Below, piece after piece: positions 1-64,000 of a stretch of DNA of 64,000 nt. Every line of letters starts with the position of its first letter. The first letter of the stretch is position 1. Below the pieces are notes generated by a model. That model was given only the letters and a program-made list of their open reading frames with translations, did no database searches and was not told the origin of the DNA. The stretch comes from Bdellovibrionota bacterium (GTDB lineage: Bacteria; Bdellovibrionota; Bdellovibrionia; Bdellovibrionales; JAEYZS01). The stretch covers positions 62,001 to 126,000 of the forward strand of contig JAZKEU010000001.1 of NCBI GenBank assembly GCA_040386775.1. Direction: 5' to 3'. The position numbers were made by a program, and so were the translations under genes.

Positions 1-204
1 TATGCTGAACCAGATACTGACAGCGAAGGCAATCCGCTGGATATGTACGTATCTCTCTCATTGGTCATCAATGCCAAACAAGTCAGATGGGCGGATGGTC
101 GTTCTTATAAAGGAACATACACCGTAACTCAAGTTTCCAGCACTCCGGGTACGGAACTCTCAACGAAAACATTTAAAGGCAAAATTAGATGTGAGGGAGA
201 ATAA
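1..204 (+). CDS. C-terminal fragment of an unknown protein (5' end outside window)
   Basis: An open frame runs from base 1 to a TAA at 202-204 and encodes the last 67 residues of a protein that begins upstream of the window. The fragment is polar and looks beta-rich (alternating hydrophobic residues, many Thr/Ser/Val), with one Cys close to the C-terminus. That is typical of an exported beta domain, but no family is recognisable from this piece. A strong terminator follows 37 bases downstream, which supports this being a real gene end. Confidence 0.6.
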   Translation, partial: YAEPDTDSEGNPLDMYVSLSLVINAKQVRWADGRSYKGTYTVTQVSSTPGTELSTKTFKGKIRCEGE

Positions 205-240
205 TCGTCGAGATACTAGTTTACTTTAAACTGACTTAAT

Positions 241-274
241 AAAGCGCCGACTCAAAAAAGTCGGCGTTTTTTTT
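241..274 (+). terminator. Rho-independent terminator
   Basis: A perfect 8-bp stem (CGCCGACT at 245-252 with AGTCGGCG at 259-266) closes a 6-base A-rich loop and is followed by eight T residues (267-274). It ends the truncated gene at the window edge and separates it from the convergent HiPIP gene. The opposite strand has no comparable T run, so termination is probably one-directional. Confidence 0.9.
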
Positions 275-283
275 AGTTTTTGA

Positions 284-649
284 TTAAGCAGGAACCGCGG
301 GATTGTGTGTCCAAGTTGGGCACCACGCAGTAGGTTTTACTTTTTTGTTGTTATCAGTGATAATTGTGCAAAGACCGTTTTGGAACAATATGCAGTTTGC
401 GCAAGTTTGCTTTTCAAATGTAATTCCGCTTTTTGCAACTTGATCAGCTTTTGCAACTTTTGATTTGTCCTCTACATATTTAATCGTTGCAGCTGCACCT
501 TTTCCAGGTACGGCTTGGCCAACTTCAGCGGCTGCAGCTCCTGCATCCCCTTTTTTCTTCTTCTTTTCTTGAGCAAATGCCATATTGCCCATAGCAAGAA
601 CTGCGGGTACGGCAAGAATCATTTTCAGGAAACTACGTCTAGAGTTCAT
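284..649 (-). CDS. High-potential iron-sulfur protein (HiPIP), Tat-exported
   Basis: A 121-residue protein starting MNSRRSFLK, a twin-arginine (Tat) signal followed by a hydrophobic stretch and an AFA cleavage site. After an Ala/Lys-rich linker, the C-terminal domain carries four Cys spaced C-x2-C-x7-C-x15-C and ends in a Trp-rich segment. This is the [4Fe-4S] pattern of HiPIPs, small periplasmic one-electron carriers that fold in the cytoplasm before Tat export. The start is placed at 649 because GGAGG lies just upstream; a longer frame from 661 would translate the Shine-Dalgarno itself. No redox partner gene lies next to it. The family call is confident from the Cys pattern plus Tat signal; its partner oxidase or reductase cannot be inferred. 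Confidence 0.85.
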   Translation of the reverse strand: MNSRRSFLKMILAVPAVLAMGNMAFAQEKKKKKGDAGAAAAEVGQAVPGKGAAATIKYVEDKSKVAKADQVAKSGITFEKQTCANCILFQNGLCTIITDNNKKVKPTAWCPTWTHNPAVPA

Positions 650-761
650 TAGAACCTCCATAGGTTAACGTTAATCATTAAGCTTTCAATGCGTTTTCAA
701 TTATTATTCATTTAGATATACTTGGCAAGCGCAAGACAGAGGAGTACATTAAAATATATAA

Positions 762-1670
762 ATGAAAGTCAATCTCAAGAAGCTCCAAACTGAAAATGCA
801 ATCCTCAATATATTGCTATCGACTTTATTTTTTGCGTTTATGAATGTGGTCGTAAAATACTTAAAGGACATCCCTTTTTTCGAACTCGTATTTTTTAGAG
901 CCACCATTTCCTGCATCATTGGGTACTTTACTTTAAAACAAATGAAGATTTCCTTTAAGCCCAGTAATCCTAAAATGATTTTACTTAGGGGTATAACGGG
1001 AACAATTTCCTTAATGCTATTTTTTTATACATTACAGAGAATGCCGCTTACGACGGCAGTTACGATCCAATATTTGGCTCCTCTCTTCACGGCGATTTTA
1101 GCGGGATTTATTTTAAATGAGAAAACGACTTGGCTTCAGTGGTTCTTTTTATTGTTTTCTTTTTTGGGTGTGATGATGGTGAAAGGATTTGATTACCGCA
1201 TCAGCTGGATAGAATTGGGTCTAGGAATTACCGCCGCCTTTATGTCAGGTCTTACTTACAATTTGATCAGAAAATTAAAAGATCAAGAGCCTCCAATAAG
1301 AATCGTATTTTACTTTCCGATGGTAAGTGCAATCATTTCATTTCCATTTTTGTTTACAGAGATAGGTGGTGGATGGGTTACGCCAGATTTTAGACAATCA
1401 CTACTCTTTCTCTTTTTAGGGATTGTGACGTGGTTTGCTCAGCTTTTTATGACCAAGGCTTACCAGGCGGATGCCCCAGGCTATATCAGTATTTTTAACT
1501 ATCTCGGAATTTTCTTAGGCGCAGGCTTTGGTTACATCTTTTTTGATGAGACTCTGACTGTTCTTGCAAGTTTCGGGATTTTGATTATCCTTGTAAGTGT
1601 AGTTTTAAGTACGCTTTATCAGAACTATATTAAGCGCAAAGGAAAATACGTTGGCAAACTCACACGATAA
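762..1670 (+). CDS. DMT-superfamily (EamA) transporter
   Basis: A 302-residue, very hydrophobic inner-membrane protein with about ten predicted transmembrane segments arranged as two EamA repeats of roughly 140 residues each, separated by a charged loop near residue 170. Family members export or import small metabolites such as amino acids, nucleotides or S-adenosylmethionine; the substrate cannot be told from sequence. The early FFELVFFRA and a Pro- and Gly-rich repeat boundary are typical. A purine-rich GGAG lies about 17 bases upstream of the ATG, rather far for a Shine-Dalgarno. The gene overlaps the following cation transporter by 20 bases, so the two are probably cotranscribed. Confidence 0.85.
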   Translation: MKVNLKKLQTENAILNILLSTLFFAFMNVVVKYLKDIPFFELVFFRATISCIIGYFTLKQMKISFKPSNPKMILLRGITGTISLMLFFYTLQRMPLTTAVTIQYLAPLFTAILAGFILNEKTTWLQWFFLLFSFLGVMMVKGFDYRISWIELGLGITAAFMSGLTYNLIRKLKDQEPPIRIVFYFPMVSAIISFPFLFTEIGGGWVTPDFRQSLLFLFLGIVTWFAQLFMTKAYQADAPGYISIFNYLGIFLGAGFGYIFFDETLTVLASFGILIILVSVVLSTLYQNYIKRKGKYVGKLTR

Positions 1671-2622
1671 TCACAATCACGATGACCATGGCGGGCATGA
1701 TCATAAACATGATCACAAGCCTGGTCATTCACATAGTCACCATGGGCATCACCATCATTATGTTCCGGGTATGACGACACAAAAAAAGTTATTCGTGGTT
1801 TTCCTTTTAAATTTTACTATGGCCATTGTAGAACTGATCGGTGGCATCATGACAAACAGTACAGCAATTCTTTCTGATGCTCTTCATGATTTTGGAGACA
1901 GTTTGTCTTTAGCTCTCAGTTGGTATTTAGAAAAAGTTTCTAATAAGAAAAGTGATAAACAATTCTCTTTTGGTTATCGTAGATTTTCGCTTCTTGCAGC
2001 TGTAATCAACTCAGTAATTTTATTGGGTGGGTCGATTTGGATTTTGACGGAAGTGATTCCTAGACTTATGAATCCAGAGTCGGTGCATGCCAAAGGAATG
2101 ATGTACTTTGCTATTGCGGGACTGGTCGTAAATGGTGCGTCTGTTTTGTTGATAAGAACCGGGACCTCGCTGAATGAAAGAGTAGTTTCATGGCATTTGA
2201 TGGAAGATGTATTGGGATGGCTTGCGGTGCTGATTGTCTCCATCGTTTTGCAGTTTAAAGACATTCCGATTCTTGACCCGATTTTATCATTGATGATCAC
2301 TACGATCATTGTGTTCAATGTGTTTAGGAATTTTAAGCAAGTCTTTTTCGTATTCATGCAATCAACCCCAGCTTCGATCAATCAAACTCTGATAGAGGAA
2401 GCATTAGCAAAGCACAAAAGTATTTCTAAGGTTTATCACACACACGTTTGGTCTCTCGATGGTGAAAGACATGTGCTCACTACGCATATAGTTCTCAAGG
2501 CTGACGCCGATAAAGAGAGTTATCTTGAAGTGCAAAAGTGGGCGAGAGATGAAGTTAAAAAATACGGTCTCTGGCATACCACTATTGAGATAGAGTTCAC
2601 GGAATCTACGACAGAATGTTAA
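1651..2622 (+). CDS. Cation diffusion facilitator (zinc/cadmium/cobalt efflux)
   Basis: A 323-residue CDF transporter that exports divalent cations, most likely Zn(II), in exchange for protons. The N-terminal ~38 residues are extremely His-rich (HDNHNHDDH, HSHSHHGHHHH), a cytoplasmic metal-binding tail. Six transmembrane helices follow. The two intramembrane metal-site HxxxD motifs are visible as HDFGD in helix 2 and HLMED in helix 5, as in ZitB/CzcD. The last ~90 residues form the cytoplasmic dimerisation domain. The start is a TTG at 1651 with AAAGGA upstream, inside the end of the preceding EamA gene (20-base overlap), implying translational coupling. Confidence 0.92.
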   Translation: MANSHDNHNHDDHGGHDHKHDHKPGHSHSHHGHHHHYVPGMTTQKKLFVVFLLNFTMAIVELIGGIMTNSTAILSDALHDFGDSLSLALSWYLEKVSNKKSDKQFSFGYRRFSLLAAVINSVILLGGSIWILTEVIPRLMNPESVHAKGMMYFAIAGLVVNGASVLLIRTGTSLNERVVSWHLMEDVLGWLAVLIVSIVLQFKDIPILDPILSLMITTIIVFNVFRNFKQVFFVFMQSTPASINQTLIEEALAKHKSISKVYHTHVWSLDGERHVLTTHIVLKADADKESYLEVQKWARDEVKKYGLWHTTIEIEFTESTTEC

Positions 2623-2735
2623 TTTCTTTTAATATATTCAGTTCGGCACAGCCTTTGCTCTTAAATCCATTATAAATTGTTTGAATTTTAACATTCAGGT
2701 CTCCAGGCTATTTGGTAAGATCTAAGGAATTTTAT

Positions 2736-3554
2736 ATGAAATTATCTAGTTTGATTTTGGCACTAGTTTTAACTTTTAGTGTAATCGGTTCAAAAGTTTT
2801 CGCGAATACCTGTGCAGGTCTTTTTGAGTCACAGGTTCTAAAACAGCTTCTAAAGAATGTTGAAATGTCAGAGCCAGTATCCATGAATGCGGGTGATGTT
2901 TTATTGGACATGTTCGAGCAAATCTTAAATGCTCCAAATAACTCTACTGTAAAAATTTATACAAAAACCATTAGAAACGACGGGATTGGTGCTTTGCTAC
3001 TTTTGGTGTCAGTTCACGAATCTAGAAAAGGACGCGGTTTAAAATTCGAATTCAATCTAGAAGATGATTCTGTTTCTAGAATTCATAGTCTCTTTGCAGA
3101 AAGATCCACAAACAAAGTGAATCTTAGTGATGCGAGTACTTTAGAAAAATTCCGTGGAGATTCAGTGGTCGTAATTCAAAACAAAGACTACGCCAGCGTA
3201 TATAGATTCAACGGAGATTTGACATCAATAAGTCTTAAAAATTCTGCTAAAAAAAGACCTATTCCCGTGACGTATGAGGGGCGGAATATGTTGAGAGCGT
3301 CACCATTTCATAACGTCGATGGTGTTCAGTATGTACTATTTAAGGATTTGGATCAGGCTTCTTTAGATTTTATTTCGAACATAGGCGGTTCATACGATTT
3401 GAATCACAGATCCAAAATTAAAATGGAAGAAAACGATATCGTCATGATCAGTGAAAAAGCCTATGATCTTGCATTGCAATTGTATGTACAGAAAAAAGGA
3501 TCGGCTCCTAAAGAATCTATGAATATGCTTCAGATTTTAAAAGCTGCACTCTAA
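2736..3554 (+). CDS. Secreted protein of unknown function
   Basis: A 272-residue protein with a clear Sec signal peptide (MKLSSLILALVL... cut near VFA-NT), so periplasmic or beyond. The mature part is soluble, mixed alpha/beta, with one Cys near its N-terminus and no motif I recognise. The start is set at 2736 because TAAGGA lies about eight bases upstream and the signal peptide begins there; an upstream TTG (2712) would add a charged extension before the signal. The gene is convergent with dcd and their stop codons overlap. Function unknown. Confidence 0.75.
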   Translation: MKLSSLILALVLTFSVIGSKVFANTCAGLFESQVLKQLLKNVEMSEPVSMNAGDVLLDMFEQILNAPNNSTVKIYTKTIRNDGIGALLLLVSVHESRKGRGLKFEFNLEDDSVSRIHSLFAERSTNKVNLSDASTLEKFRGDSVVVIQNKDYASVYRFNGDLTSISLKNSAKKRPIPVTYEGRNMLRASPFHNVDGVQYVLFKDLDQASLDFISNIGGSYDLNHRSKIKMEENDIVMISEKAYDLALQLYVQKKGSAPKESMNMLQILKAAL

Positions 3555-4084
3555 AAATTCTTCCACATCATGGATTCGGTCGGTTGATCAGTTCTTGCGT
3601 TGTACTTCGCATTTGATTTTTTGTTGTAGTAGTTTGTGATGTCGCCTTTGATTTCAAAGTAAATCAGCTGACCAATCGGCATTCCTGCATACACTCTCAC
3701 AGGTTTTTTCACAGAAATTTCCAAAGTCCAATAGTTACAGAAACCCACATCACCTTTACCAGCCGTGGCATGGATATCGATTCCTAAACGACCGACGCTA
3801 GATTTTCCTTCAAGGAATGGAACATGTTTGTGAGTTTCGGTGTATTCTTCCGTCACGCCCAAATAAAACTGATCAGGCATTAATACATAACCTTCGGGTG
3901 GGATGGTTACGGGTTGAATTTTATTGTGTTTCTTAGAATCTAAAATTTCATCTGTATAGAGAGCAAGAGTTGCTCCGAGATGCACATCGTAGGAGTTGGT
4001 GCCTAAACATTTTGGTCTATAGGGTTCAACAACGATGGATTTTTCTTCAATGCACTTTAGAATTTCTTGGTCTGTGAGAATCAT
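3551..4084 (-). CDS. dcd: dCTP deaminase
   Basis: A 177-residue protein of the trimeric dUTPase-like fold. It deaminates dCTP to dUTP (the usual route to dTMP), with the possibility, unproven here, of the bifunctional dCTP deaminase/dUTPase activity. The active-site segment GKSSVGRLG holds the conserved Ser and Arg, and the catalytic Glu is in NYWTLEIS; GMPIGQLIYFE is the typical C-terminal strand. The start at 4084 (MILTDQEIL) has AAGGA upstream and matches the family N-terminus; a frame open to 4120 adds 12 residues without support. It is cytoplasmic and appears to be a single gene, convergent with the secreted protein before it. Confidence 0.9.
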   Translation of the reverse strand: MILTDQEILKCIEEKSIVVEPYRPKCLGTNSYDVHLGATLALYTDEILDSKKHNKIQPVTIPPEGYVLMPDQFYLGVTEEYTETHKHVPFLEGKSSVGRLGIDIHATAGKGDVGFCNYWTLEISVKKPVRVYAGMPIGQLIYFEIKGDITNYYNKKSNAKYNARTDQPTESMMWKNF

Positions 4085-4193
4085 GATTTTCCTTGGTTTA
4101 GATAGAGTACCTTTTAGCAATCAGGGGGAGTCTAAGCAATAAGGTTGCAATGCATTATTTATAATTAGCTCTTAAAAGCTACAAGGACTTCTC

Positions 4194-4217
4194 ATGTTCA
4201 GATATGTATTTATTTAG
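4194..4217 (+). other. Seven-codon leader ORF overlapping the next gene's start
   Basis: AAGGA at 4183-4187 is well placed for the ATG at 4194, which opens a seven-codon frame (MFRYVFI) ending in a TAG whose last base is the first base of the GTG start of the pseudouridine synthase gene. The downstream GTG has no Shine-Dalgarno of its own. The arrangement suggests that ribosomes finishing the minicistron restart on the GTG. Whether it regulates or is only a loading site is inference. Confidence 0.4.
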
Positions 4218-4915
4218 TGAGCAGTATCAAAAAAGTACCAAAAAAATATCAGCCGAAAGGTTACAAGATTTTGCATGAAGATGTAGATCTTTTGGTGGGG
4301 AGCAAGTCGCCGGGTTATCTTACGGTGGCGGCGAAGTTTGATAAAGTGAATACGATTCACAATGCTCTTAATCAGTATGTGAGAAAAGGAAATCCTCGTT
4401 CGCGGAACTGCGTCTTTGTGGTGCACAGATTGGATCAAGCAACTTCAGGAGTTTTGATTTTTGCAAAAACGGAAAGCGTTCAGCAGTACTTAAAAAACAA
4501 TTGGAAATCTACAGTAAAAACTTACTACACGATCGTTCATGGAAAAATGAAAGATAAAAAAGGTTTGATCGAAAGTTATCTCACCGAAGATGAAGATTAC
4601 GTGATTCATTCAAGCCAAAAAGACAACCAAGGTAAGCTTGCGCAAACGGAATACGAAGTTCTAAATGAAACAGATAAATATTCTTTGATAAAAATAAACC
4701 TTCTTACAGGTAGAAAAAATCAAATTCGTGTCCATATGGCAGACAAAGGTTGCCCTGTTGTGGGTGACGAGAAGTACGGAAAGAAAGATAATTTTAGAGA
4801 TCTATACCTTCACTCAAGCTCCATTGAATTCACGCATCCCTTTAAAGCACGGAGAATGAGCTTTAAAGCGGATGTTCCTTCTTATTTTAAAAAGTTAATC
4901 GAATTTGATTACTGA
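4217..4915 (+). CDS. RluA-family 23S rRNA/tRNA pseudouridine synthase
   Basis: A 232-residue enzyme that isomerises specific uridines in structured RNA to pseudouridine. The family signature HRLDQATSG (about residues 73-81) includes the catalytic Asp, and ITLLTGRKNQIR-type and GCPVVGDEKYG segments follow as in RluA/RluC/TruC relatives. There is no N-terminal S4 domain, so it resembles RluA or TruC more than RluC/D; the exact target base is unknown. The start is a GTG without its own ribosome-binding site, coupled to a seven-codon leader frame. It is convergent with the following minus-strand gene. Confidence 0.88.
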   Translation: MSSIKKVPKKYQPKGYKILHEDVDLLVGSKSPGYLTVAAKFDKVNTIHNALNQYVRKGNPRSRNCVFVVHRLDQATSGVLIFAKTESVQQYLKNNWKSTVKTYYTIVHGKMKDKKGLIESYLTEDEDYVIHSSQKDNQGKLAQTEYEVLNETDKYSLIKINLLTGRKNQIRVHMADKGCPVVGDEKYGKKDNFRDLYLHSSSIEFTHPFKARRMSFKADVPSYFKKLIEFDY

Positions 4916-4925
4916 GCCTTAGATA

Positions 4926-5567
4926 TTAAATATCTTTTGATTCAATAATTACGGTTTCTTTAGAAAGTACTTTGGCTTCGTCAAGCATTCTTTGAGCGAG
5001 CAGCCGAGCATCGGTACCTACAATTTTTTGAAGTTTAGTAGGTAATATTAAAGAAATTTTTTTAAATGCTTCAATAAATAATTTCTCGGTAGGTCGCCTT
5101 GCTTTTCTATTTCCAATAAGTAATCCAGGTCTGAAGATTACAAGAGAAGGTATGTCTTGCGCCATAAGGGCAAGCTCTGTTTCGCCCTTGATCTTGCTGT
5201 AGAAAATAGGAGACTTGGGATTAGCACCTGAAGCTGAAACCACGGTGAGTGATTTTGCATCGTTGGCTTTAGCAATTTTTGCAAAATCCACAATGGCATT
5301 GAAATCAACTTTACGAAAATTTTCTTTGCTACCGGCGTCTTTAATGGTTGTACCTAAGCACGAAAAATAAAGATCTCCTTTGAGATCTAAAATGTGTTGA
5401 TCGAGCTTAGAAAAATCAGAAACAATAACTTCTTTTAGCTTCGGACTGTTAATATTCAAAGACTTTCGCGATACAGAAATTACGGAGGTGATTTCTGTAT
5501 TTGTCAAAAGAAGTTGCACAAGATATGATCCAACCAATCCGGTAGCTCCTGCGATAACTGCTATCAT
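4926..5567 (-). CDS. NAD(P)-binding Rossmann oxidoreductase (HTATIP2/YbjT-like)
   Basis: A 213-residue short-chain-like protein opening with MIAVIAGATGLVG, the GxxGxxG dinucleotide-binding loop of the atypical SDR group that includes HTATIP2/TIP30-type and NmrA-like proteins. The YSKIKGETE segment supplies the Tyr-x-x-x-Lys pair of the extended SDR active site. The substrate is unknown. It lies five bases downstream of clpB on the same strand with its own AGGTAA, so it is probably the second gene of the clpB heat-shock operon, a tenuous hint of a stress role. Confidence 0.8.
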   Translation of the reverse strand: MIAVIAGATGLVGSYLVQLLLTNTEITSVISVSRKSLNINSPKLKEVIVSDFSKLDQHILDLKGDLYFSCLGTTIKDAGSKENFRKVDFNAIVDFAKIAKANDAKSLTVVSASGANPKSPIFYSKIKGETELALMAQDIPSLVIFRPGLLIGNRKARRPTEKLFIEAFKKISLILPTKLQKIVGTDARLLAQRMLDEAKVLSKETVIIESKDI

Positions 5568-5572
5568 TTTAC

Positions 5573-8167
5573 CTACTTCACCGTGAATTCTAGTTTTTCA
5601 TTTTTAACATCAATCTCTACATGAGATCCATCTTTGACTTCGCCGGCGATAAATTTTCTCCCAAGTTGAGTTTCGATATTGCGTTGGATAAATCTTTTTA
5701 AAGGCCTTGCTCCGTAAATTGGATCGTAGGCTTCTTCCGCAATAAATTTTTTCGCTTTTTCCGTCACAGAAATTTTAATATTTCTATCGGTTAGACGTTT
5801 TGTGATTTGTGCCAATTGAATATCTACGATTTTTCCGATCTCTGAGAGTTTCAGCGGGCTAAACAATACCACCTCATCCACTCGGTTTAAAAACTCTGGA
5901 CGGAAGTGACTTGTTAGTTCTTTTAAAACTCGATCTCTAGTTTTTTCTGAAATATCTCCGCCGTCTTTGATTTCTTCAATTAGGATTGGCGCGCCAATAT
6001 TGGAAGTCATAATGATCACTGTGTTCTTAAAGTTTACTGTTTTTCCTTGAGAGTCTGTCACTCTACCGTCGTCTAAAACTTGCAGAAGAACGTTGAACAC
6101 ATCTGGATGCGCTTTTTCAATTTCATCAAACAGGATTACAGAGTAGGGTTTGCGTCTTACGGCTTCAGTGAGTTGTCCGCCTTCATCGTAGCCTACATAT
6201 CCTGGAGGTGCGCCGATCAAGCGAGATACCGCATGCTTTTCCATATACTCGGACATATCAATGCGGATGATATTGTCTTCGGAATCAAAAAGATTTTCTG
6301 CAAGGGCTCTTGCGAGTTCTGTTTTGCCAACACCCGTTGGTCCTAGGAACATGAATGAGCCAATTGGGCGCTTAGGATCTTTGATTCCAGCTCTTGCTCT
6401 TATAACTGCATCAGAAACAAGTTCTACGGCTTCGTCTTGGCCAATCACGCGGTCGTGTAAAATTTCTGAAAGTTTAAGAAGTTTATCTTTTTCGCCTTGA
6501 AGAAGTCTTTTTACAGGAATGCCGGTCCACTTGGCAACAATGTCTGCGATTTCGTCTTCATTCACTTCTTCTGTCAAAAGTTTTGTTTCTTGCGCGTTTT
6601 CTTCTAAGCCTTTTAATTTTTTCTCGAGCTCTGGAATTTTACCCAGTTTTAGTTCTGCGGCTTTTTCTAAATCATAGCTTCTCTCGGCTTTTTCGAGTTC
6701 GTTTCGGTATTGCTCAATCTGTTCACGGATTTTCCGAACATCTAAGTTTTGACCTTTTTCTTTTTCCCATTGAGCTTTCATGGTTGAGGATTCAGTTTTA
6801 AGATCTGCGATTTCTTTTTGTAATTTCTGAAGGCGATCTTTACTTTGTTCGTCTTTTTCTTTTCTTAAAGCCGTCTCTTCGATTTGTAGCTGCATCATGC
6901 GTCTCGTGATTTGATCGAGCTCTGAGGGCATTGAATCGAGTTCTGTTCGGATTTTTGCACAAGCTTCATCGACCAAATCAATCGCTTTATCAGGTAAGAA
7001 TCTATCAGTAATATACCTATCAGACAAAACCGCAGCAGAAACCAGGGCTCTGTCTTGAATCTTTACGCCATGATGCACTTCGAATCTTTCTTTGATCCCT
7101 CTCAAGATAGAAATTGTATCTTCCACGTTGGGTTGTTCGACCAATACAGTTTGGAAGCGTCTTTCTAGAGCCGGATCTTTTTCAATGTATTTACGATACT
7201 CATCAAGTGTTGTAGCGCCAATGCAGTGGAGCTCTCCACGGGCAAGCATAGGCTTTAGCAATTGACCAGCATCCATTGCTCCGTCTGATTTTCCTGCACC
7301 CACAATTGTGTGCAACTCATCAATAAATAATACGATTCTTCCTTCGGATTTTTTAATTTCATTGAGAACGGCTTTTAACCTCTCTTCAAATTCGCCGCGG
7401 TATTTTGCTCCGGCAACAAGGGCGCCCATATCGAGAGCAAATACCGTTTTATCTTTCAGCCCTTCAGGCACATCACCACGAACAATTCTTTGGGCCAAGC
7501 CTTCGGCGATAGCTGTTTTACCTACCCCGGGTTCACCAATCAAAACAGGATTATTTTTTGTTTTTCGAGAGAGGATTCTGATAACGCGACGAATTTCTGA
7601 ATCTCGACCGATCACAGGATCCATTTTTCCGTTGTTGGCTTCTTTTACTAAATCACGACCGTACTTTTCTAAAACTTGATATGTCTCTTCTGGATTTTGT
7701 GATGTCACTTTTTGGCTTCCTCTAATTTTGGTTAAAGTTTTTAAGAAATTATCTTTAACGATCGAGTTTTTCTTAAAAATTTGGAATATATTTTGCGGTT
7801 CTTGTTTTTCTAAGACCGCTAAAATAAAATGTTCTACGGAAATATATTCATCGCCAAATTTTTTGGCTTCTTTTTCTGCGCTCGACATTAAAAGATTTAA
7901 TTTTGGTGTAATATAAATCTTATTGGGATCGGCGCCAGAACCGGTAACACTGGGACGCTTGTTTAATTCTGTTTGAATATCATTTGTTATATTCTTTAAA
8001 TTTACACCTAGGTTATTAAATATTTCTGGAATGAGTCCGTGATCTTGCTTAAGTAGTGCGTAGATTAGATGATCTACATCCACATCTTGATGTTTATTTT
8101 CTGCGGAGATATTTTGAGCGCTCTGAAGGGCTTCTTGGCTTTTTTGTGTAAATTTATTTATATCCAT
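5573..8167 (-). CDS. clpB: ClpB protein disaggregase
   Basis: An 864-residue Hsp100 AAA+ chaperone that, with DnaK, pulls polypeptides out of aggregates. Order: N-terminal Clp repeat domain (1-150), NBD1 with Walker [10 protein letters not shown] (~205) and Walker [10 protein letters not shown], the coiled-coil middle domain that distinguishes ClpB from ClpA/C (~400-530), and NBD2 with GPTGVGKTE (~610) and the C-terminal D2-small domain. The length matches E. coli ClpB (857). The start at 8167 ([11 protein letters not shown]) matches the family; an upstream ATG at 8212 would run through the promoter. No good Shine-Dalgarno precedes 8167, and a heat-shock-like promoter sits so close that the mRNA may be leaderless. 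The gene is divergent from hsp20. Confidence 0.97.
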
Positions 8168-8172
8168 GGCTC

Positions 8173-8203
8173 TAATGTGTTGTTCATAACAATTTCTGTC
8201 AAG
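8173..8203 (-). promoter_or_regulatory. Heat-shock (sigma-32-like) promoter of clpB
   Basis: On the minus strand, CTTGACA (8203-8197) and CACATTA (8179-8173) are separated by 17 bases, resembling the sigma-32 pattern CTTGAA-N13..17-CCCATNT. The same pair occurs in front of hsp20. Only five bases separate the -10-like box from the clpB ATG, so the expected transcription start falls at the ATG itself. A sigma-70 reading (TTGACA with a poor -10) cannot be excluded. Confidence 0.6.
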
Positions 8204-8262
8204 GGCGAGCATTAGTAGTTTTTAAGAATTCTAATAATCGATCAGTTGGCTTTTAGGAAGGC

Positions 8263-8293
8263 CTTGACAGCTTTGAAAGCACTTACACATTTA
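8263..8293 (+). promoter_or_regulatory. Heat-shock (sigma-32-like) promoter of hsp20
   Basis: CTTGACA (8263-8269), a 16-base spacer and CACATTTA (8286-8293) match the box pair found divergently upstream of clpB. The predicted start, about 40 bases before the hsp20 ATG, leaves room for a leader with an inverted repeat and a strong Shine-Dalgarno. Confidence 0.6.
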
Positions 8294-8302
8294 ATGTAGA
8301 TC

Positions 8303-8321
8303 AAGTGGTTACAATCCACTT
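8303..8321. promoter_or_regulatory. Inverted repeat in the hsp20 leader (operator or RNA hairpin)
   Basis: AAGTGG (8303-8308) and CCACTT (8316-8321) form a perfect 6-bp inverted repeat with a 7-base spacer. It lies between the predicted transcription start and the AGGAGG ribosome-binding site (8326-8331). It could be a repressor site or a weak RNA thermometer stem. It is not the long CIRCE element. Confidence 0.4.
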
Positions 8322-8338
8322 TAATAGGAGGAAAAGTT

Positions 8339-8797
8339 ATGAGAAACAACAATTCATTAATATCCAGAAATTACTATGGGTCTGGGATTCCAAGCTTATT
8401 CCAGGACTTCTTTAGAGACCTTGGTGATGGTTGGGATAAATCTTTAACACCGTCTTTAACTACGGACTTTGTTCCAAGTTTAAACATTAGCGAAACGGAA
8501 ACCGCGTACAAAGTTGTTGCGGAACTTCCGGGCATGGAAGAAAAAGATTTTGATGTAACGATTGAAGATAATATTTTAAGAATAAAAGGTGAGAAAAAAG
8601 CAGAGTCAGAAAATAAAGATGAGCATTACCATCGTTATGAGGCGAGTTATGGAAGCTTTGAAAGAGTATTGAGACTTCCAGAAGCGATAGATTCTGATGC
8701 CTCAAAAGCAAGCTTTAAAAATGGCGTTTTAACTCTGGAGATTCCGAAAAATAAGGAAGTCTCTAAAGTTAAAAAACTAAAAATCGCCTCATCTTAA
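8339..8797 (+). CDS. Hsp20 small heat-shock protein
   Basis: A 152-residue alpha-crystallin-domain holdase chaperone that binds unfolding proteins and passes them to ClpB/DnaK. A short N-terminal arm (1-45) with Phe-rich LFQDFFRDL is followed by the beta-sandwich domain (~48-140). The conserved GVLTLEIPK segment near the end and a short Lys-rich tail complete it; no C-terminal I-x-I is obvious. A strong AGGAGG precedes the ATG. It is divergent from clpB, and both carry the same promoter motif, so coordinated heat induction is likely. Confidence 0.95.
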   Translation: MRNNNSLISRNYYGSGIPSLFQDFFRDLGDGWDKSLTPSLTTDFVPSLNISETETAYKVVAELPGMEEKDFDVTIEDNILRIKGEKKAESENKDEHYHRYEASYGSFERVLRLPEAIDSDASKASFKNGVLTLEIPKNKEVSKVKKLKIASS

Positions 8798-8820
8798 TCT
8801 TATAGTATCTTATAGTCGGT

Positions 8821-8879
8821 GAAGGCGGAAATTTTCTCTTGGTTTCCGCCTTCTGATGCAGTACTTTCTTTAGAAAGTA
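8821..8879 (+). terminator. Two successive hairpins between hsp20 and ridA
   Basis: A perfect 11-bp stem (GAAGGCGGAAA at 8821-8831, complement at 8843-8853) is followed by a second 7-bp stem (TACTTTC at 8862-8868 with GAAAGTA at 8873-8879). A T-rich stretch comes about eight bases after the second. The first stem lacks a T tail. Together they probably end or attenuate the hsp20 transcript, or protect its 3' end. Confidence 0.5.
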
Positions 8880-8914
8880 TTAGCCATTTTTTATTTATTT
8901 CAAGGGAGATTCAT

Positions 8915-9301
8915 ATGTCTAAAAAAGCAGTAAAAACCTTATCCGCTCCAAACCCCGTGGGTCCTTATTCGCAAGCTATAGCCAATGGTCCATTCTTATT
9001 CTGCTCAGGCCAAATTGCAATTGATCCAAAAACGGATGAAGTAAAATCTTTGGCATCTGTTCAAGATCAAACAAAATTAGTCATGGAAAATATCAAAGCT
9101 GTTCTTAGCTCCAACGGAATGAATTTTTCGCACGTGATGAAAACAACGATTTTTATTTTAGACATGGCTGATTTCGGGAACGTTAACGAAGTTTACAGTC
9201 AATATTTTCAAGAACCTTATCCTGCAAGATCAACGGTAGCGGTAGCGGGTCTTCCCAAGGGCGTAAGAGTCGAAATCGAAGTTCTGGCTCATAAAGAGTA
9301 A
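8915..9301 (+). CDS. ridA: RidA-family reactive enamine/imine deaminase
   Basis: A 128-residue YjgF/YER057c/UK114 protein. RidA hydrolyses reactive 2-aminoacrylate-type enamines made by PLP enzymes, releasing 2-keto acids and ammonia. NPVGPYSQAI near the N-terminus, FCSGQIAIDP and the YPARSTVAVAGLP segment, with the conserved Arg that binds the substrate carboxylate, identify the family. The start at 8915 has AGGGAG just upstream and gives the typical family length; a longer frame from 8819 would run through the hsp20 hairpins. One base separates it from the following YdcF-like gene. Confidence 0.95.
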   Translation: MSKKAVKTLSAPNPVGPYSQAIANGPFLFCSGQIAIDPKTDEVKSLASVQDQTKLVMENIKAVLSSNGMNFSHVMKTTIFILDMADFGNVNEVYSQYFQEPYPARSTVAVAGLPKGVRVEIEVLAHKE

Positions 9302-9302
9302 A

Positions 9303-9863
9303 ATGCTTAAAAATCAAACCCCATGGTTTTTTATTATTATCTTTGGAGTGGTGAGTGGAATACTCACCTTGGGGTTTTATTTAAAAGAGCTAAAAAACGT
9401 GAGAACAGAAAAAGTAACGGCATGGACAGAGGATTCTGTGGCTGATTGCGCGGTAGTTTTGACGGGGAGTCGCGGGAGAGTAAAAGATGGTTTGGCACTT
9501 TTATCTCGCGGGTCTATACGGAAACTTGTTATTTCTGGAGTTTATGAAAAGGCTAACCTTCGAGATATTTATCCTGAGTGGCCTTATTACGGAGATCTAA
9601 ATCCCGATGATGTGATCTTAGAAAAATATTCTAAGACCACTTTTGGTAATGCCTTACAAACCTATACACTGGTGGATGCTTTTAAATGCAAAGATATGAT
9701 CCTGATCACTAGCCAAACTCACATGTACCGTGCCTACAAAACCTTTAAAGCAAATTTCCCGAAGGGCTTTAATATCATAAAAAGAAGTGTTCTCGGTGGC
9801 GATACCTCTGAGGAATATGAAGAAGCGATTAAATCTTTGTTCTATTCAGTATGGACTTATTGA
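9303..9863 (+). CDS. YdcF/SanA-like DUF218 membrane protein
   Basis: A 186-residue protein with one N-terminal transmembrane anchor (~8-28) and a DUF218 domain facing the periplasm. Visible are the first strand CAVVLTGSRGR, the KLVISGV strand, the SKTTFGNALQT helix and ILITSQTHMYRA, the conserved blocks of the ElyC/SanA/YdcF group. E. coli relatives act in envelope integrity and lipid-carrier metabolism; a specific reaction is unproven. It begins one base after the ridA stop, so the two are cotranscribed, though a functional link is not evident. Confidence 0.82.
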   Translation: MLKNQTPWFFIIIFGVVSGILTLGFYLKELKNVRTEKVTAWTEDSVADCAVVLTGSRGRVKDGLALLSRGSIRKLVISGVYEKANLRDIYPEWPYYGDLNPDDVILEKYSKTTFGNALQTYTLVDAFKCKDMILITSQTHMYRAYKTFKANFPKGFNIIKRSVLGGDTSEEYEEAIKSLFYSVWTY

Positions 9864-9922
9864 TAGCTAAGCTGCATTCACTTTAAGAGCTACTTTGAAA
9901 AAAGTGTACTTGAGATTATTTT

Positions 9923-11017
9923 TTATTCGCAACTTAAAGAGTACTTATGTTTTTCAAAAGTTAGCGATGACATACTGCCCATATCATCTAAGAAAACTTC
10001 AAGTTCGATGCCTTTTTCTCTATTCATAAATATGTCATAAAATAAAATTTCAGGCTCTTGAATTCTATCGATTGAAAGTGTTTCTTGGATTGAAGGTGGC
10101 ATTTCTAGACTCAGATATAACTTTTTTTCTGATTCAAAAACTTCTGCGTAAATGTCATTTTCGACTAGGTCGTCAGAACTGCCGTAGCATTTATAGATTG
10201 TACGTGGACTTGTTTTTGATTTTTTAGAAAGTGTTGAATACGCCATGCCGTAAGAAATAGGCTCTCCTGCGTTGTGGTCTATAGCTTCTGCATACATGAG
10301 GTTATCCATAAATTGTTGGGCATCTTCAGTGATGATTTTAAAGTCAGAACTACTTTGCGCTTTATCAAAATCTTCTTTTGAAGTCCAGTTCATGTAAGCC
10401 ACTTCGTAGTTCTCATTGGCAAGAACAATGTAGCCCTTGAGGCCTTGAGTGCCCAATTGGTTTTTTACTGACTCGATGTGATTTTTTAGTCTCAATAAAA
10501 AATTTTGTGAATCGAGATGATCTTTTCTCAGGCCAATATAAACTCTATTGTAACCAGAAGACCAATCTATTGGCTCTCCAAGCATATCATAGGCGGCATT
10601 GTGGGTTAGATTTTGAGGCGGCTGTTTTGAGTAATCGATAAAAGTCTTAGCACTGCTTGAAGTTTCTTTATCAAAAATATCCCAGTGCTTTGCTGAATAG
10701 TTCTCTCCTGCTGGCGTTGCACGAATTTCTCGGTAAGTTTGTTCTGAGCTTAACCCCACCAATGCAAACTCATCGGGAACGTAAGACGGTTTTTCTTTAG
10801 GTGGTATAATCACTAAATAATTATTGAGTGCTTTTTTTGTACCATACAAATCTAAAGTGTCTTTCATAAAGATAGCGACTTGTTCGTGAAGGTCATTTTG
10901 AGTAAGTTGGGATCTCTTAAATCCCTGCCACACCCTAAAGTAATTTGCAGTGGGTGAGGCGTGAGAGGATAGAGAAAACGCCATTATTAATAATAAGATT
11001 TTTGTGCAATTAAACAT
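9923..11017 (-). CDS. Secreted protein of unknown function
   Basis: A 364-residue protein with a Sec signal peptide (cut near SHA-SP) and a soluble mature part with no transmembrane segments. It contains two Cys far apart (a CYGSSDD loop and the C-terminal SLSCE), possibly a disulfide. I recognise no family. It is divergent from the LysR gene across 95 bases; LysR regulators often control the divergent neighbour, so it may be the regulator's target (inference). Confidence 0.7.
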   Translation of the reverse strand: MFNCTKILLLIMAFSLSSHASPTANYFRVWQGFKRSQLTQNDLHEQVAIFMKDTLDLYGTKKALNNYLVIIPPKEKPSYVPDEFALVGLSSEQTYREIRATPAGENYSAKHWDIFDKETSSSAKTFIDYSKQPPQNLTHNAAYDMLGEPIDWSSGYNRVYIGLRKDHLDSQNFLLRLKNHIESVKNQLGTQGLKGYIVLANENYEVAYMNWTSKEDFDKAQSSSDFKIITEDAQQFMDNLMYAEAIDHNAGEPISYGMAYSTLSKKSKTSPRTIYKCYGSSDDLVENDIYAEVFESEKKLYLSLEMPPSIQETLSIDRIQEPEILFYDIFMNREKGIELEVFLDDMGSMSSLTFEKHKYSLSCE

Positions 11018-11112
11018 TGAATATCTCCTTGTTTTAAATTCAAAAAGAAATTATGAATGTTTAGTATTAAAGTAAATTCCTATAAATTATATACTCAGCA
11101 TAAGGTTTATCT

Positions 11113-12012
11113 ATGGATATGAATATTAAGACAATTCGGATATTTATCCAGGTTATCAGAGATGGTTCCTTCTCTAAGGCCGCAAGGTCTCTGAAAATGA
11201 CTCAGCCAACTATAAGTCAGCAGATCTCGCGACTTGAGCAGATTCTAGAGGCAAGGCTCTTTGAAAGGGTTGGTCATAATATTGTTCCTACAGATGCAGC
11301 TAGGGAGTTTTATAATTTTGGAAATAAACTTGTCGAGAGTGTCGACGAGTTTCAAGGTGAATTCAAGACAAGCAGATCTCAACCCAAAGGATTGGTTCGA
11401 TATGCCATGCCTGAAAGTTGTCAGTGGACGCCTCATTATAAAAAAATAATGTCACAGCTTACGCAGTATCCAGAAATTGAATTTGAAATTTCAATCCTGC
11501 CTAATGATAAAATTGCAGAAGGAATTATAGATGGAACTTTTGATTTTGGATTTGTAACAGGTGAGAAGCTAACTCCAGAGTTGAGATTTGAGAAATTCTC
11601 AGATGAACAATATTCGTTAGTTGGTAAAAGTACTGATCTCTTTGAGGCTTTTGTTTCGAAGAATGAATCTCTGCGAATCATCAGTTATCCAGGGTGGGAG
11701 TTGTTCTTCACAACCTGGGCAAAGACCAATGGTGTATGGTCTAAATTTAAAAACAATATGAGAAAGCCCACAGTAAAAATAGGAACGTTGGCAGGAGCCA
11801 TATATGCACTCAAAGAAGGAGCTGGAGTTGGGGTGTTTCCAACTCACTGTTTGTTTGAAGAGCTTCGCTCTAAAGAGTTAAAAGAATTCAAGCTCAAGAA
11901 TGAAATTGCGTCTTGCCCGATATTTCTAGCCAAGAAAATTGGTTCTAAACAAACAAAAAGAACAGAGCTAATTGTAGATTTATTAAAAAAAGCCAAATTT
12001 GATTTGGTTTAA
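11113..12012 (+). CDS. LysR-type transcriptional regulator
   Basis: A 299-residue regulator with an N-terminal winged helix-turn-helix (~4-63: GSFSKAARSLKMTQPTISQQISRLE), the linker helix, and a periplasmic-binding-like effector domain (~90-295). The start could be 11113 or the ATG two codons later. Ligand and targets are unknown; the divergent secreted-protein gene is the most likely target by position. Its end overlaps the convergent HD-GYP gene by four bases. Confidence 0.9.
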   Translation: MDMNIKTIRIFIQVIRDGSFSKAARSLKMTQPTISQQISRLEQILEARLFERVGHNIVPTDAAREFYNFGNKLVESVDEFQGEFKTSRSQPKGLVRYAMPESCQWTPHYKKIMSQLTQYPEIEFEISILPNDKIAEGIIDGTFDFGFVTGEKLTPELRFEKFSDEQYSLVGKSTDLFEAFVSKNESLRIISYPGWELFFTTWAKTNGVWSKFKNNMRKPTVKIGTLAGAIYALKEGAGVGVFPTHCLFEELRSKELKEFKLKNEIASCPIFLAKKIGSKQTKRTELIVDLLKKAKFDLV

Positions 12013-12983
12013 CCAGTTTTTTTAACAATGTTGACGTTGAAGAGAGATCTGAAGGCTTTAATCAGTTGGGGATCGTATTTTCTGTGTTCTGTGAGTAGCA
12101 GTGCAAGAGCGTCTTCGGGTTTATAGAGTGATCTCCCACCACGTTTTGTGGTGAGCGCACTAAAGGCATCGGCGATGGCTATAACTCTTGCGGGGTAAAA
12201 GATTTCAGCGCCTCGCAAGTTCCGTGGATAACCCGAGCCATCCCAATTCTCGTGATGTTGTTCGATAACGAACTTCACTTCTTCGGGGAAAGCTTTAATA
12301 TCCTGAATCATTTCTAAGCCAAAATTTGGATGCTTTTTTACTTCAGCCCATTCTTGCGGAGTAAGCTTTCTGTTCACATCATCTATGTCTTCGGGAAGTT
12401 TGCTCATTCCGAGATCATGTAAAAGTCCGCCCAGTCCTACAATCATCAAAGTCTTTTCGTTTTGATTTTCATGAGCTCTGGCGAGGAGTACTGCAAACAC
12501 AGAGGTGGCGATAGCATGACGACAAGGATAAGTTTCGTTTCTTGAAAGGTTAATGAAAGTGGCAAGTCCTTTAGGATCATTTTTCAAAACATCAATATAA
12601 CTTTTTACAATAGCTTGAGCGCGTCTCAATGATTGCTCATCGAAAACTTTATCTTCGTAAATTTCAAACATTGTTTGCTCAGTCAATTCTTCGATGGCTT
12701 TGTGAGCTTCTGTGATTGGAGCTGTCGGATTGGCTTGAAGCTTGTTCATTAAAACTTCGGTTGCTGTGATGTATTCGCGACGTTCGGCCTTATGAATATA
12801 AAGTTCTTGCACGCCCTTAGCAGCGTACTTGTGAAAACGTTCGAGGTCTACGGTGTCACCTTTTCTAAAGATCAATGTGAATTTGTCGTCACTGATTTTG
12901 ACATACACGCCAAAGGGTAACTCTCCCGACATAGACAGGATGTTATCAATACTAATTTGTGAATAGTCTTTAACTAGCGACAA
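12009..12983 (-). CDS. HD-GYP domain protein (probable cyclic-di-GMP phosphodiesterase)
   Basis: A 324-residue cytoplasmic protein. The N-terminal ~110 residues form a small alpha/beta region of unknown role. The C-terminal HD-GYP domain (~145-315) shows the HD pair in LLHDLGMSKLP and the extended signature HHENWDGSGYP followed by IADAFSALT, so the metal ligands and the GYP motif are intact. It is predicted to hydrolyse c-di-GMP to pGpG/GMP. Translation starts at a TTG (12983) with GAGGTAA five bases before it. No REC or membrane sensor is attached, so the input is unclear. Confidence 0.9.
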   Translation of the reverse strand: MSLVKDYSQISIDNILSMSGELPFGVYVKISDDKFTLIFRKGDTVDLERFHKYAAKGVQELYIHKAERREYITATEVLMNKLQANPTAPITEAHKAIEELTEQTMFEIYEDKVFDEQSLRRAQAIVKSYIDVLKNDPKGLATFINLSRNETYPCRHAIATSVFAVLLARAHENQNEKTLMIVGLGGLLHDLGMSKLPEDIDDVNRKLTPQEWAEVKKHPNFGLEMIQDIKAFPEEVKFVIEQHHENWDGSGYPRNLRGAEIFYPARVIAIADAFSALTTKRGGRSLYKPEDALALLLTEHRKYDPQLIKAFRSLFNVNIVKKTG

Positions 12984-13155
12984 AATTTACCTCTAGATTA
13001 ACATTAATTAACATTTCGGTTTTTATACCACTGAATTGAAGTCCAGTTGGTTTGTTGATTGTCTCGAAATGAGAATAACCCATGTCTAGGACTTTATGTT
13101 GTATTGCCCTCAATGAATGTCTCGACTAAGGTTAAAAATATTCCGATAATAGGCT

Positions 13156-13746
13156 ATGCAACAGAGTTCTAAAGCCTCTCAAAAACCCACACCGCTATTT
13201 TTAGATCCAGCCAAGGTGGGAGCTTCTTTAAAGGAAGTGGGTATTGATTATCAGGAGATCGAATCCAAACAAATTGAAACCAGATGGTTTAGGGATCAGA
13301 TTTCTGAGACCGATGTTTTTGTTTGGATGAATAAAGATCGCAGAATGATTAAGCAGCAAGTGTCCGTGATGGGGCTTTTGACAGAGTGGAATATTTTGGA
13401 TGGAGTGAGAACGGGCGTCATCCTTGAGAGTGAAATGAGTTCTAAAGACCTGGCGCAAAACGGACTCACTCCGGATGATACTGCCAGTGAAGCGATTCAT
13501 TTTGACAGAAATCCACAGCAGAGAACTGTGGATATTTCTATTTCAATTTTAAAAAACATGACATGTGTCGAGCCGGAATTAAAAGAATTGATGCTCAGAC
13601 AGTTCAATCAAGGATTGGGATTCTCTGGGTTTCCCATTTTAGGTTCCCAGAGCTTGGGATCTAATAGTTTGCTCGGTGAGTCTTTGTGGAGTGGGTCATT
13701 GTTTTCTAGATTCAAAAACTTCATCTTATCTTGCTTTAAGAAATAA
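13156..13746 (+). CDS. Unknown cytoplasmic protein
   Basis: A 196-residue protein without signal peptide. The first ~140 residues look like a compact alpha/beta domain (a WFRDQ..VFVW segment followed by a predicted MTCVEPELKELM helix). The last ~55 are Gly/Ser/Leu-rich (GSQSLGSNSLLGESLWSGSLFSRF) and may form an amphipathic or membrane-touching tail. The family is not recognised. It sits 22 bases upstream of the LolC/E-like permease and may be cotranscribed with it. There is only a weak ribosome-binding site. Confidence 0.6.
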   Translation: MQQSSKASQKPTPLFLDPAKVGASLKEVGIDYQEIESKQIETRWFRDQISETDVFVWMNKDRRMIKQQVSVMGLLTEWNILDGVRTGVILESEMSSKDLAQNGLTPDDTASEAIHFDRNPQQRTVDISISILKNMTCVEPELKELMLRQFNQGLGFSGFPILGSQSLGSNSLLGESLWSGSLFSRFKNFILSCFKK

Positions 13747-13768
13747 AATCTGAAAAGATGTTTGAGTC

Positions 13769-15034
13769 ATGAAAACATCTTGGTTCTTCTTTAGAAAATT
13801 CCTATTTTCCAAAAATGCAGGCTCTGTGACAAAGGCCATTGCTTGGCTTTCACTATTGGGAATTGGGGTGAGCACGATGGCAATGGTTGTTGTGACGAGC
13901 GTGATGGGTGGATTTGGAAATGCCATCGAAGATCGTTTGATCAATTTCGAACCGCACCTTATCGTCAAAGCCAAAACCGATGACATTCGTTTAGAAAAAA
14001 ACATGCTCACAGATCTAGCAGCGGATCTAAAAAAGAAAACAAAGCTCAATGCATTCTTGTTTGATCAAGAGCAAATTGTTTTAAGAACACCCAGTGGACA
14101 TTACAGTGGAGCGATTGCCAAAGGCTTAGAGGAAAAATCTTTACAGCACTTTATCGAAGCTTCAAGACTATTTGGTCAAAATAAAATCAAAAAATTCTCA
14201 TGGGATCAAACACCGGAATCCCAAATGGTAATTACAAACCAAGACATTATGATTGGTTCGGAGCTTGCGTATCAAACAGGAGTTTTTGTAGGAGATCAAA
14301 TTGTTTTAACTCCACCGGAATCCTTGATCTTGCCACCGGGAGAGCTTCCTCAGTTTGTAAAGATGAGCGTAGCAGATATTATCCGAACCAGTGTTCAAAG
14401 CATTGATTCTCAAGTCGTGATTTATAAAAAAAGAGAAAAGGGAAAACTTTTTAGGGATTCAATCAGCTTAGAATCGCTCTTGGAAGTTTATCTCGATAAT
14501 CACAAAGATCTCGATGCCGTTGTGGCGCAAATTGGTCTGATAAATTCTAAAGGTAAGAAATACCAAGTGGAAACGTGGAGAGAAAGAAACTCTTCGCTCT
14601 TTTATTCTTTAAAAATGGAAAAGCTTTTGATCAGTTTCTTTTTATTTTTATCGGTTTTAATTGGATGTTTTACGATCGTAACAGTTTTGGTTTTATTGGC
14701 GACACAAAAAAGAAAAGACATTGGCGTGCTTTTGACTTTAGGAATGAAGAAAAAAGATCTGGTGCGCGTATTTACACAGATTGGATTTTTGCTTTCCGGG
14801 GCGGGAGTTTTACTTGGGTTCTTGGTGGGCCTTGCGATTTGCATAATTTTGGCGAAATTCCAATTTATCAATCTTCCTGACGTTTATTATGACAGAACAA
14901 TCCCAGTGCAGTTCAACGTGAAGGAATACCTCTGGATTTTGGGCATTACCTTCACCATTAGCTATTTGAGCGCTCGCTATCCTGCGCGCCTGATCACATC
15001 GTTTCAACCTCAGGATATTTTGCGTAAATCTTGA
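13769..15034 (+). CDS. LolC/LolE-type ABC transporter permease
   Basis: A 421-residue inner-membrane permease of the MacB/FtsX superfamily. One transmembrane helix near the N-terminus (~25-50) is followed by a large periplasmic domain (~50-270), then three C-terminal helices (~285-310, ~335-360, ~385-405). The N-terminal GSVTKAIAWLSLLGIGVS and the C-terminal YPARLITSFQPQDIL match LolC/LolE, which extract lipoproteins from the inner membrane for LolA. No lolD ATPase or second permease is adjacent, so a homodimeric LolF-like arrangement or a distant ATPase is needed. The start codon lacks a strong Shine-Dalgarno. Confidence 0.85.
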   Translation: MKTSWFFFRKFLFSKNAGSVTKAIAWLSLLGIGVSTMAMVVVTSVMGGFGNAIEDRLINFEPHLIVKAKTDDIRLEKNMLTDLAADLKKKTKLNAFLFDQEQIVLRTPSGHYSGAIAKGLEEKSLQHFIEASRLFGQNKIKKFSWDQTPESQMVITNQDIMIGSELAYQTGVFVGDQIVLTPPESLILPPGELPQFVKMSVADIIRTSVQSIDSQVVIYKKREKGKLFRDSISLESLLEVYLDNHKDLDAVVAQIGLINSKGKKYQVETWRERNSSLFYSLKMEKLLISFFLFLSVLIGCFTIVTVLVLLATQKRKDIGVLLTLGMKKKDLVRVFTQIGFLLSGAGVLLGFLVGLAICIILAKFQFINLPDVYYDRTIPVQFNVKEYLWILGITFTISYLSARYPARLITSFQPQDILRKS

Positions 15035-15111
15035 AAGACAATTTCAGACTTTAGTCCTGTTGTTCGATTGTCTATAAAACGATACAATTATTGTTAGGGG
15101 AGAACACTTTA

Positions 15112-15810
15112 ATGAAGATCTTTATCTTATCAGTTTTAGTGATATTTTTAAATATATCCGAAGCCAGCGCTCAAAGCATGTTAGATTCAGTTTTGCATCC
15201 AGTATGTTCAAAAAATCCGCTGAGTTATTCGGCAATTACGAATTGTCCCAAGAAGTTTCCCGTGAAGGCCATAGCAAAATTATTTGATGCTGAACTCGAT
15301 AAAGTAATTAAAGTATCTGCAAGTCCAAACTTCAGTGAGTTAGAAGTATTCCGCAAAGATGTTAATGAAGAGTCAGGTGAAGGCTACACTAAGTTTCAAA
15401 CTGTTGATTATGCATTTTATATCAAAACCGATAAAAATAATAAAGTACTTCAATTCCAGCAAGGTGTAGAAGGTTCTGATTGTTTTTATAAGTATAAAAT
15501 TGATTATGTTGGAAAAAAGAGATTTTGTAATGCAGAACCTGTGAAAATTAGCGATCCAGTTACGAAAACACAATTGGCATGTCAGGCTACCCGCGCAAGA
15601 GATCCAATCAAAAATCCTAAAAGAACTGAAAAATCATGTGATGTATTTTTAGAGGCAATATTGAGCTGCTCTAAAGACAAAAAGTCTACGTCCCAATGTT
15701 CTCGCCAATTTATGGCAATGCTAGATAAAAAAGACGGGGCATCAAAACCGAAACGAAATCCTTACAATAAACCAATGCCCGAAATAGACGATACTCAGGG
15801 AACGAACTAA
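15112..15810 (+). CDS. Secreted protein of unknown function
   Basis: A 232-residue protein with a Sec signal peptide (MKIFILSVLVIF..., cut near ASA-QS). It has eight or so Cys in the mature part, which probably form disulfides in the periplasm or outside, and a Lys/Asn/Pro-rich tail. The start at 15112 follows GGGGAG; a TTG seven codons earlier would translate that site. Not recognised as any known family. Confidence 0.72.
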   Translation: MKIFILSVLVIFLNISEASAQSMLDSVLHPVCSKNPLSYSAITNCPKKFPVKAIAKLFDAELDKVIKVSASPNFSELEVFRKDVNEESGEGYTKFQTVDYAFYIKTDKNNKVLQFQQGVEGSDCFYKYKIDYVGKKRFCNAEPVKISDPVTKTQLACQATRARDPIKNPKRTEKSCDVFLEAILSCSKDKKSTSQCSRQFMAMLDKKDGASKPKRNPYNKPMPEIDDTQGTN

Positions 15811-15898
15811 CTGGGTATATACAGTCCGCCTATGATTATAAACTTCAAGTCATTTGTCCGAAAAACAAATTATTGAAAAGAAAAAGTCAGCCTAGAAT

Positions 15899-17008
15899 CT
15901 AAGGCTTAATTTTTACCTTAGCCTTTTCAATCGTCGCGGCTAGATTGAGCTTTACAATCTCTGCTCCAAATGTCGGGTTGATGGAATCCAAAGTATCACA
16001 CGCTTTATGCCAGCAAGGTGTATGCGTATTCCAGTGTTCAATCGTGAGCAGGGTTTCGATTCCCGCTTGAATAAACGGTACATGATCAGAGGCCCAAGCA
16101 TCTAGCATGATGTTGGGAGTGAGCGCAGTGTATTGTGTTGTGAGAGTCGCCATCCATTTTGCGAGGTCTTCGAATTGATCTTCCGTCTCAAGATCTACAA
16201 CACCATTAGAATTGTAAGCGATCATGTCCATGTTCACCACAAAGAGAACGTCTTTTTTAAGACCATTTTTCTCTAAGTATCTAACGTATCTTTCGGCGCC
16301 TACAAGCCCAACCTCTTCGTCTTCAGTGAGCATAAATAGAATTGAGTAATCACTTTCAAAATCCTTTAAGGCATTGGCAATTTCAAGCACACCAGCTGCG
16401 CCACTCGCGTTGTCGTCTGCACCCATTGTTCTAGCTACAGTATCCATATGGCCCATCACGATAACAAATTTTGAAGAATCAACTTTTCCTTTTTTCCAAG
16501 CTTCGATATTAAAATTGTGAGTTGTTTCGTAACCCATTTTTTCGAATTCTTTAACGAAGGATTCAATGGCTTTAGTATTTGTACGCGGTCCAAAATCCGT
16601 GATGCTTTTTACGCGATTATAGAAAGAATCTGGAGTGATACTTTTAAGAACTTCTTTGATTTCGGCTTTAGCCTTCATCCTGCTAAAAAATTGAGAGATA
16701 TGAGAGGAGGTAGAATAATTATTCTCATAGGCAACTAATGAGTCAGGGTTGAAGGGGCGTAAGTATTGCTTTAGATGAGAAGGGATTGTGTCATAGGAGT
16801 AGTTCTCTCTAAACTCAACCACTTGTACACGAGCCTTACTGATGAATGAGTAAGTGTATTTCCCAATTTCACTCACGATATTGTGATCGTGGACTTTTAT
16901 CGCCCAGTATCTTCCGTTGGAAGCGGTAGACTGAACTTCTGATCCTTGAATGAGAATCACCGATAATAAAATAAAACTGATAATGAGTGCTTTGACTTTT
17001 TGTGACAT
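15899..17008 (-). CDS. M28-family zinc aminopeptidase, exported
   Basis: A 369-residue exported peptidase. A signal peptide (MSQKVKALIISFILL...) is followed by an N-terminal region of ~110 residues and an M28 domain (~130-360). The co-catalytic zinc ligands are visible: His in GHMDT, Asp in GADDNASG, catalytic Glu and zinc Glu in TEDEEVG, Asp in NMDMIAY, His in IEHWNTH. It should remove N-terminal amino acids from peptides in the periplasm or outside, which suits a protein-degrading lifestyle. The start at 17008 is supported by GAGGGG upstream. Confidence 0.9.
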   Translation of the reverse strand: MSQKVKALIISFILLSVILIQGSEVQSTASNGRYWAIKVHDHNIVSEIGKYTYSFISKARVQVVEFRENYSYDTIPSHLKQYLRPFNPDSLVAYENNYSTSSHISQFFSRMKAKAEIKEVLKSITPDSFYNRVKSITDFGPRTNTKAIESFVKEFEKMGYETTHNFNIEAWKKGKVDSSKFVIVMGHMDTVARTMGADDNASGAAGVLEIANALKDFESDYSILFMLTEDEEVGLVGAERYVRYLEKNGLKKDVLFVVNMDMIAYNSNGVVDLETEDQFEDLAKWMATLTTQYTALTPNIMLDAWASDHVPFIQAGIETLLTIEHWNTHTPCWHKACDTLDSINPTFGAEIVKLNLAATIEKAKVKIKP

Positions 17009-17083
17009 CCTTGTTCCCCTCGAGAAATAGCGTACCACTAAAATCACCGGTGTATATCAATTTTTTAGTATTTGTGAAGAGTG

Positions 17084-17536
17084 TTAGATATTGAAATACA
17101 TAATGAAAAAGCCGGGCCGCTTTTCCTCATGTTTTTTGGCGCCGAGATTCGTGTAAAAATCTGGATTGTCCGTTCCTAAATAAACTTTTTTGATGTGCAG
17201 ATCTTTTGCCTTATTCAAAAGCGCGTTCACAAGCTGTGAGCCAATTCCTTGCTTTCTAAGATTGGGCTTTACGATAAGGGCTGCGAGCCAGGGAGTGAGT
17301 TCCGGGCGATCGCTGTCGTCATTTACAATAAAATTAATGGTTCCGATGATTTTCTTATCGATCATGGCGACTAATGATAAGGGCAGTTGATCCGGAGTTT
17401 TTGCCGCTCTTAATAATTTCTCTAAGTCTCTTGCCGAAAGTTCATTCTTATCTGCCCAAAATTCTTGATAAATCCACTCCGCAACTTCGGCGGTGTGGTT
17501 TGGAACTTCAAAAAGATGTTTGATTGTGATTTTCAT
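17084..17536 (-). CDS. GNAT-family N-acetyltransferase
   Basis: A 150-residue Gcn5-related acetyltransferase. The acetyl-CoA pyrophosphate loop is RKQGIGS (consensus R/Q-x-x-G-x-G/A) after the strand PWLAALIVKPN, and KVYLGTDNPDFYTNLGAK is the usual C-terminal strand-helix. It is the third gene of the M14 peptidase-dapD operon, six bases after the dapD stop. The substrate is unknown; an amine from the DAP pathway is possible but unproven. Confidence 0.88.
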   Translation of the reverse strand: MKITIKHLFEVPNHTAEVAEWIYQEFWADKNELSARDLEKLLRAAKTPDQLPLSLVAMIDKKIIGTINFIVNDDSDRPELTPWLAALIVKPNLRKQGIGSQLVNALLNKAKDLHIKKVYLGTDNPDFYTNLGAKKHEEKRPGFFIMYFNI

Positions 17537-17542
17537 AAAAAA

Positions 17543-18367
17543 TCAGACTGAAACGTCGTAATCTCTGAGCGCAGAAGTTAAAGACGTTTTCTTGTCCGTG
17601 CTCTCAGTTCTTTTTCCGATGATGAGGGCACACGGAACTTGGAAAGTGCCTGCTGCAAATTCCTTAGGTTGAGTTCCAGGGATAACTACAGAATTTCTAG
17701 GAACGCGACCTTTATAGACAGTCGCTTCTTTGGTTGTCACATCAATGATTTTTGTCGATGCCGTAATCGTAACGCCAGCGCCGAGCACGGCGCCTTCTTC
17801 GACGTGTACACCTTCGACTACGATACATCTGCTGCCTACGAAAACGTTGTCCTCAATGATGACAGGTGAAGCTTGCAGAGGCTCGAGCACGCCGCCGATT
17901 CCTACGCCACCAGAAAGGTGAACGTTCTTTCCAATCTGCGCGCATGATCCTACGGTGGCCCAGGTGTCGACCATGGTGCCCTCATCCACGTAAGCTCCAA
18001 TATTTACATAAGAAGGCATCAGGATGGCGCCTTTATTGACAAACGCACCTCTGCGTACAAGCGCATGGGGGACGACTCTCACACCTTGCTCTAAAGTAAA
18101 ATTCTTGAGGGGAATTTTATCTACAAATTTAAAAATTCCAGATTCCATCTCGCTCATTTTCTGTGTACGGAAGTAAAGTAGAATCGCTTCCTTAACCCAA
18201 GTGTTTGTTTTCCACTCAGTTTGGCCATTGTCTAAAGATATTTTTTCGCAAACACGGATTTGGCCTTTATCAAGAGCAGAGATTGTAGAGTCAATGGCAC
18301 TCAAAACTTCTTTAGAAGTTAAATCTAGTTTTCCCTCAAAGGCATCGTGGATAATTTTTTCGTTCAT
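17543..18367 (-). CDS. dapD: Tetrahydrodipicolinate N-succinyltransferase
   Basis: A 274-residue enzyme, the same length as E. coli DapD. It transfers succinate from succinyl-CoA to tetrahydrodipicolinate in the DAP/lysine pathway. An N-terminal helical domain (~1-100) is followed by a left-handed beta-helix of hexapeptide repeats (~105-240; VNIGAYVDEGTMVDTWATVG, then GGVGIGGVLEPLQ). The start at 18367 is preceded by GAGGAAA; a six-codon upstream extension is not supported. It lies 22 bases downstream of an M14 carboxypeptidase, with lysC and lysA divergent beyond it, so this is a lysine/peptidoglycan precursor locus. Confidence 0.96.
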   Translation of the reverse strand: MNEKIIHDAFEGKLDLTSKEVLSAIDSTISALDKGQIRVCEKISLDNGQTEWKTNTWVKEAILLYFRTQKMSEMESGIFKFVDKIPLKNFTLEQGVRVVPHALVRRGAFVNKGAILMPSYVNIGAYVDEGTMVDTWATVGSCAQIGKNVHLSGGVGIGGVLEPLQASPVIIEDNVFVGSRCIVVEGVHVEEGAVLGAGVTITASTKIIDVTTKEATVYKGRVPRNSVVIPGTQPKEFAAGTFQVPCALIIGKRTESTDKKTSLTSALRDYDVSV

Positions 18368-18389
18368 ATATATTTCCTCAGTCAAAAGA

Positions 18390-19046
18390 CTAAACCATTC
18401 TCTCTGTTACTTTTAAGGCTTCCAAAATTGCGGGCACGTGAACCTTTAAAATTTCTTCGCAAGCCAGCCCGCGCTGAATTTCGTAAGTCAGGGTAGGAAT
18501 ATCTCTTTCCAATCCCGCGTAAGTTCCTAAGCAGCCCGGAGTGGGGTACCCGATGTCTTCTTGAATTACATAGCCTGTCATATTTTTAATTGCTTCGGCT
18601 TCTTTTCTGCACTTTCCGTTGATATTTAAAAGTGGGTGCCAAGAATGTAAGCTGTAAATTATTCTTGGCTTTTCTTTTTCAATAAATTGCGTGAGTGCTT
18701 TATTTTCCACTTCGGAATTGGCTTGAGGACCCGGGTAATATCTAGGATTTAAAACGTCCGATGTCCAATCCTGCGTAGGGAGGTTGCGGTTGAGGTCTAC
18801 GCCACGCTTATTCTGCCTTGTTTTTGCTAAAACCCCATCCAAATTTAAGGTCGGAATCAAGGTGAGCTTGAGTTTGTAAGTGTAGGATTTCTGAAATTGT
18901 TCAAAAAGACCATAAGCCGCTTGCACACCTTCGACTTCATCCCCATGAACTCCACCAATAATCATCACATGAGGGTAGGGCATGTCCCATTGAAATGCAG
19001 GAATCGGGAGCCCCGATGATGTATGACCAAAAACAATGCTTTTCAT
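18390..19046 (-). CDS. M14-family zinc carboxypeptidase (MpaA/AstE-like)
   Basis: A 218-residue single-domain M14 enzyme without signal peptide, hence cytoplasmic. Zinc ligands are His and Glu of GGVHGDEVEG and the His of SLHSWHP; the substrate-binding segment RGVDLNRNLP and the catalytic Glu in LTYEIQRG are intact. The short length and NRNLP motif resemble murein tripeptide amidase MpaA, which frees meso-DAP from recycled L-Ala-D-Glu-DAP. The AstE/aspartoacylase branch of M14, which cleaves N-acyl amino acids, is the alternative. It is the first gene of the dapD operon and divergent from lysC (52 bases between starts), which supports a role in DAP supply. Confidence 0.85.
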   Translation of the reverse strand: MKSIVFGHTSSGLPIPAFQWDMPYPHVMIIGGVHGDEVEGVQAAYGLFEQFQKSYTYKLKLTLIPTLNLDGVLAKTRQNKRGVDLNRNLPTQDWTSDVLNPRYYPGPQANSEVENKALTQFIEKEKPRIIYSLHSWHPLLNINGKCRKEAEAIKNMTGYVIQEDIGYPTPGCLGTYAGLERDIPTLTYEIQRGLACEEILKVHVPAILEALKVTERMV

Positions 19047-19098
19047 CTAAAATCCTCTTGTGGTAAATAGGTACCTATTAGTATCAGAAAGTGGTGGT

Positions 19099-20352
19099 AT
19101 GGGCAAAACTGAAATTTGTGTCAAAAAATTTGGTGGAACGTCAGTCGGTTCAGTCGAGAGAATTGACTCTGTGGCAGAGCGAATTTTGAACGATTCTAAA
19201 AAGGATCCCCGGCCGACGGTGATTGTGGCTAGTGCGATGTCCGGCGAGACAAATCGCCTTGTGGATTTGGCAAATAGAACGCATATGGGTTATCGTGGGC
19301 CAGCCTACGATATGCTAGTGGCCTCAGGGGAGCAGGTTTCTATTGCTCTGCTAACAATGGCTTTAGAGAAAAAAGGTCTAAAGGCAAAACCTTATTTGGC
19401 TTATCAATTGGGTATCAAGACGGACTCGATGTATTCGCGCGCTAGAATCAAAGAAATCAATACAGACATGATCATGAAAGACATTCAGAATGGAATCATT
19501 CCGGTGGTGGCGGGATTCCAAGGAGTTGATGAATTTGATAACATCACAACTTTGGGGCGAGGAGGATCAGACACTTCTGCGGTCGCGTTGGCGGTGGCCT
19601 TGAAAGCTTCCGAATGTGAGATCTATACGGATGTGCCGGGAGTTTTCACCGCAGATCCGAGGATTGTCCCTAAAGCTCACAAGATTGATAAATTGTGTTT
19701 TGAAGAAATGGTAGAGATGGCCTCATTGGGCTCTAAAGTTTTACATATTAGAAGTGTAGAGATCGCGGCAAAGTTTCAGGTGAAGCTTCATGTGAGATCG
19801 ACATTTGAATTAACAGAAGGAACGTGGATTATGAATGAGACAGACTTTGACATGGAAAGCCCGGTCGTGACTTCCGTCACGCATGATACAAATACGGCGA
19901 TTTTTAAATTGGCCCCTCTTCCCGGTGGCGCCAATGTATTGGCCGATTTATTTACGGCGCTTTCGGAAAAGGGAATCGTGGTGGATGTGATTTCTCAATC
20001 CGAGTTAAGCCAAGGCCAACAATTGGCCTTCTCGGTGCCGGTGGATGATATTTTCCCAACTCGCCAAATCGTGGAAAAGAAATTTTCGGCCGGCTTATCC
20101 TCTGCCGGTTTATCCTCTAAAGTGGATTGCTCAGTAATGGACGATGTTTCTAAAGTCAGCATCGTAGGTGTCGGAATGAGAAATCATCCTGGGGTCGCAG
20201 CAAAATTCTTCGAAGTATTAGCGAAACATAATATTTCTATCCATTTGGTAACAACATCAGAGATCAAGGTCAGTGCAATCGTGGACAGAAAAGACCTCGA
20301 AGTTGCTGCAAAAGCTCTTCACACTGCATTCGGGCTTGATGCCACCCCATGA
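19099..20352 (+). CDS. lysC: Aspartate kinase
   Basis: A 417-residue aspartokinase catalysing the first step of the aspartate family pathway. The kinase domain (~1-245) begins VKKFGGTSVGS and includes TTLGRGGSDTSAVALA. Two C-terminal ACT domains (~265-415) should bind lysine and/or threonine for feedback control. The start at 19099 gives the usual MxxxVxKFGGTS N-terminus; the site upstream (GTGGTGG) is weak. A short in-frame tandem repeat (SAGLSSAGLSS, from a 15-base duplication near 20088-20118) sits between ACT strands. It is followed by lysA after 17 bases, so lysC-lysA form an operon. Confidence 0.95.
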   Translation: MGKTEICVKKFGGTSVGSVERIDSVAERILNDSKKDPRPTVIVASAMSGETNRLVDLANRTHMGYRGPAYDMLVASGEQVSIALLTMALEKKGLKAKPYLAYQLGIKTDSMYSRARIKEINTDMIMKDIQNGIIPVVAGFQGVDEFDNITTLGRGGSDTSAVALAVALKASECEIYTDVPGVFTADPRIVPKAHKIDKLCFEEMVEMASLGSKVLHIRSVEIAAKFQVKLHVRSTFELTEGTWIMNETDFDMESPVVTSVTHDTNTAIFKLAPLPGGANVLADLFTALSEKGIVVDVISQSELSQGQQLAFSVPVDDIFPTRQIVEKKFSAGLSSAGLSSKVDCSVMDDVSKVSIVGVGMRNHPGVAAKFFEVLAKHNISIHLVTTSEIKVSAIVDRKDLEVAAKALHTAFGLDATP

Positions 20353-20369
20353 AGCTGAAAGAATAAATC

Positions 20370-21608
20370 ATGTTGGAATTTCGAGAAAACGGTCTTTATT
20401 TAGGTGGAGTGTCTTTAACCTCAATTGCTAAGAAGCATAGATCACCAGCTTACGTCTACGACATTGATGGCATGGTCGGAAGAGTTCGTGAGCTGCAAGA
20501 AGCCTTCAATGGAAAGGCCGAAATTCATTACGCCACCAAAGCCAACGCCAATCCAGAAATTCTAAAAGCTTTCAAAAAAGAAAAGATCGGTGTGGACACC
20601 GTTTCTTGGGGCGAAGCTCAGAGTGCGGTGGATGCAGGTTTCAGTCACAAAGACATTATTTTTTCCGGCGTTGCAAAGTCTGAAGAAGAATTAACCAAGG
20701 CAATCAAATATCAAATCAAGCAGATCAATGTGGAATCACCGCAAGAACTTATCCGTATTGGTGAAATCGCTAAAAAATTAAAAAAGAAAGTTCCTGTGGC
20801 CTTCAGAATGAATCCCAATGTGAATCCCGGAACTCATCCGTACATCACGACTGGATTTCGTGAGAACAAGTTCGGCATGGATACATCTTTTTTGCCAGAA
20901 CTTAGAGGGATTCTTACAAAATACAAAAAATATGTAGAGCTCAAAGGTTTGACTCTTCATATCGGTTCGCAAATCTTAGAATTGAATTCGCTCAAAGAAG
21001 CTATTCAGAAAACCATTCCTATTTACTTGGATTTTAAAAATTCGGGCTATCCATTAGAAACGTTTGATATCGGTGGCGGCGTAGGAATTCCTTACGATGG
21101 CAAAGATTCAATTGATCTTAAAGCTTACGGTAAAATGGTTTTAGAACTTTTAAGACCACTCAATTGCAGAATCATCACGGAGCCGGGGAGAGTGCTCGTG
21201 GCACCGTTTGCGGTTTTGCTAACCGAGATTCAATACATCAAAAAAACTCCATTCAAAAACTTTGCCATCGTAAATTCTGGGATGAATCATTTGCTGAGAC
21301 CTTCTCTGTATGGAGCCGTGCACAGAATATTTCCCGTGGATTACCGAGAGCCCGAAGAGGCAGACAATGGAAACTCCGAGCTCTACGACATTGTAGGACC
21401 AATCTGTGAATCCTCGGATTTTTTTGGCAAAGACAGATATCTTCCAAAGCTTGAACAAGGCGATATTCTAGCGGTGTTGGATGCGGGAGCTTATGGTTAT
21501 TCGATGGCCTCGTTCTACAACCATCACAGGCTCCCACTAGAGATCGTGATTTCAAAAAAACAAGTGAAGGTTCTTAAGAAGCCTTCGTTGCCGAAGAATC
21601 TGTTTTAA
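20370..21608 (+). CDS. lysA: Diaminopimelate decarboxylase
   Basis: A 412-residue PLP-dependent fold-III decarboxylase converting meso-DAP to L-lysine. The PLP lysine is in HYATKANAN (~residue 53). HIGSQI, the DIGGGVGIPY glycine loop, EPGRVLVA and CESSDFF with the conserved active-site Cys are all present. It is the second gene of the lysC-lysA operon. No sequence oddity is seen. Confidence 0.97.
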   Translation: MLEFRENGLYLGGVSLTSIAKKHRSPAYVYDIDGMVGRVRELQEAFNGKAEIHYATKANANPEILKAFKKEKIGVDTVSWGEAQSAVDAGFSHKDIIFSGVAKSEEELTKAIKYQIKQINVESPQELIRIGEIAKKLKKKVPVAFRMNPNVNPGTHPYITTGFRENKFGMDTSFLPELRGILTKYKKYVELKGLTLHIGSQILELNSLKEAIQKTIPIYLDFKNSGYPLETFDIGGGVGIPYDGKDSIDLKAYGKMVLELLRPLNCRIITEPGRVLVAPFAVLLTEIQYIKKTPFKNFAIVNSGMNHLLRPSLYGAVHRIFPVDYREPEEADNGNSELYDIVGPICESSDFFGKDRYLPKLEQGDILAVLDAGAYGYSMASFYNHHRLPLEIVISKKQVKVLKKPSLPKNLF

Positions 21609-21766
21609 TTTAAGTCTTCTTATTGATTCGAATTAGAAGAGTCCTAAAACTTTAAAGCGAATATAGCCCCTCTTGAGTGAGTGTCTTTGTAAAAAAGACT
21701 GCGCAGAATCCTGACAGGCGCGGTGGGGGAGCTATCTGTGATATTCTCCTCCTTTAAAGGAGTCTT

Positions 21767-22291
21767 ATGTTTAAGATTTTAATTATTGCGTTGGTTTCTT
21801 CATTAGCGATGACAAATGTCATGGCGATAGAAACAATTCTCAAAACTTGCGATACGGATGTCAGAGTAAATGATTTAGGAACTATGAACATACTCATCAA
21901 TATCATGTCTAACAATGGTGTTCTCTCAGTAAATGTTAAACAAACTATTGAAGGACACTCAGTATCAGCAAAAGCCAATGCCTCCATAACAGAAGGTGGG
22001 GTCAGAGCTGGTTTGTCAGATGATGCTCTAGAGTCCGTTGAATTTGATACTGAGGATTACAATTCTGTAGAAAAATTGATTATTCATACAATGAATTTGG
22101 CCAAGAATCCAGAGACGAAAGCTTTTTCTTCTGTAGGACTTGATCTTGAGAGAGCTCGCTCAGCGAAAGCTTACACTTTTGGTAGCGAAGAAGACGATGA
22201 CGGTTTGAAAGCTGTCATTGAAGCCAAAGACGAAAAAGGAAGAGACATGGGATCTTTCTTTAGCGGACCTATGAGCTCACCTTGTAAGTGA
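21767..22291 (+). CDS. Small secreted protein of unknown function
   Basis: A 174-residue protein with a Sec signal peptide (MFKILIIALVSSLAMT, cut near VMA-IE), two Cys in the mature chain, one near each end, which may pair, and an acidic C-terminal third. GGAGT precedes the ATG. Not recognised. Confidence 0.7.
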   Translation: MFKILIIALVSSLAMTNVMAIETILKTCDTDVRVNDLGTMNILINIMSNNGVLSVNVKQTIEGHSVSAKANASITEGGVRAGLSDDALESVEFDTEDYNSVEKLIIHTMNLAKNPETKAFSSVGLDLERARSAKAYTFGSEEDDDGLKAVIEAKDEKGRDMGSFFSGPMSSPCK

Positions 22292-22358
22292 TATTGTGCT
22301 TAATGTGGCGCAATCAAGAAGTCTTGTAAGTTTTAAGCTATTTGTAGGCTCAAAATCG

Positions 22359-22751
22359 TTAGTCAGGTGAGCAAATTTTAATATCACCATCAGTAATACC
22401 TGGTGAGAGGATTTCAACTTCTAAGATGTGCGAATCTTTTGAAAGGCGCATTTGAACTGAGTTGCTACCATGGTGAATACAACTACCCGCAATCATAAAC
22501 TCTGATCCAACATATCCGCCATCAGTAAGTTTGTATGCAGCTACAAATCCTCTTACCTCATTTTTCGGTATTTTAAATTTGCCTTGTGTTCTCAATCCAT
22601 CGTTATGCCATTCGAGTACACGGGTTCCTTTAGGAAATTGAATTTCACCAAGGCGTTCAAATTCTTTAAATGAAAAAATGAATTCATACCAATACCATCC
22701 TGAACTACCTAGGATTACGACAACAAGAAATATGATTAATATTTTTTTCAT
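22359..22751 (-). CDS. Small membrane-anchored or exported protein, unknown
   Basis: A 130-residue protein with an uncleaved-looking N-terminal hydrophobic segment (MKKILIIFLVVVILG followed by WYWYEF). The soluble C-terminal part has two Cys that could form a disulfide (GSCIHHG and KICSPD). No family is recognised and there is no evident ribosome-binding site. It appears monocistronic between a plus-strand secreted gene and the DUF2063 gene. Confidence 0.6.
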   Translation of the reverse strand: MKKILIIFLVVVILGSSGWYWYEFIFSFKEFERLGEIQFPKGTRVLEWHNDGLRTQGKFKIPKNEVRGFVAAYKLTDGGYVGSEFMIAGSCIHHGSNSVQMRLSKDSHILEVEILSPGITDGDIKICSPD

Positions 22752-22864
22752 TCAGCAAGTCTAGCATTAGAAAAACTTCGGCATCAAGTTTAATAAAACC
22801 ACTGGTTTTACGATCAAGATATTTTCAAATAAACGCTGAATAGAAAGCCCTGAGGCCGTCTTAC

Positions 22865-23557
22865 CTAAGACTCTAAGATAAAGAAATTAGCCTTGAGTTC
22901 GTTTAGGGCGATCACCCAGACACTTTGGGCGGTTGTTGCATACTTGGTTTGTAAAGTCTGAAGTAAATTCTTTTTGCTGATTTTACCATCGTGCAATTCG
23001 TCTATAATTGCAGCGTGATGAATATTCCCTTTAAAGAAAATAACCTGATTTGTCTCTGGGTTTTTAGATGCCAACAGTAAGGTTGGATTCTTTTTAGGAA
23101 GCAGAGGCTTGCTGAGCTTTTTTTGAAAATTCAAAACATATTCATGAATGTCGTACTCATGGCGAATCGCTTGCGCCAGTGGATTCATATATACGTTTGA
23201 AGTGGTTTGATTGTAAAGTGCGAGGTGAAGAGGAGTGGGATCGATTTCGATTTGGAATTTTGTAAATTCATAATCAATCAATTCCACGACGTAATCTTGG
23301 ATATCGAATTTTGTTTGGTATTTTCTGACGAAAAGTGGAAAATAGAAAATATTTTCTGTTAAATTTTCTTCATTGATTACAACTTCGGCGAAGTATTGAG
23401 GCAGCACGCTGGCGAAAAACTCTTCCCCGAGAAGCGCGAAAGAAAGAGGAGCTATTTTTTTGATCTTATGAACATAAAAAGAAAAATCCTTCTTTTTATG
23501 TTCAGGATTCATCATATTCTTCAATTTATAAAATAGCTCGCTCTTCATTAAGTCCAC
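22865..23557 (-). CDS. DUF2063 (HvfC/BufC-like) putative RiPP maturation partner
   Basis: A 230-residue protein whose layout fits DUF2063. The N-terminal helical domain has FALLGEEFFASVLPQYF, the equivalent of the family's LxGEExFxxLxxxY, then the Asn-Leu and FPLFV blocks and an acidic ELIDYEF helix. A smaller C-terminal domain holds VIFFKGN and DELHDGKISKKNLLQTL. In known systems this protein pairs with an MNIO (DUF692) iron enzyme to modify Cys in a secreted precursor peptide (HvfA, bufferins). The precursor-like gene lies nine bases upstream, and the GTG start (23557) uses AAGGA overlapping the upstream stop region. No DUF692 gene is in this window. The assignment rests on pattern similarity by eye. 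Confidence 0.55.
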   Translation of the reverse strand: MDLMKSELFYKLKNMMNPEHKKKDFSFYVHKIKKIAPLSFALLGEEFFASVLPQYFAEVVINEENLTENIFYFPLFVRKYQTKFDIQDYVVELIDYEFTKFQIEIDPTPLHLALYNQTTSNVYMNPLAQAIRHEYDIHEYVLNFQKKLSKPLLPKKNPTLLLASKNPETNQVIFFKGNIHHAAIIDELHDGKISKKNLLQTLQTKYATTAQSVWVIALNELKANFFILES

Positions 23558-23566
23558 AGTGAATCC

Positions 23567-23884
23567 TTATGCTTCTGTTTTCTTGTCTTCACAGTCGCAG
23601 TCTTTGTCGCCTTTTTTGTGCTTGTGAGCTTTGTCATTTTTTTTATGTTTACCGCAACCGCAGTCTTTGCATTTGCATTCTTTTCCAGAGGCTTCACATG
23701 CGCATGCCTTCTCTGCTTTTGGATCAGCTGCGTTTGCATCTTTAACCGCATCCTTAGCGTCAGCTACAGTTGTTGAAGCCGGTGCTTTACCTGCATTTTT
23801 GCCTTCTTGACATGGGCAAGCGAAAGATTTCTGTGAAACAGAAAAAATAAAACAAACGCCTAATAAAATACTCAATACCTTCAT
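23567..23884 (-). CDS. Cys-rich secreted peptide, candidate modified metallophore precursor
   Basis: A 105-residue protein: Sec signal peptide (MKVLSILLGVCFIF..., cut near SFA-CP), an Ala/Asp/Lys linker, and a Cys/His/Lys-rich tail. The mature part has ten Cys, mostly in CxC pairs (CPC, CAC, CKC, CGC, CDC), and a His/Lys block (GKHKKNDKAHKHKKG). The composition and signal are those of HvfA/BufA-type precursors that bind or buffer copper or zinc after Cys modification. It is translationally close-coupled to a DUF2063-like gene, which strengthens this reading. A plain metallothionein-like protein is the alternative. Confidence 0.6.
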   Translation of the reverse strand: MKVLSILLGVCFIFSVSQKSFACPCQEGKNAGKAPASTTVADAKDAVKDANAADPKAEKACACEASGKECKCKDCGCGKHKKNDKAHKHKKGDKDCDCEDKKTEA

Positions 23885-23950
23885 GGGTCTCTCCTTGTTG
23901 TTAGATCTGATTCTATGTTGTTTGATTAATTCTATCCAGCGAAAATAAAA

Positions 23951-24003
23951 AAACTCAAAGCCTTTCCTAAAATTTTTCTAAATTTTTAAGAAACTTTGAG
24001 TTT
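23951..24003 (-). terminator. Rho-independent terminator of the 760-residue lipoprotein gene
   Basis: A 10-bp perfect stem (AAACTCAAAG at 23951-23960 with CTTTGAGTTT at 23994-24003) closes a 33-base AT-rich loop. Read on the minus strand it is followed by a run of T. It sits just past the stop of the large Cys-rich lipoprotein gene and before the Cys-rich peptide gene, so those two are separately transcribed. Confidence 0.75.
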
Positions 24004-24043
24004 ATTGACGCAATCCTGCGACCTGGTTACGCGGCCTTACCGA

Positions 24044-26326
24044 TCATGGGCAAGGCGGCGGTAGATAACCAAGAGAAGTCGACACCGTGACCACGGCGCA
24101 GGTTTTTTGAGTCCAAACTTCGGTTTTATTCGTATTTTTAAAGCTTCCGAGGTATTCCGGAACATATCCTTTTGGATCCACCGTATTCTTAGCGCCGACA
24201 CCCATAGTGAAGGTCACGCCACCGATAGTTGCCGTTGCCGTGTTTGAGCAAGTTGAATTTTTAGGAGCATCCGCATCCATATCACCGCAAGAAGTTGTAA
24301 GGTCTTTGGTTTCGCCATTGTAGGTGATATTCATTGCGCTCGAAGTAAATATTTTTCCTTTTCCATGAGAGAATACGTGTTCAAATCCATCAGTGAATTC
24401 ACCCATGGCAACGTACTTCCTTCCACCGCTATACAAGAAAGTTCCTTTTAATGGCATATCTCCGGAACTACCCTGTCTGTAAACCGCGCACTGGCCAGTT
24501 CCGAAAGCCTGCTGAGTTACGGGGCTTCCTTTACAATCTTTTGAAGCCTCTTGGTTGATAAGAGGAGTCTTTATGAGATTTGGTTCTTCTTTTTCTTTGC
24601 AAGTACCAGATTCAACCTTGAACGGTAACATTCCCAACGTATCGGGCTTAGGGTTACAGATCACTTTTGCAGATCCTTTGCGAGAAGCCTTATCCCAAGG
24701 AGTAATGTTTGGATTGTCGTATTGAGTTCCGCCCACTTGCAGAGTTTCTCCGACCATGAGATTTCCAAATAAATTTCCAATGCAAACTTTTCCAGTCGAA
24801 GGATCACTCCACGTGATCATGGTTCCTGCAAAGGCATGACATGAACTTCCTTTGAGATCAGAAGAACTACACTCTTCTGCAAAGCAAGTTTTGGTTGTTG
24901 AAGGTTTTGGAGTCGTGCATAGCGCTTCTTCAACTGCAGCACCGTCATTTCTTATGCACGTTACTCTTCTAGTTTGAGTTCCTTCAGTTCCACACGCTAT
25001 TGCGCTGCATGCGCCGTAATCTCCAACATACCAAGTGTAAGTGTACTCTGGCGGGCATTCTGTAATTGGGCACATTTGTTGAGATGGATATGCATAGCCT
25101 GGATCAAACGAAGGGATGACTCCATTGTTACAAATTCTCGACTGAGAATTACACGCGACTCCACATCTTGGATTTTTAGCCCACTGAGTGATTGATCCTC
25201 CATGAGGGGTAGATCCGCAAGACAAACAGTTTAAAGTTTGATTTTCTGGTGGAACGGTACAGTTTTGAGTTTGGCCAGTTGGTTTAGCGCCAACGCCGGT
25301 AACACACTCAGCATCTGGAGCCGTTGTTGTATTTCCCTCGACGGTCTTTTTACAAATGTAATTTGTGATGGGTCTTGTACCTGCAGAGGATTCGCAAGGA
25401 CCTGTGCAAGCTCCAAATTGACTGGCTTCCCAAGAGTAAGTTGCTGGGCAAGAAGGTGATACTTGGCAAGTGGCAGGATTTTGAGTAAAGGTTCCTGCAT
25501 TTCCACCAGTTTCAAAAACTCCGTTGATACAAGCTCTGAGAGTTGTATCGCAAGGTTTTCCTCCGCATTGGGCTGATTGTTTTGCGAACTCTACAGTTTC
25601 ACCATGAGCGACGACAGCGTTAGTGAATGGATTGATACAGGATTTATTTCTAATATCAATCGTGTGAAAGAACGCAGGCTGTTCATCTTGTTCAAAATTT
25701 ATAGCAATTGCCTTAACAGTGTAAGTTCCAGTTTGCGTGTAAGTGTGCGAGGTAAAAGCATCTGGAGCAAGAGTGTACTCATTAACACCGTCGTTATTCA
25801 TATCCCAAAGAATTTGACCTTGGAAGCAAGGTTCAGCGTTGATTGAGAAAGGAGAAGTTTCTTCGTTCACGTATCCAATAGTCGGTCCACTGATCCCAGT
25901 TGGATTGACACAAATGTCATGGGCTAAAATTTGAAATGCTTTTTCTAGAGCGCAAGAGTTTCCATCAGATTTTTGGAAAGTGGCCTTTGCAACATAGCTT
26001 CCAGAACCTTCGTTAGCTCCATTGAACATATGGGACACGGTGGTTGTCGTTGTCGAAAGAATGTTGGTGCTGCCTTTTAAAAAATTCCATTGGATATTGT
26101 TTAAAGTGATTCCTGTTGGAGGGATGATTTCAAAGTTCACTGTCTTGTTGGGGTAAAGATTATTTGGTGGAGACATATCGATAGCGCCGCAAGAAGGTGA
26201 GACGTCGGTAGGGCCTTCGTTTGCAAATTCTTGGCTTTTATTTTTTGTACATGAAAGCAAACCGAGTGACACCGTCGTTATCACAAACATAAACAAGAAG
26301 TTGAATCTAAAAGATGATTTTTTCAT
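24044..26326 (-). CDS. Large Cys-rich lipoprotein with PKD-like and thrombospondin-1-like segments
   Basis: A 760-residue lipoprotein with lipobox LLSC at about residue 26. Two PKD/Ig-like regions follow (~40-135 and ~140-225, the second with HTYTQTGTYTVKA). A Cys-rich middle (~230-490) contains two TSP1-like units, each with an aromatic start, a GACxxxxC core and a later TRxxxC strand: WEASQFGACTGPCESSAGTR and WYVGDYGACSAIACGTEGT. Short CGG/CGS repeats (GxTVEFAKQ-like and GGSITQWAKN) precede each. The last ~270 residues are another Cys-containing domain of unknown type. It is probably a surface-exposed adhesin or binding protein; function is inferred from architecture only. Confidence 0.7.
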   Translation of the reverse strand: MKKSSFRFNFLFMFVITTVSLGLLSCTKNKSQEFANEGPTDVSPSCGAIDMSPPNNLYPNKTVNFEIIPPTGITLNNIQWNFLKGSTNILSTTTTTVSHMFNGANEGSGSYVAKATFQKSDGNSCALEKAFQILAHDICVNPTGISGPTIGYVNEETSPFSINAEPCFQGQILWDMNNDGVNEYTLAPDAFTSHTYTQTGTYTVKAIAINFEQDEQPAFFHTIDIRNKSCINPFTNAVVAHGETVEFAKQSAQCGGKPCDTTLRACINGVFETGGNAGTFTQNPATCQVSPSCPATYSWEASQFGACTGPCESSAGTRPITNYICKKTVEGNTTTAPDAECVTGVGAKPTGQTQNCTVPPENQTLNCLSCGSTPHGGSITQWAKNPRCGVACNSQSRICNNGVIPSFDPGYAYPSQQMCPITECPPEYTYTWYVGDYGACSAIACGTEGTQTRRVTCIRNDGAAVEEALCTTPKPSTTKTCFAEECSSSDLKGSSCHAFAGTMITWSDPSTGKVCIGNLFGNLMVGETLQVGGTQYDNPNITPWDKASRKGSAKVICNPKPDTLGMLPFKVESGTCKEKEEPNLIKTPLINQEASKDCKGSPVTQQAFGTGQCAVYRQGSSGDMPLKGTFLYSGGRKYVAMGEFTDGFEHVFSHGKGKIFTSSAMNITYNGETKDLTTSCGDMDADAPKNSTCSNTATATIGGVTFTMGVGAKNTVDPKGYVPEYLGSFKNTNKTEVWTQKTCAVVTVSTSLGYLPPPCP

Positions 26327-26445
26327 TATGGTCCCCGAGGTTATATACTCTTTAAATTATACAACTCTTTATCGGGTTATGGTTAAAACTGTTGATGGAC
26401 TTTAGAATGGAACGAGCAGGGATCAAGGCTTTGGTCTGGCTATGC

Positions 26446-27708
26446 TCAATGAGCAACGTTGCTAGTAGAAAATTTTTGCCATTTTGCAATCATGGCTGCC
26501 GTCATTCTCACGTGGCAGATATATCCATGAGAGCTCATTTCTTGGTGCTTAATAATCCCATCTCTTGAGAGTTCAAAAAGAAGCTGTTTATCAGCTAAAG
26601 GAATAAAAAGTTCGGTCGTGTATTCTCTAGAATCGATGGTCTTAATCATCTCTGCTTTGAGTTGATCGAGACCTGTACCTTTAATTGCCGAAATAAAAAC
26701 ACGGTGAGGAACATCTTTGATTTGGAATTTTTTTTCCAGAGGAGCTTTGTCAATTTTATTGAATGCATGAATGATGGTTTTGTTATCCCACTTTAAATCT
26801 TTGATAATGTCATTCACCGTTTCCATCTGCTGTTTCCATTGGCGGTGAGAGAGGTCAATCACATGGATCAACACATCGGCACTTGCAGATTCCTCGAGAG
26901 TGGCTTTAAAAGCTTCGATGAGTTTTGTCGGAAGTTTATTTATAAATCCCACGGTGTCAGTGAGGACGGCGCCGTAAGGATCGATTTCTAATTTTCTGGT
27001 GGTAGGGTCAAGAGTGGCAAAGACTTGGTCCATGGTCACCACATTTGCGCCAGTCATTGCATTCATTAGAGTGCTTTTGCCGGCGTTGGTGTAACCGATT
27101 AGCGCAAAGCTTGGAACGTTACTGGATTCTCTTTTGCTTCTTCTGGTTTTACGGGCAAGTTCGACAACTTCGAGTTTCTTTTTGATCATGGTGATTTTGT
27201 CTTTGATATGACGACGATCCAATTCAATCGCTTTTTCCCCCGGACCGACAGTTCCGATACCACCACCTTGGCGCGAAAGAGATCCGTGCCATGCACCGAC
27301 CTGTCTTGAATATTGATCAAGAAGTTGGGCAAGTTCGACCTGGAGTTTACCTTCATGGCTTTGTGCGCGTTGAGCGAAAATATCTAAGATAAGTTGCGTG
27401 CGATCAACGATTGGAACACCGATGACTTTCTCTAAGTTTCTCGCTTGTACGCCAGAAAGTTGGTGATCAATAATGACAAGTTCTGCTTTAGTATCTTTGG
27501 CTAACTGTTGGAGTTCTTCGACTTTTCCGGAACCAATGAGTGTTCCCGGATTGTATTTGGGTAATGTCTGAGTGAGAGTGGCGACGACTTCGGCGCCGGC
27601 GGCCTCGGCCAATTCTGCAAGTTCACCTAAGCTTTCTTTGATATCAAAAAAGTTTTCGGTTTTAAGTCCTAATCCTACTAAAATTGCTTTCTCGCGATTT
27701 TTTCTCAG
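26446..27708 (-). CDS. hflX: HflX ribosome-associated GTPase (non-standard start codon)
   Basis: HflX splits stalled 70S ribosomes, notably after heat stress. The N-terminal HflX domain holds PGTLIGSGK and the Gly-rich [12 protein letters not shown]; the G domain (~195-360) shows G1 [10 protein letters not shown]3 DTVGF and G4 NKID. The first ATG/GTG/TTG-type codon in frame is a TTG at 27612, but about 30 codons upstream of it encode conserved HflX sequence ([15 protein letters not shown]), so the true start lies further upstream. The only candidates after the in-frame stop are a CTG at 27708, eight bases from an AGGAGA, or an ATA at 27714. The CTG gives 420 residues, close to E. coli (426). 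A one-base indel joining an upstream ATG at 27737 is the alternative. Confidence 0.9.
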
Positions 27709-27719
27709 TTCTATATCTC

Positions 27720-27789
27720 CTACTTCCTAGCTTTCATCTCTGATTTCAGTACTCACTGTTGTGAGTACTATTTACGAGCTTTCATCTCT
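27720..27789. repeat. Direct repeat of the 3' end of maeB in the maeB-hflX gap
   Basis: The 22 bases at 27720-27741 match those at 27768-27789 (the last codons and stop of maeB) at 19 positions, including 13 consecutive ones (AGCTTTCATCTCT on the plus strand). The copy forms a five-codon frame on the minus strand (MKARK plus stop, ATG at 27737) that repeats the C-terminus of MaeB. The units are 48 bases apart, consistent with a local duplication between maeB and hflX. Confidence 0.75.
27748..27769. other. Perfect hairpin at the maeB stop codon
   Basis: AGTACTCAC (27748-27756) and GTGAGTACT (27761-27769) form a perfect 9-bp stem with a four-base loop that overlaps the maeB stop. No T run follows on the minus strand, so it is more likely an RNA-processing or stabilising stem between maeB and hflX, or a weak terminator, than a strong terminator. 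Confidence 0.55.
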
Positions 27790-30056
27790 TTGATCACTTG
27801 AGTCTGGAGCGCGGTTAACGCTACAGTATTCACGATATCATTAACGCTGCAAGAACGCTGTAAAGTATGTGCAGGCTTTCTTAAACCCAAGAGGAATGGG
27901 CCTAAAATTTCAGCACCACCTAGACGTTGGAGCAGTTTATAGGCAATGTTGCCGGAGCTCAAATCTGGGAACATAAGAATGTTTGCACCTTTTTTGAGTT
28001 CAGAGAAATTGAATTGTTCTAGGATTATGCTCGGATCAACAGCTGTGTCCGCTTGCATTTCCCCATCCACTGCAAGGTGAGGGAATCTGTCTTTTACGAT
28101 TTCTGCTGCTCTTTTCATTTTTTGTGGAGATTCGTGCTTTGCGGTGAAGTTTGAATAACTGAGCATTGCAATTCTTGGTTCGATTTCAAAGTACTGAGCA
28201 ATCTCCGCCGCATCGATTGCAATCGATGCCAACTCTTCTGCCGTGGGATTTACGTTCAATGTACAATCTGAGAAGAACAATACTTTGTCTTTTAGAACAA
28301 CGATGATCAGGCCAGAAGCCACTCCGGCTTTTGTTTTTCCAATGATCTCTAAGATTGGTTTTACTGACGTTGCGTAGTTCTGTGTAGCGCCGTTGATCAC
28401 CGCATCGAGATCCCCAAGGTGAACAGCCATTGTTCCAAAGTAATTCGGATCTGCCATGAGTCTCATGGCTTCTGGAAGGTTAACACCTTTTCTTTTTCTC
28501 ATTTCGTAAAGAGTTTGTGAATAAAGATTGAGATTAGGGTGCTGGCTCGGTCTGTGAATTTCAACATCTGCAAGTTGAGTTAAGCCAAGGCTTGCGATTT
28601 TCTTTTTTACCACGTCAGGATATCCATAAAGCACGGGTCTTGCGATCCCTTCTTCCAAGATAATGTTGCAAGCTTTTAGTACTTTTTCTGAGTGAGCTTC
28701 TGTGAATCCAATTTTTGGAAGGTCGGATTGAGATTTTTTTGCCGCAGTTTTAACTTTGTTGATGGCAGTTCTGATAAAACTTTTTGCAGCGCCTTGAAGA
28801 GCTTCGAGTTTATCATGATACTTTTCAAAATCTTGAATTGGAAGTTGTGCTACACCTGACTCCATCGCTGCTTTTGCAACCGCTGGAGCGACCCAGAGAA
28901 GAACGCGAGGATCAAAAGGTTTTGGAATAAAGTATTCGGGACCGAATTTAAATTGTTTCCCGCCATAAGCTCTAGAAACACTTTCCGGAACCTCTTCTCG
29001 CGCGAGTTTTGCGATCGCATGAACTGCCGCAAGCTTCATCTCTTCGTTGATAGAAGTCGCTCTCACATCAAGAGCACCTCTAAAAATAAATGGAAATCCT
29101 AAAACGTTATTCACTTGATTCGGAAAATCTGATCTTCCGGTTGCCATGATCACGTCTGGACGAGCGGCAATGGCTTCGTCAGGCATAATTTCTGGATCAG
29201 GGTTCGCGCAAGCAAATACGATGGGACGATCGTTCATTTTTTTGAGCATTTCACCTGTGACGGATCTTGCAACGCTCAAACCTAGGAATACGTCAGCGCC
29301 ATCCAGTGCTTCGGTGAGATTTCTTTTTTTCGTGTCGTTAGCGAATTCTTCTTTCCATTTGTTCATGCCCTCTGTACGACCTTTGTAGATCACTCCTTTA
29401 GAGTCACACATGATTAGGTTTTCTCTTTTTACACCCAGATGAACAAAAAGTTTTGAACACGCATGAGCCGAGGCTCCGGCACCGTTCACAACAACTTTGA
29501 TTTTCTCAATTTTTTTGCCTGCAATTTGAACAGCGTTCATTAATGCGGCACTTGTGATGATGGCTGTTCCGTGTTGATCGTCATGGAACACAGGGATCTT
29601 CATGGTCCTTTTTAATTCTTCTTCGATGATAAAACACTCAGGCGCTTTGATGTCTTCAAGATTGATTCCGCCAAAGGTAGGTTCCATAGCTTTTACGGCT
29701 TGGATTACATCTTCAGCCGATTCAGATCCTAGTTCGATATCGAAGACATCGATATCAGCGAATTTTTTAAAGAGAACGCCCTTACCTTCCATTACTGGTT
29801 TTCCAGCAAGCGGTCCAATATTACCGAGTCCAAGAACTGCCGTACCGTTTGTTATCACAGCAACTAAATTTCCTTTTGCCGTGTAATCGAAAACTTTTTT
29901 TGGATCTTTGGCAATTTCCATACAAGGCTGAGCAACGCCCGGTGAATAGGCGAGAGAGAGGTCGCGGTCGGTATCACAAGGTTTTGAGGTAATAACTTCG
30001 ATTTTTCCGGGTCTACCAGACGAATGATATTCTAGTGAGTCAGTGTAGCGTGACAT
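27768..30056 (-). CDS. maeB: NADP-dependent malic enzyme with phosphotransacetylase-like domain
   Basis: A 762-residue two-domain enzyme. The malic enzyme part (~1-430) decarboxylates malate to pyruvate with NAD(P): [12 protein letters not shown], the metal-binding [10 protein letters not shown] and the Rossmann loop [12 protein letters not shown] are clear. The C-terminal ~320 residues (from about 440) resemble phosphate acetyl/butyryltransferase and in MaeB proteins mostly serve acetyl-CoA regulation and oligomerisation. The length equals E. coli MaeB (759). It supplies pyruvate and NADPH during growth on fatty or amino acids, in keeping with the divergent beta-oxidation operon. Confidence 0.96.
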
Positions 30057-30125
30057 TTAAAATTCCCCTATAATGTAAGCCTTGAGACTATGAGGCTCGC
30101 TTGGAATAGTCAATGCGCTCTTTAG

Positions 30126-30170
30126 GTGTATCTAGAGCTACACTTTCTGCTATGCACAACGCAAGTTGTG
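30126..30170. promoter_or_regulatory. Two palindromes between divergent maeB and the beta-oxidation operon
   Basis: GTGTA-N8-TACAC (30126-30143) and CACAAC-GCAA-GTTGTG (30155-30170) lie in the 211-base divergent promoter region. They are of a size used by TetR- or GntR-type fatty-acid regulators (FadR/PsrA-like). No regulator gene is near and the sequences are not a known consensus, so this is a candidate operator only. Nothing else is recognisable in the gap. Confidence 0.35.
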
Positions 30171-30267
30171 AAGGTATAAAGATGTGACAATATTTCTCCA
30201 GGTGCTTATCATTTAAGGGTATTTAAAAAATCTTAAAAATTAAGACACAACGAATGAGGTTCACCAT

Positions 30268-31572
30268 ATGGCAAACGCAAACGCTAGAGATGTCGTCATT
30301 GTAGAAGGGGTGAGAACACCTTTTGCAAAATCTGGAACAGTTTTAAAAAATGTACATGCAAAAGATTTAGGCCGTTCCGCACTTAAAGAATTATTGCAAA
30401 TGACTAATCTTGATCCCAAGTTAGTGGATGAGGTGATCATTGGCAACACGGGTAGTCCTTCGGACGCTGTGAATATCGCAAGAGTGGTTGCATTGAATGC
30501 AGGAATTCCTCTTGAAGTTTCAGCGCACACTGTTCACAGAAACTGTGCTTCTGCGATGGAAAGTATTGCGGGTGGATTTGATAAAATCAAAGCAGGTGTT
30601 GCGGACATCGTGATCGCTGGCGGAACCGAGAGCATGTCAGATATGCCACTTCTCTTCTCCAGAAGTTTTGCAAATAAATTTGGAGCCTTTGCTGCTGCAA
30701 AAACAATTGGTGCAAAATTAGGCGCGCTAAAAAAAATTAAACTCAAAGATTTAAAGCCAAGAATTTCTATCATCGAAGGTCTAACAGATCCATTTGTTGG
30801 CATTAATATGGGGCAGACGGCAGAAATTTTGGCTAAAGAATTTCAAATTTCTCGAAAAGAACAAGATGAGTTTGCGGTGAAGTCCCACCAAAAAGCCGTA
30901 GCCGCACAAAAGAGCGGACGTTTCGCCAAAGAAATCACGCCATTTTATTTGGGTCCAGATTACAAAAAAGTGATCACCGATGATGTCGGTCCAAGAGATG
31001 GTCAAAGCATGGAGCAACTTGCGAAATTAAAACCTTTCTTTGATAGAAAATTTGGAACGGTAACGCCGGGAAATTCTTGTCCGATTACAGATGGAGCAGC
31101 GATGCTTCTTTTGATGAGCCGAGAGAAAGCGCAACAGCTGGGATACAAACCTATCGCTTCGATCAAGTCTTACTCCTTCAGAGGTTTAGAACCAGAAAGA
31201 ATGGGATTGGGCCCTGCATACGCTACTCCACACGCTCTGAAAAAAGCGGGATTAGAATTAAAAGACATCGGGCTTGTAGAGCTGAACGAAGCTTTCGCTG
31301 CACAAGTGATCGCTTGTGAGAAAGCGATGGCATCGGACAAATTCGCGCAAGAAAAATTAGGATTATCAAAAGCCGTCGGTACCATTGATCCTAGTAAGCT
31401 CAATGTGAATGGGGGAGCGATTGCTCTGGGTCACCCTGTGGGAACTACGGGGACAAGACTTGTGCTGACGCTGATGAAAGAGATGCAGCTTAAGAATGTT
31501 CAATTTGGTCTTGCTACCCTTTGTATTGGTGGTGGTCAAGGTGGCGCAATGATTATAGAGAGAGAGGCTTAA
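30268..31572 (+). CDS. Acetyl-CoA acyltransferase (thiolase, FadI/FadA type)
   Basis: A 434-residue thiolase doing the last step of beta-oxidation, CoA-dependent cleavage of 3-ketoacyl-CoA. The nucleophilic Cys is in VHRNCASAMES (~residue 93), the His in GHPVGTTGTR, and the second catalytic Cys in CIGGGQGGA. The extra internal loop (~130-165, Lys-rich) and length resemble FadI/trifunctional-type thiolases. GAGG precedes the ATG. The hydratase/dehydrogenase gene starts two bases after its stop, so the two subunits of the complex are cotranslated. A second thiolase with similar layout is encoded near 42 kb. Confidence 0.94.
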   Translation: MANANARDVVIVEGVRTPFAKSGTVLKNVHAKDLGRSALKELLQMTNLDPKLVDEVIIGNTGSPSDAVNIARVVALNAGIPLEVSAHTVHRNCASAMESIAGGFDKIKAGVADIVIAGGTESMSDMPLLFSRSFANKFGAFAAAKTIGAKLGALKKIKLKDLKPRISIIEGLTDPFVGINMGQTAEILAKEFQISRKEQDEFAVKSHQKAVAAQKSGRFAKEITPFYLGPDYKKVITDDVGPRDGQSMEQLAKLKPFFDRKFGTVTPGNSCPITDGAAMLLLMSREKAQQLGYKPIASIKSYSFRGLEPERMGLGPAYATPHALKKAGLELKDIGLVELNEAFAAQVIACEKAMASDKFAQEKLGLSKAVGTIDPSKLNVNGGAIALGHPVGTTGTRLVLTLMKEMQLKNVQFGLATLCIGGGQGGAMIIEREA

Positions 31573-31574
31573 CC

Positions 31575-33716
31575 ATGGAAGTTCTAAGAATTAAAAAAAT
31601 TGATAACGACATTTCGATGATGGAGCTGGATCTTGAAGGGGAGAAAGTAAATAAACTTTCAAAAGTTGCGCTGATGAAGATCAGCGAGACCCTAAAGCAA
31701 CTTTCTAGTTCGGGATTAAAATGTTTGATCGTAATTTCAAGAAAACCTAAAATTTTTATCGCGGGTGCGGATATCGAAGAAATTAAAGATATCAAAACTC
31801 CAGAGGCTGCAAAAGATGCAGCTTCTCAAGGGCAAGGGATCATCAATCAATTTGAAGATCTTCCGTTCCCGGTAATTGCTTCGATCAATGGCGCATGCAT
31901 GGGTGGCGGTACTGAATTGGCGCTGGCTTGTGATTACAGAATTGCTTCCGATGATCCTTCCACAAAGATTGGTCTACCAGAGACAAAGCTTGGAATTCTT
32001 CCGGGCTTTGGTGGATGTATCCGTTTACCAAGAGTGATTGGCATTCAAGCAGCTCTTGATATTATTCTCGCGGGTAAAGCGGTAGATGCAAAAAAAGCCA
32101 TGAAGTTGGGACTAGTGGATGAAATGACTCCGGTGCTGATGCTCGAAGAATACACCATCAAGTTTGCAAAAGAAATTGTAGCTAAGGGCGCACGCAAGAG
32201 AAAGAAAGTTTTCTCGGCAAAAGGTTTACCGGGAAAACTTTTAGAAAGTCCAATCGGCAGACCCATTGTTTTCTCACAAGCTAAAAAAATGCTTTTGTCA
32301 CAAACAAAAGGTCATTATCCCGCTCCGGTAAAAGCTTTGGAGGTCGTGCAGAAAACTTACGGCATGAGCAACAGAAAGCAAGCATTAGCTATCGAAGCCA
32401 AAGCCTTTGGTGAAGTGGCAGCTACGGATGTGAGCAAGAACTTGATCAATCTTTTTTACATGATGGAAGCCGTAAAAAAACAAACTGGTGTTTCCGATTC
32501 TAGTGTTAAGCCACTGAAGATTTCGAAGATGGCAGTTTTGGGTGCCGGAACCATGGGTGGCGGTATCGCACAACTGGGTGCCGATAAAGGTCTTGAAGTG
32601 AGAATGAAAGACATCAACACGAGCGCCATTGCTTTAGGATTTCAACAGGCGCAAAAAATTTGGTCAAAGCTTGTGCAAAAAAGAAAGCTTACACCAAGTG
32701 AATATGAGCAAAAACTAGCCCGCATCAGTGGTGGGACTAATTTTGATGGCTTTAAAAATACTGACGTCGTGGTGGAAGCCATCGTTGAAGACATGAACAT
32801 CAAGAAAAAAGTTTTAGCGGAAACTTATGAAAACTGTAAGCCCGATGTGATCTTGGCGACCAATACCTCTTCACTCAGCGTGACCGAGATGGGAGCTGAT
32901 CTTAAAGAACCAGAAAACTTTGTGGGCATGCATTTCTTTAACCCGGTTCACAAGATGCCACTCGTGGAAGTGATAAGAGGGGCAAAGTCTTCAGATGTTG
33001 CGGTGGCTACGATTTTTGATCTTTGCAAGAAAATGGGAAAAACTCCGGTCGTTATGAAAGATGGACCAGGATTTTTGGTGAATAGACTTTTGTTACCTTA
33101 CTTGAATGAAGCGGTTTATCTTTTGGAAGAAGGTTACGCTGCCGAAGATATCGATAAAGCTTTTTTAAAATTCGGTATGCCTATGGGACCGTTACATCTG
33201 ATTGATGAAGTGGGAATCGATGTGGGTGTGAAGGTAGCAAAAATTTTCCACAAAGCTTTCGGCGAGAGAGCCGCTCCTTCAAAGAGCATGATGAAGATTA
33301 TTGAAACAGGAAGATTAGGGAAAAAGAATAAGAAAGGTTTTTATCTCTATGACGACAGAGGTTACAAATTAAATCTTGATCCTACGATTTACAAAGATTT
33401 AGGTCTCCCAATGCCGACTAAAAAATTGGATGCAAAAGTGGCTATAGATCGTTGTATTTTTGCGATGATCAACGAAGCGGCTTTAGCCTATTTAGAAGAC
33501 AAGATCGTGGAAACTCCAGAAGACGTCGATATGAGCATGATCATGGGAACGGGCTTTCCACCGTTCCGCGGTGGACTGCTGAGATACGCAGACTCCGTGG
33601 GCAGCGAAAAGATCGTTGATACCTTGGAAGAGTTTGCGGTGAAGTTTGGACCGAGATTCAAACCGTCCAATCCACTGAAGCAAATGGCTAAGACGCACAG
33701 AAAATTCTATAACTGA
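31575..33716 (+). CDS. Beta-oxidation multifunctional protein: enoyl-CoA hydratase / 3-hydroxyacyl-CoA dehydrogenase
   Basis: A 713-residue FadJ/FadB-type protein. The N-terminal crotonase domain (~1-190) has the oxyanion and catalytic segment GACMGGGTELALACDYRIA and LPETKLGILPGFGG with both Glu. The NAD-binding domain (~310-490) begins VLGAGTMGGGIAQ and includes the HFFNPVHKMPLVEV motif. Two C-terminal 3HCDH domains follow (~495-590, ~625-710). With the preceding thiolase it forms the fatty-acid oxidation complex. The start at 31575 follows a purine-rich GAGAGAG; an earlier frame start at 31521 would overlap the thiolase and is not supported. A terminator follows. Confidence 0.96.
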   Translation: MEVLRIKKIDNDISMMELDLEGEKVNKLSKVALMKISETLKQLSSSGLKCLIVISRKPKIFIAGADIEEIKDIKTPEAAKDAASQGQGIINQFEDLPFPVIASINGACMGGGTELALACDYRIASDDPSTKIGLPETKLGILPGFGGCIRLPRVIGIQAALDIILAGKAVDAKKAMKLGLVDEMTPVLMLEEYTIKFAKEIVAKGARKRKKVFSAKGLPGKLLESPIGRPIVFSQAKKMLLSQTKGHYPAPVKALEVVQKTYGMSNRKQALAIEAKAFGEVAATDVSKNLINLFYMMEAVKKQTGVSDSSVKPLKISKMAVLGAGTMGGGIAQLGADKGLEVRMKDINTSAIALGFQQAQKIWSKLVQKRKLTPSEYEQKLARISGGTNFDGFKNTDVVVEAIVEDMNIKKKVLAETYENCKPDVILATNTSSLSVTEMGADLKEPENFVGMHFFNPVHKMPLVEVIRGAKSSDVAVATIFDLCKKMGKTPVVMKDGPGFLVNRLLLPYLNEAVYLLEEGYAAEDIDKAFLKFGMPMGPLHLIDEVGIDVGVKVAKIFHKAFGERAAPSKSMMKIIETGRLGKKNKKGFYLYDDRGYKLNLDPTIYKDLGLPMPTKKLDAKVAIDRCIFAMINEAALAYLEDKIVETPEDVDMSMIMGTGFPPFRGGLLRYADSVGSEKIVDTLEEFAVKFGPRFKPSNPLKQMAKTHRKFYN

Positions 33717-33739
33717 TTTTTAGATTTATTCTAGAAATA

Positions 33740-33775
33740 AAAAGCCCTGAACTATTCAAAGCAGTCAGGGCTTTT
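33740..33775 (+). terminator. Terminator after the beta-oxidation operon
   Basis: An 11-bp perfect stem (AAAAGCCCTGA at 33740-33750 with TCAGGGCTTTT at 33765-33775) and 14-base loop end the thiolase-FadJ/FadB operon. Its A/T flanks make it usable from both strands, so it may also serve the convergent small secreted gene. Confidence 0.88.
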
Positions 33776-33806
33776 GTTTATCTGGTTTGTAAAGTTATTA
33801 AGGATT

Positions 33807-34169
33807 TTAACGGACACTCGATGAGCACTCTAGCTCAGAGCTGCGCTCGGTGGTTTGCATTACTGCTATCATGTTTTTTCTGGAAATTTCAATTCTAACA
33901 AATCGATCCCCTGCGCCTGTCAGCTTATCAAGCAATCCGGCACATAAAATCTTTCCTGCTTGAATGTCATCGTCACAAATAAACCTCGCATTAAGCGCGC
34001 CATTAAATCCTCCTAGACCTTCCAGTCTACCAGTAATGGTTTCTTCAATATCCAATCTTGCTTGGTAATCTATTGGTTTTCCTTCTAAACAGGAAATGCT
34101 TTCTTTTTCACTTCCGACTGCATTGATTGCAAGAGACATTAAAAACATGAACACTGTTACTTTTTTCAT
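33807..34169 (-). CDS. Small secreted protein of unknown function
   Basis: A 120-residue protein with a Sec signal peptide (MKKVTVFMFLMSLAI, cut near AVG-SE). It has four Cys in the mature part (SCLEG, FICDDD, ILCAG, LECSS), probably two disulfides. The start at 34169 follows GGAG; the upstream extension to 34250 is the shadow of the preceding gene. Its size and style match the neighbouring amber-split gene, but no clear homology between them is visible. Confidence 0.68.
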   Translation of the reverse strand: MKKVTVFMFLMSLAINAVGSEKESISCLEGKPIDYQARLDIEETITGRLEGLGGFNGALNARFICDDDIQAGKILCAGLLDKLTGAGDRFVRIEISRKNMIAVMQTTERSSELECSSSVR

Positions 34170-34225
34170 TTTTTCTCCAATGAAATATTTCAACGGTAAA
34201 GCTGGTATCCCTTTATTTAATTGTT

Positions 34226-34570
34226 TTACGGGCACTCTTCTGTAGAGCATTTTGCGATTTCTAGAACTTCTAAGTTTAAATTCTTAACTGGTGCGACGAT
34301 CAATACTTTTTTAATGCAGCCAAAATGATTTTCGTACTTCATTGAAAATCCGGGAGCCGTAATCAGTCCTGAAGCATGTCCATCCTAAACGTGATCTACA
34401 TTATTGTACGCCATTTCTGGATTTGATCCTGATTTCACTGTAACTTTTTTGTCTTCGACGACAACTTGAACTTTTGATCCAAATTGGTCTTGAGCATCAC
34501 AAACGATGCGTTCAGCTTTTGCGGTACCTGCTGCTAAAACTAAGGCAATTGTTCCTAATATTGTTTTCAT
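34226..34570 (-). pseudogene. Small secreted protein gene interrupted by an in-frame amber codon
   Basis: A strong AAGGGG precedes the ATG at 34570, which opens a signal peptide (MKTILGTIALVLAAG, cut near AKA-ER) and a beta-rich chain. The frame hits TAG at 34387-34385 after 61 codons. The same frame then continues for 51 codons without a stop, encoding protein-like sequence (SGLITAPGFSMKYENHFGCIKKV, written here only in part: ITAPGFSMKY, HFGCIKKV, EIAKCSTEECP), to a TAA at 34226. Three Cys lie beyond the stop and one before it, so disulfide partners are split. Either a recent nonsense mutation, a sequencing error, or amber readthrough. Confidence 0.7.
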
Positions 34571-34782
34571 GATTTCCCCTTATTGTTTTCAAAAATAATC
34601 TCTAAAATCCTTGTGATAAGGTTTAGTAAGAGGGCAGGTATAAGTCAAATATGATATTCATTATACTTGTCATAACCTTATGGTTATTATAAAATTAAAT
34701 TTCATTCAAAAGATTTAGATATTGATTCAAAAAATAGAATTTAAAGCGAGTTGTAGGCCATAAAAGCTAAGTGAACACCTGA

Positions 34783-34808
34783 AAAGCCATGCGATGTTTC
34801 TTGGCTTT
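34783..34808 (-). terminator. Weak hairpin downstream of tatD
   Basis: AAAGCCA (34783-34789) pairs with TGGCTTT (34802-34808) around a 12-base loop, 29 bases past the tatD stop. On the minus strand only four T residues end the stem, so termination would be inefficient. The rest of the 266-base gap up to the amber-split gene is AT-rich and includes the short stem ATAACC-TTAT-GGTTAT near 34673; nothing else is recognised. Confidence 0.35.
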
Positions 34809-34836
34809 GGCCTGACAAGAATAGGCGCGTTATTTT

Positions 34837-35607
34837 TTAAATGAATTTAGGGAAGAGAGTCTTGGTGTTTTTTAGAATCTGCGCCGACAATTCCTCTGGA
34901 GTTACTCCTTTAAGACCTGCGACGAATTCTCCTACGTGTGTCACGAAAGCGGGCGTATTCTTTTTTCCGCGTTGTGGAACTGGTGCTAAAAATGGTGCAT
35001 CAGTTTCGACATGAATACGATCAAGGGGTAAACTTTTTACTATAGATCTTAGGTCCTCAGCATTTTTAAAGGTCACCACGCCGCTGATGGAAATATTGAA
35101 TCCGATTTTTAAGGCTTCGTCTGCTAGCCATTGAGTACCTGTGAAGCAGTGAAGAAGTCCTTTAACTTTGCCTTGGTATTTTTTAAGGATTTCAATCGTA
35201 TCTTCTTCAGCATCACGCGTATGAATTTCTACTGGCAAGCCCAAGTCCGCTGCCACTTGAAGTTGCCTTTCGAAAGCCGCTTTTTGTTCTTCCTTCGTGG
35301 AATTCAAATAGTAATAATCGAGTCCGATCTCACCAATGGCGATCACTTCTTTGTTTTGAGATTTTAATCTCAAATACTTGTCCACTTCGTCCGTATAAAT
35401 TTTTGCATCATGCGGATGAACGCCCAACGTACAAAAAACCGTGGGGTAATGTTTTTGGGCAAAATCATAAACTTGTTCATGGTCTTCTGGGTTAGTTCCA
35501 ATGTTAATGAACTTCTGCACGCCCAGTGATTTGGCTTTTTCTAAGCCAGCTTCTGCGCCTTCTTCGAGCATTCCAAAATGAGTGTGGGTATCGATCCATT
35601 GAACCAT
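34837..35607 (-). CDS. tatD: TatD-family metal-dependent DNase
   Basis: A 256-residue TIM-barrel hydrolase. The two-metal site is visible: DTHTHF at the N-terminus, the Glu of AIGEIGLDYYY, His of VEIHTRDAE and of LLHCFTG, and the Asp of VETDAPFLAP. TatD/YcfH proteins are 3'-5' exonucleases acting in DNA repair, and sometimes D-aminoacyl-tRNA deacylases. The length is normal. In many genomes tatD (ycfH) sits next to tmk-holB, which here lie only 2.5 kb away, separated by two secreted-protein genes. Confidence 0.93.
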   Translation of the reverse strand: MVQWIDTHTHFGMLEEGAEAGLEKAKSLGVQKFINIGTNPEDHEQVYDFAQKHYPTVFCTLGVHPHDAKIYTDEVDKYLRLKSQNKEVIAIGEIGLDYYYLNSTKEEQKAAFERQLQVAADLGLPVEIHTRDAEEDTIEILKKYQGKVKGLLHCFTGTQWLADEALKIGFNISISGVVTFKNAEDLRSIVKSLPLDRIHVETDAPFLAPVPQRGKKNTPAFVTHVGEFVAGLKGVTPEELSAQILKNTKTLFPKFI

Positions 35608-35696
35608 AAATCAATCCTATATGAAGTCAGGTCTAGAGTCTAGACCTGGTTGGAGTAAAATTTCCCAAATGGAGTTTCTTGATTTAAAATTATCCT

Positions 35697-36788
35697 ATGG
35701 CAAAATTTCTTTTGATTTCGATAATGGTTTTAAGTGCACTCCAAGCAAAGGCGAGTGTGATGGATAAATTCACCACCTGCCTTTTTCAAGAGCTTAAAAA
35801 TAAACCGGATTTAGAGCCGGCCTTGGCTTATGATGCTGGTCGAACAAAAATAGAAATCGTTGAATTGAGTCCTTCGCAAAAGGAATCATTAAAGAAATTC
35901 TTAGAGATCGGTGAGTCTCAAGATAAGAACTTTGCTCAACTGCGTCGATGTCAGGATAAAGTTGATTTAGAATTTTTTAAGAAAAAAAATGATGTAGAAA
36001 AAATTTGGGCTTATGAAGGCGAACTCAGTGAGTTTGCGACAGATAAAAAATTAATTTCTTTAAATCGTATAAATTCCGGATTGTACCAAGTCATGCAAGA
36101 GGGGCTTGGAAGCTCTCTTAACGAGATCAAAGATATTTATGTCACTTCAGAGCAAGAAAAAAGTTTAAATGATTTAAATGAGTGCTACGAGGTCAAATCG
36201 ACTAGAGATTGCGTGAAGAATGCTGCAAAAATATTGGCATCGCTGCGGCCAAGCGTTGCCTATTCTTCTATCGTTCAAAGTCGCTTAGATGTTTTTTTAG
36301 ATAAAAAATATAAAAAAATAAGAGGCAAAAATTGCCAAAAGGAAATCGCAGATCAAGAGAAATTAAAGACGCAGATTCAAAGTGAGAATGAAAAATTGAA
36401 GAGTATTTTTGTCAGTTTAGGCTATAAACCTCTAGATATTTATGGTTTTTCATTTCGAGAAGTTGAAGAGATTTTAAAGGGCAAAAAGACCATCGTGAAG
36501 GTCAGTTATGAACTCAACACAGAAGATTTATCAGAGATAAAAAATGAAATCGCGCAACTCAATAAAATAGAAATTAAAGATCGCGATTTTAAATTTTATA
36601 AAAACCAGACCAGATTGTTCGGTTTGATAAAAGCTTTCGAATCCAAGTCGACCATGTACCTTTATGACAAAGCAGGTTTAGTGACACGAGCCAAAATAGG
36701 GATCAGTGTGCGCGACGAAGATAAGATCAGATGTAACAGTTCATCTTCAAAGAGTTTCTTATATAACTCATCTTCAGGGTCGCGCTAA
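35697..36788 (+). CDS. Secreted protein, paralogue of the next gene
   Basis: A 363-residue protein with a Sec signal peptide (MAKFLLISIMVLSALQ, cut near AKA-SV) and a mostly alpha-helical, charged mature part (coiled-coil tendency ~200-270). Segments line up in order with the following gene: a PSQKESLKKFLE-like helix, TSEQEKSLNDLNECYE with RDCVKNAAKILASLRP, a paired-Cys region, and SLGYKPLDIYGFSF. The order of these blocks is the same in both, which suggests an old tandem duplication. The C-terminus is Ser-rich. No recognised family or convincing ribosome-binding site. Confidence 0.7.
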   Translation: MAKFLLISIMVLSALQAKASVMDKFTTCLFQELKNKPDLEPALAYDAGRTKIEIVELSPSQKESLKKFLEIGESQDKNFAQLRRCQDKVDLEFFKKKNDVEKIWAYEGELSEFATDKKLISLNRINSGLYQVMQEGLGSSLNEIKDIYVTSEQEKSLNDLNECYEVKSTRDCVKNAAKILASLRPSVAYSSIVQSRLDVFLDKKYKKIRGKNCQKEIADQEKLKTQIQSENEKLKSIFVSLGYKPLDIYGFSFREVEEILKGKKTIVKVSYELNTEDLSEIKNEIAQLNKIEIKDRDFKFYKNQTRLFGLIKAFESKSTMYLYDKAGLVTRAKIGISVRDEDKIRCNSSSSKSFLYNSSSGSR

Positions 36789-36879
36789 AACACGTTGGTC
36801 TAGATTGGGACTTAATATATTTACATGTTTAAAAATTAAGCTATTATGGAATAATAAACATAATTTAGGTAGGTAAACG

Positions 36880-38106
36880 ATGTCTTTTATGAAAGTCTTT
36901 TTAATTACAATTGCGGTAATTTTCTCTATATCAGCAAATTCTTATGCGATGTCGAATGCCGAATCTGCAAAAATATGCTCGGAAATTGATGATGGCAATT
37001 CGTTTTATCCAAGCGCTATTGATCCAAAGAATGTTCATGTGAGCAGTGTGAAATTAGATCCTATTCATATTGATGAGATAAAAAGATTTTTGAAAAAGGA
37101 TAAAGCTCTTAGTAGAGCTTTAAATCTATTCCAAGAATGTGTTCAAAATAACTCAAGGTCACTTAAGATGTTTGAAAATGAATTTGACAGTAAAGTGAGG
37201 CAGTCTTCTGCTGAAAAGGTAAAATTTGTCCAAAGCAGAGATTTGATACCTGTTCCGAAAAATATAAACAGGCAATTTAATAATGAAATGAGAAAATTTT
37301 CTAATGAAATCTGTGAATCAAAAAAGCTAAAAAGTTGCAGCGTAAATGCGAATCGTGTTTACTTATCTAAGTCAGAGCAAGAAGAAATGAGAAAATATCT
37401 GATTTACTGTTCGCAAAGTGTTGCTATTAAAAATAACTGTGAAGAAAAAACAAAATCTCTGGTAAGATTATTATTTCCGAACTTTATTCATGGTGCCCAT
37501 TTAGAAAATGCAGTAAAAGTTCAGGTGCAAGATCAAGAATATGAAAAATGCAAAGATGAAATGATTGAGAAAAGTAAAGCTCATCAAGAGGTGGATAGGC
37601 AGCTGGTGTTTGTTAAGCATGCGCTTAAAGCCGTTGGCTTTTCTGAAGATCAACTGAGCGACATTCGTTTTGCTGATGAGATGCTAAACGATCTAGTAGC
37701 TGGAAAATCTTCTGTACTTATATTTATGTATACTCCAAAAGACAAGAATAGCATTGAGGCGATTGCTAGTGCAGAAGCTGCAAAAGAAGATGCTGAGGCG
37801 AAGAGGCTTATTGGTCTTGGAGTAGGAAGTCCAAATAAACAGTCTACGAAAAAAATAATTAGAGAAGAGCTTTTAGAACTGGCTGATAAGCCGCAAGCTT
37901 TTGTATATTACCCTGTTAGTAAAGATGGAGATGGCAAGCTTCTTTCAGAAGTAGGCTCAGGAGTTTTAAGTTATAGTAGCTGCAGTGCCGGTGATTTTAC
38001 AACTTATGTGAAGAAATCGCGTCACATATTCTCTGAGGAATCTGTACAGATTCCTGTACAGGAATCTGTAGTGGAATCTGTAGAGGAAGCAAAAGCCTCA
38101 AACTAG
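36880..38106 (+). CDS. Secreted protein, paralogue of the previous gene
   Basis: A 408-residue exported protein (signal MKVFLITIAVIFSIS, cut near SYA-MS), predominantly helical. Blocks corresponding to the upstream paralogue are DPIHIDEIKRFLK, LSKSEQEEMRKYLIYCSQ with NCEEKTKSLVRLLFPN, and KAVGFSEDQLSDIRF. An extra region (~290-345) and a Val/Glu/Ser tail (SVQIPVQESVVESVEE) encoded by palindromic repeats are specific to this copy. Identity between the two is low but collinear. Its stop overlaps the convergent holB stop at a CTAG. Function unknown. Confidence 0.7.
   Translation: MSFMKVFLITIAVIFSISANSYAMSNAESAKICSEIDDGNSFYPSAIDPKNVHVSSVKLDPIHIDEIKRFLKKDKALSRALNLFQECVQNNSRSLKMFENEFDSKVRQSSAEKVKFVQSRDLIPVPKNINRQFNNEMRKFSNEICESKKLKSCSVNANRVYLSKSEQEEMRKYLIYCSQSVAIKNNCEEKTKSLVRLLFPNFIHGAHLENAVKVQVQDQEYEKCKDEMIEKSKAHQEVDRQLVFVKHALKAVGFSEDQLSDIRFADEMLNDLVAGKSSVLIFMYTPKDKNSIEAIASAEAAKEDAEAKRLIGLGVGSPNKQSTKKIIREELLELADKPQAFVYYPVSKDGDGKLLSEVGSGVLSYSSCSAGDFTTYVKKSRHIFSEESVQIPVQESVVESVEEAKASN
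38037..38070. repeat. Overlapping perfect palindromes at the end of a coding region
   Basis: An 18-base palindrome (38037-38054, GGAATCTGTACAGATTCC) overlaps a 26-base perfect palindrome (38045-38070, centred on TGTACA at 38055-38060). A further GGAATCTGTA copy follows at 38073-38082. They encode the repetitive Val-Glu-Ser tail of the secreted protein and end 36 bases before the convergent gene ends meet. Confidence 0.85.
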
Positions 38107-39041
38107 CTTCTCAAATTCAAAATGAAATTTTCAAAAGTGAGAGTGCGATCCACATTGCCGTAAATATCGCGCTCCATTTGAATAAGATTTTGAAATAAAT
38201 CCTGAATCTTTTCCGGAGAAACGGCGTGAAAGCCTTCGAAGACTTCGGTTTGATCAGAATGAATTCTTGGATTTAAACCTTCTTTATAGAAAAGAATATC
38301 TCTTAAAATCTGTTGCCATAGCGACACAAGTTTTAGTGCGCTCTCTTTGTCAGACATAAGTTCTTTAAAAGATGTTGCCGCCTTCAGGTCGTTACTGAGA
38401 GCATCTCTTAAAAATGAAAAGGACTTTGTTCTTACGAACTCTAGCCCCGCATCTTTTGTTTGTTCCAGTAAATCCATTCTACCTTGAGAGGATCGAATGA
38501 TCCAGTCGGGAGCATCAGTTTGTTTTCTCATATCTTCAAAACTTAAAGACGAGAAGTGGAGAAGTTGTGATCTTGATCTCAAGGTCTTAAGCACCGCTTG
38601 ATCGGAGTGAGTGATTAAAAAGAAAGTCGTATTTGCCGGTGGTTCTTCTAAAATTTTAAGTAAAGAATTTCCCGCTTGAGGATTCATAAGGTGAGCATCG
38701 TTAATGATAATGAATCTGTGCTTCCCTGTCTTTTGCAGATTTAAGAATCTATGAATTTCTTCAGCTTGAGCGATTTTAATTTGGGCGCCGTCGGGTTCTA
38801 TGTATCGGACTTCTTCGTGTTCGTTTTTTTCCACTTTCAGGCACTGACCACATTCTCCGCAGGCCGGACGACCATTGCTACAAAGAACTTCTTGAGCAAT
38901 GGCAAAAGCCACTTTCTTTTTTCCAATTCCGCTGGGCCCAGAAAGCAAATAGCACGAAGAGATTCTTTGAGATTCAATAACTGAAAGAAGTTGCGCGATT
39001 TGTTTTTTATGTCCAATGATGGATTTTAGAATTTGTGCCAT
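38103..39041 (-). CDS. holB: DNA polymerase III delta' subunit
   Basis: A 312-residue clamp-loader subunit. The AAA+ domain has a Walker-A-like GPSGIGKKK, the Cys4 zinc module in CSNGRPACGECGQC, the Walker B/sensor region FIIINDAHLMNPQAGNSLLKILEEPP and TTFFLITHS. The C-terminal helical collar is less conserved. Its ATG overlaps the tmk TGA (TGATG), a classic tmk-holB pair. Confidence 0.93.
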   Translation of the reverse strand: MAQILKSIIGHKKQIAQLLSVIESQRISSCYLLSGPSGIGKKKVAFAIAQEVLCSNGRPACGECGQCLKVEKNEHEEVRYIEPDGAQIKIAQAEEIHRFLNLQKTGKHRFIIINDAHLMNPQAGNSLLKILEEPPANTTFFLITHSDQAVLKTLRSRSQLLHFSSLSFEDMRKQTDAPDWIIRSSQGRMDLLEQTKDAGLEFVRTKSFSFLRDALSNDLKAATSFKELMSDKESALKLVSLWQQILRDILFYKEGLNPRIHSDQTEVFEGFHAVSPEKIQDLFQNLIQMERDIYGNVDRTLTFENFILNLRS

Positions 39042-39682
39042 CAGCGGGCCTTTAGAAGTTTTAATTCGGTGATTTTTTTATTTAATATTTCAAAAAGCTC
39101 GTCTGGTGTTTTAGAGGCATCGAGCACCAGCCACCTTGAAGGCTCTTTTTTGGCTTCGTTGATATATCCTTGTCTTGTTCTCTCATGAAAATCTTTTTTC
39201 TCAGACTCTAATCTATCGGCTTCTGTGTGTGTTTCGAGTTGGCGCCCAATGCGTCTTTTTTCGCTTTCCTCAACGGTGAGATCCAATAAAACAAAAAGCT
39301 CTGGTTTTAAATCATCCGTGGCAAAGGCATTCAGCCATTCTACGTCTTTCGCATTGATATTTCTTCCGCCGGATTGGAAAGCCATGGAGCTTGCTGTGTA
39401 GCGATCGCACAATACCCATTGATTATTCTTGAGAGCAGGTTTGATGCGTTTTTCAACATGCTGTGCTCTGACGGCTTCATAAAGCAAGAGCTCTGCTCTT
39501 GGGCAGGGAGCATCGCCTTCTTTACGAAGGATAATATCGCGAAGCTCATCACCTAATGATGTGCCGCCAGGTTCGCGAGTCATAATGTAAGGGATTGAAC
39601 TTTGGTCGAGGAGGCTAGAGAGCTTCTTCATCAAAGTGGTTTTTCCTGATCCATCCAATCCTTCAAATACAATAAAAGCCAT
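39041..39682 (-). CDS. tmk: Thymidylate kinase
   Basis: A 213-residue kinase phosphorylating dTMP to dTDP. P-loop EGLDGSGKTT, the DR(Y/H) motif CDRYTASSMAFQ and the LID segment RRIGRQLETHTEADRLE are present. The start is set at 39682 (MAFIVFEG), the family N-terminus; the frame extends 12 codons upstream to a GTG (39718), which cannot be excluded because neither codon has a strong Shine-Dalgarno. It is translationally coupled to holB. Confidence 0.94.
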   Translation of the reverse strand: MAFIVFEGLDGSGKTTLMKKLSSLLDQSSIPYIMTREPGGTSLGDELRDIILRKEGDAPCPRAELLLYEAVRAQHVEKRIKPALKNNQWVLCDRYTASSMAFQSGGRNINAKDVEWLNAFATDDLKPELFVLLDLTVEESEKRRIGRQLETHTEADRLESEKKDFHERTRQGYINEAKKEPSRWLVLDASKTPDELFEILNKKITELKLLKAR

Positions 39683-39840
39683 GCGTAATTCATAGAACGG
39701 ACCTTTGCTATGAGTCACTATTTTTATGACCTTTGAATATTATTAGGACGGGGCTCGGCATGGCCATTCTTTAGGCTAAGCCTCTCTCGGTTCGCGCGTT
39801 TCATTTAAGTAAAAGTCTAAGAAAGTCCGATGTTTATAGT

Positions 39841-40788
39841 ATGGGGCATCCCGATTACAAAATTTTAATTATCGACAAAGACGGTCAGACCTCAAGGCGG
39901 CTGTGCGAATATTTGATCGAAAATGGCTTTGAAGCTGAGCATGCATCGACAGGTGAAGCTGGTATTGAGCAGATGAAGATCTTTAAGCCGCGCTTTGTGG
40001 TTTGCGATTTGATGTTGCCGGATATGAACGCAATTGCTGTTCTAGATTACATCAAATCTCATGCAGAACTCAGTAAGCGCGATATAAAAGTTTTAATCAC
40101 TTCCAGTCACAACAGTGTGCAGAACGTAAAAGAGTGCATTAAAAAAGGCGCGTGTGATTATATTTTGAAACCCATCAAGCCAGAAACACTTCTTCCGCGT
40201 TTGATTTTTCAAGCGCAAAAGAAGAGAGAATTTACAGAGGAAGAAAAAACTGTCGTGACCGCACTCCAAGGTGGAGATCTCTACAACCATCTTTTGAGTC
40301 TTGTCTTGAAGGAAGCAATCTCTAAAAAATCAGATCACGAAATTCTCTTCAATATGGCAAAGATGTTGGCGCTGGCCTTGAAAGCTGTTCGATGTTCTTT
40401 CATTGAATGCTTAGAGGATCGTGTAACAGGTTATGTGAGAGTTTCTCATGACAACATTGATATGAATAATTTTAAAATCGATTTAGACAAATACCCTGAA
40501 GTTTTAGATGTCATGAACAAAGAGCAAATCGTAGTGATCGAAAATCTAGATTCAGATCCAACTCTTGTCGAAATGAAAAAGAATTTAAAAAGTATTTCGT
40601 TCAACTCCATGATCGTTTGTCCAATTTATCGTCGTGGATATTTCTACGGCGTGATCTCTGCAAGAATGGGAAACTCACAAATATTTACAGAAAATCATAT
40701 ACGCTTTGCAATGATGCTCAGCCAAATTGTCAGCCTAATTCTAAGCTCCCAAATCCCACTCCCCATAGAATTCAAGCAACCAGCATAA
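39841..40788 (+). CDS. Response regulator with C-terminal GAF-like domain
   Basis: A 315-residue cytoplasmic protein. The receiver domain (~5-125) shows the acidic pair in LIIDKDG, the phosphoacceptor Asp in VCDLMLPDM (~57), the Thr/Ser in LITSSH and the Lys in YILKPIKP. After a linker, residues ~160-305 look like a GAF domain (FNMAKMLALAL... through VCPIYRRGYFYGVISARM...FAMMLSQIV). No DNA-binding or enzymatic output domain is present, so it probably acts through protein interaction. No histidine kinase is adjacent. Confidence 0.85.
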   Translation: MGHPDYKILIIDKDGQTSRRLCEYLIENGFEAEHASTGEAGIEQMKIFKPRFVVCDLMLPDMNAIAVLDYIKSHAELSKRDIKVLITSSHNSVQNVKECIKKGACDYILKPIKPETLLPRLIFQAQKKREFTEEEKTVVTALQGGDLYNHLLSLVLKEAISKKSDHEILFNMAKMLALALKAVRCSFIECLEDRVTGYVRVSHDNIDMNNFKIDLDKYPEVLDVMNKEQIVVIENLDSDPTLVEMKKNLKSISFNSMIVCPIYRRGYFYGVISARMGNSQIFTENHIRFAMMLSQIVSLILSSQIPLPIEFKQPA

Positions 40789-40824
40789 AGGTGAGCCGCA
40801 CCTTTTCCAAAGGTCTGCGTCACT

Positions 40825-40878
40825 AAAAGGCGCTTAGTGGCGACACGGTAGGTCGCCAAAAGCGACTAAGCGACTTTT
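40825..40878. terminator. Long hairpin between convergent response-regulator and cinA genes
   Basis: Nested pairings AAAAG/CTTTT (40825-40829 with 40874-40878), CGCTTAGT/ACTAAGCG (40831-40838 with 40865-40872) and GGCGAC/GTCGCC (40839-40844 with 40852-40857) form a long stem with a 7-base asymmetric bulge (40858-40864). It lies in the 92-base convergent gap, so it likely ends transcripts from one or both sides, although long T runs are lacking. Confidence 0.6.
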
Positions 40879-40880
40879 GG

Positions 40881-41639
40881 TCAGCTGTTGTTGTCGGTGA
40901 TGTCGCCTATGGCCTCTTCGACTTTTTGTATCCATTTGAGGGCCTCTGTTTCTTCAGATTTATAATAAGAAAGTTTTACTTCTACAAAGGGAGCGTGGAG
41001 GCGGTAGCCTTTGGTGAGTTTACAGCCTTGGAGAGCAGTCTCGACTCGGTGAGAGACTTCGGACTCGCCGTAGCCTACGCACTTCCAAGATTTTGTGATG
41101 AGTTTATCGAGATTTTTTGTGAGTTCTGCAAACGTTTTTTCTAAGTGATCATTCCAAATGCCATCGATTTCTTTTGGAGGACCCGGAAGAACAAATATTT
41201 TTTTATTTTGAGCGGTGAGAGAAAAAGCATTCGCTGTGCCTAGAGCATTTTCTAAAATTTGTGATCCTTCGGGATAGTAGCATTGTTGTTTTTGAAATTC
41301 TCTGAAAGGAACTCCGCGTGCTTTGAAACGGGCTTCTATTTTTTCTAAAGATTTTTGATCAAAGACCAATTTCTTTTGTGCCCATTCGGCGATCACATCG
41401 CGAGTGAAGTCATCAGTTGTCGGTCCTAATCCACCGGTAACAAAAATAATATCTGATTTGTCCTTACAGAAGTCGAGTGTGTCTAAAATGATTTTACGAT
41501 CGTCAGGAATGGCAACATGTGTGGTAACCTCCACACCCAAGACAGTCATTTTTTTTGAAATCCATTGCCCATTTGAATTGAGGATCTGTCCAGACGTAAT
41601 TTCGGTTCCTATGCCAATGATTGATGCTTTCATGTTCAT
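40881..41639 (-). CDS. CinA N-terminal-domain protein (MoCF-like)
   Basis: A 252-residue protein of the competence/damage-inducible CinA N-terminal family. IIGIGTEITSGQILNSN and the MoCF-fold signature VTGGLGPTTDDFTRD are clear, as is FVLPGPPKEI. This half of CinA hydrolyses ADP-ribose or NMN-type pyrophosphates; the C-terminal NMN deamidase (PncC) domain of full-length CinA (~400 residues) is absent here, as in some stand-alone homologues. The start could be 41639 or 41633 (both ATG); a TTG precedes them. Confidence 0.88.
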   Translation of the reverse strand: MNMKASIIGIGTEITSGQILNSNGQWISKKMTVLGVEVTTHVAIPDDRKIILDTLDFCKDKSDIIFVTGGLGPTTDDFTRDVIAEWAQKKLVFDQKSLEKIEARFKARGVPFREFQKQQCYYPEGSQILENALGTANAFSLTAQNKKIFVLPGPPKEIDGIWNDHLEKTFAELTKNLDKLITKSWKCVGYGESEVSHRVETALQGCKLTKGYRLHAPFVEVKLSYYKSEETEALKWIQKVEEAIGDITDNNS

Positions 41640-41709
41640 CAAGATACCATTCTCTACATAAAGATCAAACCATATGTGGACTTGTCAAAAAGAGTTTCTG
41701 TTGTCATAT

Positions 41710-41742
41710 TTAAAGCCTGACGTTTTGGGTGTCAGGCTTTAA
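41710..41742. promoter_or_regulatory. Perfect 12-bp inverted repeat before the second thiolase gene
   Basis: TTAAAGCCTGAC (41710-41721) and GTCAGGCTTTAA (41731-41742) pair perfectly around a nine-base loop, ending about 15 bases before the GAGAGGA ribosome-binding site. There is no T run. It may be a leader hairpin, a repressor operator, or a terminator for readthrough from upstream. Confidence 0.55.
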
Positions 41743-41771
41743 GTATCAGATCAATGCGAGAGGATGATATA

Positions 41772-43052
41772 ATGTCAAAAACAATGAGAAAAGTTGCAAT
41801 CTTAGGTGGGAAGCGTACGCCATTTGTAAAATCTATGGGCGCTTATCAAAAAACAACGAATCAACAAATGTTCACCGAAGTTTTAAATAATCTAGTCACA
41901 GACTATAAACTCGAAGGTAAAAAATTAGGCGATGTTGCAGGTGGAGCGTTGATCACAAATTCGGCAGATTGGAATTTAACTCGTGAGTCTATTTTGGGAA
42001 CAAAACTTCATCCTCATACGCCAGGCTATAATGTTCAGCGTGCTTGTTCCACAAGCTTAGACACTTCTCTGCAAATTGCTTTGAAAATTGCAGCAGGACA
42101 AATTGATGTGGGAATTGCTGGTGGCTCCGATACGAACAGCGATGTGCCGGTGACATTCTCAAGATCTTTTGCATGGAAGATGATTGAGTTGAGAAATGCT
42201 AAAAACTTTATGCAAAAATTAAAAGTCATTTTAAGTATTCGTCCAAAAGATTTAAAACCTCATTTTCCAAATGCCGGAGAGAAGAGAACTGGAAAATCTA
42301 TGGGAGACCATTGTGAAATGATGGTGAAAGAGTGGAAAATTCCGAGAGAAGCCCAAGATGAATTGACATTCATCAGTCATCAGAATGCAGCAAAAGCTTA
42401 TAAAGAAGGTTTCTATGAAGACATGGTTATTAACTTTAAAGGCTTAAAGCGCGATGGAATTCTTCGCGAAGATACAACCAAAGAAAAACTAGCAAAATTA
42501 AAACCTGCTTTTGATAAAACATCGGGGCAAGGAACTCTTACGGCGGGAAATAGCACTCCATTAACTGACGGAGCTTCGGCTGTCCTGATGGCTTCAGAAG
42601 AATGGGCCAAGGCTAATAATCTTCCGGTGCTTGCCTATTTTGTCGATGCCCAAGTGGCAGCGTTGGATTTTGTACACGGTGAAGGATTGTTGATGGCGCC
42701 AACCATTGCGGTGAGCGAACTTTTAAAACGTAACAACTTGACGCTTCAGGATTTTGATTTTTATGAAATCCACGAAGCCTTTGCGGGCCAAGTCCTCTGC
42801 ACATTGAAGGCTTGGGAAGATCCGGATTATTGCAAAAAAGTTTTAGGTCGAGACAAACCCCTCGGTTCTATCGATAGATCTAAGATGAACGTCAAAGGTG
42901 GAAGCGTAGCCTTGGGCCATCCCTTCGCTGCAACTGGAGCAAGAATTGTTGCAAGTCTTGCCAAGATTCTAAATCAAAATGGAAAAGGTCGCGGACTGAT
43001 TTCTGTTTGTACGGCTGGTGGAATGGGAGTCGTGGCCATTGTCGAAAAATAA
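41772..43052 (+). CDS. Thiolase (acetyl-CoA acyltransferase, FadI-like)
   Basis: A 426-residue thiolase with the same layout as the 30-kb enzyme: nucleophile Cys in VQRACSTSLDTSL, GHPFAATGARIV with the His, and the second Cys in SVCTAGGMGVVA. The Lys-rich loop (~125-160) is also shared. It is not preceded or followed by a hydratase/dehydrogenase; its partner may be the 31.6-kb protein, or it may act in another chain-length range or in acetoacetyl-CoA metabolism. The start at 41772 follows GAGAGGA. The esterase gene overlaps its end. Confidence 0.93.
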   Translation: MSKTMRKVAILGGKRTPFVKSMGAYQKTTNQQMFTEVLNNLVTDYKLEGKKLGDVAGGALITNSADWNLTRESILGTKLHPHTPGYNVQRACSTSLDTSLQIALKIAAGQIDVGIAGGSDTNSDVPVTFSRSFAWKMIELRNAKNFMQKLKVILSIRPKDLKPHFPNAGEKRTGKSMGDHCEMMVKEWKIPREAQDELTFISHQNAAKAYKEGFYEDMVINFKGLKRDGILREDTTKEKLAKLKPAFDKTSGQGTLTAGNSTPLTDGASAVLMASEEWAKANNLPVLAYFVDAQVAALDFVHGEGLLMAPTIAVSELLKRNNLTLQDFDFYEIHEAFAGQVLCTLKAWEDPDYCKKVLGRDKPLGSIDRSKMNVKGGSVALGHPFAATGARIVASLAKILNQNGKGRGLISVCTAGGMGVVAIVEK

Positions 43053-43701
43053 TTTTTCCTACACCAAAGAAAAGCAATCGGATTCCTTTGAAATCGAATT
43101 CGATTATTTTTCTTTAGATAGAAAAAATTCCAAGCAATTATTTTTACTTTTGCATGGATTTTCGCAAAGAGGTGAGTCGCTCATGAAAAAGCTCTCGCCC
43201 ATTTTACCGCAAGATGCGGCGATCCTTTCTCCAAATGCACCCTTTCCAGCTCCCTATAAAACGGATTCGGGATACCTAGAGGCTTACGCTTGGTATTTTT
43301 ATCTCGCCAAAGATAACCGCTTTGTGATTCCGCCAGGGCCCGCGATCAAAGCTCTTAAAAAATTAATTGCAAAACTAGGCTATGATAAACTTCCAATTAC
43401 GATCATCGGATTTTCTCAAGGTGGATACCTTGCGCCAGTGGTGGCAAAAGAAATGAACGTAAAGCATATCATTGCTGTATCAGCAGATTATCTTGCTCGT
43501 TATTACAGCAAGGATGATAAATTTAAATTGGACGCCATCCACGGCGCAAAAGATGAAGTTTCACCAATAGAAATCTCTAAAAAGAATTTAGCAGATCTAA
43601 AAGCAGAATTAGGCCTAAATGCTACTTTCCATGAACTCCCAAATACCCGCCATGAAGTCGATGAAGCAGCCATCAAAGTCATCGCAAAAATTTTAAGCTA
43701 A
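43018..43701 (+). CDS. Alpha/beta hydrolase (phospholipase/carboxylesterase-like)
   Basis: A cytoplasmic serine hydrolase of up to 227 residues. LLLHGFSQRGES holds the oxyanion segment, GFSQGGYL the nucleophile Ser (GxSxG), HGAKDEVSP the Asp, and NTRHEVDEAA the His, so the triad is intact. The layout matches YpfH/EstB-type carboxylesterases. The start is uncertain: GTG at 43018 or TTG at 43039, both inside the thiolase gene, implying translational coupling. It could hydrolyse acyl esters feeding the thiolase, but this is inference. Confidence 0.85.
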   Translation: MEWESWPLSKNNFSYTKEKQSDSFEIEFDYFSLDRKNSKQLFLLLHGFSQRGESLMKKLSPILPQDAAILSPNAPFPAPYKTDSGYLEAYAWYFYLAKDNRFVIPPGPAIKALKKLIAKLGYDKLPITIIGFSQGGYLAPVVAKEMNVKHIIAVSADYLARYYSKDDKFKLDAIHGAKDEVSPIEISKKNLADLKAELGLNATFHELPNTRHEVDEAAIKVIAKILS

Positions 43702-43740
43702 TTATTTGCACATCTTTAAAAACAGGCATACAAAGTCTTT

Positions 43741-44283
43741 ATGAAGTTCATTTTGATTTTGTCTTTATGTTTTGGTTTTGATGCCTTTGCCGTGTCTAAA
43801 GTTGAAGGCTTAGATATTATTTCTCAAGAAGTTAAGGTCATTGATTTTTCAAATTTAAAAGATTCTGAAAAAGGCACGGTGGTGCTTTTTTTATCTCCAC
43901 TCTGCCCATGCTCAGAGGCCCACACTGGTACGATAAAAGCGCTGATGAAAGAATATAAAGATTTTAAATTCGTGGGAATTTATTCCAGCGCAGAGGAAAA
44001 CGAAGAGTTTCGTGAATACTTTAGGATGAAAGATTTTGGAATGCCTGTTCTAAGAGACGCAAAATACACTTTCGCCAATGAGCTGGGAGCGTTAAGTACG
44101 CCCCACGCATTTGTGATCAACAAAAAAGGCGAAATACTTTATAAAGGCGGCGTAACGTCCAGTAGCAAAGCCAAAAAAGGTTCCGACCAATTATTGAATA
44201 CGGCATTAAAACAGATTGAAGAAAAAAAAGAAGTAAGCCCTAAAGAAACAAGAGTTTTGGGCTGTGCGATCAGAGACACATAA
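43741..44283 (+). CDS. Exported redoxin (AhpC/SCO-like thioredoxin fold)
   Basis: A 180-residue protein with a signal peptide (cut near AFA-VS) and a thioredoxin-like fold (~35-150): VVLFLSPLCPCSEAHTGTI places a Cys pair CPC at the active-site position, and STPHAFVINKKGEILYKGG is the cis-Pro loop plus strands. The CxC rather than CxxC spacing suggests metal or thiol relay rather than a standard thioredoxin. A further Cys lies near the C-terminus. It is the first gene of a three-gene exported-protein operon. Confidence 0.8.
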   Translation: MKFILILSLCFGFDAFAVSKVEGLDIISQEVKVIDFSNLKDSEKGTVVLFLSPLCPCSEAHTGTIKALMKEYKDFKFVGIYSSAEENEEFREYFRMKDFGMPVLRDAKYTFANELGALSTPHAFVINKKGEILYKGGVTSSSKAKKGSDQLLNTALKQIEEKKEVSPKETRVLGCAIRDT

Positions 44284-44296
44284 CTGAAGGAGACAT

Positions 44297-44734
44297 ATGA
44301 AAAATTTTATTTTAGCATTCACTTTATTAATACAACCATTAACGGCTTGTGCAAAAGCTGATTACGTCTCTCAAGATAAACCAGTATCTCCGAGCTCAGC
44401 ATACCAGGTGATTTTTAAAAAACTTGGAATTTATGCGGAAATAGAATGGGCAAATCCACCACAAAAATCTCAAGATTCAAAATTTCATTTGAAAGTTCTA
44501 GGGATGGTATCTGAAGAAAGCATGCAAAAATTAGAAAGCGCAACGCTAGAGGTGATCTTGTGGATGCCATCCATGGGTCATGGAAGCTCTCCCACTTCTG
44601 TACAAAAAGTGAATTCTTCAACATTTGATGTATCGAATGTTTATTTTATCATGGATGGGGATTGGGAAATTCGTTTTGTATTAAAGAATGGATCCCAAGT
44701 TCTTGATGAAGCTACTTATTCTCTAGATATATAA
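44297..44734 (+). CDS. YtkA/FixH-like lipoprotein
   Basis: A 145-residue lipoprotein (lipobox LTAC, ~residue 18) whose mature part resembles the YtkA-like/FixH beta-sandwich: a VILWMPSMGHGSSPT loop followed by VYFIMDGDWEIRFVLKNG. The MPxMGH motif with nearby Met and His could bind copper. It lies 13 bases after the redoxin gene behind GAAGGAGA, so the two are cotranscribed. A role in periplasmic copper handling is an inference from motif and neighbours. Confidence 0.72.
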   Translation: MKNFILAFTLLIQPLTACAKADYVSQDKPVSPSSAYQVIFKKLGIYAEIEWANPPQKSQDSKFHLKVLGMVSEESMQKLESATLEVILWMPSMGHGSSPTSVQKVNSSTFDVSNVYFIMDGDWEIRFVLKNGSQVLDEATYSLDI

Positions 44735-44744
44735 TGGCAGTAGA

Positions 44745-45629
44745 ATGTTTTTATTTATAATTGGTCTTTTTTTAAGTCACAACGCAGATGCAGCCAGCTG
44801 CTGCAGTGGAGGGACTAGTACCACGGCCATCATCACCAACAATGATCAGGCGCAATTCACGGCAAGTATGATGTTTTCGTCGGTTCATGCCCAAGCGCGC
44901 ACCGATGGAAAATGGCAAAAGCTTGATGGAGATAAAACCCGCGAGATTTTTACGATGGAAGGCTCAGCCCTTCTGGGTGACCGCACCCAAATTTCTTTAA
45001 GCGCCCCTTTTCAAAAAAATTCTTACGAATCCTCCACACAAAATGCCAATGGCTCAGGAGTTGGCGATGTTAAAATGAGCTTTGCGTATGAAGCTGTGAC
45101 AGATTGGGATTACTCAAAGTATCGTCCAAAAATTTATGTGTATTCCCAAGCGCAGCTTCCGACGGGCAAATCCATTTACGAAACTCAAGAGTTAGAAGCT
45201 GTGGATTCAACAGGAACGGGACTCTTAGGCCTTGGAGTTGGGGCGGTTGCCGTAAAAACGATCAAAAAATGGGATTACAATGCTAATATTTTTACCCAAA
45301 AGCTCTTCGATAAAAGTTTTGGCGCAATTCGTATTGAGCCTGGAAATATCTATCAGACAAGTGTGGGCGTTGGTTATAACTACACGGCTTGGAGATTTGG
45401 AATCAACAATCTGGCCTACCTTCAAGACTCTGGTAAAACCTCAGGAATGGTGGATTCAAAGATTTCCATAGAGAGATACGTCTCTTCGACTCTACTCGTC
45501 AGTTACCTTTACGAAGAAGATCTCTCTGTAACGGCGAGTTATTCTGATCAAACCTTAATCGGAAAACCGGTAAATACTCAGCTCAGCCGAGCAGTTTTCT
45601 TGAGTCTACAAAAACATTGGCCAAGATAA
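44745..45629 (+). CDS. Predicted outer-membrane beta-barrel with N-terminal Cys pair
   Basis: A 294-residue protein: a short signal peptide (cut near ADA-AS), then a mature N-terminus with CCSGG, then ~250 residues of alternating amphipathic strands rich in Tyr/Thr/Gly. It looks like an outer-membrane barrel of the transporter-like or meta-pathway phenol degradation family. It starts ten bases after the lipoprotein stop, completing the redoxin-lipoprotein-barrel operon. The CC pair at the mature N-terminus could contact metal or the upstream redoxin. Family not certain. Confidence 0.7.
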   Translation: MFLFIIGLFLSHNADAASCCSGGTSTTAIITNNDQAQFTASMMFSSVHAQARTDGKWQKLDGDKTREIFTMEGSALLGDRTQISLSAPFQKNSYESSTQNANGSGVGDVKMSFAYEAVTDWDYSKYRPKIYVYSQAQLPTGKSIYETQELEAVDSTGTGLLGLGVGAVAVKTIKKWDYNANIFTQKLFDKSFGAIRIEPGNIYQTSVGVGYNYTAWRFGINNLAYLQDSGKTSGMVDSKISIERYVSSTLLVSYLYEEDLSVTASYSDQTLIGKPVNTQLSRAVFLSLQKHWPR

Positions 45630-45707
45630 GTCATAAGCATAGACATTCAGTCTTGATTTCATTCGTGATCTCAATATAAATTCTATCTTTCAAATCAGGA
45701 GACATTC

Positions 45708-46658
45708 ATGGCTAAAGGCACTTATTCGAATCAAGCAACAAACAGTGAAAAAGTAAAAGAAATTTTAAGCTGGTACGGAGCAGATAATCCTGGAGTTCTT
45801 GCGAACTTATCAAGACTTCTTAATCACGGAAGAACTGGCGGAACTGGAAAACTCGTTATCCTTCCGGTGGATCAAGGTTTTGAACATGGGCCGGCAAGAT
45901 CCTTCCAAAAAAATTCCGCAGGATACAATCCGCATTACCATTTCGAATTGGCAATTGAATCAGGTTGCAACGCTTATGCGGCTCCACTCGGATTTTTAGA
46001 AGCAGGTGCAAGAGAATACGCCGGCGAAATTCCTTTGATCTTAAAAGTAAACAATTCCGATGTTCTTTACGATAACAAATCTCCAATCTCTGCTTTAACA
46101 TCTTCAGTGGATGATGCTCTAAGATTGGGTTGCGCGGGAATTGGTTTCACTATCTATCCTGGAAGTGGCGACAGAAAGCAAATGTACGAAGAGATCGCAA
46201 GAATGTCTAAAGAAGCAAAAAAAGCAGGTTTAGTTGTTGTAATTTGGGCTTATGCAAGAGGACCGAATCTTTCTAAAGACGGTGAGACTGCAGTAGACGT
46301 GATTGCTTATGCTGCTCAAATCGCAGCACAACTTGGTGCTCACATTATTAAAGTGAAGCCGCCAACTAAACACGTAGAACTTGCTGAAGCTAAAAAAGTA
46401 TTCGATGAATTCAAAATCCCAATTTCAACACTCACAGAACAAGTGAAGCACGTAGTGCAAAGTTGCTTTGATGGTAGAAGAATTATTATCTTTAGTGGTG
46501 GAGCGGCTAAGGGCACCGATGCGGTGCTTGAAGAAGTAAAGCATATCGCAAAAGGTGGCGGATTTGGCTCGATCATGGGAAGAAACGCCTTCCAAAGACC
46601 AAAGCTCGAAGCAATTAAATTGATTAACGATGTTCAAGATATTTTTGTAAAAGGATAG
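45708..46658 (+). CDS. fbaB: Class I fructose-bisphosphate aldolase (DhnA/FbaB type)
   Basis: A 316-residue TIM-barrel aldolase that makes or cleaves fructose 1,6-bisphosphate through a Lys Schiff base. ILPVDQGFEHGPARSF is the family N-terminal signature; HIIKVKPPTKH includes the candidate Schiff-base Lys; IIFSGGAAKG binds phosphate. CAGGAGA precedes the ATG. In cells living on amino and fatty acids it would serve gluconeogenesis (inference). The TTG start of lysS is 12 bases downstream. Confidence 0.92.
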   Translation: MAKGTYSNQATNSEKVKEILSWYGADNPGVLANLSRLLNHGRTGGTGKLVILPVDQGFEHGPARSFQKNSAGYNPHYHFELAIESGCNAYAAPLGFLEAGAREYAGEIPLILKVNNSDVLYDNKSPISALTSSVDDALRLGCAGIGFTIYPGSGDRKQMYEEIARMSKEAKKAGLVVVIWAYARGPNLSKDGETAVDVIAYAAQIAAQLGAHIIKVKPPTKHVELAEAKKVFDEFKIPISTLTEQVKHVVQSCFDGRRIIIFSGGAAKGTDAVLEEVKHIAKGGGFGSIMGRNAFQRPKLEAIKLINDVQDIFVKG

Positions 46659-46669
46659 AGGTAAAAGTT

Positions 46670-48169
46670 TTGAGTGAATTAATAAATGATCACGTTGAGA
46701 GAGAAAATCCGCTAAAAGCTGAGAAAAGAAAAAAACTGACCGAACTCAGAGAGAAAGGCATTAATCCTTTTCCTTACGCTTTTGAAAGAAGCATCGATGC
46801 CACGGAAGCTCGTAAAAAATACGAAGCACTTCAAAACGGTGAAGCAGCTAAAGATCAAAAAGTCACAATGGCAGGTCGTCTTATCACAAAACGTCCGATG
46901 GGTAAGGCTGCGTTTTTTACTTTCCAAGATCAAGAAGGAACATTTCAAGCTTATATCAGAGTTCAAGAGTTATCTCCGGAAGATGCAATCTCTTGGGACT
47001 ATATCGATATCGGAGATATCGTAGGTCTTACAGGTTTTGTCTTCAGAACTCAAAAAGGGGAATTATCAATCCACTGTGAGAAATTCCAAATTCTTACTAA
47101 AACTCTAGAACCACTTCCAGATAAGTATCATGGACTTGTTGATACAGATTTAAGATATCGTTACAGACATCTTGATCTCATCATGTCTCCAGAAACTAAA
47201 AAAGTATTTCAAACCAGAACAAAGATTATCAAGGCGATCAGAAAATTCTTAGACGATCGCGGATTTATGGAAGTTGAAACGCCGATTCTTCAACCTGTTT
47301 ATGGAGGAGCAGCGGCAGAACCCTTCACGACTCATCATAATGCTTTGGATATGAAGCTCTATATGAAAATTTCTCCAGAATTGTATTTGAAGAAGTTGAT
47401 CGTAGGTGGATTTGATAAAGTTTATGATCTAAATAAAAACTTTAGGAACGAAGGTATCGATAGATCTCATAACCCAGAGTTCTCAATGATTGAATGGTAT
47501 GAGGCCTACACAGATTACAATTACCAAATGACACAATTTGAAGAGCTTGTTTCATTCTTAGCCAAAGAAATCACGGGCAGTTACAAAGTTCAGTATCAAG
47601 GAAAAGAAATCGATTTCACAACTCCTTGGAAAAGACTTTCTGTTTACGATGCCATCAAAGAATACGGCAAAGTGGATGTTGAAAAATTATCTTCGGCAGA
47701 ACTTTTCGACCAGTTAAAGAAAAGTGGCAGCGACAGAAAAGGTCCTGCAAGCAAAGGAGAGATGGCTGCTGAACTCTTTGAGTTGGTGGCAGAAGAGCAC
47801 TTATGGAATCCGATTTTTATTACGGATCACCCAGTTGAAATTTCTCCTCTGACGAAAAAACACAGAACAAAAGCCGGTCTTGTGGAAAGATTTGAGCCTT
47901 TTGCAGCTTGTATGGAAATCGGAAATTCTTATTCGGAGTTGAACGATCCAGAAGAGCAAAGATCAAGACTAGAAGAACAAGATAAGCAAAGAGCGCACAA
48001 TAAAGAAGCTCATCCAATGGACGAAGACTTCTTGCACGCCATTGATGTGGGAATGCCACCCACGGGTGGTGTAGGACTTGGTATTGAGAGAATCGTAATG
48101 ATCCTTACAGATCAAGCGTCTATCAGAGATATTATCTTCTTCCCTACGATGAAAATAAAGAATGATTAA
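46670..48169 (+). CDS. lysS: Lysyl-tRNA synthetase (class II)
   Basis: A 499-residue class II synthetase: OB-fold anticodon-binding domain (~55-150, VTMAGRLITKRPMGKAAFFTFQD), motif 1 near GFMEVETPILQP, motif 2 FRNEGIDRSHNPEF, motif 3 GVGLGIERIVM at the end. It charges tRNA-Lys with ATP. The length is normal (E. coli 505). Translation starts at TTG (46670) behind GAGGTAA. Its last eight bases overlap tilS. Confidence 0.97.
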   Translation: MSELINDHVERENPLKAEKRKKLTELREKGINPFPYAFERSIDATEARKKYEALQNGEAAKDQKVTMAGRLITKRPMGKAAFFTFQDQEGTFQAYIRVQELSPEDAISWDYIDIGDIVGLTGFVFRTQKGELSIHCEKFQILTKTLEPLPDKYHGLVDTDLRYRYRHLDLIMSPETKKVFQTRTKIIKAIRKFLDDRGFMEVETPILQPVYGGAAAEPFTTHHNALDMKLYMKISPELYLKKLIVGGFDKVYDLNKNFRNEGIDRSHNPEFSMIEWYEAYTDYNYQMTQFEELVSFLAKEITGSYKVQYQGKEIDFTTPWKRLSVYDAIKEYGKVDVEKLSSAELFDQLKKSGSDRKGPASKGEMAAELFELVAEEHLWNPIFITDHPVEISPLTKKHRTKAGLVERFEPFAACMEIGNSYSELNDPEEQRSRLEEQDKQRAHNKEAHPMDEDFLHAIDVGMPPTGGVGLGIERIVMILTDQASIRDIIFFPTMKIKND

Positions 48170-49115
48170 GAAATTTGATTTTGATTTTATCAAGAATACG
48201 GAACAGCTTTTAAAGCAACACAACCTTGGAAATAAAAAACTCCTTGTCGGTGTTTCCGGAGGAGTTGATTCTGTTGTTTTATTTCATCATTTATTAAAAG
48301 TTTCAGATAAATTGCCTCTTGATATTTCGGTTTGTTACGTTCACCACGGTATTTCTGCTGATGAAAAACAAAACAAATACCGTGATCGTGCTTTTTCGTT
48401 TGTAAAAAGACTCGCGGAAGAAAACAGAATTCCATTTTTTACGAATGATCCTAAAAAAAACAAATCCTCTGACGAAGAATACTTTAGAAATCTTCGAAAT
48501 GATTTTTTTGTATCGACAATGTCCGAAAATAAAATCGATATTTTGCTCAAAGCTCATCATCGAGATGATTTGTTAGAAACAAGGCTCATTCGCTTGATTC
48601 GCGGTGTGGGTGACCAAGGTTTTGAATCTATGACAGAGTTCAATGGTGAGATTTTTAGACCCTTACTCACTTGGAGTAGAGAAGAGATCGAAAATTATGC
48701 AAAAAAATATCAATTGGATTTCGTAAAAGATCCTTCTAACAAGGATGGAAAGTATTTTAGAAATTGGATCAGAAACTCTTGGTTGAAAGATTTAGAGGCA
48801 TATAGACCTGGGGCAAAGTCCAGCCTGACGCGCTCGTTAGAGAATATTTCACAAATGCTAAAGGCAGATTCTGGCTGTGACTTTTCTGCCACAATCGACA
48901 AAAGTGGTATTATTCGTAGCAAGCTCATTTTGCTCAATAAGTTGGATCAAAGAAGAGTATTTGCCTTCTACTTGAATAAAATGAATGTGAAGAACTATTC
49001 TCACTCTCATATTGATGAAATTTTAAAGCGTCTTGACAGTTCCAAAAAGGCACTCACATTTCATGTGATGGGTTGTGACTGGGTAGTTGACACTGAGCAT
49101 ATCTCCATCAAATAA
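48162..49115 (+). CDS. tilS: tRNA(Ile)-lysidine synthase
   Basis: A 317-residue N-type ATP pyrophosphatase that converts C34 of tRNA-Ile(CAU) to lysidine, making it read AUA. The P-loop VGVSGGVDSVVLFHH, VCYVHHGIS, LLKAHHRDDLLETRLIRLIRG and the FRNWIRN motif are all present. It has the compact form without the long C-terminal domains of the E. coli enzyme. The ATG overlaps lysS by eight bases, a sensible pair as both handle lysine and tRNA. The stop codon (49113-49115) lies inside the left arm of a large inverted repeat. Confidence 0.94.
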   Translation: MIKKFDFDFIKNTEQLLKQHNLGNKKLLVGVSGGVDSVVLFHHLLKVSDKLPLDISVCYVHHGISADEKQNKYRDRAFSFVKRLAEENRIPFFTNDPKKNKSSDEEYFRNLRNDFFVSTMSENKIDILLKAHHRDDLLETRLIRLIRGVGDQGFESMTEFNGEIFRPLLTWSREEIENYAKKYQLDFVKDPSNKDGKYFRNWIRNSWLKDLEAYRPGAKSSLTRSLENISQMLKADSGCDFSATIDKSGIIRSKLILLNKLDQRRVFAFYLNKMNVKNYSHSHIDEILKRLDSSKKALTFHVMGCDWVVDTEHISIK

Positions 49116-49269
49116 AACAAATAAGTTTTAAACTAACAGCCGACCTTAAGGCCAAGCGCAATTGTTAAGATTCTGCGCCTCGCATTTGGCTGCGAGAGTC
49201 TAGTAAATATATCTTAGAATTCGTCTCTTTAATACTTTCGGCTGTTAGTTTAAAACTTATTTGTTTTAT
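49112..49269. repeat. 158-bp inverted-repeat element between tilS and ftsH
   Basis: Two perfect 32-base inverted arms (49112-49143, ending CTAACAGCCGA; and 49238-49269, starting TCGGCTGTTAG) flank 94 bases. The interior holds its own hairpins: the palindrome CCTTAAGG (49144-49151), GCGCA/TGCGC (49156-49160 with 49174-49178), and CTCGCA-TTTGGC-TGCGAG (49179-49196). The tilS stop codon lies within the left arm. No protein frame and no obvious target-site duplication are seen. It could be a MITE-like mobile element or a structured RNA; the folded transcript would be a 32-bp duplex capped by small stems. Confidence 0.85.
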
Positions 49270-49327
49270 GAATTATCCTGATTTTGTGCTATCCTAAAAT
49301 AGCTTTTAACTCTTCGAAAGGAATCCG

Positions 49328-51328
49328 ATGCGTTCTACTCAAAAAACTCTAGCCTTGTGGGCATTATTGGTTGTTGTAGCAATCATACTTTTTCAATTCT
49401 ATGATCAAAAACTTCAAACTACGATCACTGATTTTAATTATGCAAAATTCGTGGAAGCGATCAAAGCCAAAGAAATCAAGCCCGACACAGTGGCATTCAA
49501 CCAACAGACAAATGAAATTACTGGTGAGTTGAAAGACGAGCTTAAAGAAAAATATAAGGGCGCTCAAAAATTCACTATCGTGGGTAACACAGACGAGCAA
49601 TCGTTTAAGATTTTGCAAGAAAACGGGTATACACCAAACTACGTGAAAAATGAGAATAATGGATTCTTGCAATCACTTTTTGTAAACTGGTTACCGTTGA
49701 TTATTATTTTCTTAATGTTCATGTTTTTCATGCGCCAAATTCAAGTTGGTGGCGGAAAGGCAATGAGCTTTGGTAAATCTAAAGCAAAACTTCTTACCGA
49801 AAATAAAAATCGCGTAACTTTCAAAGACGTTGCTGGTGTGGAAGAAGCCAAAGATGATTTAACTGAAATTATCGACTTTTTAAAATCTCCAAAAAAATTC
49901 ACAAACCTTGGTGGTAGAATTCCCAAAGGTGTTTTGCTGGTTGGTCCTCCGGGAACAGGTAAAACTTTGCTTGCAAGAGCTGTAGCTGGTGAGGCTGGTG
50001 TTCCGTTCTACACGATCTCTGGTTCTGATTTTGTTGAAATGTTTGTAGGTGTCGGAGCATCTAGAGTAAGAGATTTATTTGAACAAGGTAAGCGTAGTGC
50101 TCCTTGCATTATCTTTATTGATGAGATCGATGCCGTAGGACGTCATCGTGGTGCCGGCATGGGCGGTGGGCACGATGAAAGAGAGCAAACTCTAAACCAA
50201 TTATTGGTTGAGATGGATGGATTTGAAAGTAACGAAGGCGTAATCCTTATCGCTGCGACAAACCGTCCGGATGTTTTGGATCCCGCATTGTTGAGACCAG
50301 GAAGATTCGATAGAAGAGTTATCGTTGGAAAACCTGATCTTAAAGGCAGAGTTGAAATTCTAAAAGTTCATACAAGAAAAACTCCTTTGGCATCAGAAGT
50401 GGCTATCGAAAAAGTAGCGAGAGGAACCCCGGGGTTTTCTGGTGCTGACCTTGAGAACTTAGTGAATGAAGCTGCTCTGATGGCAGCAAGACACAATAAA
50501 AAAGTTATCGATATGCATGACTTCGAAAATGCCAGAGATAAAGTTTTGATGGGGCCTGAGAGAAAATCTATGGTGATCAACGAAGATGATAAGAAAAATA
50601 CAGCTTATCACGAGGCGGGTCACACAATCATGGCTAAAAAGCTAAAGCATATGGACCCAGTTCACAAAGTAACAATCATTCCAAGAGGGATGGCTTTGGG
50701 TGTCACTCAAACATTGCCGATCGATGATCGCGTTTCCTTAACAAGAGAAAAAGCTAAAAACATGATTGCGATGCTTTTTGGCGGAAGAGCTGCGGAAGAA
50801 ATCATTTTTACAGATTTCACGACAGGCGCTTCAAACGATATTGAAAGAGCAACAGAACTTGCGCGCAAGATGGTTTGCGAGTGGGGTATGTCAGATAAAC
50901 TAGGACCATTGCACTACGAAAAGCGTGAAGGTCATGTGTTCTTAGGTTTAAACTCTGCTCAACCGGCTAGAGAATACTCTGAACAAACTGGTCAAGAAAT
51001 CGATAGCGAAGTAAGAAAGCTTGTTAAAGAAGGCCACGAAAGAGCTCTCACAATCTTAAAAGAAAATTTACAAGCGTTACATAATCTTTCTCTAGCATTA
51101 TTAGAAAAAGAAACTCTTGATGGTATTGAAATCGATATGATCATGGAAGGTAAAACTTTAGCAGATATCGAAAAAGAAAGAGAGCTCAGAGCAAAAACTC
51201 TAGAAGAGCAAAATAAAAAACAAGAAGAAGAAAATAAGAAAAAAGAACTTGAAGAGGCTCGTTTAAAAGACGAGTTGAAAAAACCTTCAGGTGGAGGAAT
51301 GGGTAACACCGGTCCAGTAACTACATAA
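49328..51328 (+). CDS. ftsH: ATP-dependent zinc metalloprotease FtsH
   Basis: A 666-residue membrane AAA+ protease that degrades misfolded membrane and regulatory proteins. Two transmembrane helices (~8-25, ~118-138) flank a periplasmic domain. The AAA module (~165-420) has [19 protein letters not shown] and the second region of homology with [18 protein letters not shown]. The protease domain has the zinc motif YHEAGHTIM (~430). A charged coiled-coil tail (~605-655) precedes a Gly/Pro-rich end. AAAGGA precedes the ATG. The inverted-repeat element lies 58 bases upstream and may affect its expression. Confidence 0.98.
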
Positions 51329-51366
51329 CTAGAACAACCTAAGTCAACAACGTGAGGGGAATAGTT

Positions 51367-51383
51367 GTCAGCCTTTGGCTGAC
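51367..51383 (+). promoter_or_regulatory. Hairpin just upstream of cdaA
   Basis: GTCAGCC (51367-51373) and GGCTGAC (51377-51383) form a tight 7-bp stem with a three-base loop, 13 bases before the cdaA ATG and directly after the purine-rich GAGGGGA (51354-51360). The ATG has no other Shine-Dalgarno, so the hairpin may shorten or block the path from that site. No T run follows. Confidence 0.45.
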
Positions 51384-51396
51384 GGCTCGCAACAAG

Positions 51397-52215
51397 ATGA
51401 CATTTTTTGGCCGCTTCTTTGAAAACATAAGCTGGATCCTCGGACAAGTGAGGATATGGGATGTCTTAGACATGCTCCTCGTTTGGCTTATTGTTTATCG
51501 TATTCTTCTATTGATTAGGCAAACTCGCGCTATTCAAATGTTATCAGGTCTTGGAATTTTGGCCATCACTTATGTTTCTTCGCATTGGTTAGATCTTTTT
51601 ACTATCAAATGGTTATTAGAAAACTTCTTCGATAATTTATTCGTAATCGTTGTTGTTCTCTTTCAAAATGAAATCAGAAAAGCACTTGCACACATTGGTA
51701 GAAATCCATTCTTTAGCGGGGTTTCTGCTGTGGAAGAAACGCAAGTTATTGAAGAGCTCGCAAAATGTTCTATTCAGCTTGCACAACGTGGATACGGAGC
51801 TCTTATCGTTATTGAAAGAGAGATGGGCTTAGAGGAGTTCGTTGAAGTCGGAACAAATCTCGATGCCTCGGTGAGCAGTGAACTTTTGAGTTCGATCTTC
51901 TTACCATCGAGTCCATTACATGATGGTGCCGTTATCATCCGCGGTGGTCGCATTAGAGCGGCAGGATGTTTCTTGCCATTAACTAAGAGTCCTCAGGTGG
52001 ATAAAAATTTGGGAACTCGTCATAGAGCCGCGATTGGCTTAACGGAAGAAACGGATGCCATTGTGATTGTGGTTTCTGAAGAAAATAATTTTGTGAGCGT
52101 TGTTGAGAGCGGTCAGATGTCTCAGGATTTAGATCATAAGACTTTAAGAAAATTCTTATATGATGCATTTCAAATGTCTCATGAGATCAATATGGAAAGA
52201 GGCGCCAACGTATGA
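51397..52215 (+). CDS. cdaA: CdaA-type diadenylate cyclase
   Basis: A 272-residue enzyme making cyclic di-AMP from two ATP, about the same length as B. subtilis CdaA (273). Three N-terminal transmembrane helices (~20-85) are followed by the DisA_N cyclase domain (~105-250), with the DGA motif in PLHDGAVII and the RHR motif in GTRHRAAIG. It is followed by a YbbR-domain protein and glmM, the gene order known from Firmicutes as cdaA-cdaR-glmM. The start at 51397 matches family length; a GTG at 51352 would add 15 residues. Confidence 0.94.
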   Translation: MTFFGRFFENISWILGQVRIWDVLDMLLVWLIVYRILLLIRQTRAIQMLSGLGILAITYVSSHWLDLFTIKWLLENFFDNLFVIVVVLFQNEIRKALAHIGRNPFFSGVSAVEETQVIEELAKCSIQLAQRGYGALIVIEREMGLEEFVEVGTNLDASVSSELLSSIFLPSSPLHDGAVIIRGGRIRAAGCFLPLTKSPQVDKNLGTRHRAAIGLTEETDAIVIVVSEENNFVSVVESGQMSQDLDHKTLRKFLYDAFQMSHEINMERGANV

Positions 52216-52219
52216 GTAT

Positions 52220-52247
52220 CAGTATATGAGCACCAGTATATGAGCCC
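52220..52247 (+). repeat. 14-bp tandem duplication at the cdaA-ybbR junction
   Basis: CAGTATATGAGCAC (52220-52233) is repeated as CAGTATATGAGCCC (52234-52247), with one difference. Each copy carries an ATG: the first (52226) opens a five-codon frame ending at 52241-52243, the second (52240) is the ybbR start. The cdaA stop is itself in a GTATGAG. The junction has therefore acquired an additional potential initiation codon. Confidence 0.75.
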
Positions 52248-52935
52248 TATGTCACCTAAACCAAAATTAAAGTGGAATGATAAGTTCAAAGAAACTCTTT
52301 ATGAGAATGGAAGCTACAAGGTCGTAGCTCTTCTGATCACTTTGATTTTGTGGATCACGGTTCTTGGAAACAAAGACCAAGTTTTAAATCAATATGTAAA
52401 ATTGAATTTTATACTTCCAAAGAATCATATCATTGCCAACGGAATCACAGATCAGGTTCAAGTGCAGATTTCAGGAAGTAGATTGTCACTCAAAAAATTA
52501 GCAAAAGGTTTAGAGCCCATCGAATTGAATCTTGAGGATGCAAGACCGGGAAGAACGATCATCGCTATTCCTACGGATAAAATCACCTTGCCGTTTGGTG
52601 CGCAGATTGTGAGTGTAAATCCAGCGACTCTAGTTGTCGATGTTGATCAGATCATTACTAAGAGAGTTCCAGTGAAGATCACTTGGGACGCAGATGAAGA
52701 GCCACAATTTGTGAAGGTTTCACAAATTAAACCTGCAAGCATCATTGTAAAAGGCGCTGCAAGTGTTCTTGGTAGAATCCAAGAGGTCTGGACGGATCCA
52801 ATTAGTCCATTAGAGGTGGTTTTTGATAAATCAAAAACAAATGTAGAATTTAGAGTAGGTTTAAAAGAATTTAGTTATTTTGGCGTATTACCTATAGAAA
52901 ATAAAAATGTGACAGTGTCACTACAACAAAAGTAA
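52240..52935 (+). CDS. YbbR-domain protein (CdaR-like regulator of CdaA)
   Basis: A 231-residue protein with one N-terminal transmembrane helix (~27-45, VVALLITLILWITVLG) and two YbbR-type beta repeats facing the periplasm (~50-135, ~140-230). In Firmicutes CdaR binds CdaA and GlmM and modulates c-di-AMP synthesis. It sits between cdaA and glmM here, so the same role is likely. No Shine-Dalgarno precedes the ATG, so translation is probably coupled to cdaA through the overlapping minicistrons. Confidence 0.85.
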   Translation: MSPMSPKPKLKWNDKFKETLYENGSYKVVALLITLILWITVLGNKDQVLNQYVKLNFILPKNHIIANGITDQVQVQISGSRLSLKKLAKGLEPIELNLEDARPGRTIIAIPTDKITLPFGAQIVSVNPATLVVDVDQIITKRVPVKITWDADEEPQFVKVSQIKPASIIVKGAASVLGRIQEVWTDPISPLEVVFDKSKTNVEFRVGLKEFSYFGVLPIENKNVTVSLQQK

Positions 52936-52963
52936 AAAAGTGCGCCTTTTGGAGAAAGAAATT

Positions 52964-54331
52964 ATGTTGGAAAGTTTATTTGGGACGGATGGAGTTAGGG
53001 GAACGGCGAACACTTATCCTATCACACCAGACATTGTGATGAAGATTGGGCAAGCTCTTGGTTATATCTTGAGAAAAACCGAAGGCGCTCACAAATCAGA
53101 TAACAAAAGAGTGGTCATCGGAAAAGACACAAGGCTTTCTGGTTATATGGTAGAGATGGCTTTAGCTTCAGGATTAAACTCTATGGGCGTGCATGTGCAA
53201 CTTGTTGGGCCACTACCAACTCCAGGAATTGGTTTCTTAACTCAGAACATGAGAGCGGATGCGGGGATTGTCATATCTGCTTCGCACAATCCTTACCATG
53301 ATAATGGAATTAAAATTTTTGGTCCGGATGGTTTTAAAATTTCAGAAAAAATGGAAAAAGAAATTGAGTCTTTAGTTTTAAATGAAAACTTAAATGCACT
53401 TCTCCCAAAATCAGCAGGAATTGGTAGATCAAAACGCATTGAGGATTCTGCCGGTAGATATATTGTGTTTGTGAAAAACACATTTCCTCTAGATTTAACT
53501 CTCGATGGTTTAAGGATTGTTTTGGATTGCGCAAATGGAGCTGCTTACAAAGTAGGGCCTGCCATCTTAGAAGAATTGGGTGCCGAAGTTATCGTTCTGG
53601 GCAATAAGCCCGATGGAACAAATATCAATGACAAGTGCGGAGCTTTACATCCTAATTCGCTTTCACAGAACGTAGTTCAGTACAGAGCAGATTGTGGAAT
53701 CAGTCTTGATGGTGATGCGGACAGAGTAATCCTAGCGGATGAAAAGGGAACTATCGTTAATGGCGATCATATTCTTGCCATCTGTGCTTTGGATATGAAA
53801 GAGCGCGGTCAATTAAAGAATGATACCGTTGTAGCCACAGAAATGTCTAATTTCGGTTTAGAAAAAATGTTGAAGAATAATAATATCCATCTTTTAAAAA
53901 CAAACGTAGGTGATAAGTATGTTGTTCAAGAGATGAGAAAAGGTGGTTTTTCAATTGGCGGTGAGCAGTCCGGTCATATTATATTCTTAGACCATTCGAC
54001 AACTGGTGACGGGCTTATTGCGGCTTTAAAAGTTTTAGCTGTAATGAAGAGATCAAACAGAAAATTATCTGATCTTAGTAGCGTAATGACAGACATGCCA
54101 CAAATTTTAAAAAATCTTAGAGTGGCCAAGAGAAAACCGCTTGAAGAAATCAGCGGTTATCAAGACCTTCACGATAAGATTTCAAAAGAGCTAAAAGGCC
54201 AAGGGAGAATCTTTGTGAGATTTTCTGGAACAGAGCCTCTCATCAGAGTTTTGGTGGAAGGCCCAGATCAAAAAATGATCCGTAAATATGCTGATGATAT
54301 GGCAAGCCTCTTAGAGAAATCACTTTCTTAA
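52964..54331 (+). CDS. glmM: Phosphoglucosamine mutase
   Basis: A 455-residue alpha-D-phosphohexomutase making glucosamine-1-phosphate for UDP-GlcNAc, peptidoglycan and LPS. FGTDGVRGTAN opens the chain, the phosphoserine loop is ISASHNPYHDNGIK, the metal loop is DGDADR, the sugar loop GGEQSGH, and the phosphate loop RFSGTEPLIRV. The start at 52964 is behind GGAGAAAG; an earlier frame start (52940) is unsupported. It is the third gene of the cdaA operon; GlmM is inhibited by CdaA in some bacteria. Its end overlaps the convergent gene by 12 bases. Confidence 0.97.
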   Translation: MLESLFGTDGVRGTANTYPITPDIVMKIGQALGYILRKTEGAHKSDNKRVVIGKDTRLSGYMVEMALASGLNSMGVHVQLVGPLPTPGIGFLTQNMRADAGIVISASHNPYHDNGIKIFGPDGFKISEKMEKEIESLVLNENLNALLPKSAGIGRSKRIEDSAGRYIVFVKNTFPLDLTLDGLRIVLDCANGAAYKVGPAILEELGAEVIVLGNKPDGTNINDKCGALHPNSLSQNVVQYRADCGISLDGDADRVILADEKGTIVNGDHILAICALDMKERGQLKNDTVVATEMSNFGLEKMLKNNNIHLLKTNVGDKYVVQEMRKGGFSIGGEQSGHIIFLDHSTTGDGLIAALKVLAVMKRSNRKLSDLSSVMTDMPQILKNLRVAKRKPLEEISGYQDLHDKISKELKGQGRIFVRFSGTEPLIRVLVEGPDQKMIRKYADDMASLLEKSLS

Positions 54332-54745
54332 ACTAGAGATAATTCCATAAAGCATTGATGCTAAGAATAGGATGGCAAAGATTCGTTGAATCCATTTTGT
54401 GCGTTCTATTTTTTCTTTTATTATCTTTTCTTCGTCGATATGAATCACGTTGTCTTCTTCAGATCTTTGGATGTCTTCAAAATCATGTTTTGTGATGTAT
54501 TTTAGAATTTGATTTTCCACCTTTGGATTGTTGATCAGGAATTCGTCGGGAACTTCGACATAAAAGTGCTGAGCAAGGTAAGCTTTTGTTCTCAATTCTG
54601 CATAGAGAATATTGTTTCCAGGTGAAGGCTCTAATTCTTTTTTTGCTTCTTGCTCATTGAAATGGATTTCAAAGGGAATACTGTTTTTTTCTAAAAACTG
54701 CACAATGCCGTCGATTTCTTGAGGTACGAGAGGTCCAAAGTTCAT
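54320..54745 (-). CDS. Small C-terminally membrane-anchored protein, unknown
   Basis: A 141-residue protein with a soluble N-terminal part (the opening PLVPQEIDGIVQFLEKNSIPFEIHF, shortened to its key residues PLVPQE, SIPFEI, resembles a small alpha/beta binding fold for proteins or peptides). A charged linker and a single C-terminal transmembrane helix (~118-137, RIFAILFLASMLYG) follow, making it a tail-anchored type. The family is not recognised. It overlaps glmM by 12 bases (convergent) and faces pdxJ divergently. Confidence 0.65.
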   Translation of the reverse strand: MNFGPLVPQEIDGIVQFLEKNSIPFEIHFNEQEAKKELEPSPGNNILYAELRTKAYLAQHFYVEVPDEFLINNPKVENQILKYITKHDFEDIQRSEEDNVIHIDEEKIIKEKIERTKWIQRIFAILFLASMLYGIISSLRK

Positions 54746-54821
54746 AGTAAAATAATATATTCCTTTTCTAAGAAAATCATAGTAATTTTAGTCTAATCAT
54801 AAGACTGAATCAGAGGACCAG

Positions 54822-55544
54822 ATGACCAAGATAAGATTGGGTGTAAATTTAGATCATGTTGCTACGCTTCGCCAGGTGAGGGGAGGGACTACGGTTTATC
54901 CAGATCTTTTGAAGCAGTTAGAGATTGCTACTTTTGCTGGTGCCGACCAGGTGACCATTCACCTTAGAGAAGATCGTCGTCATATCCAGGATAAAGACGT
55001 AAAAGATGTCTGTCATCATGCCAAAATTCCTGTGAATCTAGAGATGGCGGTGACGGAGGAAATGACGAAGATTGCCCTCAAATACAAACCTACCTATGTG
55101 TGTTTGGTTCCGGAAAAACGCCAAGAGCTAACAACGGAAGGTGGCCTTGACGTTGTTAAAAAGAAAAAACAGATCACCGCACTCATTCAAAAGCTTTCTA
55201 AAAAAGGAATTAAAGCATCCACTTTTATTGCTCCAAACAAAAAGCAGGTTTTGGCCTCTAAAGAAGCTGGAGCTTTTGCTTGCGAGTTTCACACGGGACA
55301 TTGGGTGCAATTGAAGGGCGCTAAAAAAGAGAAAGAATGGATGAAGTTGATAGAAGCCGCGCTATATTGCCATGAATTGGGAATGAATGTGCATGCAGGG
55401 CATGGTCTAGACTACATTACCACTCAAGAGATCAAATCCCTTCCATTCTTGGAAGAGGTCAACATCGGACACTTTCTGGTTTGTGAAGCTCTAGAGGTTG
55501 GAATGTTCGAAAGCGTTTCAAAAATGAAGCAGATTTTAATCTAA
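54822..55544 (+). CDS. pdxJ: Pyridoxine 5'-phosphate synthase
   Basis: A 240-residue TIM barrel joining 3-amino-2-oxopropyl phosphate and deoxyxylulose-5-phosphate to pyridoxine 5'-phosphate in the DXP-dependent PLP route. LGVNLDHVATLRQVRGG, the HLREDRRHI segment and the NVHAGHGLDY/NIGH phosphate site are intact. GAGGACC precedes the ATG. Its product is the cofactor of LysA encoded in this window. The end overlaps the next minus-strand gene by nine bases. Confidence 0.97.
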   Translation: MTKIRLGVNLDHVATLRQVRGGTTVYPDLLKQLEIATFAGADQVTIHLREDRRHIQDKDVKDVCHHAKIPVNLEMAVTEEMTKIALKYKPTYVCLVPEKRQELTTEGGLDVVKKKKQITALIQKLSKKGIKASTFIAPNKKQVLASKEAGAFACEFHTGHWVQLKGAKKEKEWMKLIEAALYCHELGMNVHAGHGLDYITTQEIKSLPFLEEVNIGHFLVCEALEVGMFESVSKMKQILI

Positions 55545-57026
55545 GCCCGGAGTGTGATTGAGAACGCCCATTACACTTTGCATAAGAGTCAGTGGCTTTC
55601 GTGGCTCTGCGGCTTTTGGAGGTTTGGGTTCAATTCTTGTCGGAGGGGTTAGGTTCTCGCTGAGAGCGGGATTGCTAGAAGCAAAATCATCCTTTAACTT
55701 TTGCAAATAGAACTGCTCCATACCCTTATCTTTAATTTTTACAGTAACTAAAATTGGATCTTCTATCCTGCCAGAGTGGCTAAATATAATTTGATGTTGA
55801 ATATTGTATTTTTGAGCCCAAGATCTTAACTGTTCTAAAATATCTTTTGCTGGGAAATTTTTCGAATAAGATTCATATTTAAGATTTAAAATCATATTGC
55901 GACTATGATGATTGAGATCCACTTTTGCAGTCACTCCAGATTGAGCTACATAGACCCCACTTCTGCTTAAGTTCACAGGATTGCGATATTCTGTGGATCT
56001 GATCGCGGGAGTGCCAGCTTTCGTGCCAATCATCTGAGTGTAAGTTGGCACTGGCACAGTGACGCGAGGGTGCCTTCCAGGAATGCTAGTGACTCGATTT
56101 GGTTTGAAAGGTGGAACTGGAGTAGTCTCACGAGAAATTTGCTCACCGGGCAGTAGTGGTCTAGGATATCTTTGTGCAGGTTTTGCAACCGCAATAGTTC
56201 CTCTAGTGTGATTTTCTTGTGGTATAAATTCACGAGTTGGTTTTTGAGCCGGAACGGCAACGTTGACTTTGGAAATTGGTGAATTGTCATTAGCTTGAAT
56301 TGGAGCTTCAGTGACATCATAAAATTTCTTACTTAATTCTGTTGGTTTAAGAGCTTGAGTTTCAATAACTAAAATAAGATCTTGTTTGAGTGCTTCAATA
56401 TTACTTAATTCAATCTTAAGTAATGTAATTTTTGAAAGTGATGTTTTTAAAAGAGAGCTATGAATACTGATATTATTTTGGAAGTTACTAGGTAATTGAC
56501 CTACTAAATCCGTAATCATATCTAATTCATACGCTAAATTCTCTATCTCTATAATTTTTCTTTTAATTTCGCTAATCTCGTCTTTGATTTTCTCCATAAG
56601 ATTTTGAGCACCATCCTTTGCTAAAGCTTCCTGGCTAGCCGTTCTTCCGCGGGCATCAAGCAATGCCAATTGGACTTCTGAGATTCCATCGGCGATTCTC
56701 TCGAATGGGATTTTTGGTGAGTATTCAAAAATAGCTCTAGTTTTAATAAGTAGAGCTGGAACGTTTTTAGTTAAAAGACCATGGATTGTGCGAGCTTCTC
56801 TATTTAATTCAACAATATCTGAAGAGTTTCTTTCGATTTTAAATGTACGTCCAGTTTCAACTTGCTTAATATAGTGAATTGTTAGGCTTTCCAAATTCGA
56901 CTGAACGGGGTTACTCTCTTCGAATTTTTCAATGAAAAGTGATCTGCAGACATTTTCTGCATAAAGTAATTGAGTAGGAATGGCTACTAAACCGCATAAC
57001 AAAATAAGACTAATTTTTTGCAACAT
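55536..57026 (-). CDS. Exported protein with coiled-coil and Pro-rich repeat region, unknown
   Basis: A 496-residue protein: Sec signal peptide (MLQKISLILLCGLV, cut near YA-EN), a helical/coiled-coil region (~100-230), a low-complexity Pro/Arg/Thr-rich middle (~250-345) with loose repeats of the type RxTxPVPxxKP, and a small C-terminal alpha/beta domain (~355-445) followed by a Pro-rich tail. The architecture suggests an envelope-spanning or peptidoglycan-associated protein. The start at 57026 follows GGAG. No family is recognised. Confidence 0.7.
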   Translation of the reverse strand: MLQKISLILLCGLVAIPTQLLYAENVCRSLFIEKFEESNPVQSNLESLTIHYIKQVETGRTFKIERNSSDIVELNREARTIHGLLTKNVPALLIKTRAIFEYSPKIPFERIADGISEVQLALLDARGRTASQEALAKDGAQNLMEKIKDEISEIKRKIIEIENLAYELDMITDLVGQLPSNFQNNISIHSSLLKTSLSKITLLKIELSNIEALKQDLILVIETQALKPTELSKKFYDVTEAPIQANDNSPISKVNVAVPAQKPTREFIPQENHTRGTIAVAKPAQRYPRPLLPGEQISRETTPVPPFKPNRVTSIPGRHPRVTVPVPTYTQMIGTKAGTPAIRSTEYRNPVNLSRSGVYVAQSGVTAKVDLNHHSRNMILNLKYESYSKNFPAKDILEQLRSWAQKYNIQHQIIFSHSGRIEDPILVTVKIKDKGMEQFYLQKLKDDFASSNPALSENLTPPTRIEPKPPKAAEPRKPLTLMQSVMGVLNHTPGLD

Positions 57027-57165
57027 TTGCAGAACTCCATGTTTAATACAAAGTAACCTTTTGCGGCAGCTCATCTCAACCTAACTTTCCGCATGATATT
57101 TCAATCTTATAGAGAGCAACAAGCATGCCTTGCGCTTTGTTGTAGAACTGTTGTAACATTACGAA

Positions 57166-57612
57166 ATGATTATCAATTCACTAGAAGATTTAAAGCAATG
57201 GTTGAAGAAAAATCTGATTGCCCAACTGACTCCCAAAACTCTTGTTTTATTGGAAGGTGAAATGGGGGTTGGGAAGACTCAGATGGTAAAGCTATTTTGC
57301 GAGCAATTTGGTTGCTATAACGAGGTTTCTTCACCCACATTCGCAATTATCCAAGAATACCCATCAGCCCTCGGAGTGATCCATCACGCCGATCTTTACC
57401 GCATCGAAAGTAATGATGAACTTGAGAACACCGGGTTTTGGGAGATCTTTAACAAATCGCCGGATGTCTCTAAAGGTGGTGTGATCTTTATTGAATGGTC
57501 ACAAAAAATGGATATTTCGAGAATTCCAAAAGGCTGGAAAATCATAAGAATTAAATACGAGTTTGCTGACGCTTCTAGTGGAAGTAGAAAAATTGAACTG
57601 AGCCTTCTGTAA
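57166..57612 (+). CDS. tsaE: tRNA threonylcarbamoyladenosine biosynthesis ATPase TsaE
   Basis: A 148-residue P-loop ATPase of the TsaBDE complex that puts t6A at position 37 of ANN-decoding tRNAs. Walker A GEMGVGKTQ, the SSPTFAIIQEY switch, HADLYRI and the FIEWSQK Walker-B-like end are conserved. It overlaps the convergent DUF4105 gene by 38 bases. No weak signs; the start has no clear Shine-Dalgarno. Confidence 0.94.
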   Translation: MIINSLEDLKQWLKKNLIAQLTPKTLVLLEGEMGVGKTQMVKLFCEQFGCYNEVSSPTFAIIQEYPSALGVIHHADLYRIESNDELENTGFWEIFNKSPDVSKGGVIFIEWSQKMDISRIPKGWKIIRIKYEFADASSGSRKIELSLL

Positions 57613-59446
57613 TATCATTTCTGATTTTTCCACTAGCCCCAATAGCGTATTCTTTGCTTAAAGCTTTCCTTAAAGAAAGCTCCCCTTGATATGAATCATA
57701 CTCTTCAATTGGATCCCAAAGCCAAGTGCCTTCAAGCTGAACCTTGAAATCAATTTTTGGTCTAAAAAGGATTCCAACTTTCGGTCCGACTTGCGCTCGG
57801 AAGTTATTGTCATCGAACTTTTGCGAGTAAGAAAGATCAAGGGACCCCATGGCATACAAAGTAAACTTCGAAAGATTCGTTGCTAGCCCCCAACTGGACT
57901 GGAAATATCCGCCTTGGCAGAAAGCGCACTTATCATCTTGGTAGGATTTCACCCCAAAAGACATATCCCATGAAGGACGTTTTTCAAAAGTTTCAAAAGG
58001 GGCCATGCTTCGAACGCTCACCAGAGTCCACTGATAGAGATCCCATTTTTTAAAGTCATTGCTGGATTGAAAGATCGTATTGAAGAACTCAATCTGCGCG
58101 TTTTCGGGATAACCGAAATCAGGGTCCAGTAAGTCATGAAGGGCGAATCTTACGTGATAACGTTGGAAAGATTCAAACATTTCACTGTAGCCCGGCTCAA
58201 TCCCTAAACGCTGAGATCCGTGACCGTCGTGAGGTTTTGATACAGGCTCTGTAACTTTGATTTCATTCTCTTGTGGAGGAAGTTCGACTCTTTTAACTAG
58301 TAAATCTTTCTTCCATTGGTACTCGTCAGTCTTTTCGTCATTCACTTTGCCCGAGTGTTTGTATTCAATCCAATCAATCAGAGTATCAATGATTTTAACT
58401 CTCGAAGCTTCAGAGAAGGTTTTTGGAACTTCTCTAGACCTTGAATTACTTAAAGCCAAGAACTCTGCGCGTTCTTCTTTGGTTAAGGATTCATAGCGTG
58501 TAAGAAAAATATTTCTAATGGAGGGTCTAAAGCTGACTTCTTTTAATAATCCTTTTTCCTTTGCCGTAATAAGAACCGTGTCGGAAGGAATCACCCAGTA
58601 AGGAAGTCCATCGGTTAAATTAAAACGGGGAGCTGCAGCTTCGAGAGCCGTAAAGATATGGTAAGAGCAATTCTCGGTAAAGAAAAAGTAATCGTAATCC
58701 GTTTGTCCTAATTCCCATAAATGTCTGACAAGTCTTTCGACTTCCTCGTTGGTAAAATCCAATTTGTAAGACCAGAGATCTCTCGACTCAAAGTCGTTAT
58801 ACTCTCTCACTTTATAGTAGTAAGGCATTGTAGAGTAAATTCCAGGGAACATTCCCACGATTCCACCAAAAGTGTAAACGATGGGATTTTTTGTCCAAGG
58901 GTTGGCTGCAAAGTTAACTCCGAGATCTAAGAGCTCGGTATTTTGAAAATTATTCTTTTCTTTATGTTTATTCACTCTCAAGAAGGTATGTCCGAAGACA
59001 GAAGAGGGATTATTGATGTAGTAGGCTGAGAAAACTAAAGAAACGCTCTCTGCATCTAAACTTTTTTTGAATTTCTGATATTCAGTACAAACATCTTCTT
59101 TGGCGAGAGGTATCCCAAGCTTCTCAGATAAGAATTGGGATCTAGCGGGGAAGCGGCATCTAGCGTGATCGTTAGTAACCGCTTTTCGAGACATCAATTC
59201 AAAAGCCAAAGCTTTCAATTCATCTTTGGGATTTGTTTTCCCTTTGGCACTTAAAAAGAAATTCTTCCCGTCAGCTTCTGACTTATAACCAAACAATCCT
59301 TTTTTATAATTAAGAAATCTAAGCCACTCTTTGCTGTGGGCAAGAGTTTTCATATTAGCATCATCAAGAGGTGAGGCTAGAGCGTTAGAGCCTAATGTTG
59401 AAGCTCCAACGAAGAGAGATAGTAGAATGAAAAGATAAAATTTCAT
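57575..59446 (-). CDS. DUF4105 (Lnb N-terminal-like) envelope protein
   Basis: A 623-residue exported protein. A signal peptide (MKFYLFILLSLFVG, cut near ALA-SP) is followed by ~100 residues and a DUF4105 domain (~120-290): SSVFGHTFLRV with His and FFTENCSYHIF with Cys and His, an NlpC/P60-like papain-fold arrangement that suggests a Cys-His hydrolase or amidase. The C-terminal third (~420-623) has alternating strands and many aromatics, probably a membrane barrel. The start at 59446 is chosen because the longer frame begins inside a terminator. Substrate unknown. Confidence 0.82.
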   Translation of the reverse strand: MKFYLFILLSLFVGASTLGSNALASPLDDANMKTLAHSKEWLRFLNYKKGLFGYKSEADGKNFFLSAKGKTNPKDELKALAFELMSRKAVTNDHARCRFPARSQFLSEKLGIPLAKEDVCTEYQKFKKSLDAESVSLVFSAYYINNPSSVFGHTFLRVNKHKEKNNFQNTELLDLGVNFAANPWTKNPIVYTFGGIVGMFPGIYSTMPYYYKVREYNDFESRDLWSYKLDFTNEEVERLVRHLWELGQTDYDYFFFTENCSYHIFTALEAAAPRFNLTDGLPYWVIPSDTVLITAKEKGLLKEVSFRPSIRNIFLTRYESLTKEERAEFLALSNSRSREVPKTFSEASRVKIIDTLIDWIEYKHSGKVNDEKTDEYQWKKDLLVKRVELPPQENEIKVTEPVSKPHDGHGSQRLGIEPGYSEMFESFQRYHVRFALHDLLDPDFGYPENAQIEFFNTIFQSSNDFKKWDLYQWTLVSVRSMAPFETFEKRPSWDMSFGVKSYQDDKCAFCQGGYFQSSWGLATNLSKFTLYAMGSLDLSYSQKFDDNNFRAQVGPKVGILFRPKIDFKVQLEGTWLWDPIEEYDSYQGELSLRKALSKEYAIGASGKIRNDITEGSVQFFYFH

Positions 59447-59477
59447 GGAATTAAAACTGTAGTCACAAAAAATAAAA

Positions 59478-59519
59478 AAGCCAATCTTTAGCACCATGTT
59501 AGGCAAAAAAGATTGGCTT
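59478..59519 (-). terminator. Rho-independent terminator of the DUF3015 gene
   Basis: AAGCCAATCTTT (59478-59489) and AAAGATTGGCTT (59508-59519) form a perfect 12-bp stem; on the minus strand it is followed by a T-rich tract (59478 down to 59466). It separates the DUF3015 gene from the DUF4105 gene downstream, whose own promoter must therefore lie in the remaining ~30 bases or overlap the terminator. Confidence 0.9.
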
Positions 59520-59594
59520 AAAACCCGTCAGTCTCACTAATCGCCTGTAAAATATTTTATAGACGATTAGTAGTAAAAAAATCTAAATTCTAAA

Positions 59595-60050
59595 TTATGA
59601 TAAATTGCCGCAAGAAGTATTCAATTCTGGATTCATTCTGATTACAGATTCAATTCCAGATTGAGTTTGTGTAGCGCTGCTAGAATTAAATACGTTGTTG
59701 TAGTTAGTTCTTAAAGCGCTAGACAAAGCTTCTGTGTTTTGGCAGTTATAAACTTTTGCTAGCCCTACAAGAGCTTCACCTTGACCGCGTGCTGCAGCTG
59801 TCTTGATAGCTTCGTGATTTGTTTCGATGTAAGCCTTAATAAGGTTAGCACCGTCGTTGCAGTTCGAAGTTCCAGTAGTGATACCGAAAGTTTGAACTCC
59901 TGTTCCGTTCAATGTAGCAGCGATGATTTGAACAGGTCCTTTTTCGTCTTTGAAAACGATTGAACCAAGTCCGCATCCAGCAACACCGTATCCTGCAGCA
60001 TGTGCAGAACCGAATGATAAGAAAGCGATAGCGATAAGTAATTTTCTCAT
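59595..60050 (-). CDS. DUF3015 secreted protein
   Basis: A 151-residue protein with a Sec signal peptide (MRKLLIAIAFLSFG, cut near AHA-AG). The mature N-terminus YGVAGCGLGSIVF, the AATLNGTGVQTFGITTGTSNC block and a C-terminal Cys are the DUF3015 signature; four Cys probably form two disulfides. The family is common in proteobacterial periplasms; function unknown. GGAGG precedes the ATG and a strong terminator follows, the marks of a well-expressed single gene. Confidence 0.88.
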   Translation of the reverse strand: MRKLLIAIAFLSFGSAHAAGYGVAGCGLGSIVFKDEKGPVQIIAATLNGTGVQTFGITTGTSNCNDGANLIKAYIETNHEAIKTAAARGQGEALVGLAKVYNCQNTEALSSALRTNYNNVFNSSSATQTQSGIESVIRMNPELNTSCGNLS

Positions 60051-60231
60051 GATAATTCCTCCGTGTGTGCTTAAAAAATTGTTAATACATAAATTTCTAA
60101 GCGTAGTTGGGTTTTTTAATATTCTAGAGGGTTTATGAGATAAAACAAATGTAATTGAGGTCTATGACATAACACGCAAAGATACTGTCATGGTGCTGAA
60201 TTTAGGTGCAGTTAAATAGGTGCGCTAATTT

Positions 60232-60253
60232 TTTGTAGGCGAATGTCTACAAA
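60232..60253. promoter_or_regulatory. Inverted repeat upstream of the lipoprotein hydrolase gene
   Basis: TTTGTAG (60232-60238) and CTACAAA (60247-60253) are perfectly complementary with an eight-base spacer, just before the GGAGG ribosome-binding site (60266-60271 region). It may be an operator or leader hairpin. The rest of the 224-base divergent gap shows nothing I recognise. Confidence 0.4.
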
Positions 60254-60274
60254 TCTTCATATAATCGGAGGCAA

Positions 60275-61117
60275 ATGAAAAGTTTGAAATCCTTTTCCTT
60301 ATTCCTAGTCTTGTTTGGCTCATCAGTGCTCATGGGATGTAGTAGCCTTTTGTATTATCCGACAAAAGTTGTTCATTATGAACCGGCACAATTAGGTCTA
60401 GTCCCAATAGAGAATGAAATGGAAGTGGATCTAGGAGTGAAGATTCATGGCTGGTACCTCAAGTCCAAAGCAAAAAATCCCAAGGGTGTCTTAGTGTTCT
60501 TTCATGGGAATGCACAAAATCTCACTTCACATTACATTTCACTCTCGTGGATTTTAAAAGAAGGTTATGACTATTACATTTGGGATTATCGCAGTTACGG
60601 AAAATCGAGCGGTGAGCCATCACCTCAAAACACGGTCTCGGATGGAAAAGAAATCATCAAGTACATCTATAATAAAAATCCGAAACTCCCACTCTATGTT
60701 TTCGCACAAAGTTTGGGTGGAATAATTGCAATGAGAGCGGTGATTGATCTTAAAGGTGAAATTCCAATCAAGGCCATGATTGTGGATTCAACAGCTCAAA
60801 GTTATCAAAGTGTTGGTCGAGATATTTTAAGTAAACATTGGTTAACTTGGATTTTCCAACCACTATCGTATGTGCTGATCAGTGATAAGTACGCACCTGA
60901 AGATCGTGTGGGAGAAATTTCTCCCATTCCACTTTTGGTCATTCATGGAACCAAAGATCAAGTCATCAGCTATAAATTTGGTGAAGAAATTTTTAAAGAC
61001 GCGAAAGATCCTAAGGAATTTATTTCTATCGAAAACGGCACACACATCGATTCTTTCTGGGGAAAGGGAGCAGAGATCGCCCGCAAAAAATTCCTAGACT
61101 TCGTTCAGAAATATTAG
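60275..61117 (+). CDS. Alpha/beta-hydrolase lipoprotein
   Basis: A 280-residue lipoprotein (lipobox LMGC, ~residue 22) with an alpha/beta-hydrolase fold of the ABHD12/13-like or YfhR-like group. FFHGNAQN is the oxyanion segment, DYRSYGKSSGEPS the typical following loop, AQSLGGIIA the nucleophile Ser (GxSxG variant with Ala), IHGTKDQVI the Asp and NGTHIDSF the His. It faces the periplasm. An esterase, lipase or peptidase activity is likely; the substrate is unknown. GGAGG precedes the ATG. Confidence 0.88.
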   Translation: MKSLKSFSLFLVLFGSSVLMGCSSLLYYPTKVVHYEPAQLGLVPIENEMEVDLGVKIHGWYLKSKAKNPKGVLVFFHGNAQNLTSHYISLSWILKEGYDYYIWDYRSYGKSSGEPSPQNTVSDGKEIIKYIYNKNPKLPLYVFAQSLGGIIAMRAVIDLKGEIPIKAMIVDSTAQSYQSVGRDILSKHWLTWIFQPLSYVLISDKYAPEDRVGEISPIPLLVIHGTKDQVISYKFGEEIFKDAKDPKEFISIENGTHIDSFWGKGAEIARKKFLDFVQKY

Positions 61118-61123
61118 TCAGTC

Positions 61124-62446
61124 TTACGCCACTTTTGCAGCGGAGAGCATTGCGAAGGCGTCGTTTGCTATTTCTTGAATGTGATGGAGTTGGTATTTTT
61201 TTGAACCGTCTTTAGTTGTTGTTCCTAAGACCATACCAAAAATTTTCTTTTCATGCATGATGGGGCATATTGTGATGTGCTCCGGTAATTGACCTTTGTT
61301 CCAACTATTAAAAAAAGCCTCATTCACAGGATTCGTTACCACATGGCCGTGATAAGGATTTTGAGTTTCATTTACTATTCTAAAAATGCTTGGTGTTGAA
61401 ACATCAATAGTGGAGTGTGCGTGAGAGATTTTTGTCCAAGTCGCATCCCAAGCTTTAGGTTCCAAATTTCCATTCGTAAATAACAGCACCATAGTTTGAT
61501 CAAAATATTTTTTCATTGCATGTAAAATTCCATCAAACTGGGGCCCATTGCTAGCCGGAGAAGCTGCCGGCATAGGTGAGTGTATAGGTACAACTTGTGA
61601 AGGTGGTGGTGGCGGAGTTATTGTTGAAGCTGTTTTATTTTTAGGTGGATGTTTTGCAACTAAAGAATCGGCTGTCATAATTGTAATTTTAGGAGGAGTT
61701 GCAGCGGCCTCCCCAGGAGCTTTCTGTCCTTCGAGTACAGGCATAATACCTTCGAACTTGAAAGATTGTAGATCTACCGAGGCGATAGGTTTATCAGTCA
61801 CAAATCTTTCATCCAGATTAGTCGGTGAGGGTGGAAAATTGAGTCCTGCGGGAATGTCAGCTTTTTCTTCTAAGGAGATTTCAATTTTATCTTCAGCGCC
61901 AGCAGGAGGTTCATCATTAGGTTTTGCATCACCTAAAGAAATATTTTCGAAGCTGAAGCTATCTAATGGTGAATTTCCTTTTGAAGCTTCTAAATCTTTA
62001 AAAAGTGGATTTGTATTTTCTTTTTCTTCTGGCATCTGCACGGCTTCTTGATTCACGATGCTGGTTTCATTTTTTGTAACATACTTCTGAAGAACATCAT
62101 AGGGAGCTAAAACATATTGCACAGCTTGTGGGGCTTCGAAAGGTGTTGGCTCCAAACACATCACATAAAGAGTTCCATCCAACTCATGGAAAGGAACTAC
62201 GTTTTTTGGAAAAACATTTTTATAACGATCAAGAAGTGCTTCCACATTGTTTGTTTTATTTAAAAATTCGATCTTTAAAACAGGAAGAGCATAATATTCT
62301 TTTGCCCACGCTAAGTAAGCTACGGGATCTATCAAATTCTTCTCGAAGAGTACGTCCAGAAGAGTTTGGTGGGGTTGAAGAGCTGCCTGCATTTGGGCAA
62401 GATCTGCTTCTGAGAGTTTGAAATGTTTAATTAGAGCCTGGTTCAT
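61124..62446 (-). CDS. GspE N-terminal-like domain protein with GAF-like C-terminus
   Basis: A 440-residue cytoplasmic protein. The first ~135 residues resemble the GspE/PilB N-terminal (MshEN-like) domain: paired helices SEADLAQMQAAL...TLLDVLFEKNLID...YLAWAKEYYALPVL, then KNVVPFHELDGTLYVMCLEP. The classical c-di-GMP-binding RLGxxL is not conserved. A long Pro/Ala/acidic linker (~145-300) leads to a GAF-like domain (~300-440: ICPIMHEKKIFGMVLG). No ATPase domain is present, so it is not a secretion motor; regulatory or scaffold roles are possible. It ends seven bases from the hydrolase stop. Confidence 0.65.
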   Translation of the reverse strand: MNQALIKHFKLSEADLAQMQAALQPHQTLLDVLFEKNLIDPVAYLAWAKEYYALPVLKIEFLNKTNNVEALLDRYKNVFPKNVVPFHELDGTLYVMCLEPTPFEAPQAVQYVLAPYDVLQKYVTKNETSIVNQEAVQMPEEKENTNPLFKDLEASKGNSPLDSFSFENISLGDAKPNDEPPAGAEDKIEISLEEKADIPAGLNFPPSPTNLDERFVTDKPIASVDLQSFKFEGIMPVLEGQKAPGEAAATPPKITIMTADSLVAKHPPKNKTASTITPPPPPSQVVPIHSPMPAASPASNGPQFDGILHAMKKYFDQTMVLLFTNGNLEPKAWDATWTKISHAHSTIDVSTPSIFRIVNETQNPYHGHVVTNPVNEAFFNSWNKGQLPEHITICPIMHEKKIFGMVLGTTTKDGSKKYQLHHIQEIANDAFAMLSAAKVA

Positions 62447-62449
62447 CAA

Positions 62450-62722
62450 TTAACTATCGGTTTCTAAGGGGCATTTTTTAATGGATTTCTTATGCTTAAG
62501 TCTCATGTTTAGGCTGATTATGGTCCTAAAGCGACACCAGCTCACGTATATTTTATATGAGTTACCCTAATTTTTATAAGGGAGCTAGTTTAGTGAGCCT
62601 GTCAATATTACCTAATGAATTAAATTATTTAACTTACTTTTCAACAGGTATCAAAATCACATGGTCTGGTTCTTGTATAGGACCTTAGTGGGGAAAGTTT
62701 ATACTGAGTTTCGGGGGGAACT
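62450..62722 (+). other. Intergenic region, 273 bases
   Basis: The divergent gap before the next outer-membrane gene contains no protein frame worth reporting. It is AT-rich with a few short imperfect stems (for example CCCT/AGGG near 62562-62580) and a purine-rich GGGGGG (62713-62718) serving as ribosome-binding site. It could hold two divergent promoters; no regulatory motif is recognised. Confidence 0.4.
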
Positions 62723-63637
62723 TTGAAGAGGGAAAATCCAAAACAAAATTCTAGGCAAAATAATTCCAATCAATTAGATTTGGATCAATACCTATTGATT
62801 CCAATTTTTTTAATTCTTTTGATCATTGCGACAACAGAAGCGAGAGCCACGGAAACCTCGGCGACCCAAATGAGCAAAGCAAAAATCGAAGACATTGCTC
62901 CTGCGGCCTCAGCTAAAAAATTAGCTTTAACGCTTACCCTCGAGCACGCTTCAGATTTAAAATCAAAAGCAAACCCAGATAGAGACGAGTCTACAAGTCT
63001 GATCATTCAACCTAAATACAATATGTCTGAGACTGCATTTCTAGAAGGTAGAATCGACTTGGTCCAAAACTACGACAGTGAAAAAAGAACCGGTGTTACA
63101 AACTCAGTCATTATCTTGTCACCGACAAAAATTGATCTTTCAAAAGAAATTGCATTTATGCCGGAAGTATCAGTGTCGCTTCCTACCGATGAAAAAATCA
63201 GAGATGATGAATCTTATCAAGGATCAGTTACGTTAAGACCAAGTGTTCTGTACTCTTCAGAAGCTGTAAAAGGTTTGGCTATATTGAACAGAGTTTACAT
63301 CAACAAAAATTTTCATCAATACGAATTGAAAAGAGATTTTTCGGCCAACGCAGAGTACTCCATCAGAAATAGATTTGCGGTAGTTTATAATTTTACCGAA
63401 AAATTTGCCCTAGAGCTCGTGAATGATTACACGCGCTCTTGGACTTACAATGGTTATTCAAAAGATGCATTCTATTTGGCGCAAGCTTTAGGTTATGAAT
63501 TTGCAAAAGATTGGAACGTATCGGTATCGCACAAGAATGAAGGTTCTGCCCGTGGACCCAACAACAACGGGGAAAATATTGAGTTGTTTGCACAAAAAAG
63601 TTCGTATTTATCACTGGGGTTAGCGCATGTTTTTTAA
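62723..63637 (+). CDS. Predicted outer-membrane beta-barrel protein
   Basis: A 304-residue protein starting at a TTG behind GGGGGGAA. A charged ~25-residue head precedes a signal segment (LLIPIFLILLIIATT, cut near ARA-TE). The mature part is strand-rich with alternating residues (e.g. FLEGRIDLVQNY, NRVYINKNF, FALELVNDYTR) and ends in YLSLGLAHVF, with a terminal Phe, the usual C-terminal barrel signature. The family is not identified. It is followed by a lipoprotein gene that starts 58 bases after its stop, or overlaps it if the upstream in-frame ATG at 63627 is used. Confidence 0.75.
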   Translation: MKRENPKQNSRQNNSNQLDLDQYLLIPIFLILLIIATTEARATETSATQMSKAKIEDIAPAASAKKLALTLTLEHASDLKSKANPDRDESTSLIIQPKYNMSETAFLEGRIDLVQNYDSEKRTGVTNSVIILSPTKIDLSKEIAFMPEVSVSLPTDEKIRDDESYQGSVTLRPSVLYSSEAVKGLAILNRVYINKNFHQYELKRDFSANAEYSIRNRFAVVYNFTEKFALELVNDYTRSWTYNGYSKDAFYLAQALGYEFAKDWNVSVSHKNEGSARGPNNNGENIELFAQKSSYLSLGLAHVF

Positions 63638-63695
63638 AAAAAATTGTAAAGCTAAGAATTATAAGGCTGAAAATATTAAGAAGGGGAAAAAGGCT

Positions 63696-64000
63696 ATGAA
63701 GCATTGCCGAAAAAAAATGTTAGGTGCGATACTAGTTTTGATGTCATTGGTAGTTTCTTGCACAAAGGAAAAACCATATGAATTTACACCAGACAAAAAA
63801 ACAATTTCTAAGGAAATGTTTAAAAAAGAAGATTTTGGAAATTTAAAGCCAGAAGAAATTGCTAAACTCAGTCCTGAAGAAAAAAGAAAGTTCCGCGTTC
63901 CACGCATCGCCGTAATGAGCTATGGACAGGCGACAAGAACCGCAACTGCCAGCATGCCGTACTTCCAGGGAAGAACAAAGCTTGTGGAGTTTGAAATTTC
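63696..64000 (+). CDS. Lipoprotein, truncated by the window end
   Basis: The frame is open from an ATG at 63627 to the window end; the ATG at 63696 (AAGGGG at 63681-63686) is preferred because the signal peptide follows it: MKHCRKKMLGAILVLM with lipobox VVSC. The visible 101 codons continue with a Lys/Glu-rich segment and VPRIAVMSYGQATR. The protein continues past the window; family not recognisable. It is probably cotranscribed with the upstream barrel gene. Confidence 0.7.
   Translation, partial: MKHCRKKMLGAILVLMSLVVSCTKEKPYEFTPDKKTISKEMFKKEDFGNLKPEEIAKLSPEEKRKFRVPRIAVMSYGQATRTATASMPYFQGRTKLVEFEI

Follow-up and report, generated by a model that had tools for sequence, protein, structure and literature searches.

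The gene pair and its neighbourhood

Within the window, the 64,000-nucleotide stretch of DNA from a Bdellovibrionota bacterium that was analysed here (GCA_040386775.1, contig JAZKEU010000001.1, positions 62,001 to 126,000), two minus-strand genes lying 9 nt apart encode a short Cys-rich peptide, predicted to be secreted, and, after it, a partner protein of the HvfC/BufC type (Table 1). A first-pass annotation made from the letters of the sequence had described this 105-residue signal-bearing peptide with ten mature Cys in CxC pairs and the closely following partner gene, and both open reading frames were indeed found there. It had also stated that no DUF692 (MNIO) gene lies beside the pair, which held: none is adjacent in the window, nor at the corresponding loci L005 and L006/L084 of related genomes. 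Between the peptide gene and the gene before it lies a 13-nt inverted repeat that probably marks the end of the latter. A promoter in this region was considered and rejected, as the promoter-like hexamers at 23910-23958 were not above chance. Further upstream, a 760-aa Cys-rich ORF, predicted to be secreted or a lipoprotein, occupies window positions 24044-26326 on the minus strand.

Table 1. Features of the peptide-partner locus, the resident MNIO operon and the related loci of genus g105. Positions are those of the window unless a locus is named.
Feature	Position	Strand	Basis or remark
Cys-rich secreted peptide, 105 aa	23567..23884	minus	10 mature Cys in five CxC pairs and a Lys/His block
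Sec-type signal peptide, residues 1-22	23819..23884	minus	cleavage between SFA and C, placed by eye
TVADAK motif, residues 39-44	23753..23770	minus	candidate recognition segment; inspection of family peptides
C-terminal Cys/Lys/His-rich core, residues 61-98	23591..23704	minus	presumed metal-binding part
HvfC/BufC-type (PME) partner protein, 230 aa	22865..23557	minus	profiles, AlphaFold model, Foldseek; GTG start
Shortened N-terminal helical (DUF2063-like) domain, residues 1-105	23243..23557	minus	models, alignment
C-terminal RRE-like (NGO1945_C) domain, residues 121-230, peptide-binding half	22868..23197	minus	PF22106, fold match
AAGGA Shine-Dalgarno-like site of the partner gene	23564..23568	minus	overlaps the peptide stop codon
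13-nt inverted repeat upstream of the peptide	23948..24006	.	sequence analysis
Bufferin-like operon	G000:C7:64205-67346 (L003:6206-9347)	minus	83-aa CKGK-type precursor, BufB-type MNIO, DUF2063 HvfC
g105 loci with a His-rich peptide before a short HvfC-like protein	L096, L097, L099, L100, L111, L114, L117		
Further such g105 loci	L119, L122, L123, L125, L127, L129		

The order of peptide then partner was kept in both other family genomes compared, G069 and G070, each of a different genus. The window partner is 48-49% identical to that of G069 and 28-31% identical to that of G070; the peptide stop and partner start overlap by 1 nt in G069 and are separated by 3 nt in G070, and both peptides (loci L005 and L006) carry a Sec signal and are Cys-rich. 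The pair adjoins lysA in the window and G069, and hflX and maeB in the window and G070. Conservation of the two-gene order in two other genera of the family indicates that the pair is more than a chance arrangement.

In the mature window peptide, all 10 Cys are accounted for by the pairs CPC, CAC, CKC, CGC and CDC, and five or more CxC were reached in shuffles of its mature residues with P = 9e-4. The same shuffle gave P values of 0.07 and 0.05 for two orthologous peptides, which are less strict in this respect, so that what is conserved is the general Cys-rich character and not the exact spacing. By eye, the three orthologous peptides have clear n-, h- and c-regions and an AxA-like site; they have in common the signal region, the A-C junction and the segment TVA[DS]AK, kept in all three, and differ in the Cys spacing of the core. 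In known MNIO systems the signal peptide is the leader recognised by the enzyme-partner complex, and the Sec signal of HvfA acts in a leader-like manner (PMC13419390); in the family studied here TVADAK is a candidate for the recognition segment. The window peptide matched no curated precursor family of Pfam or NCBIfam. EGKCG is absent from it by inspection, and the DUF2282 signature is absent by Pfam and NCBIfam. There was likewise no match to a metallothionein family in Pfam. The peptide is probably metal-binding.

Identity and fold of the partner protein

Partner proteins of MNIO enzymes are described as parts of the modifying complex that bind the leader peptide and enable the iron cofactor. 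The first-pass annotation had likened the 230-residue protein to DUF2063 and proposed a Pfam search, which returned no match to PF09836 at E values up to 1; plain Pfam DUF2063 membership is thus ruled out. The likeness itself stood on other grounds. The NCBIfam HvfC model NF050145 matched the protein with an E value of 1.3e-10 and 41.6 bits, under its curated cut-off of 142, a threshold passed by partners in 0 of 141 genomes of this order, MNIO-linked partners included; the MNIO-linked HvfC of the same genome scores even lower (17.8 bits). PF22106 (NGO1945_C) matched with an E value of 2.7e-4, also under its cut-off. When three family partners were aligned by hhalign to seventeen HvfC proteins from MNIO loci, the match was collinear over 188 columns (98.1%, E 9.1e-14).

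The structural comparison agreed. The AlphaFold model of the window partner (mean pLDDT 88.8, pTM 0.83) has the two-domain fold of NGO1945, with a helical N-terminal domain, which contains the LLGEEFF, FPLFV and ELIDYEF blocks, and an RRE-like C-terminal domain. Its best Foldseek match in the PDB was NGO1945 itself (3DEE; E 1.2e-6, probability 1.00), followed by the TglHI holoenzyme entries, in which chain A was the match (E 1.9e-4 and 9.8e-4), with nothing else below 1e-3; judged by length and fold, we take chain A to be TglI and not the TIM-barrel TglH. A direct sequence search of the PDB with the window protein matched no partner protein. Together, the profile and fold matches identify the 230-aa protein as an HvfC/PME-kind partner that is too diverged for the DUF2063 model.

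The single MNIO enzyme of the source genome

The genome search for DUF692 suggested in the first-pass annotation gave one match, on contig C7 (E 2e-99), and the protein passes the BufB model NF050167 with 328.7 bits. It is encoded in a bufferin-like operon with its own precursor and HvfC (Table 1), which continues with ORFs that we named, by inspection, DoxX-like, sigma-like and anti-sigma-like. The 83-aa precursor of this operon reached no curated family above its cut-off. Unlike the window partner, the C7 HvfC does match Pfam DUF2063, and the possibility that the window partner is a recent duplicate of it was ruled out (BLASTP E 2.1; AU p 0.013). Two of the three family genomes, the source genome and G069, have one MNIO each elsewhere. 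G070, a draft that is 96% complete and comprises 170 contigs, gave no MNIO match despite having the pair. Since intact bufferin-type MNIO genes score ~300 bits here, an overlooked bufferin-type enzyme is unlikely, but diverged MNIO genes score far less; given the completeness of the draft, absence of an MNIO from G070 is likely but not certain. An enzyme encoded elsewhere, as first proposed, therefore exists in the source genome, but the simple picture of an MNIO pair with a distant enzyme is not supported, because a precursor and a canonical partner already accompany the C7 MNIO, the window peptide shows none of the known MNIO-precursor signatures checked (EGKCG, DUF2282), and G070 keeps the pair with no MNIO match.

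Stand-alone partners elsewhere in the phylum

Profile searches for stand-alone partners covered 369 genomes of the phylum. The loose first-pass genome search with NF050145 missed the window protein itself, and the partner counts are therefore lower bounds. A stand-alone partner was found in 24 genomes of one Bacteriovoracaceae genus, g105, which was placed by its matching named records, mostly Bacteriovoracaceae MAGs and some labelled Bacteriovorax stolpii. At 13 or more of the 23 g105 loci with upstream sequence, a His-rich peptide with a Sec signal lies -1 to 55 nt upstream of the partner; such a peptide is not present at every g105 locus. These peptides, whose mature part is free of Cys, have 11-24 His and the common pattern HDKEHxHV...HHKDHDHKAHHPxH. 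The G228 peptide, read from the signal's own Met, has one Cys, inside the signal, and its first in-frame start takes in Cys-bearing upstream sequence. Only 2 of the 24 g105 genomes, G228 and G229, gave an MNIO match, weak and on a different contig from the partner. Because the mature peptides lack Cys, the usual MNIO chemistry of Cys oxidation cannot act on them.

Bdellovibrio-type genomes (L070-L082; for example L074:1957-2805), of genus g7, which we infer to be Bdellovibrio, encode a stand-alone HvfC-like protein of ~280 aa; its neighbour is an ORF resembling outer-membrane proteins, joined in several genomes by a creatininase-like gene. One of them, G011, consists of a single contig and gave no MNIO match. 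We considered these proteins as a further example of the pair and rejected them, there being no metal peptide among the neighbours listed. Separately, HvfC-like proteins, namely the G070 partner (L006:912-1496; E 1.2e-3) and 9 of 10 g105 partners (best E 7.7e-8), gave weak matches to the N-terminal part of TIGR04082, the model of the radical SAM maturase SbtM; this suggests that radical SAM enzymes, too, are served by the partner domain.

Shortened N-terminal halves and phylogeny

Crystal structures of TglHI and MbnBC show the MNIO docked by the N-terminal helical domain of the partner and the peptide bound by its RRE-type domain (PMC10880893, PMC8888699). Deletion of alpha1 or alpha3 of TglI abolishes enzyme binding, and its C-terminal domain binds the substrate (PMC10880893); deletion of residues 1-12 of MbnC likewise abolishes enzyme binding, and the C-terminal hairpin and linker of MbnC also contact the enzyme (PMC8888699). 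In our alignment, 85-112 residues precede a shared FP motif in MNIO-linked partners compared with 33-77 in stand-alone partners (window family: 73, 77 and 40; g105: 33-51; G076: 37), while the C-terminal parts are of normal size (130-157 in stand-alone and 130-164 in MNIO-linked partners). With its 73 residues, the window protein is modestly shortened, by ~12 residues relative to the shortest MNIO-linked partner. The open frames are themselves short (only 233 codons in the window and 167-205 in g105), so mis-called starts do not explain the shortening. Up to the counterpart of the fifth helix of the window model, the C7 HvfC model has seven N-terminal helices and the window model five, the first of them at low confidence; which helices the window partner would have lost is read from models compared without superposition.

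In the partner tree, the window family grouped with the Bdellovibrio-type stand-alone partners with support of 89/85, which is not strong, and the g105 partners grouped with MNIO-linked HvfC proteins of f12 (96/92). A clade uniting the window-family partners with the MNIO-linked HvfC of their own genomes was rejected (p-AU 0.013). The tree suggests two independent origins of stand-alone partners, but a single clade of all of them was not rejected (p-AU 0.095 and 0.149).

A proposed carrier module that may work without an MNIO

Our preferred reading, to which we give a probability of about 0.5, is that the two genes form a vertically inherited module with no need of an MNIO, the partner acting as the carrier of a metal-binding peptide that is exported. 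It draws on the occurrence of the pair in three genera, the lack of an MNIO match in G070, the Cys-free peptides of g105, the short N-terminal halves and the rejected clade with the MNIO-linked HvfC of the same genomes. Against it, an MNIO is encoded elsewhere in two of the three family genomes, G070 is a draft, the shortening of the window protein is modest, some g105 loci lack a His-rich peptide, and no such peptide was seen next to the long stand-alone partners of Bdellovibrio at the loci inspected. For the module we infer peptide binding, a carrier role, export, metal binding and a lack of modification, along the following lines. The peptide-binding RRE-like half of the partner is intact and the enzyme-docking half reduced. 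The partner would bind the precursor, with the Sec signal and the neighbouring TVADAK segment as the most likely contact sites, keep the thiol-rich chain unfolded and metal-free in the cytoplasm, and then release it to Sec. Outside the cell, the CxC pairs might bind soft metals (Cu, Zn or similar), making the peptide an unmodified, metallothionein-like buffer. The helper may thus have a job of its own, separate from the enzyme. A wider version, which we hold more tentatively and at somewhat less than even odds, is that one or more HvfC-type branches were never, or are no longer, linked to an MNIO and act as stand-alone carriers, with Cys-rich cargo in the window family and Cys-free, His-rich cargo in Bacteriovoracaceae.

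The main rival reading treats the peptide as a RiPP that is modified in trans: the window partner would recruit it to the BufB-type MNIO of contig C7 for Cys oxidation before export, and the bufferin system would then have the pair as its satellite. In favour of this, the peptide contains Cys and an apparent Sec signal and comes with a recognisable partner, a model-passing MNIO is present in the source genome and one is present in G069, and some Legionella genomes are reported to have more precursors than MNIO-linked loci, with modification from another locus proposed (PMC12452194). We nevertheless consider this route unlikely: the C7 enzyme is already provided with a precursor and a partner, the enzyme-docking domain of the window partner is reduced and the protein is not close to the resident HvfC by BLASTP or the AU test, EGKCG and DUF2282 are missing from the peptide, and G070 keeps the pair with no MNIO detected. 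Service in trans to a different modifying enzyme, such as one of the radical SAM type, would fit the apparent presence of the same domain at the N-terminus of the SbtM-type maturase, as seen in the weak matches of the G070 and g105 partners, yet the three loci inspected show no modifying enzyme next to the pair, and we regard this as quite improbable. Very improbable, in our view, is a decaying remnant of what was once an HvfABC locus, its enzyme now lost. The missing enzyme gene and the reduced N-terminal domain would be expected of such a remnant, but the frames are intact and tightly coupled, a Cys-rich peptide and a full-length RRE-like half persist across three genera at 28-49% identity, which points to lasting selection, and a similar state recurs in g105.

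If the wider version of the carrier reading holds, the basic job of the partner would be the handling of signal-bearing metal peptides and not service to one enzyme. Stand-alone partners beside metal peptides, among them Cys-free peptides in genomes with no MNIO detected, would mean that the handling of signal peptides can be separated from the work of the enzyme, and would provide small two-gene systems in which it can be tested without the enzyme.

Comparison with known systems

In the landscape paper, precursors without an MNIO are discussed and called rare, and partners are treated as parts of MNIO systems (PMC12452194). The paper also raises the question of how a precursor with a Sec signal avoids premature export, and its authors, Antoine et al., speculate that masking of the Sec signal by the partner may last until modification is complete (PMC12452194). 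In the open literature that we could consult, we found no description of partners that accompany metal peptides without an MNIO; subscription literature was mostly outside this survey, and we make no claim of priority.

Among known systems, the window partner resembles the HvfC/BufC PME-type 1 (NGO1945, 3DEE) in its two-domain fold, its profile match and the position of its gene after a Cys peptide with a Sec signal, but it lacks the DUF2063 signature, has a shorter N-terminal domain and has no MNIO beside it. An NGO1945/TglI-like fold without the DUF2063 signature is also seen in the TglI-like PME-type 2. That type was described on the basis of genes located after MNIO genes, and its precursors have no signal peptide (PMC12452194); the window partner, in contrast, does not follow an MNIO gene and its peptide has a signal. 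The peptide is like the bufferin (Buf1, Buf2) and oxazolin/HvfA precursors in being a short, Cys-rich, presumably exported product that has an apparent Sec signal and is encoded by the first gene of its unit. It differs from them in lacking EGKCG and any curated family, in its CxC pairs and in belonging to a family that persists without a detected MNIO. As a unit, the pair departs from HvfABC and BufABC clusters by having no MNIO enzyme, and from the resident C7 operon, which has its own enzyme, an unrelated precursor and a partner of a different branch. With metallothionein, only the CxC spacing is alike. The g105 units share with the window pair a ligand-rich signal peptide directly before an N-terminally short HvfC-like protein and the lack of an adjacent MNIO; they differ in that the ligands are His and not Cys and that the partner groups with the HvfC of f12.
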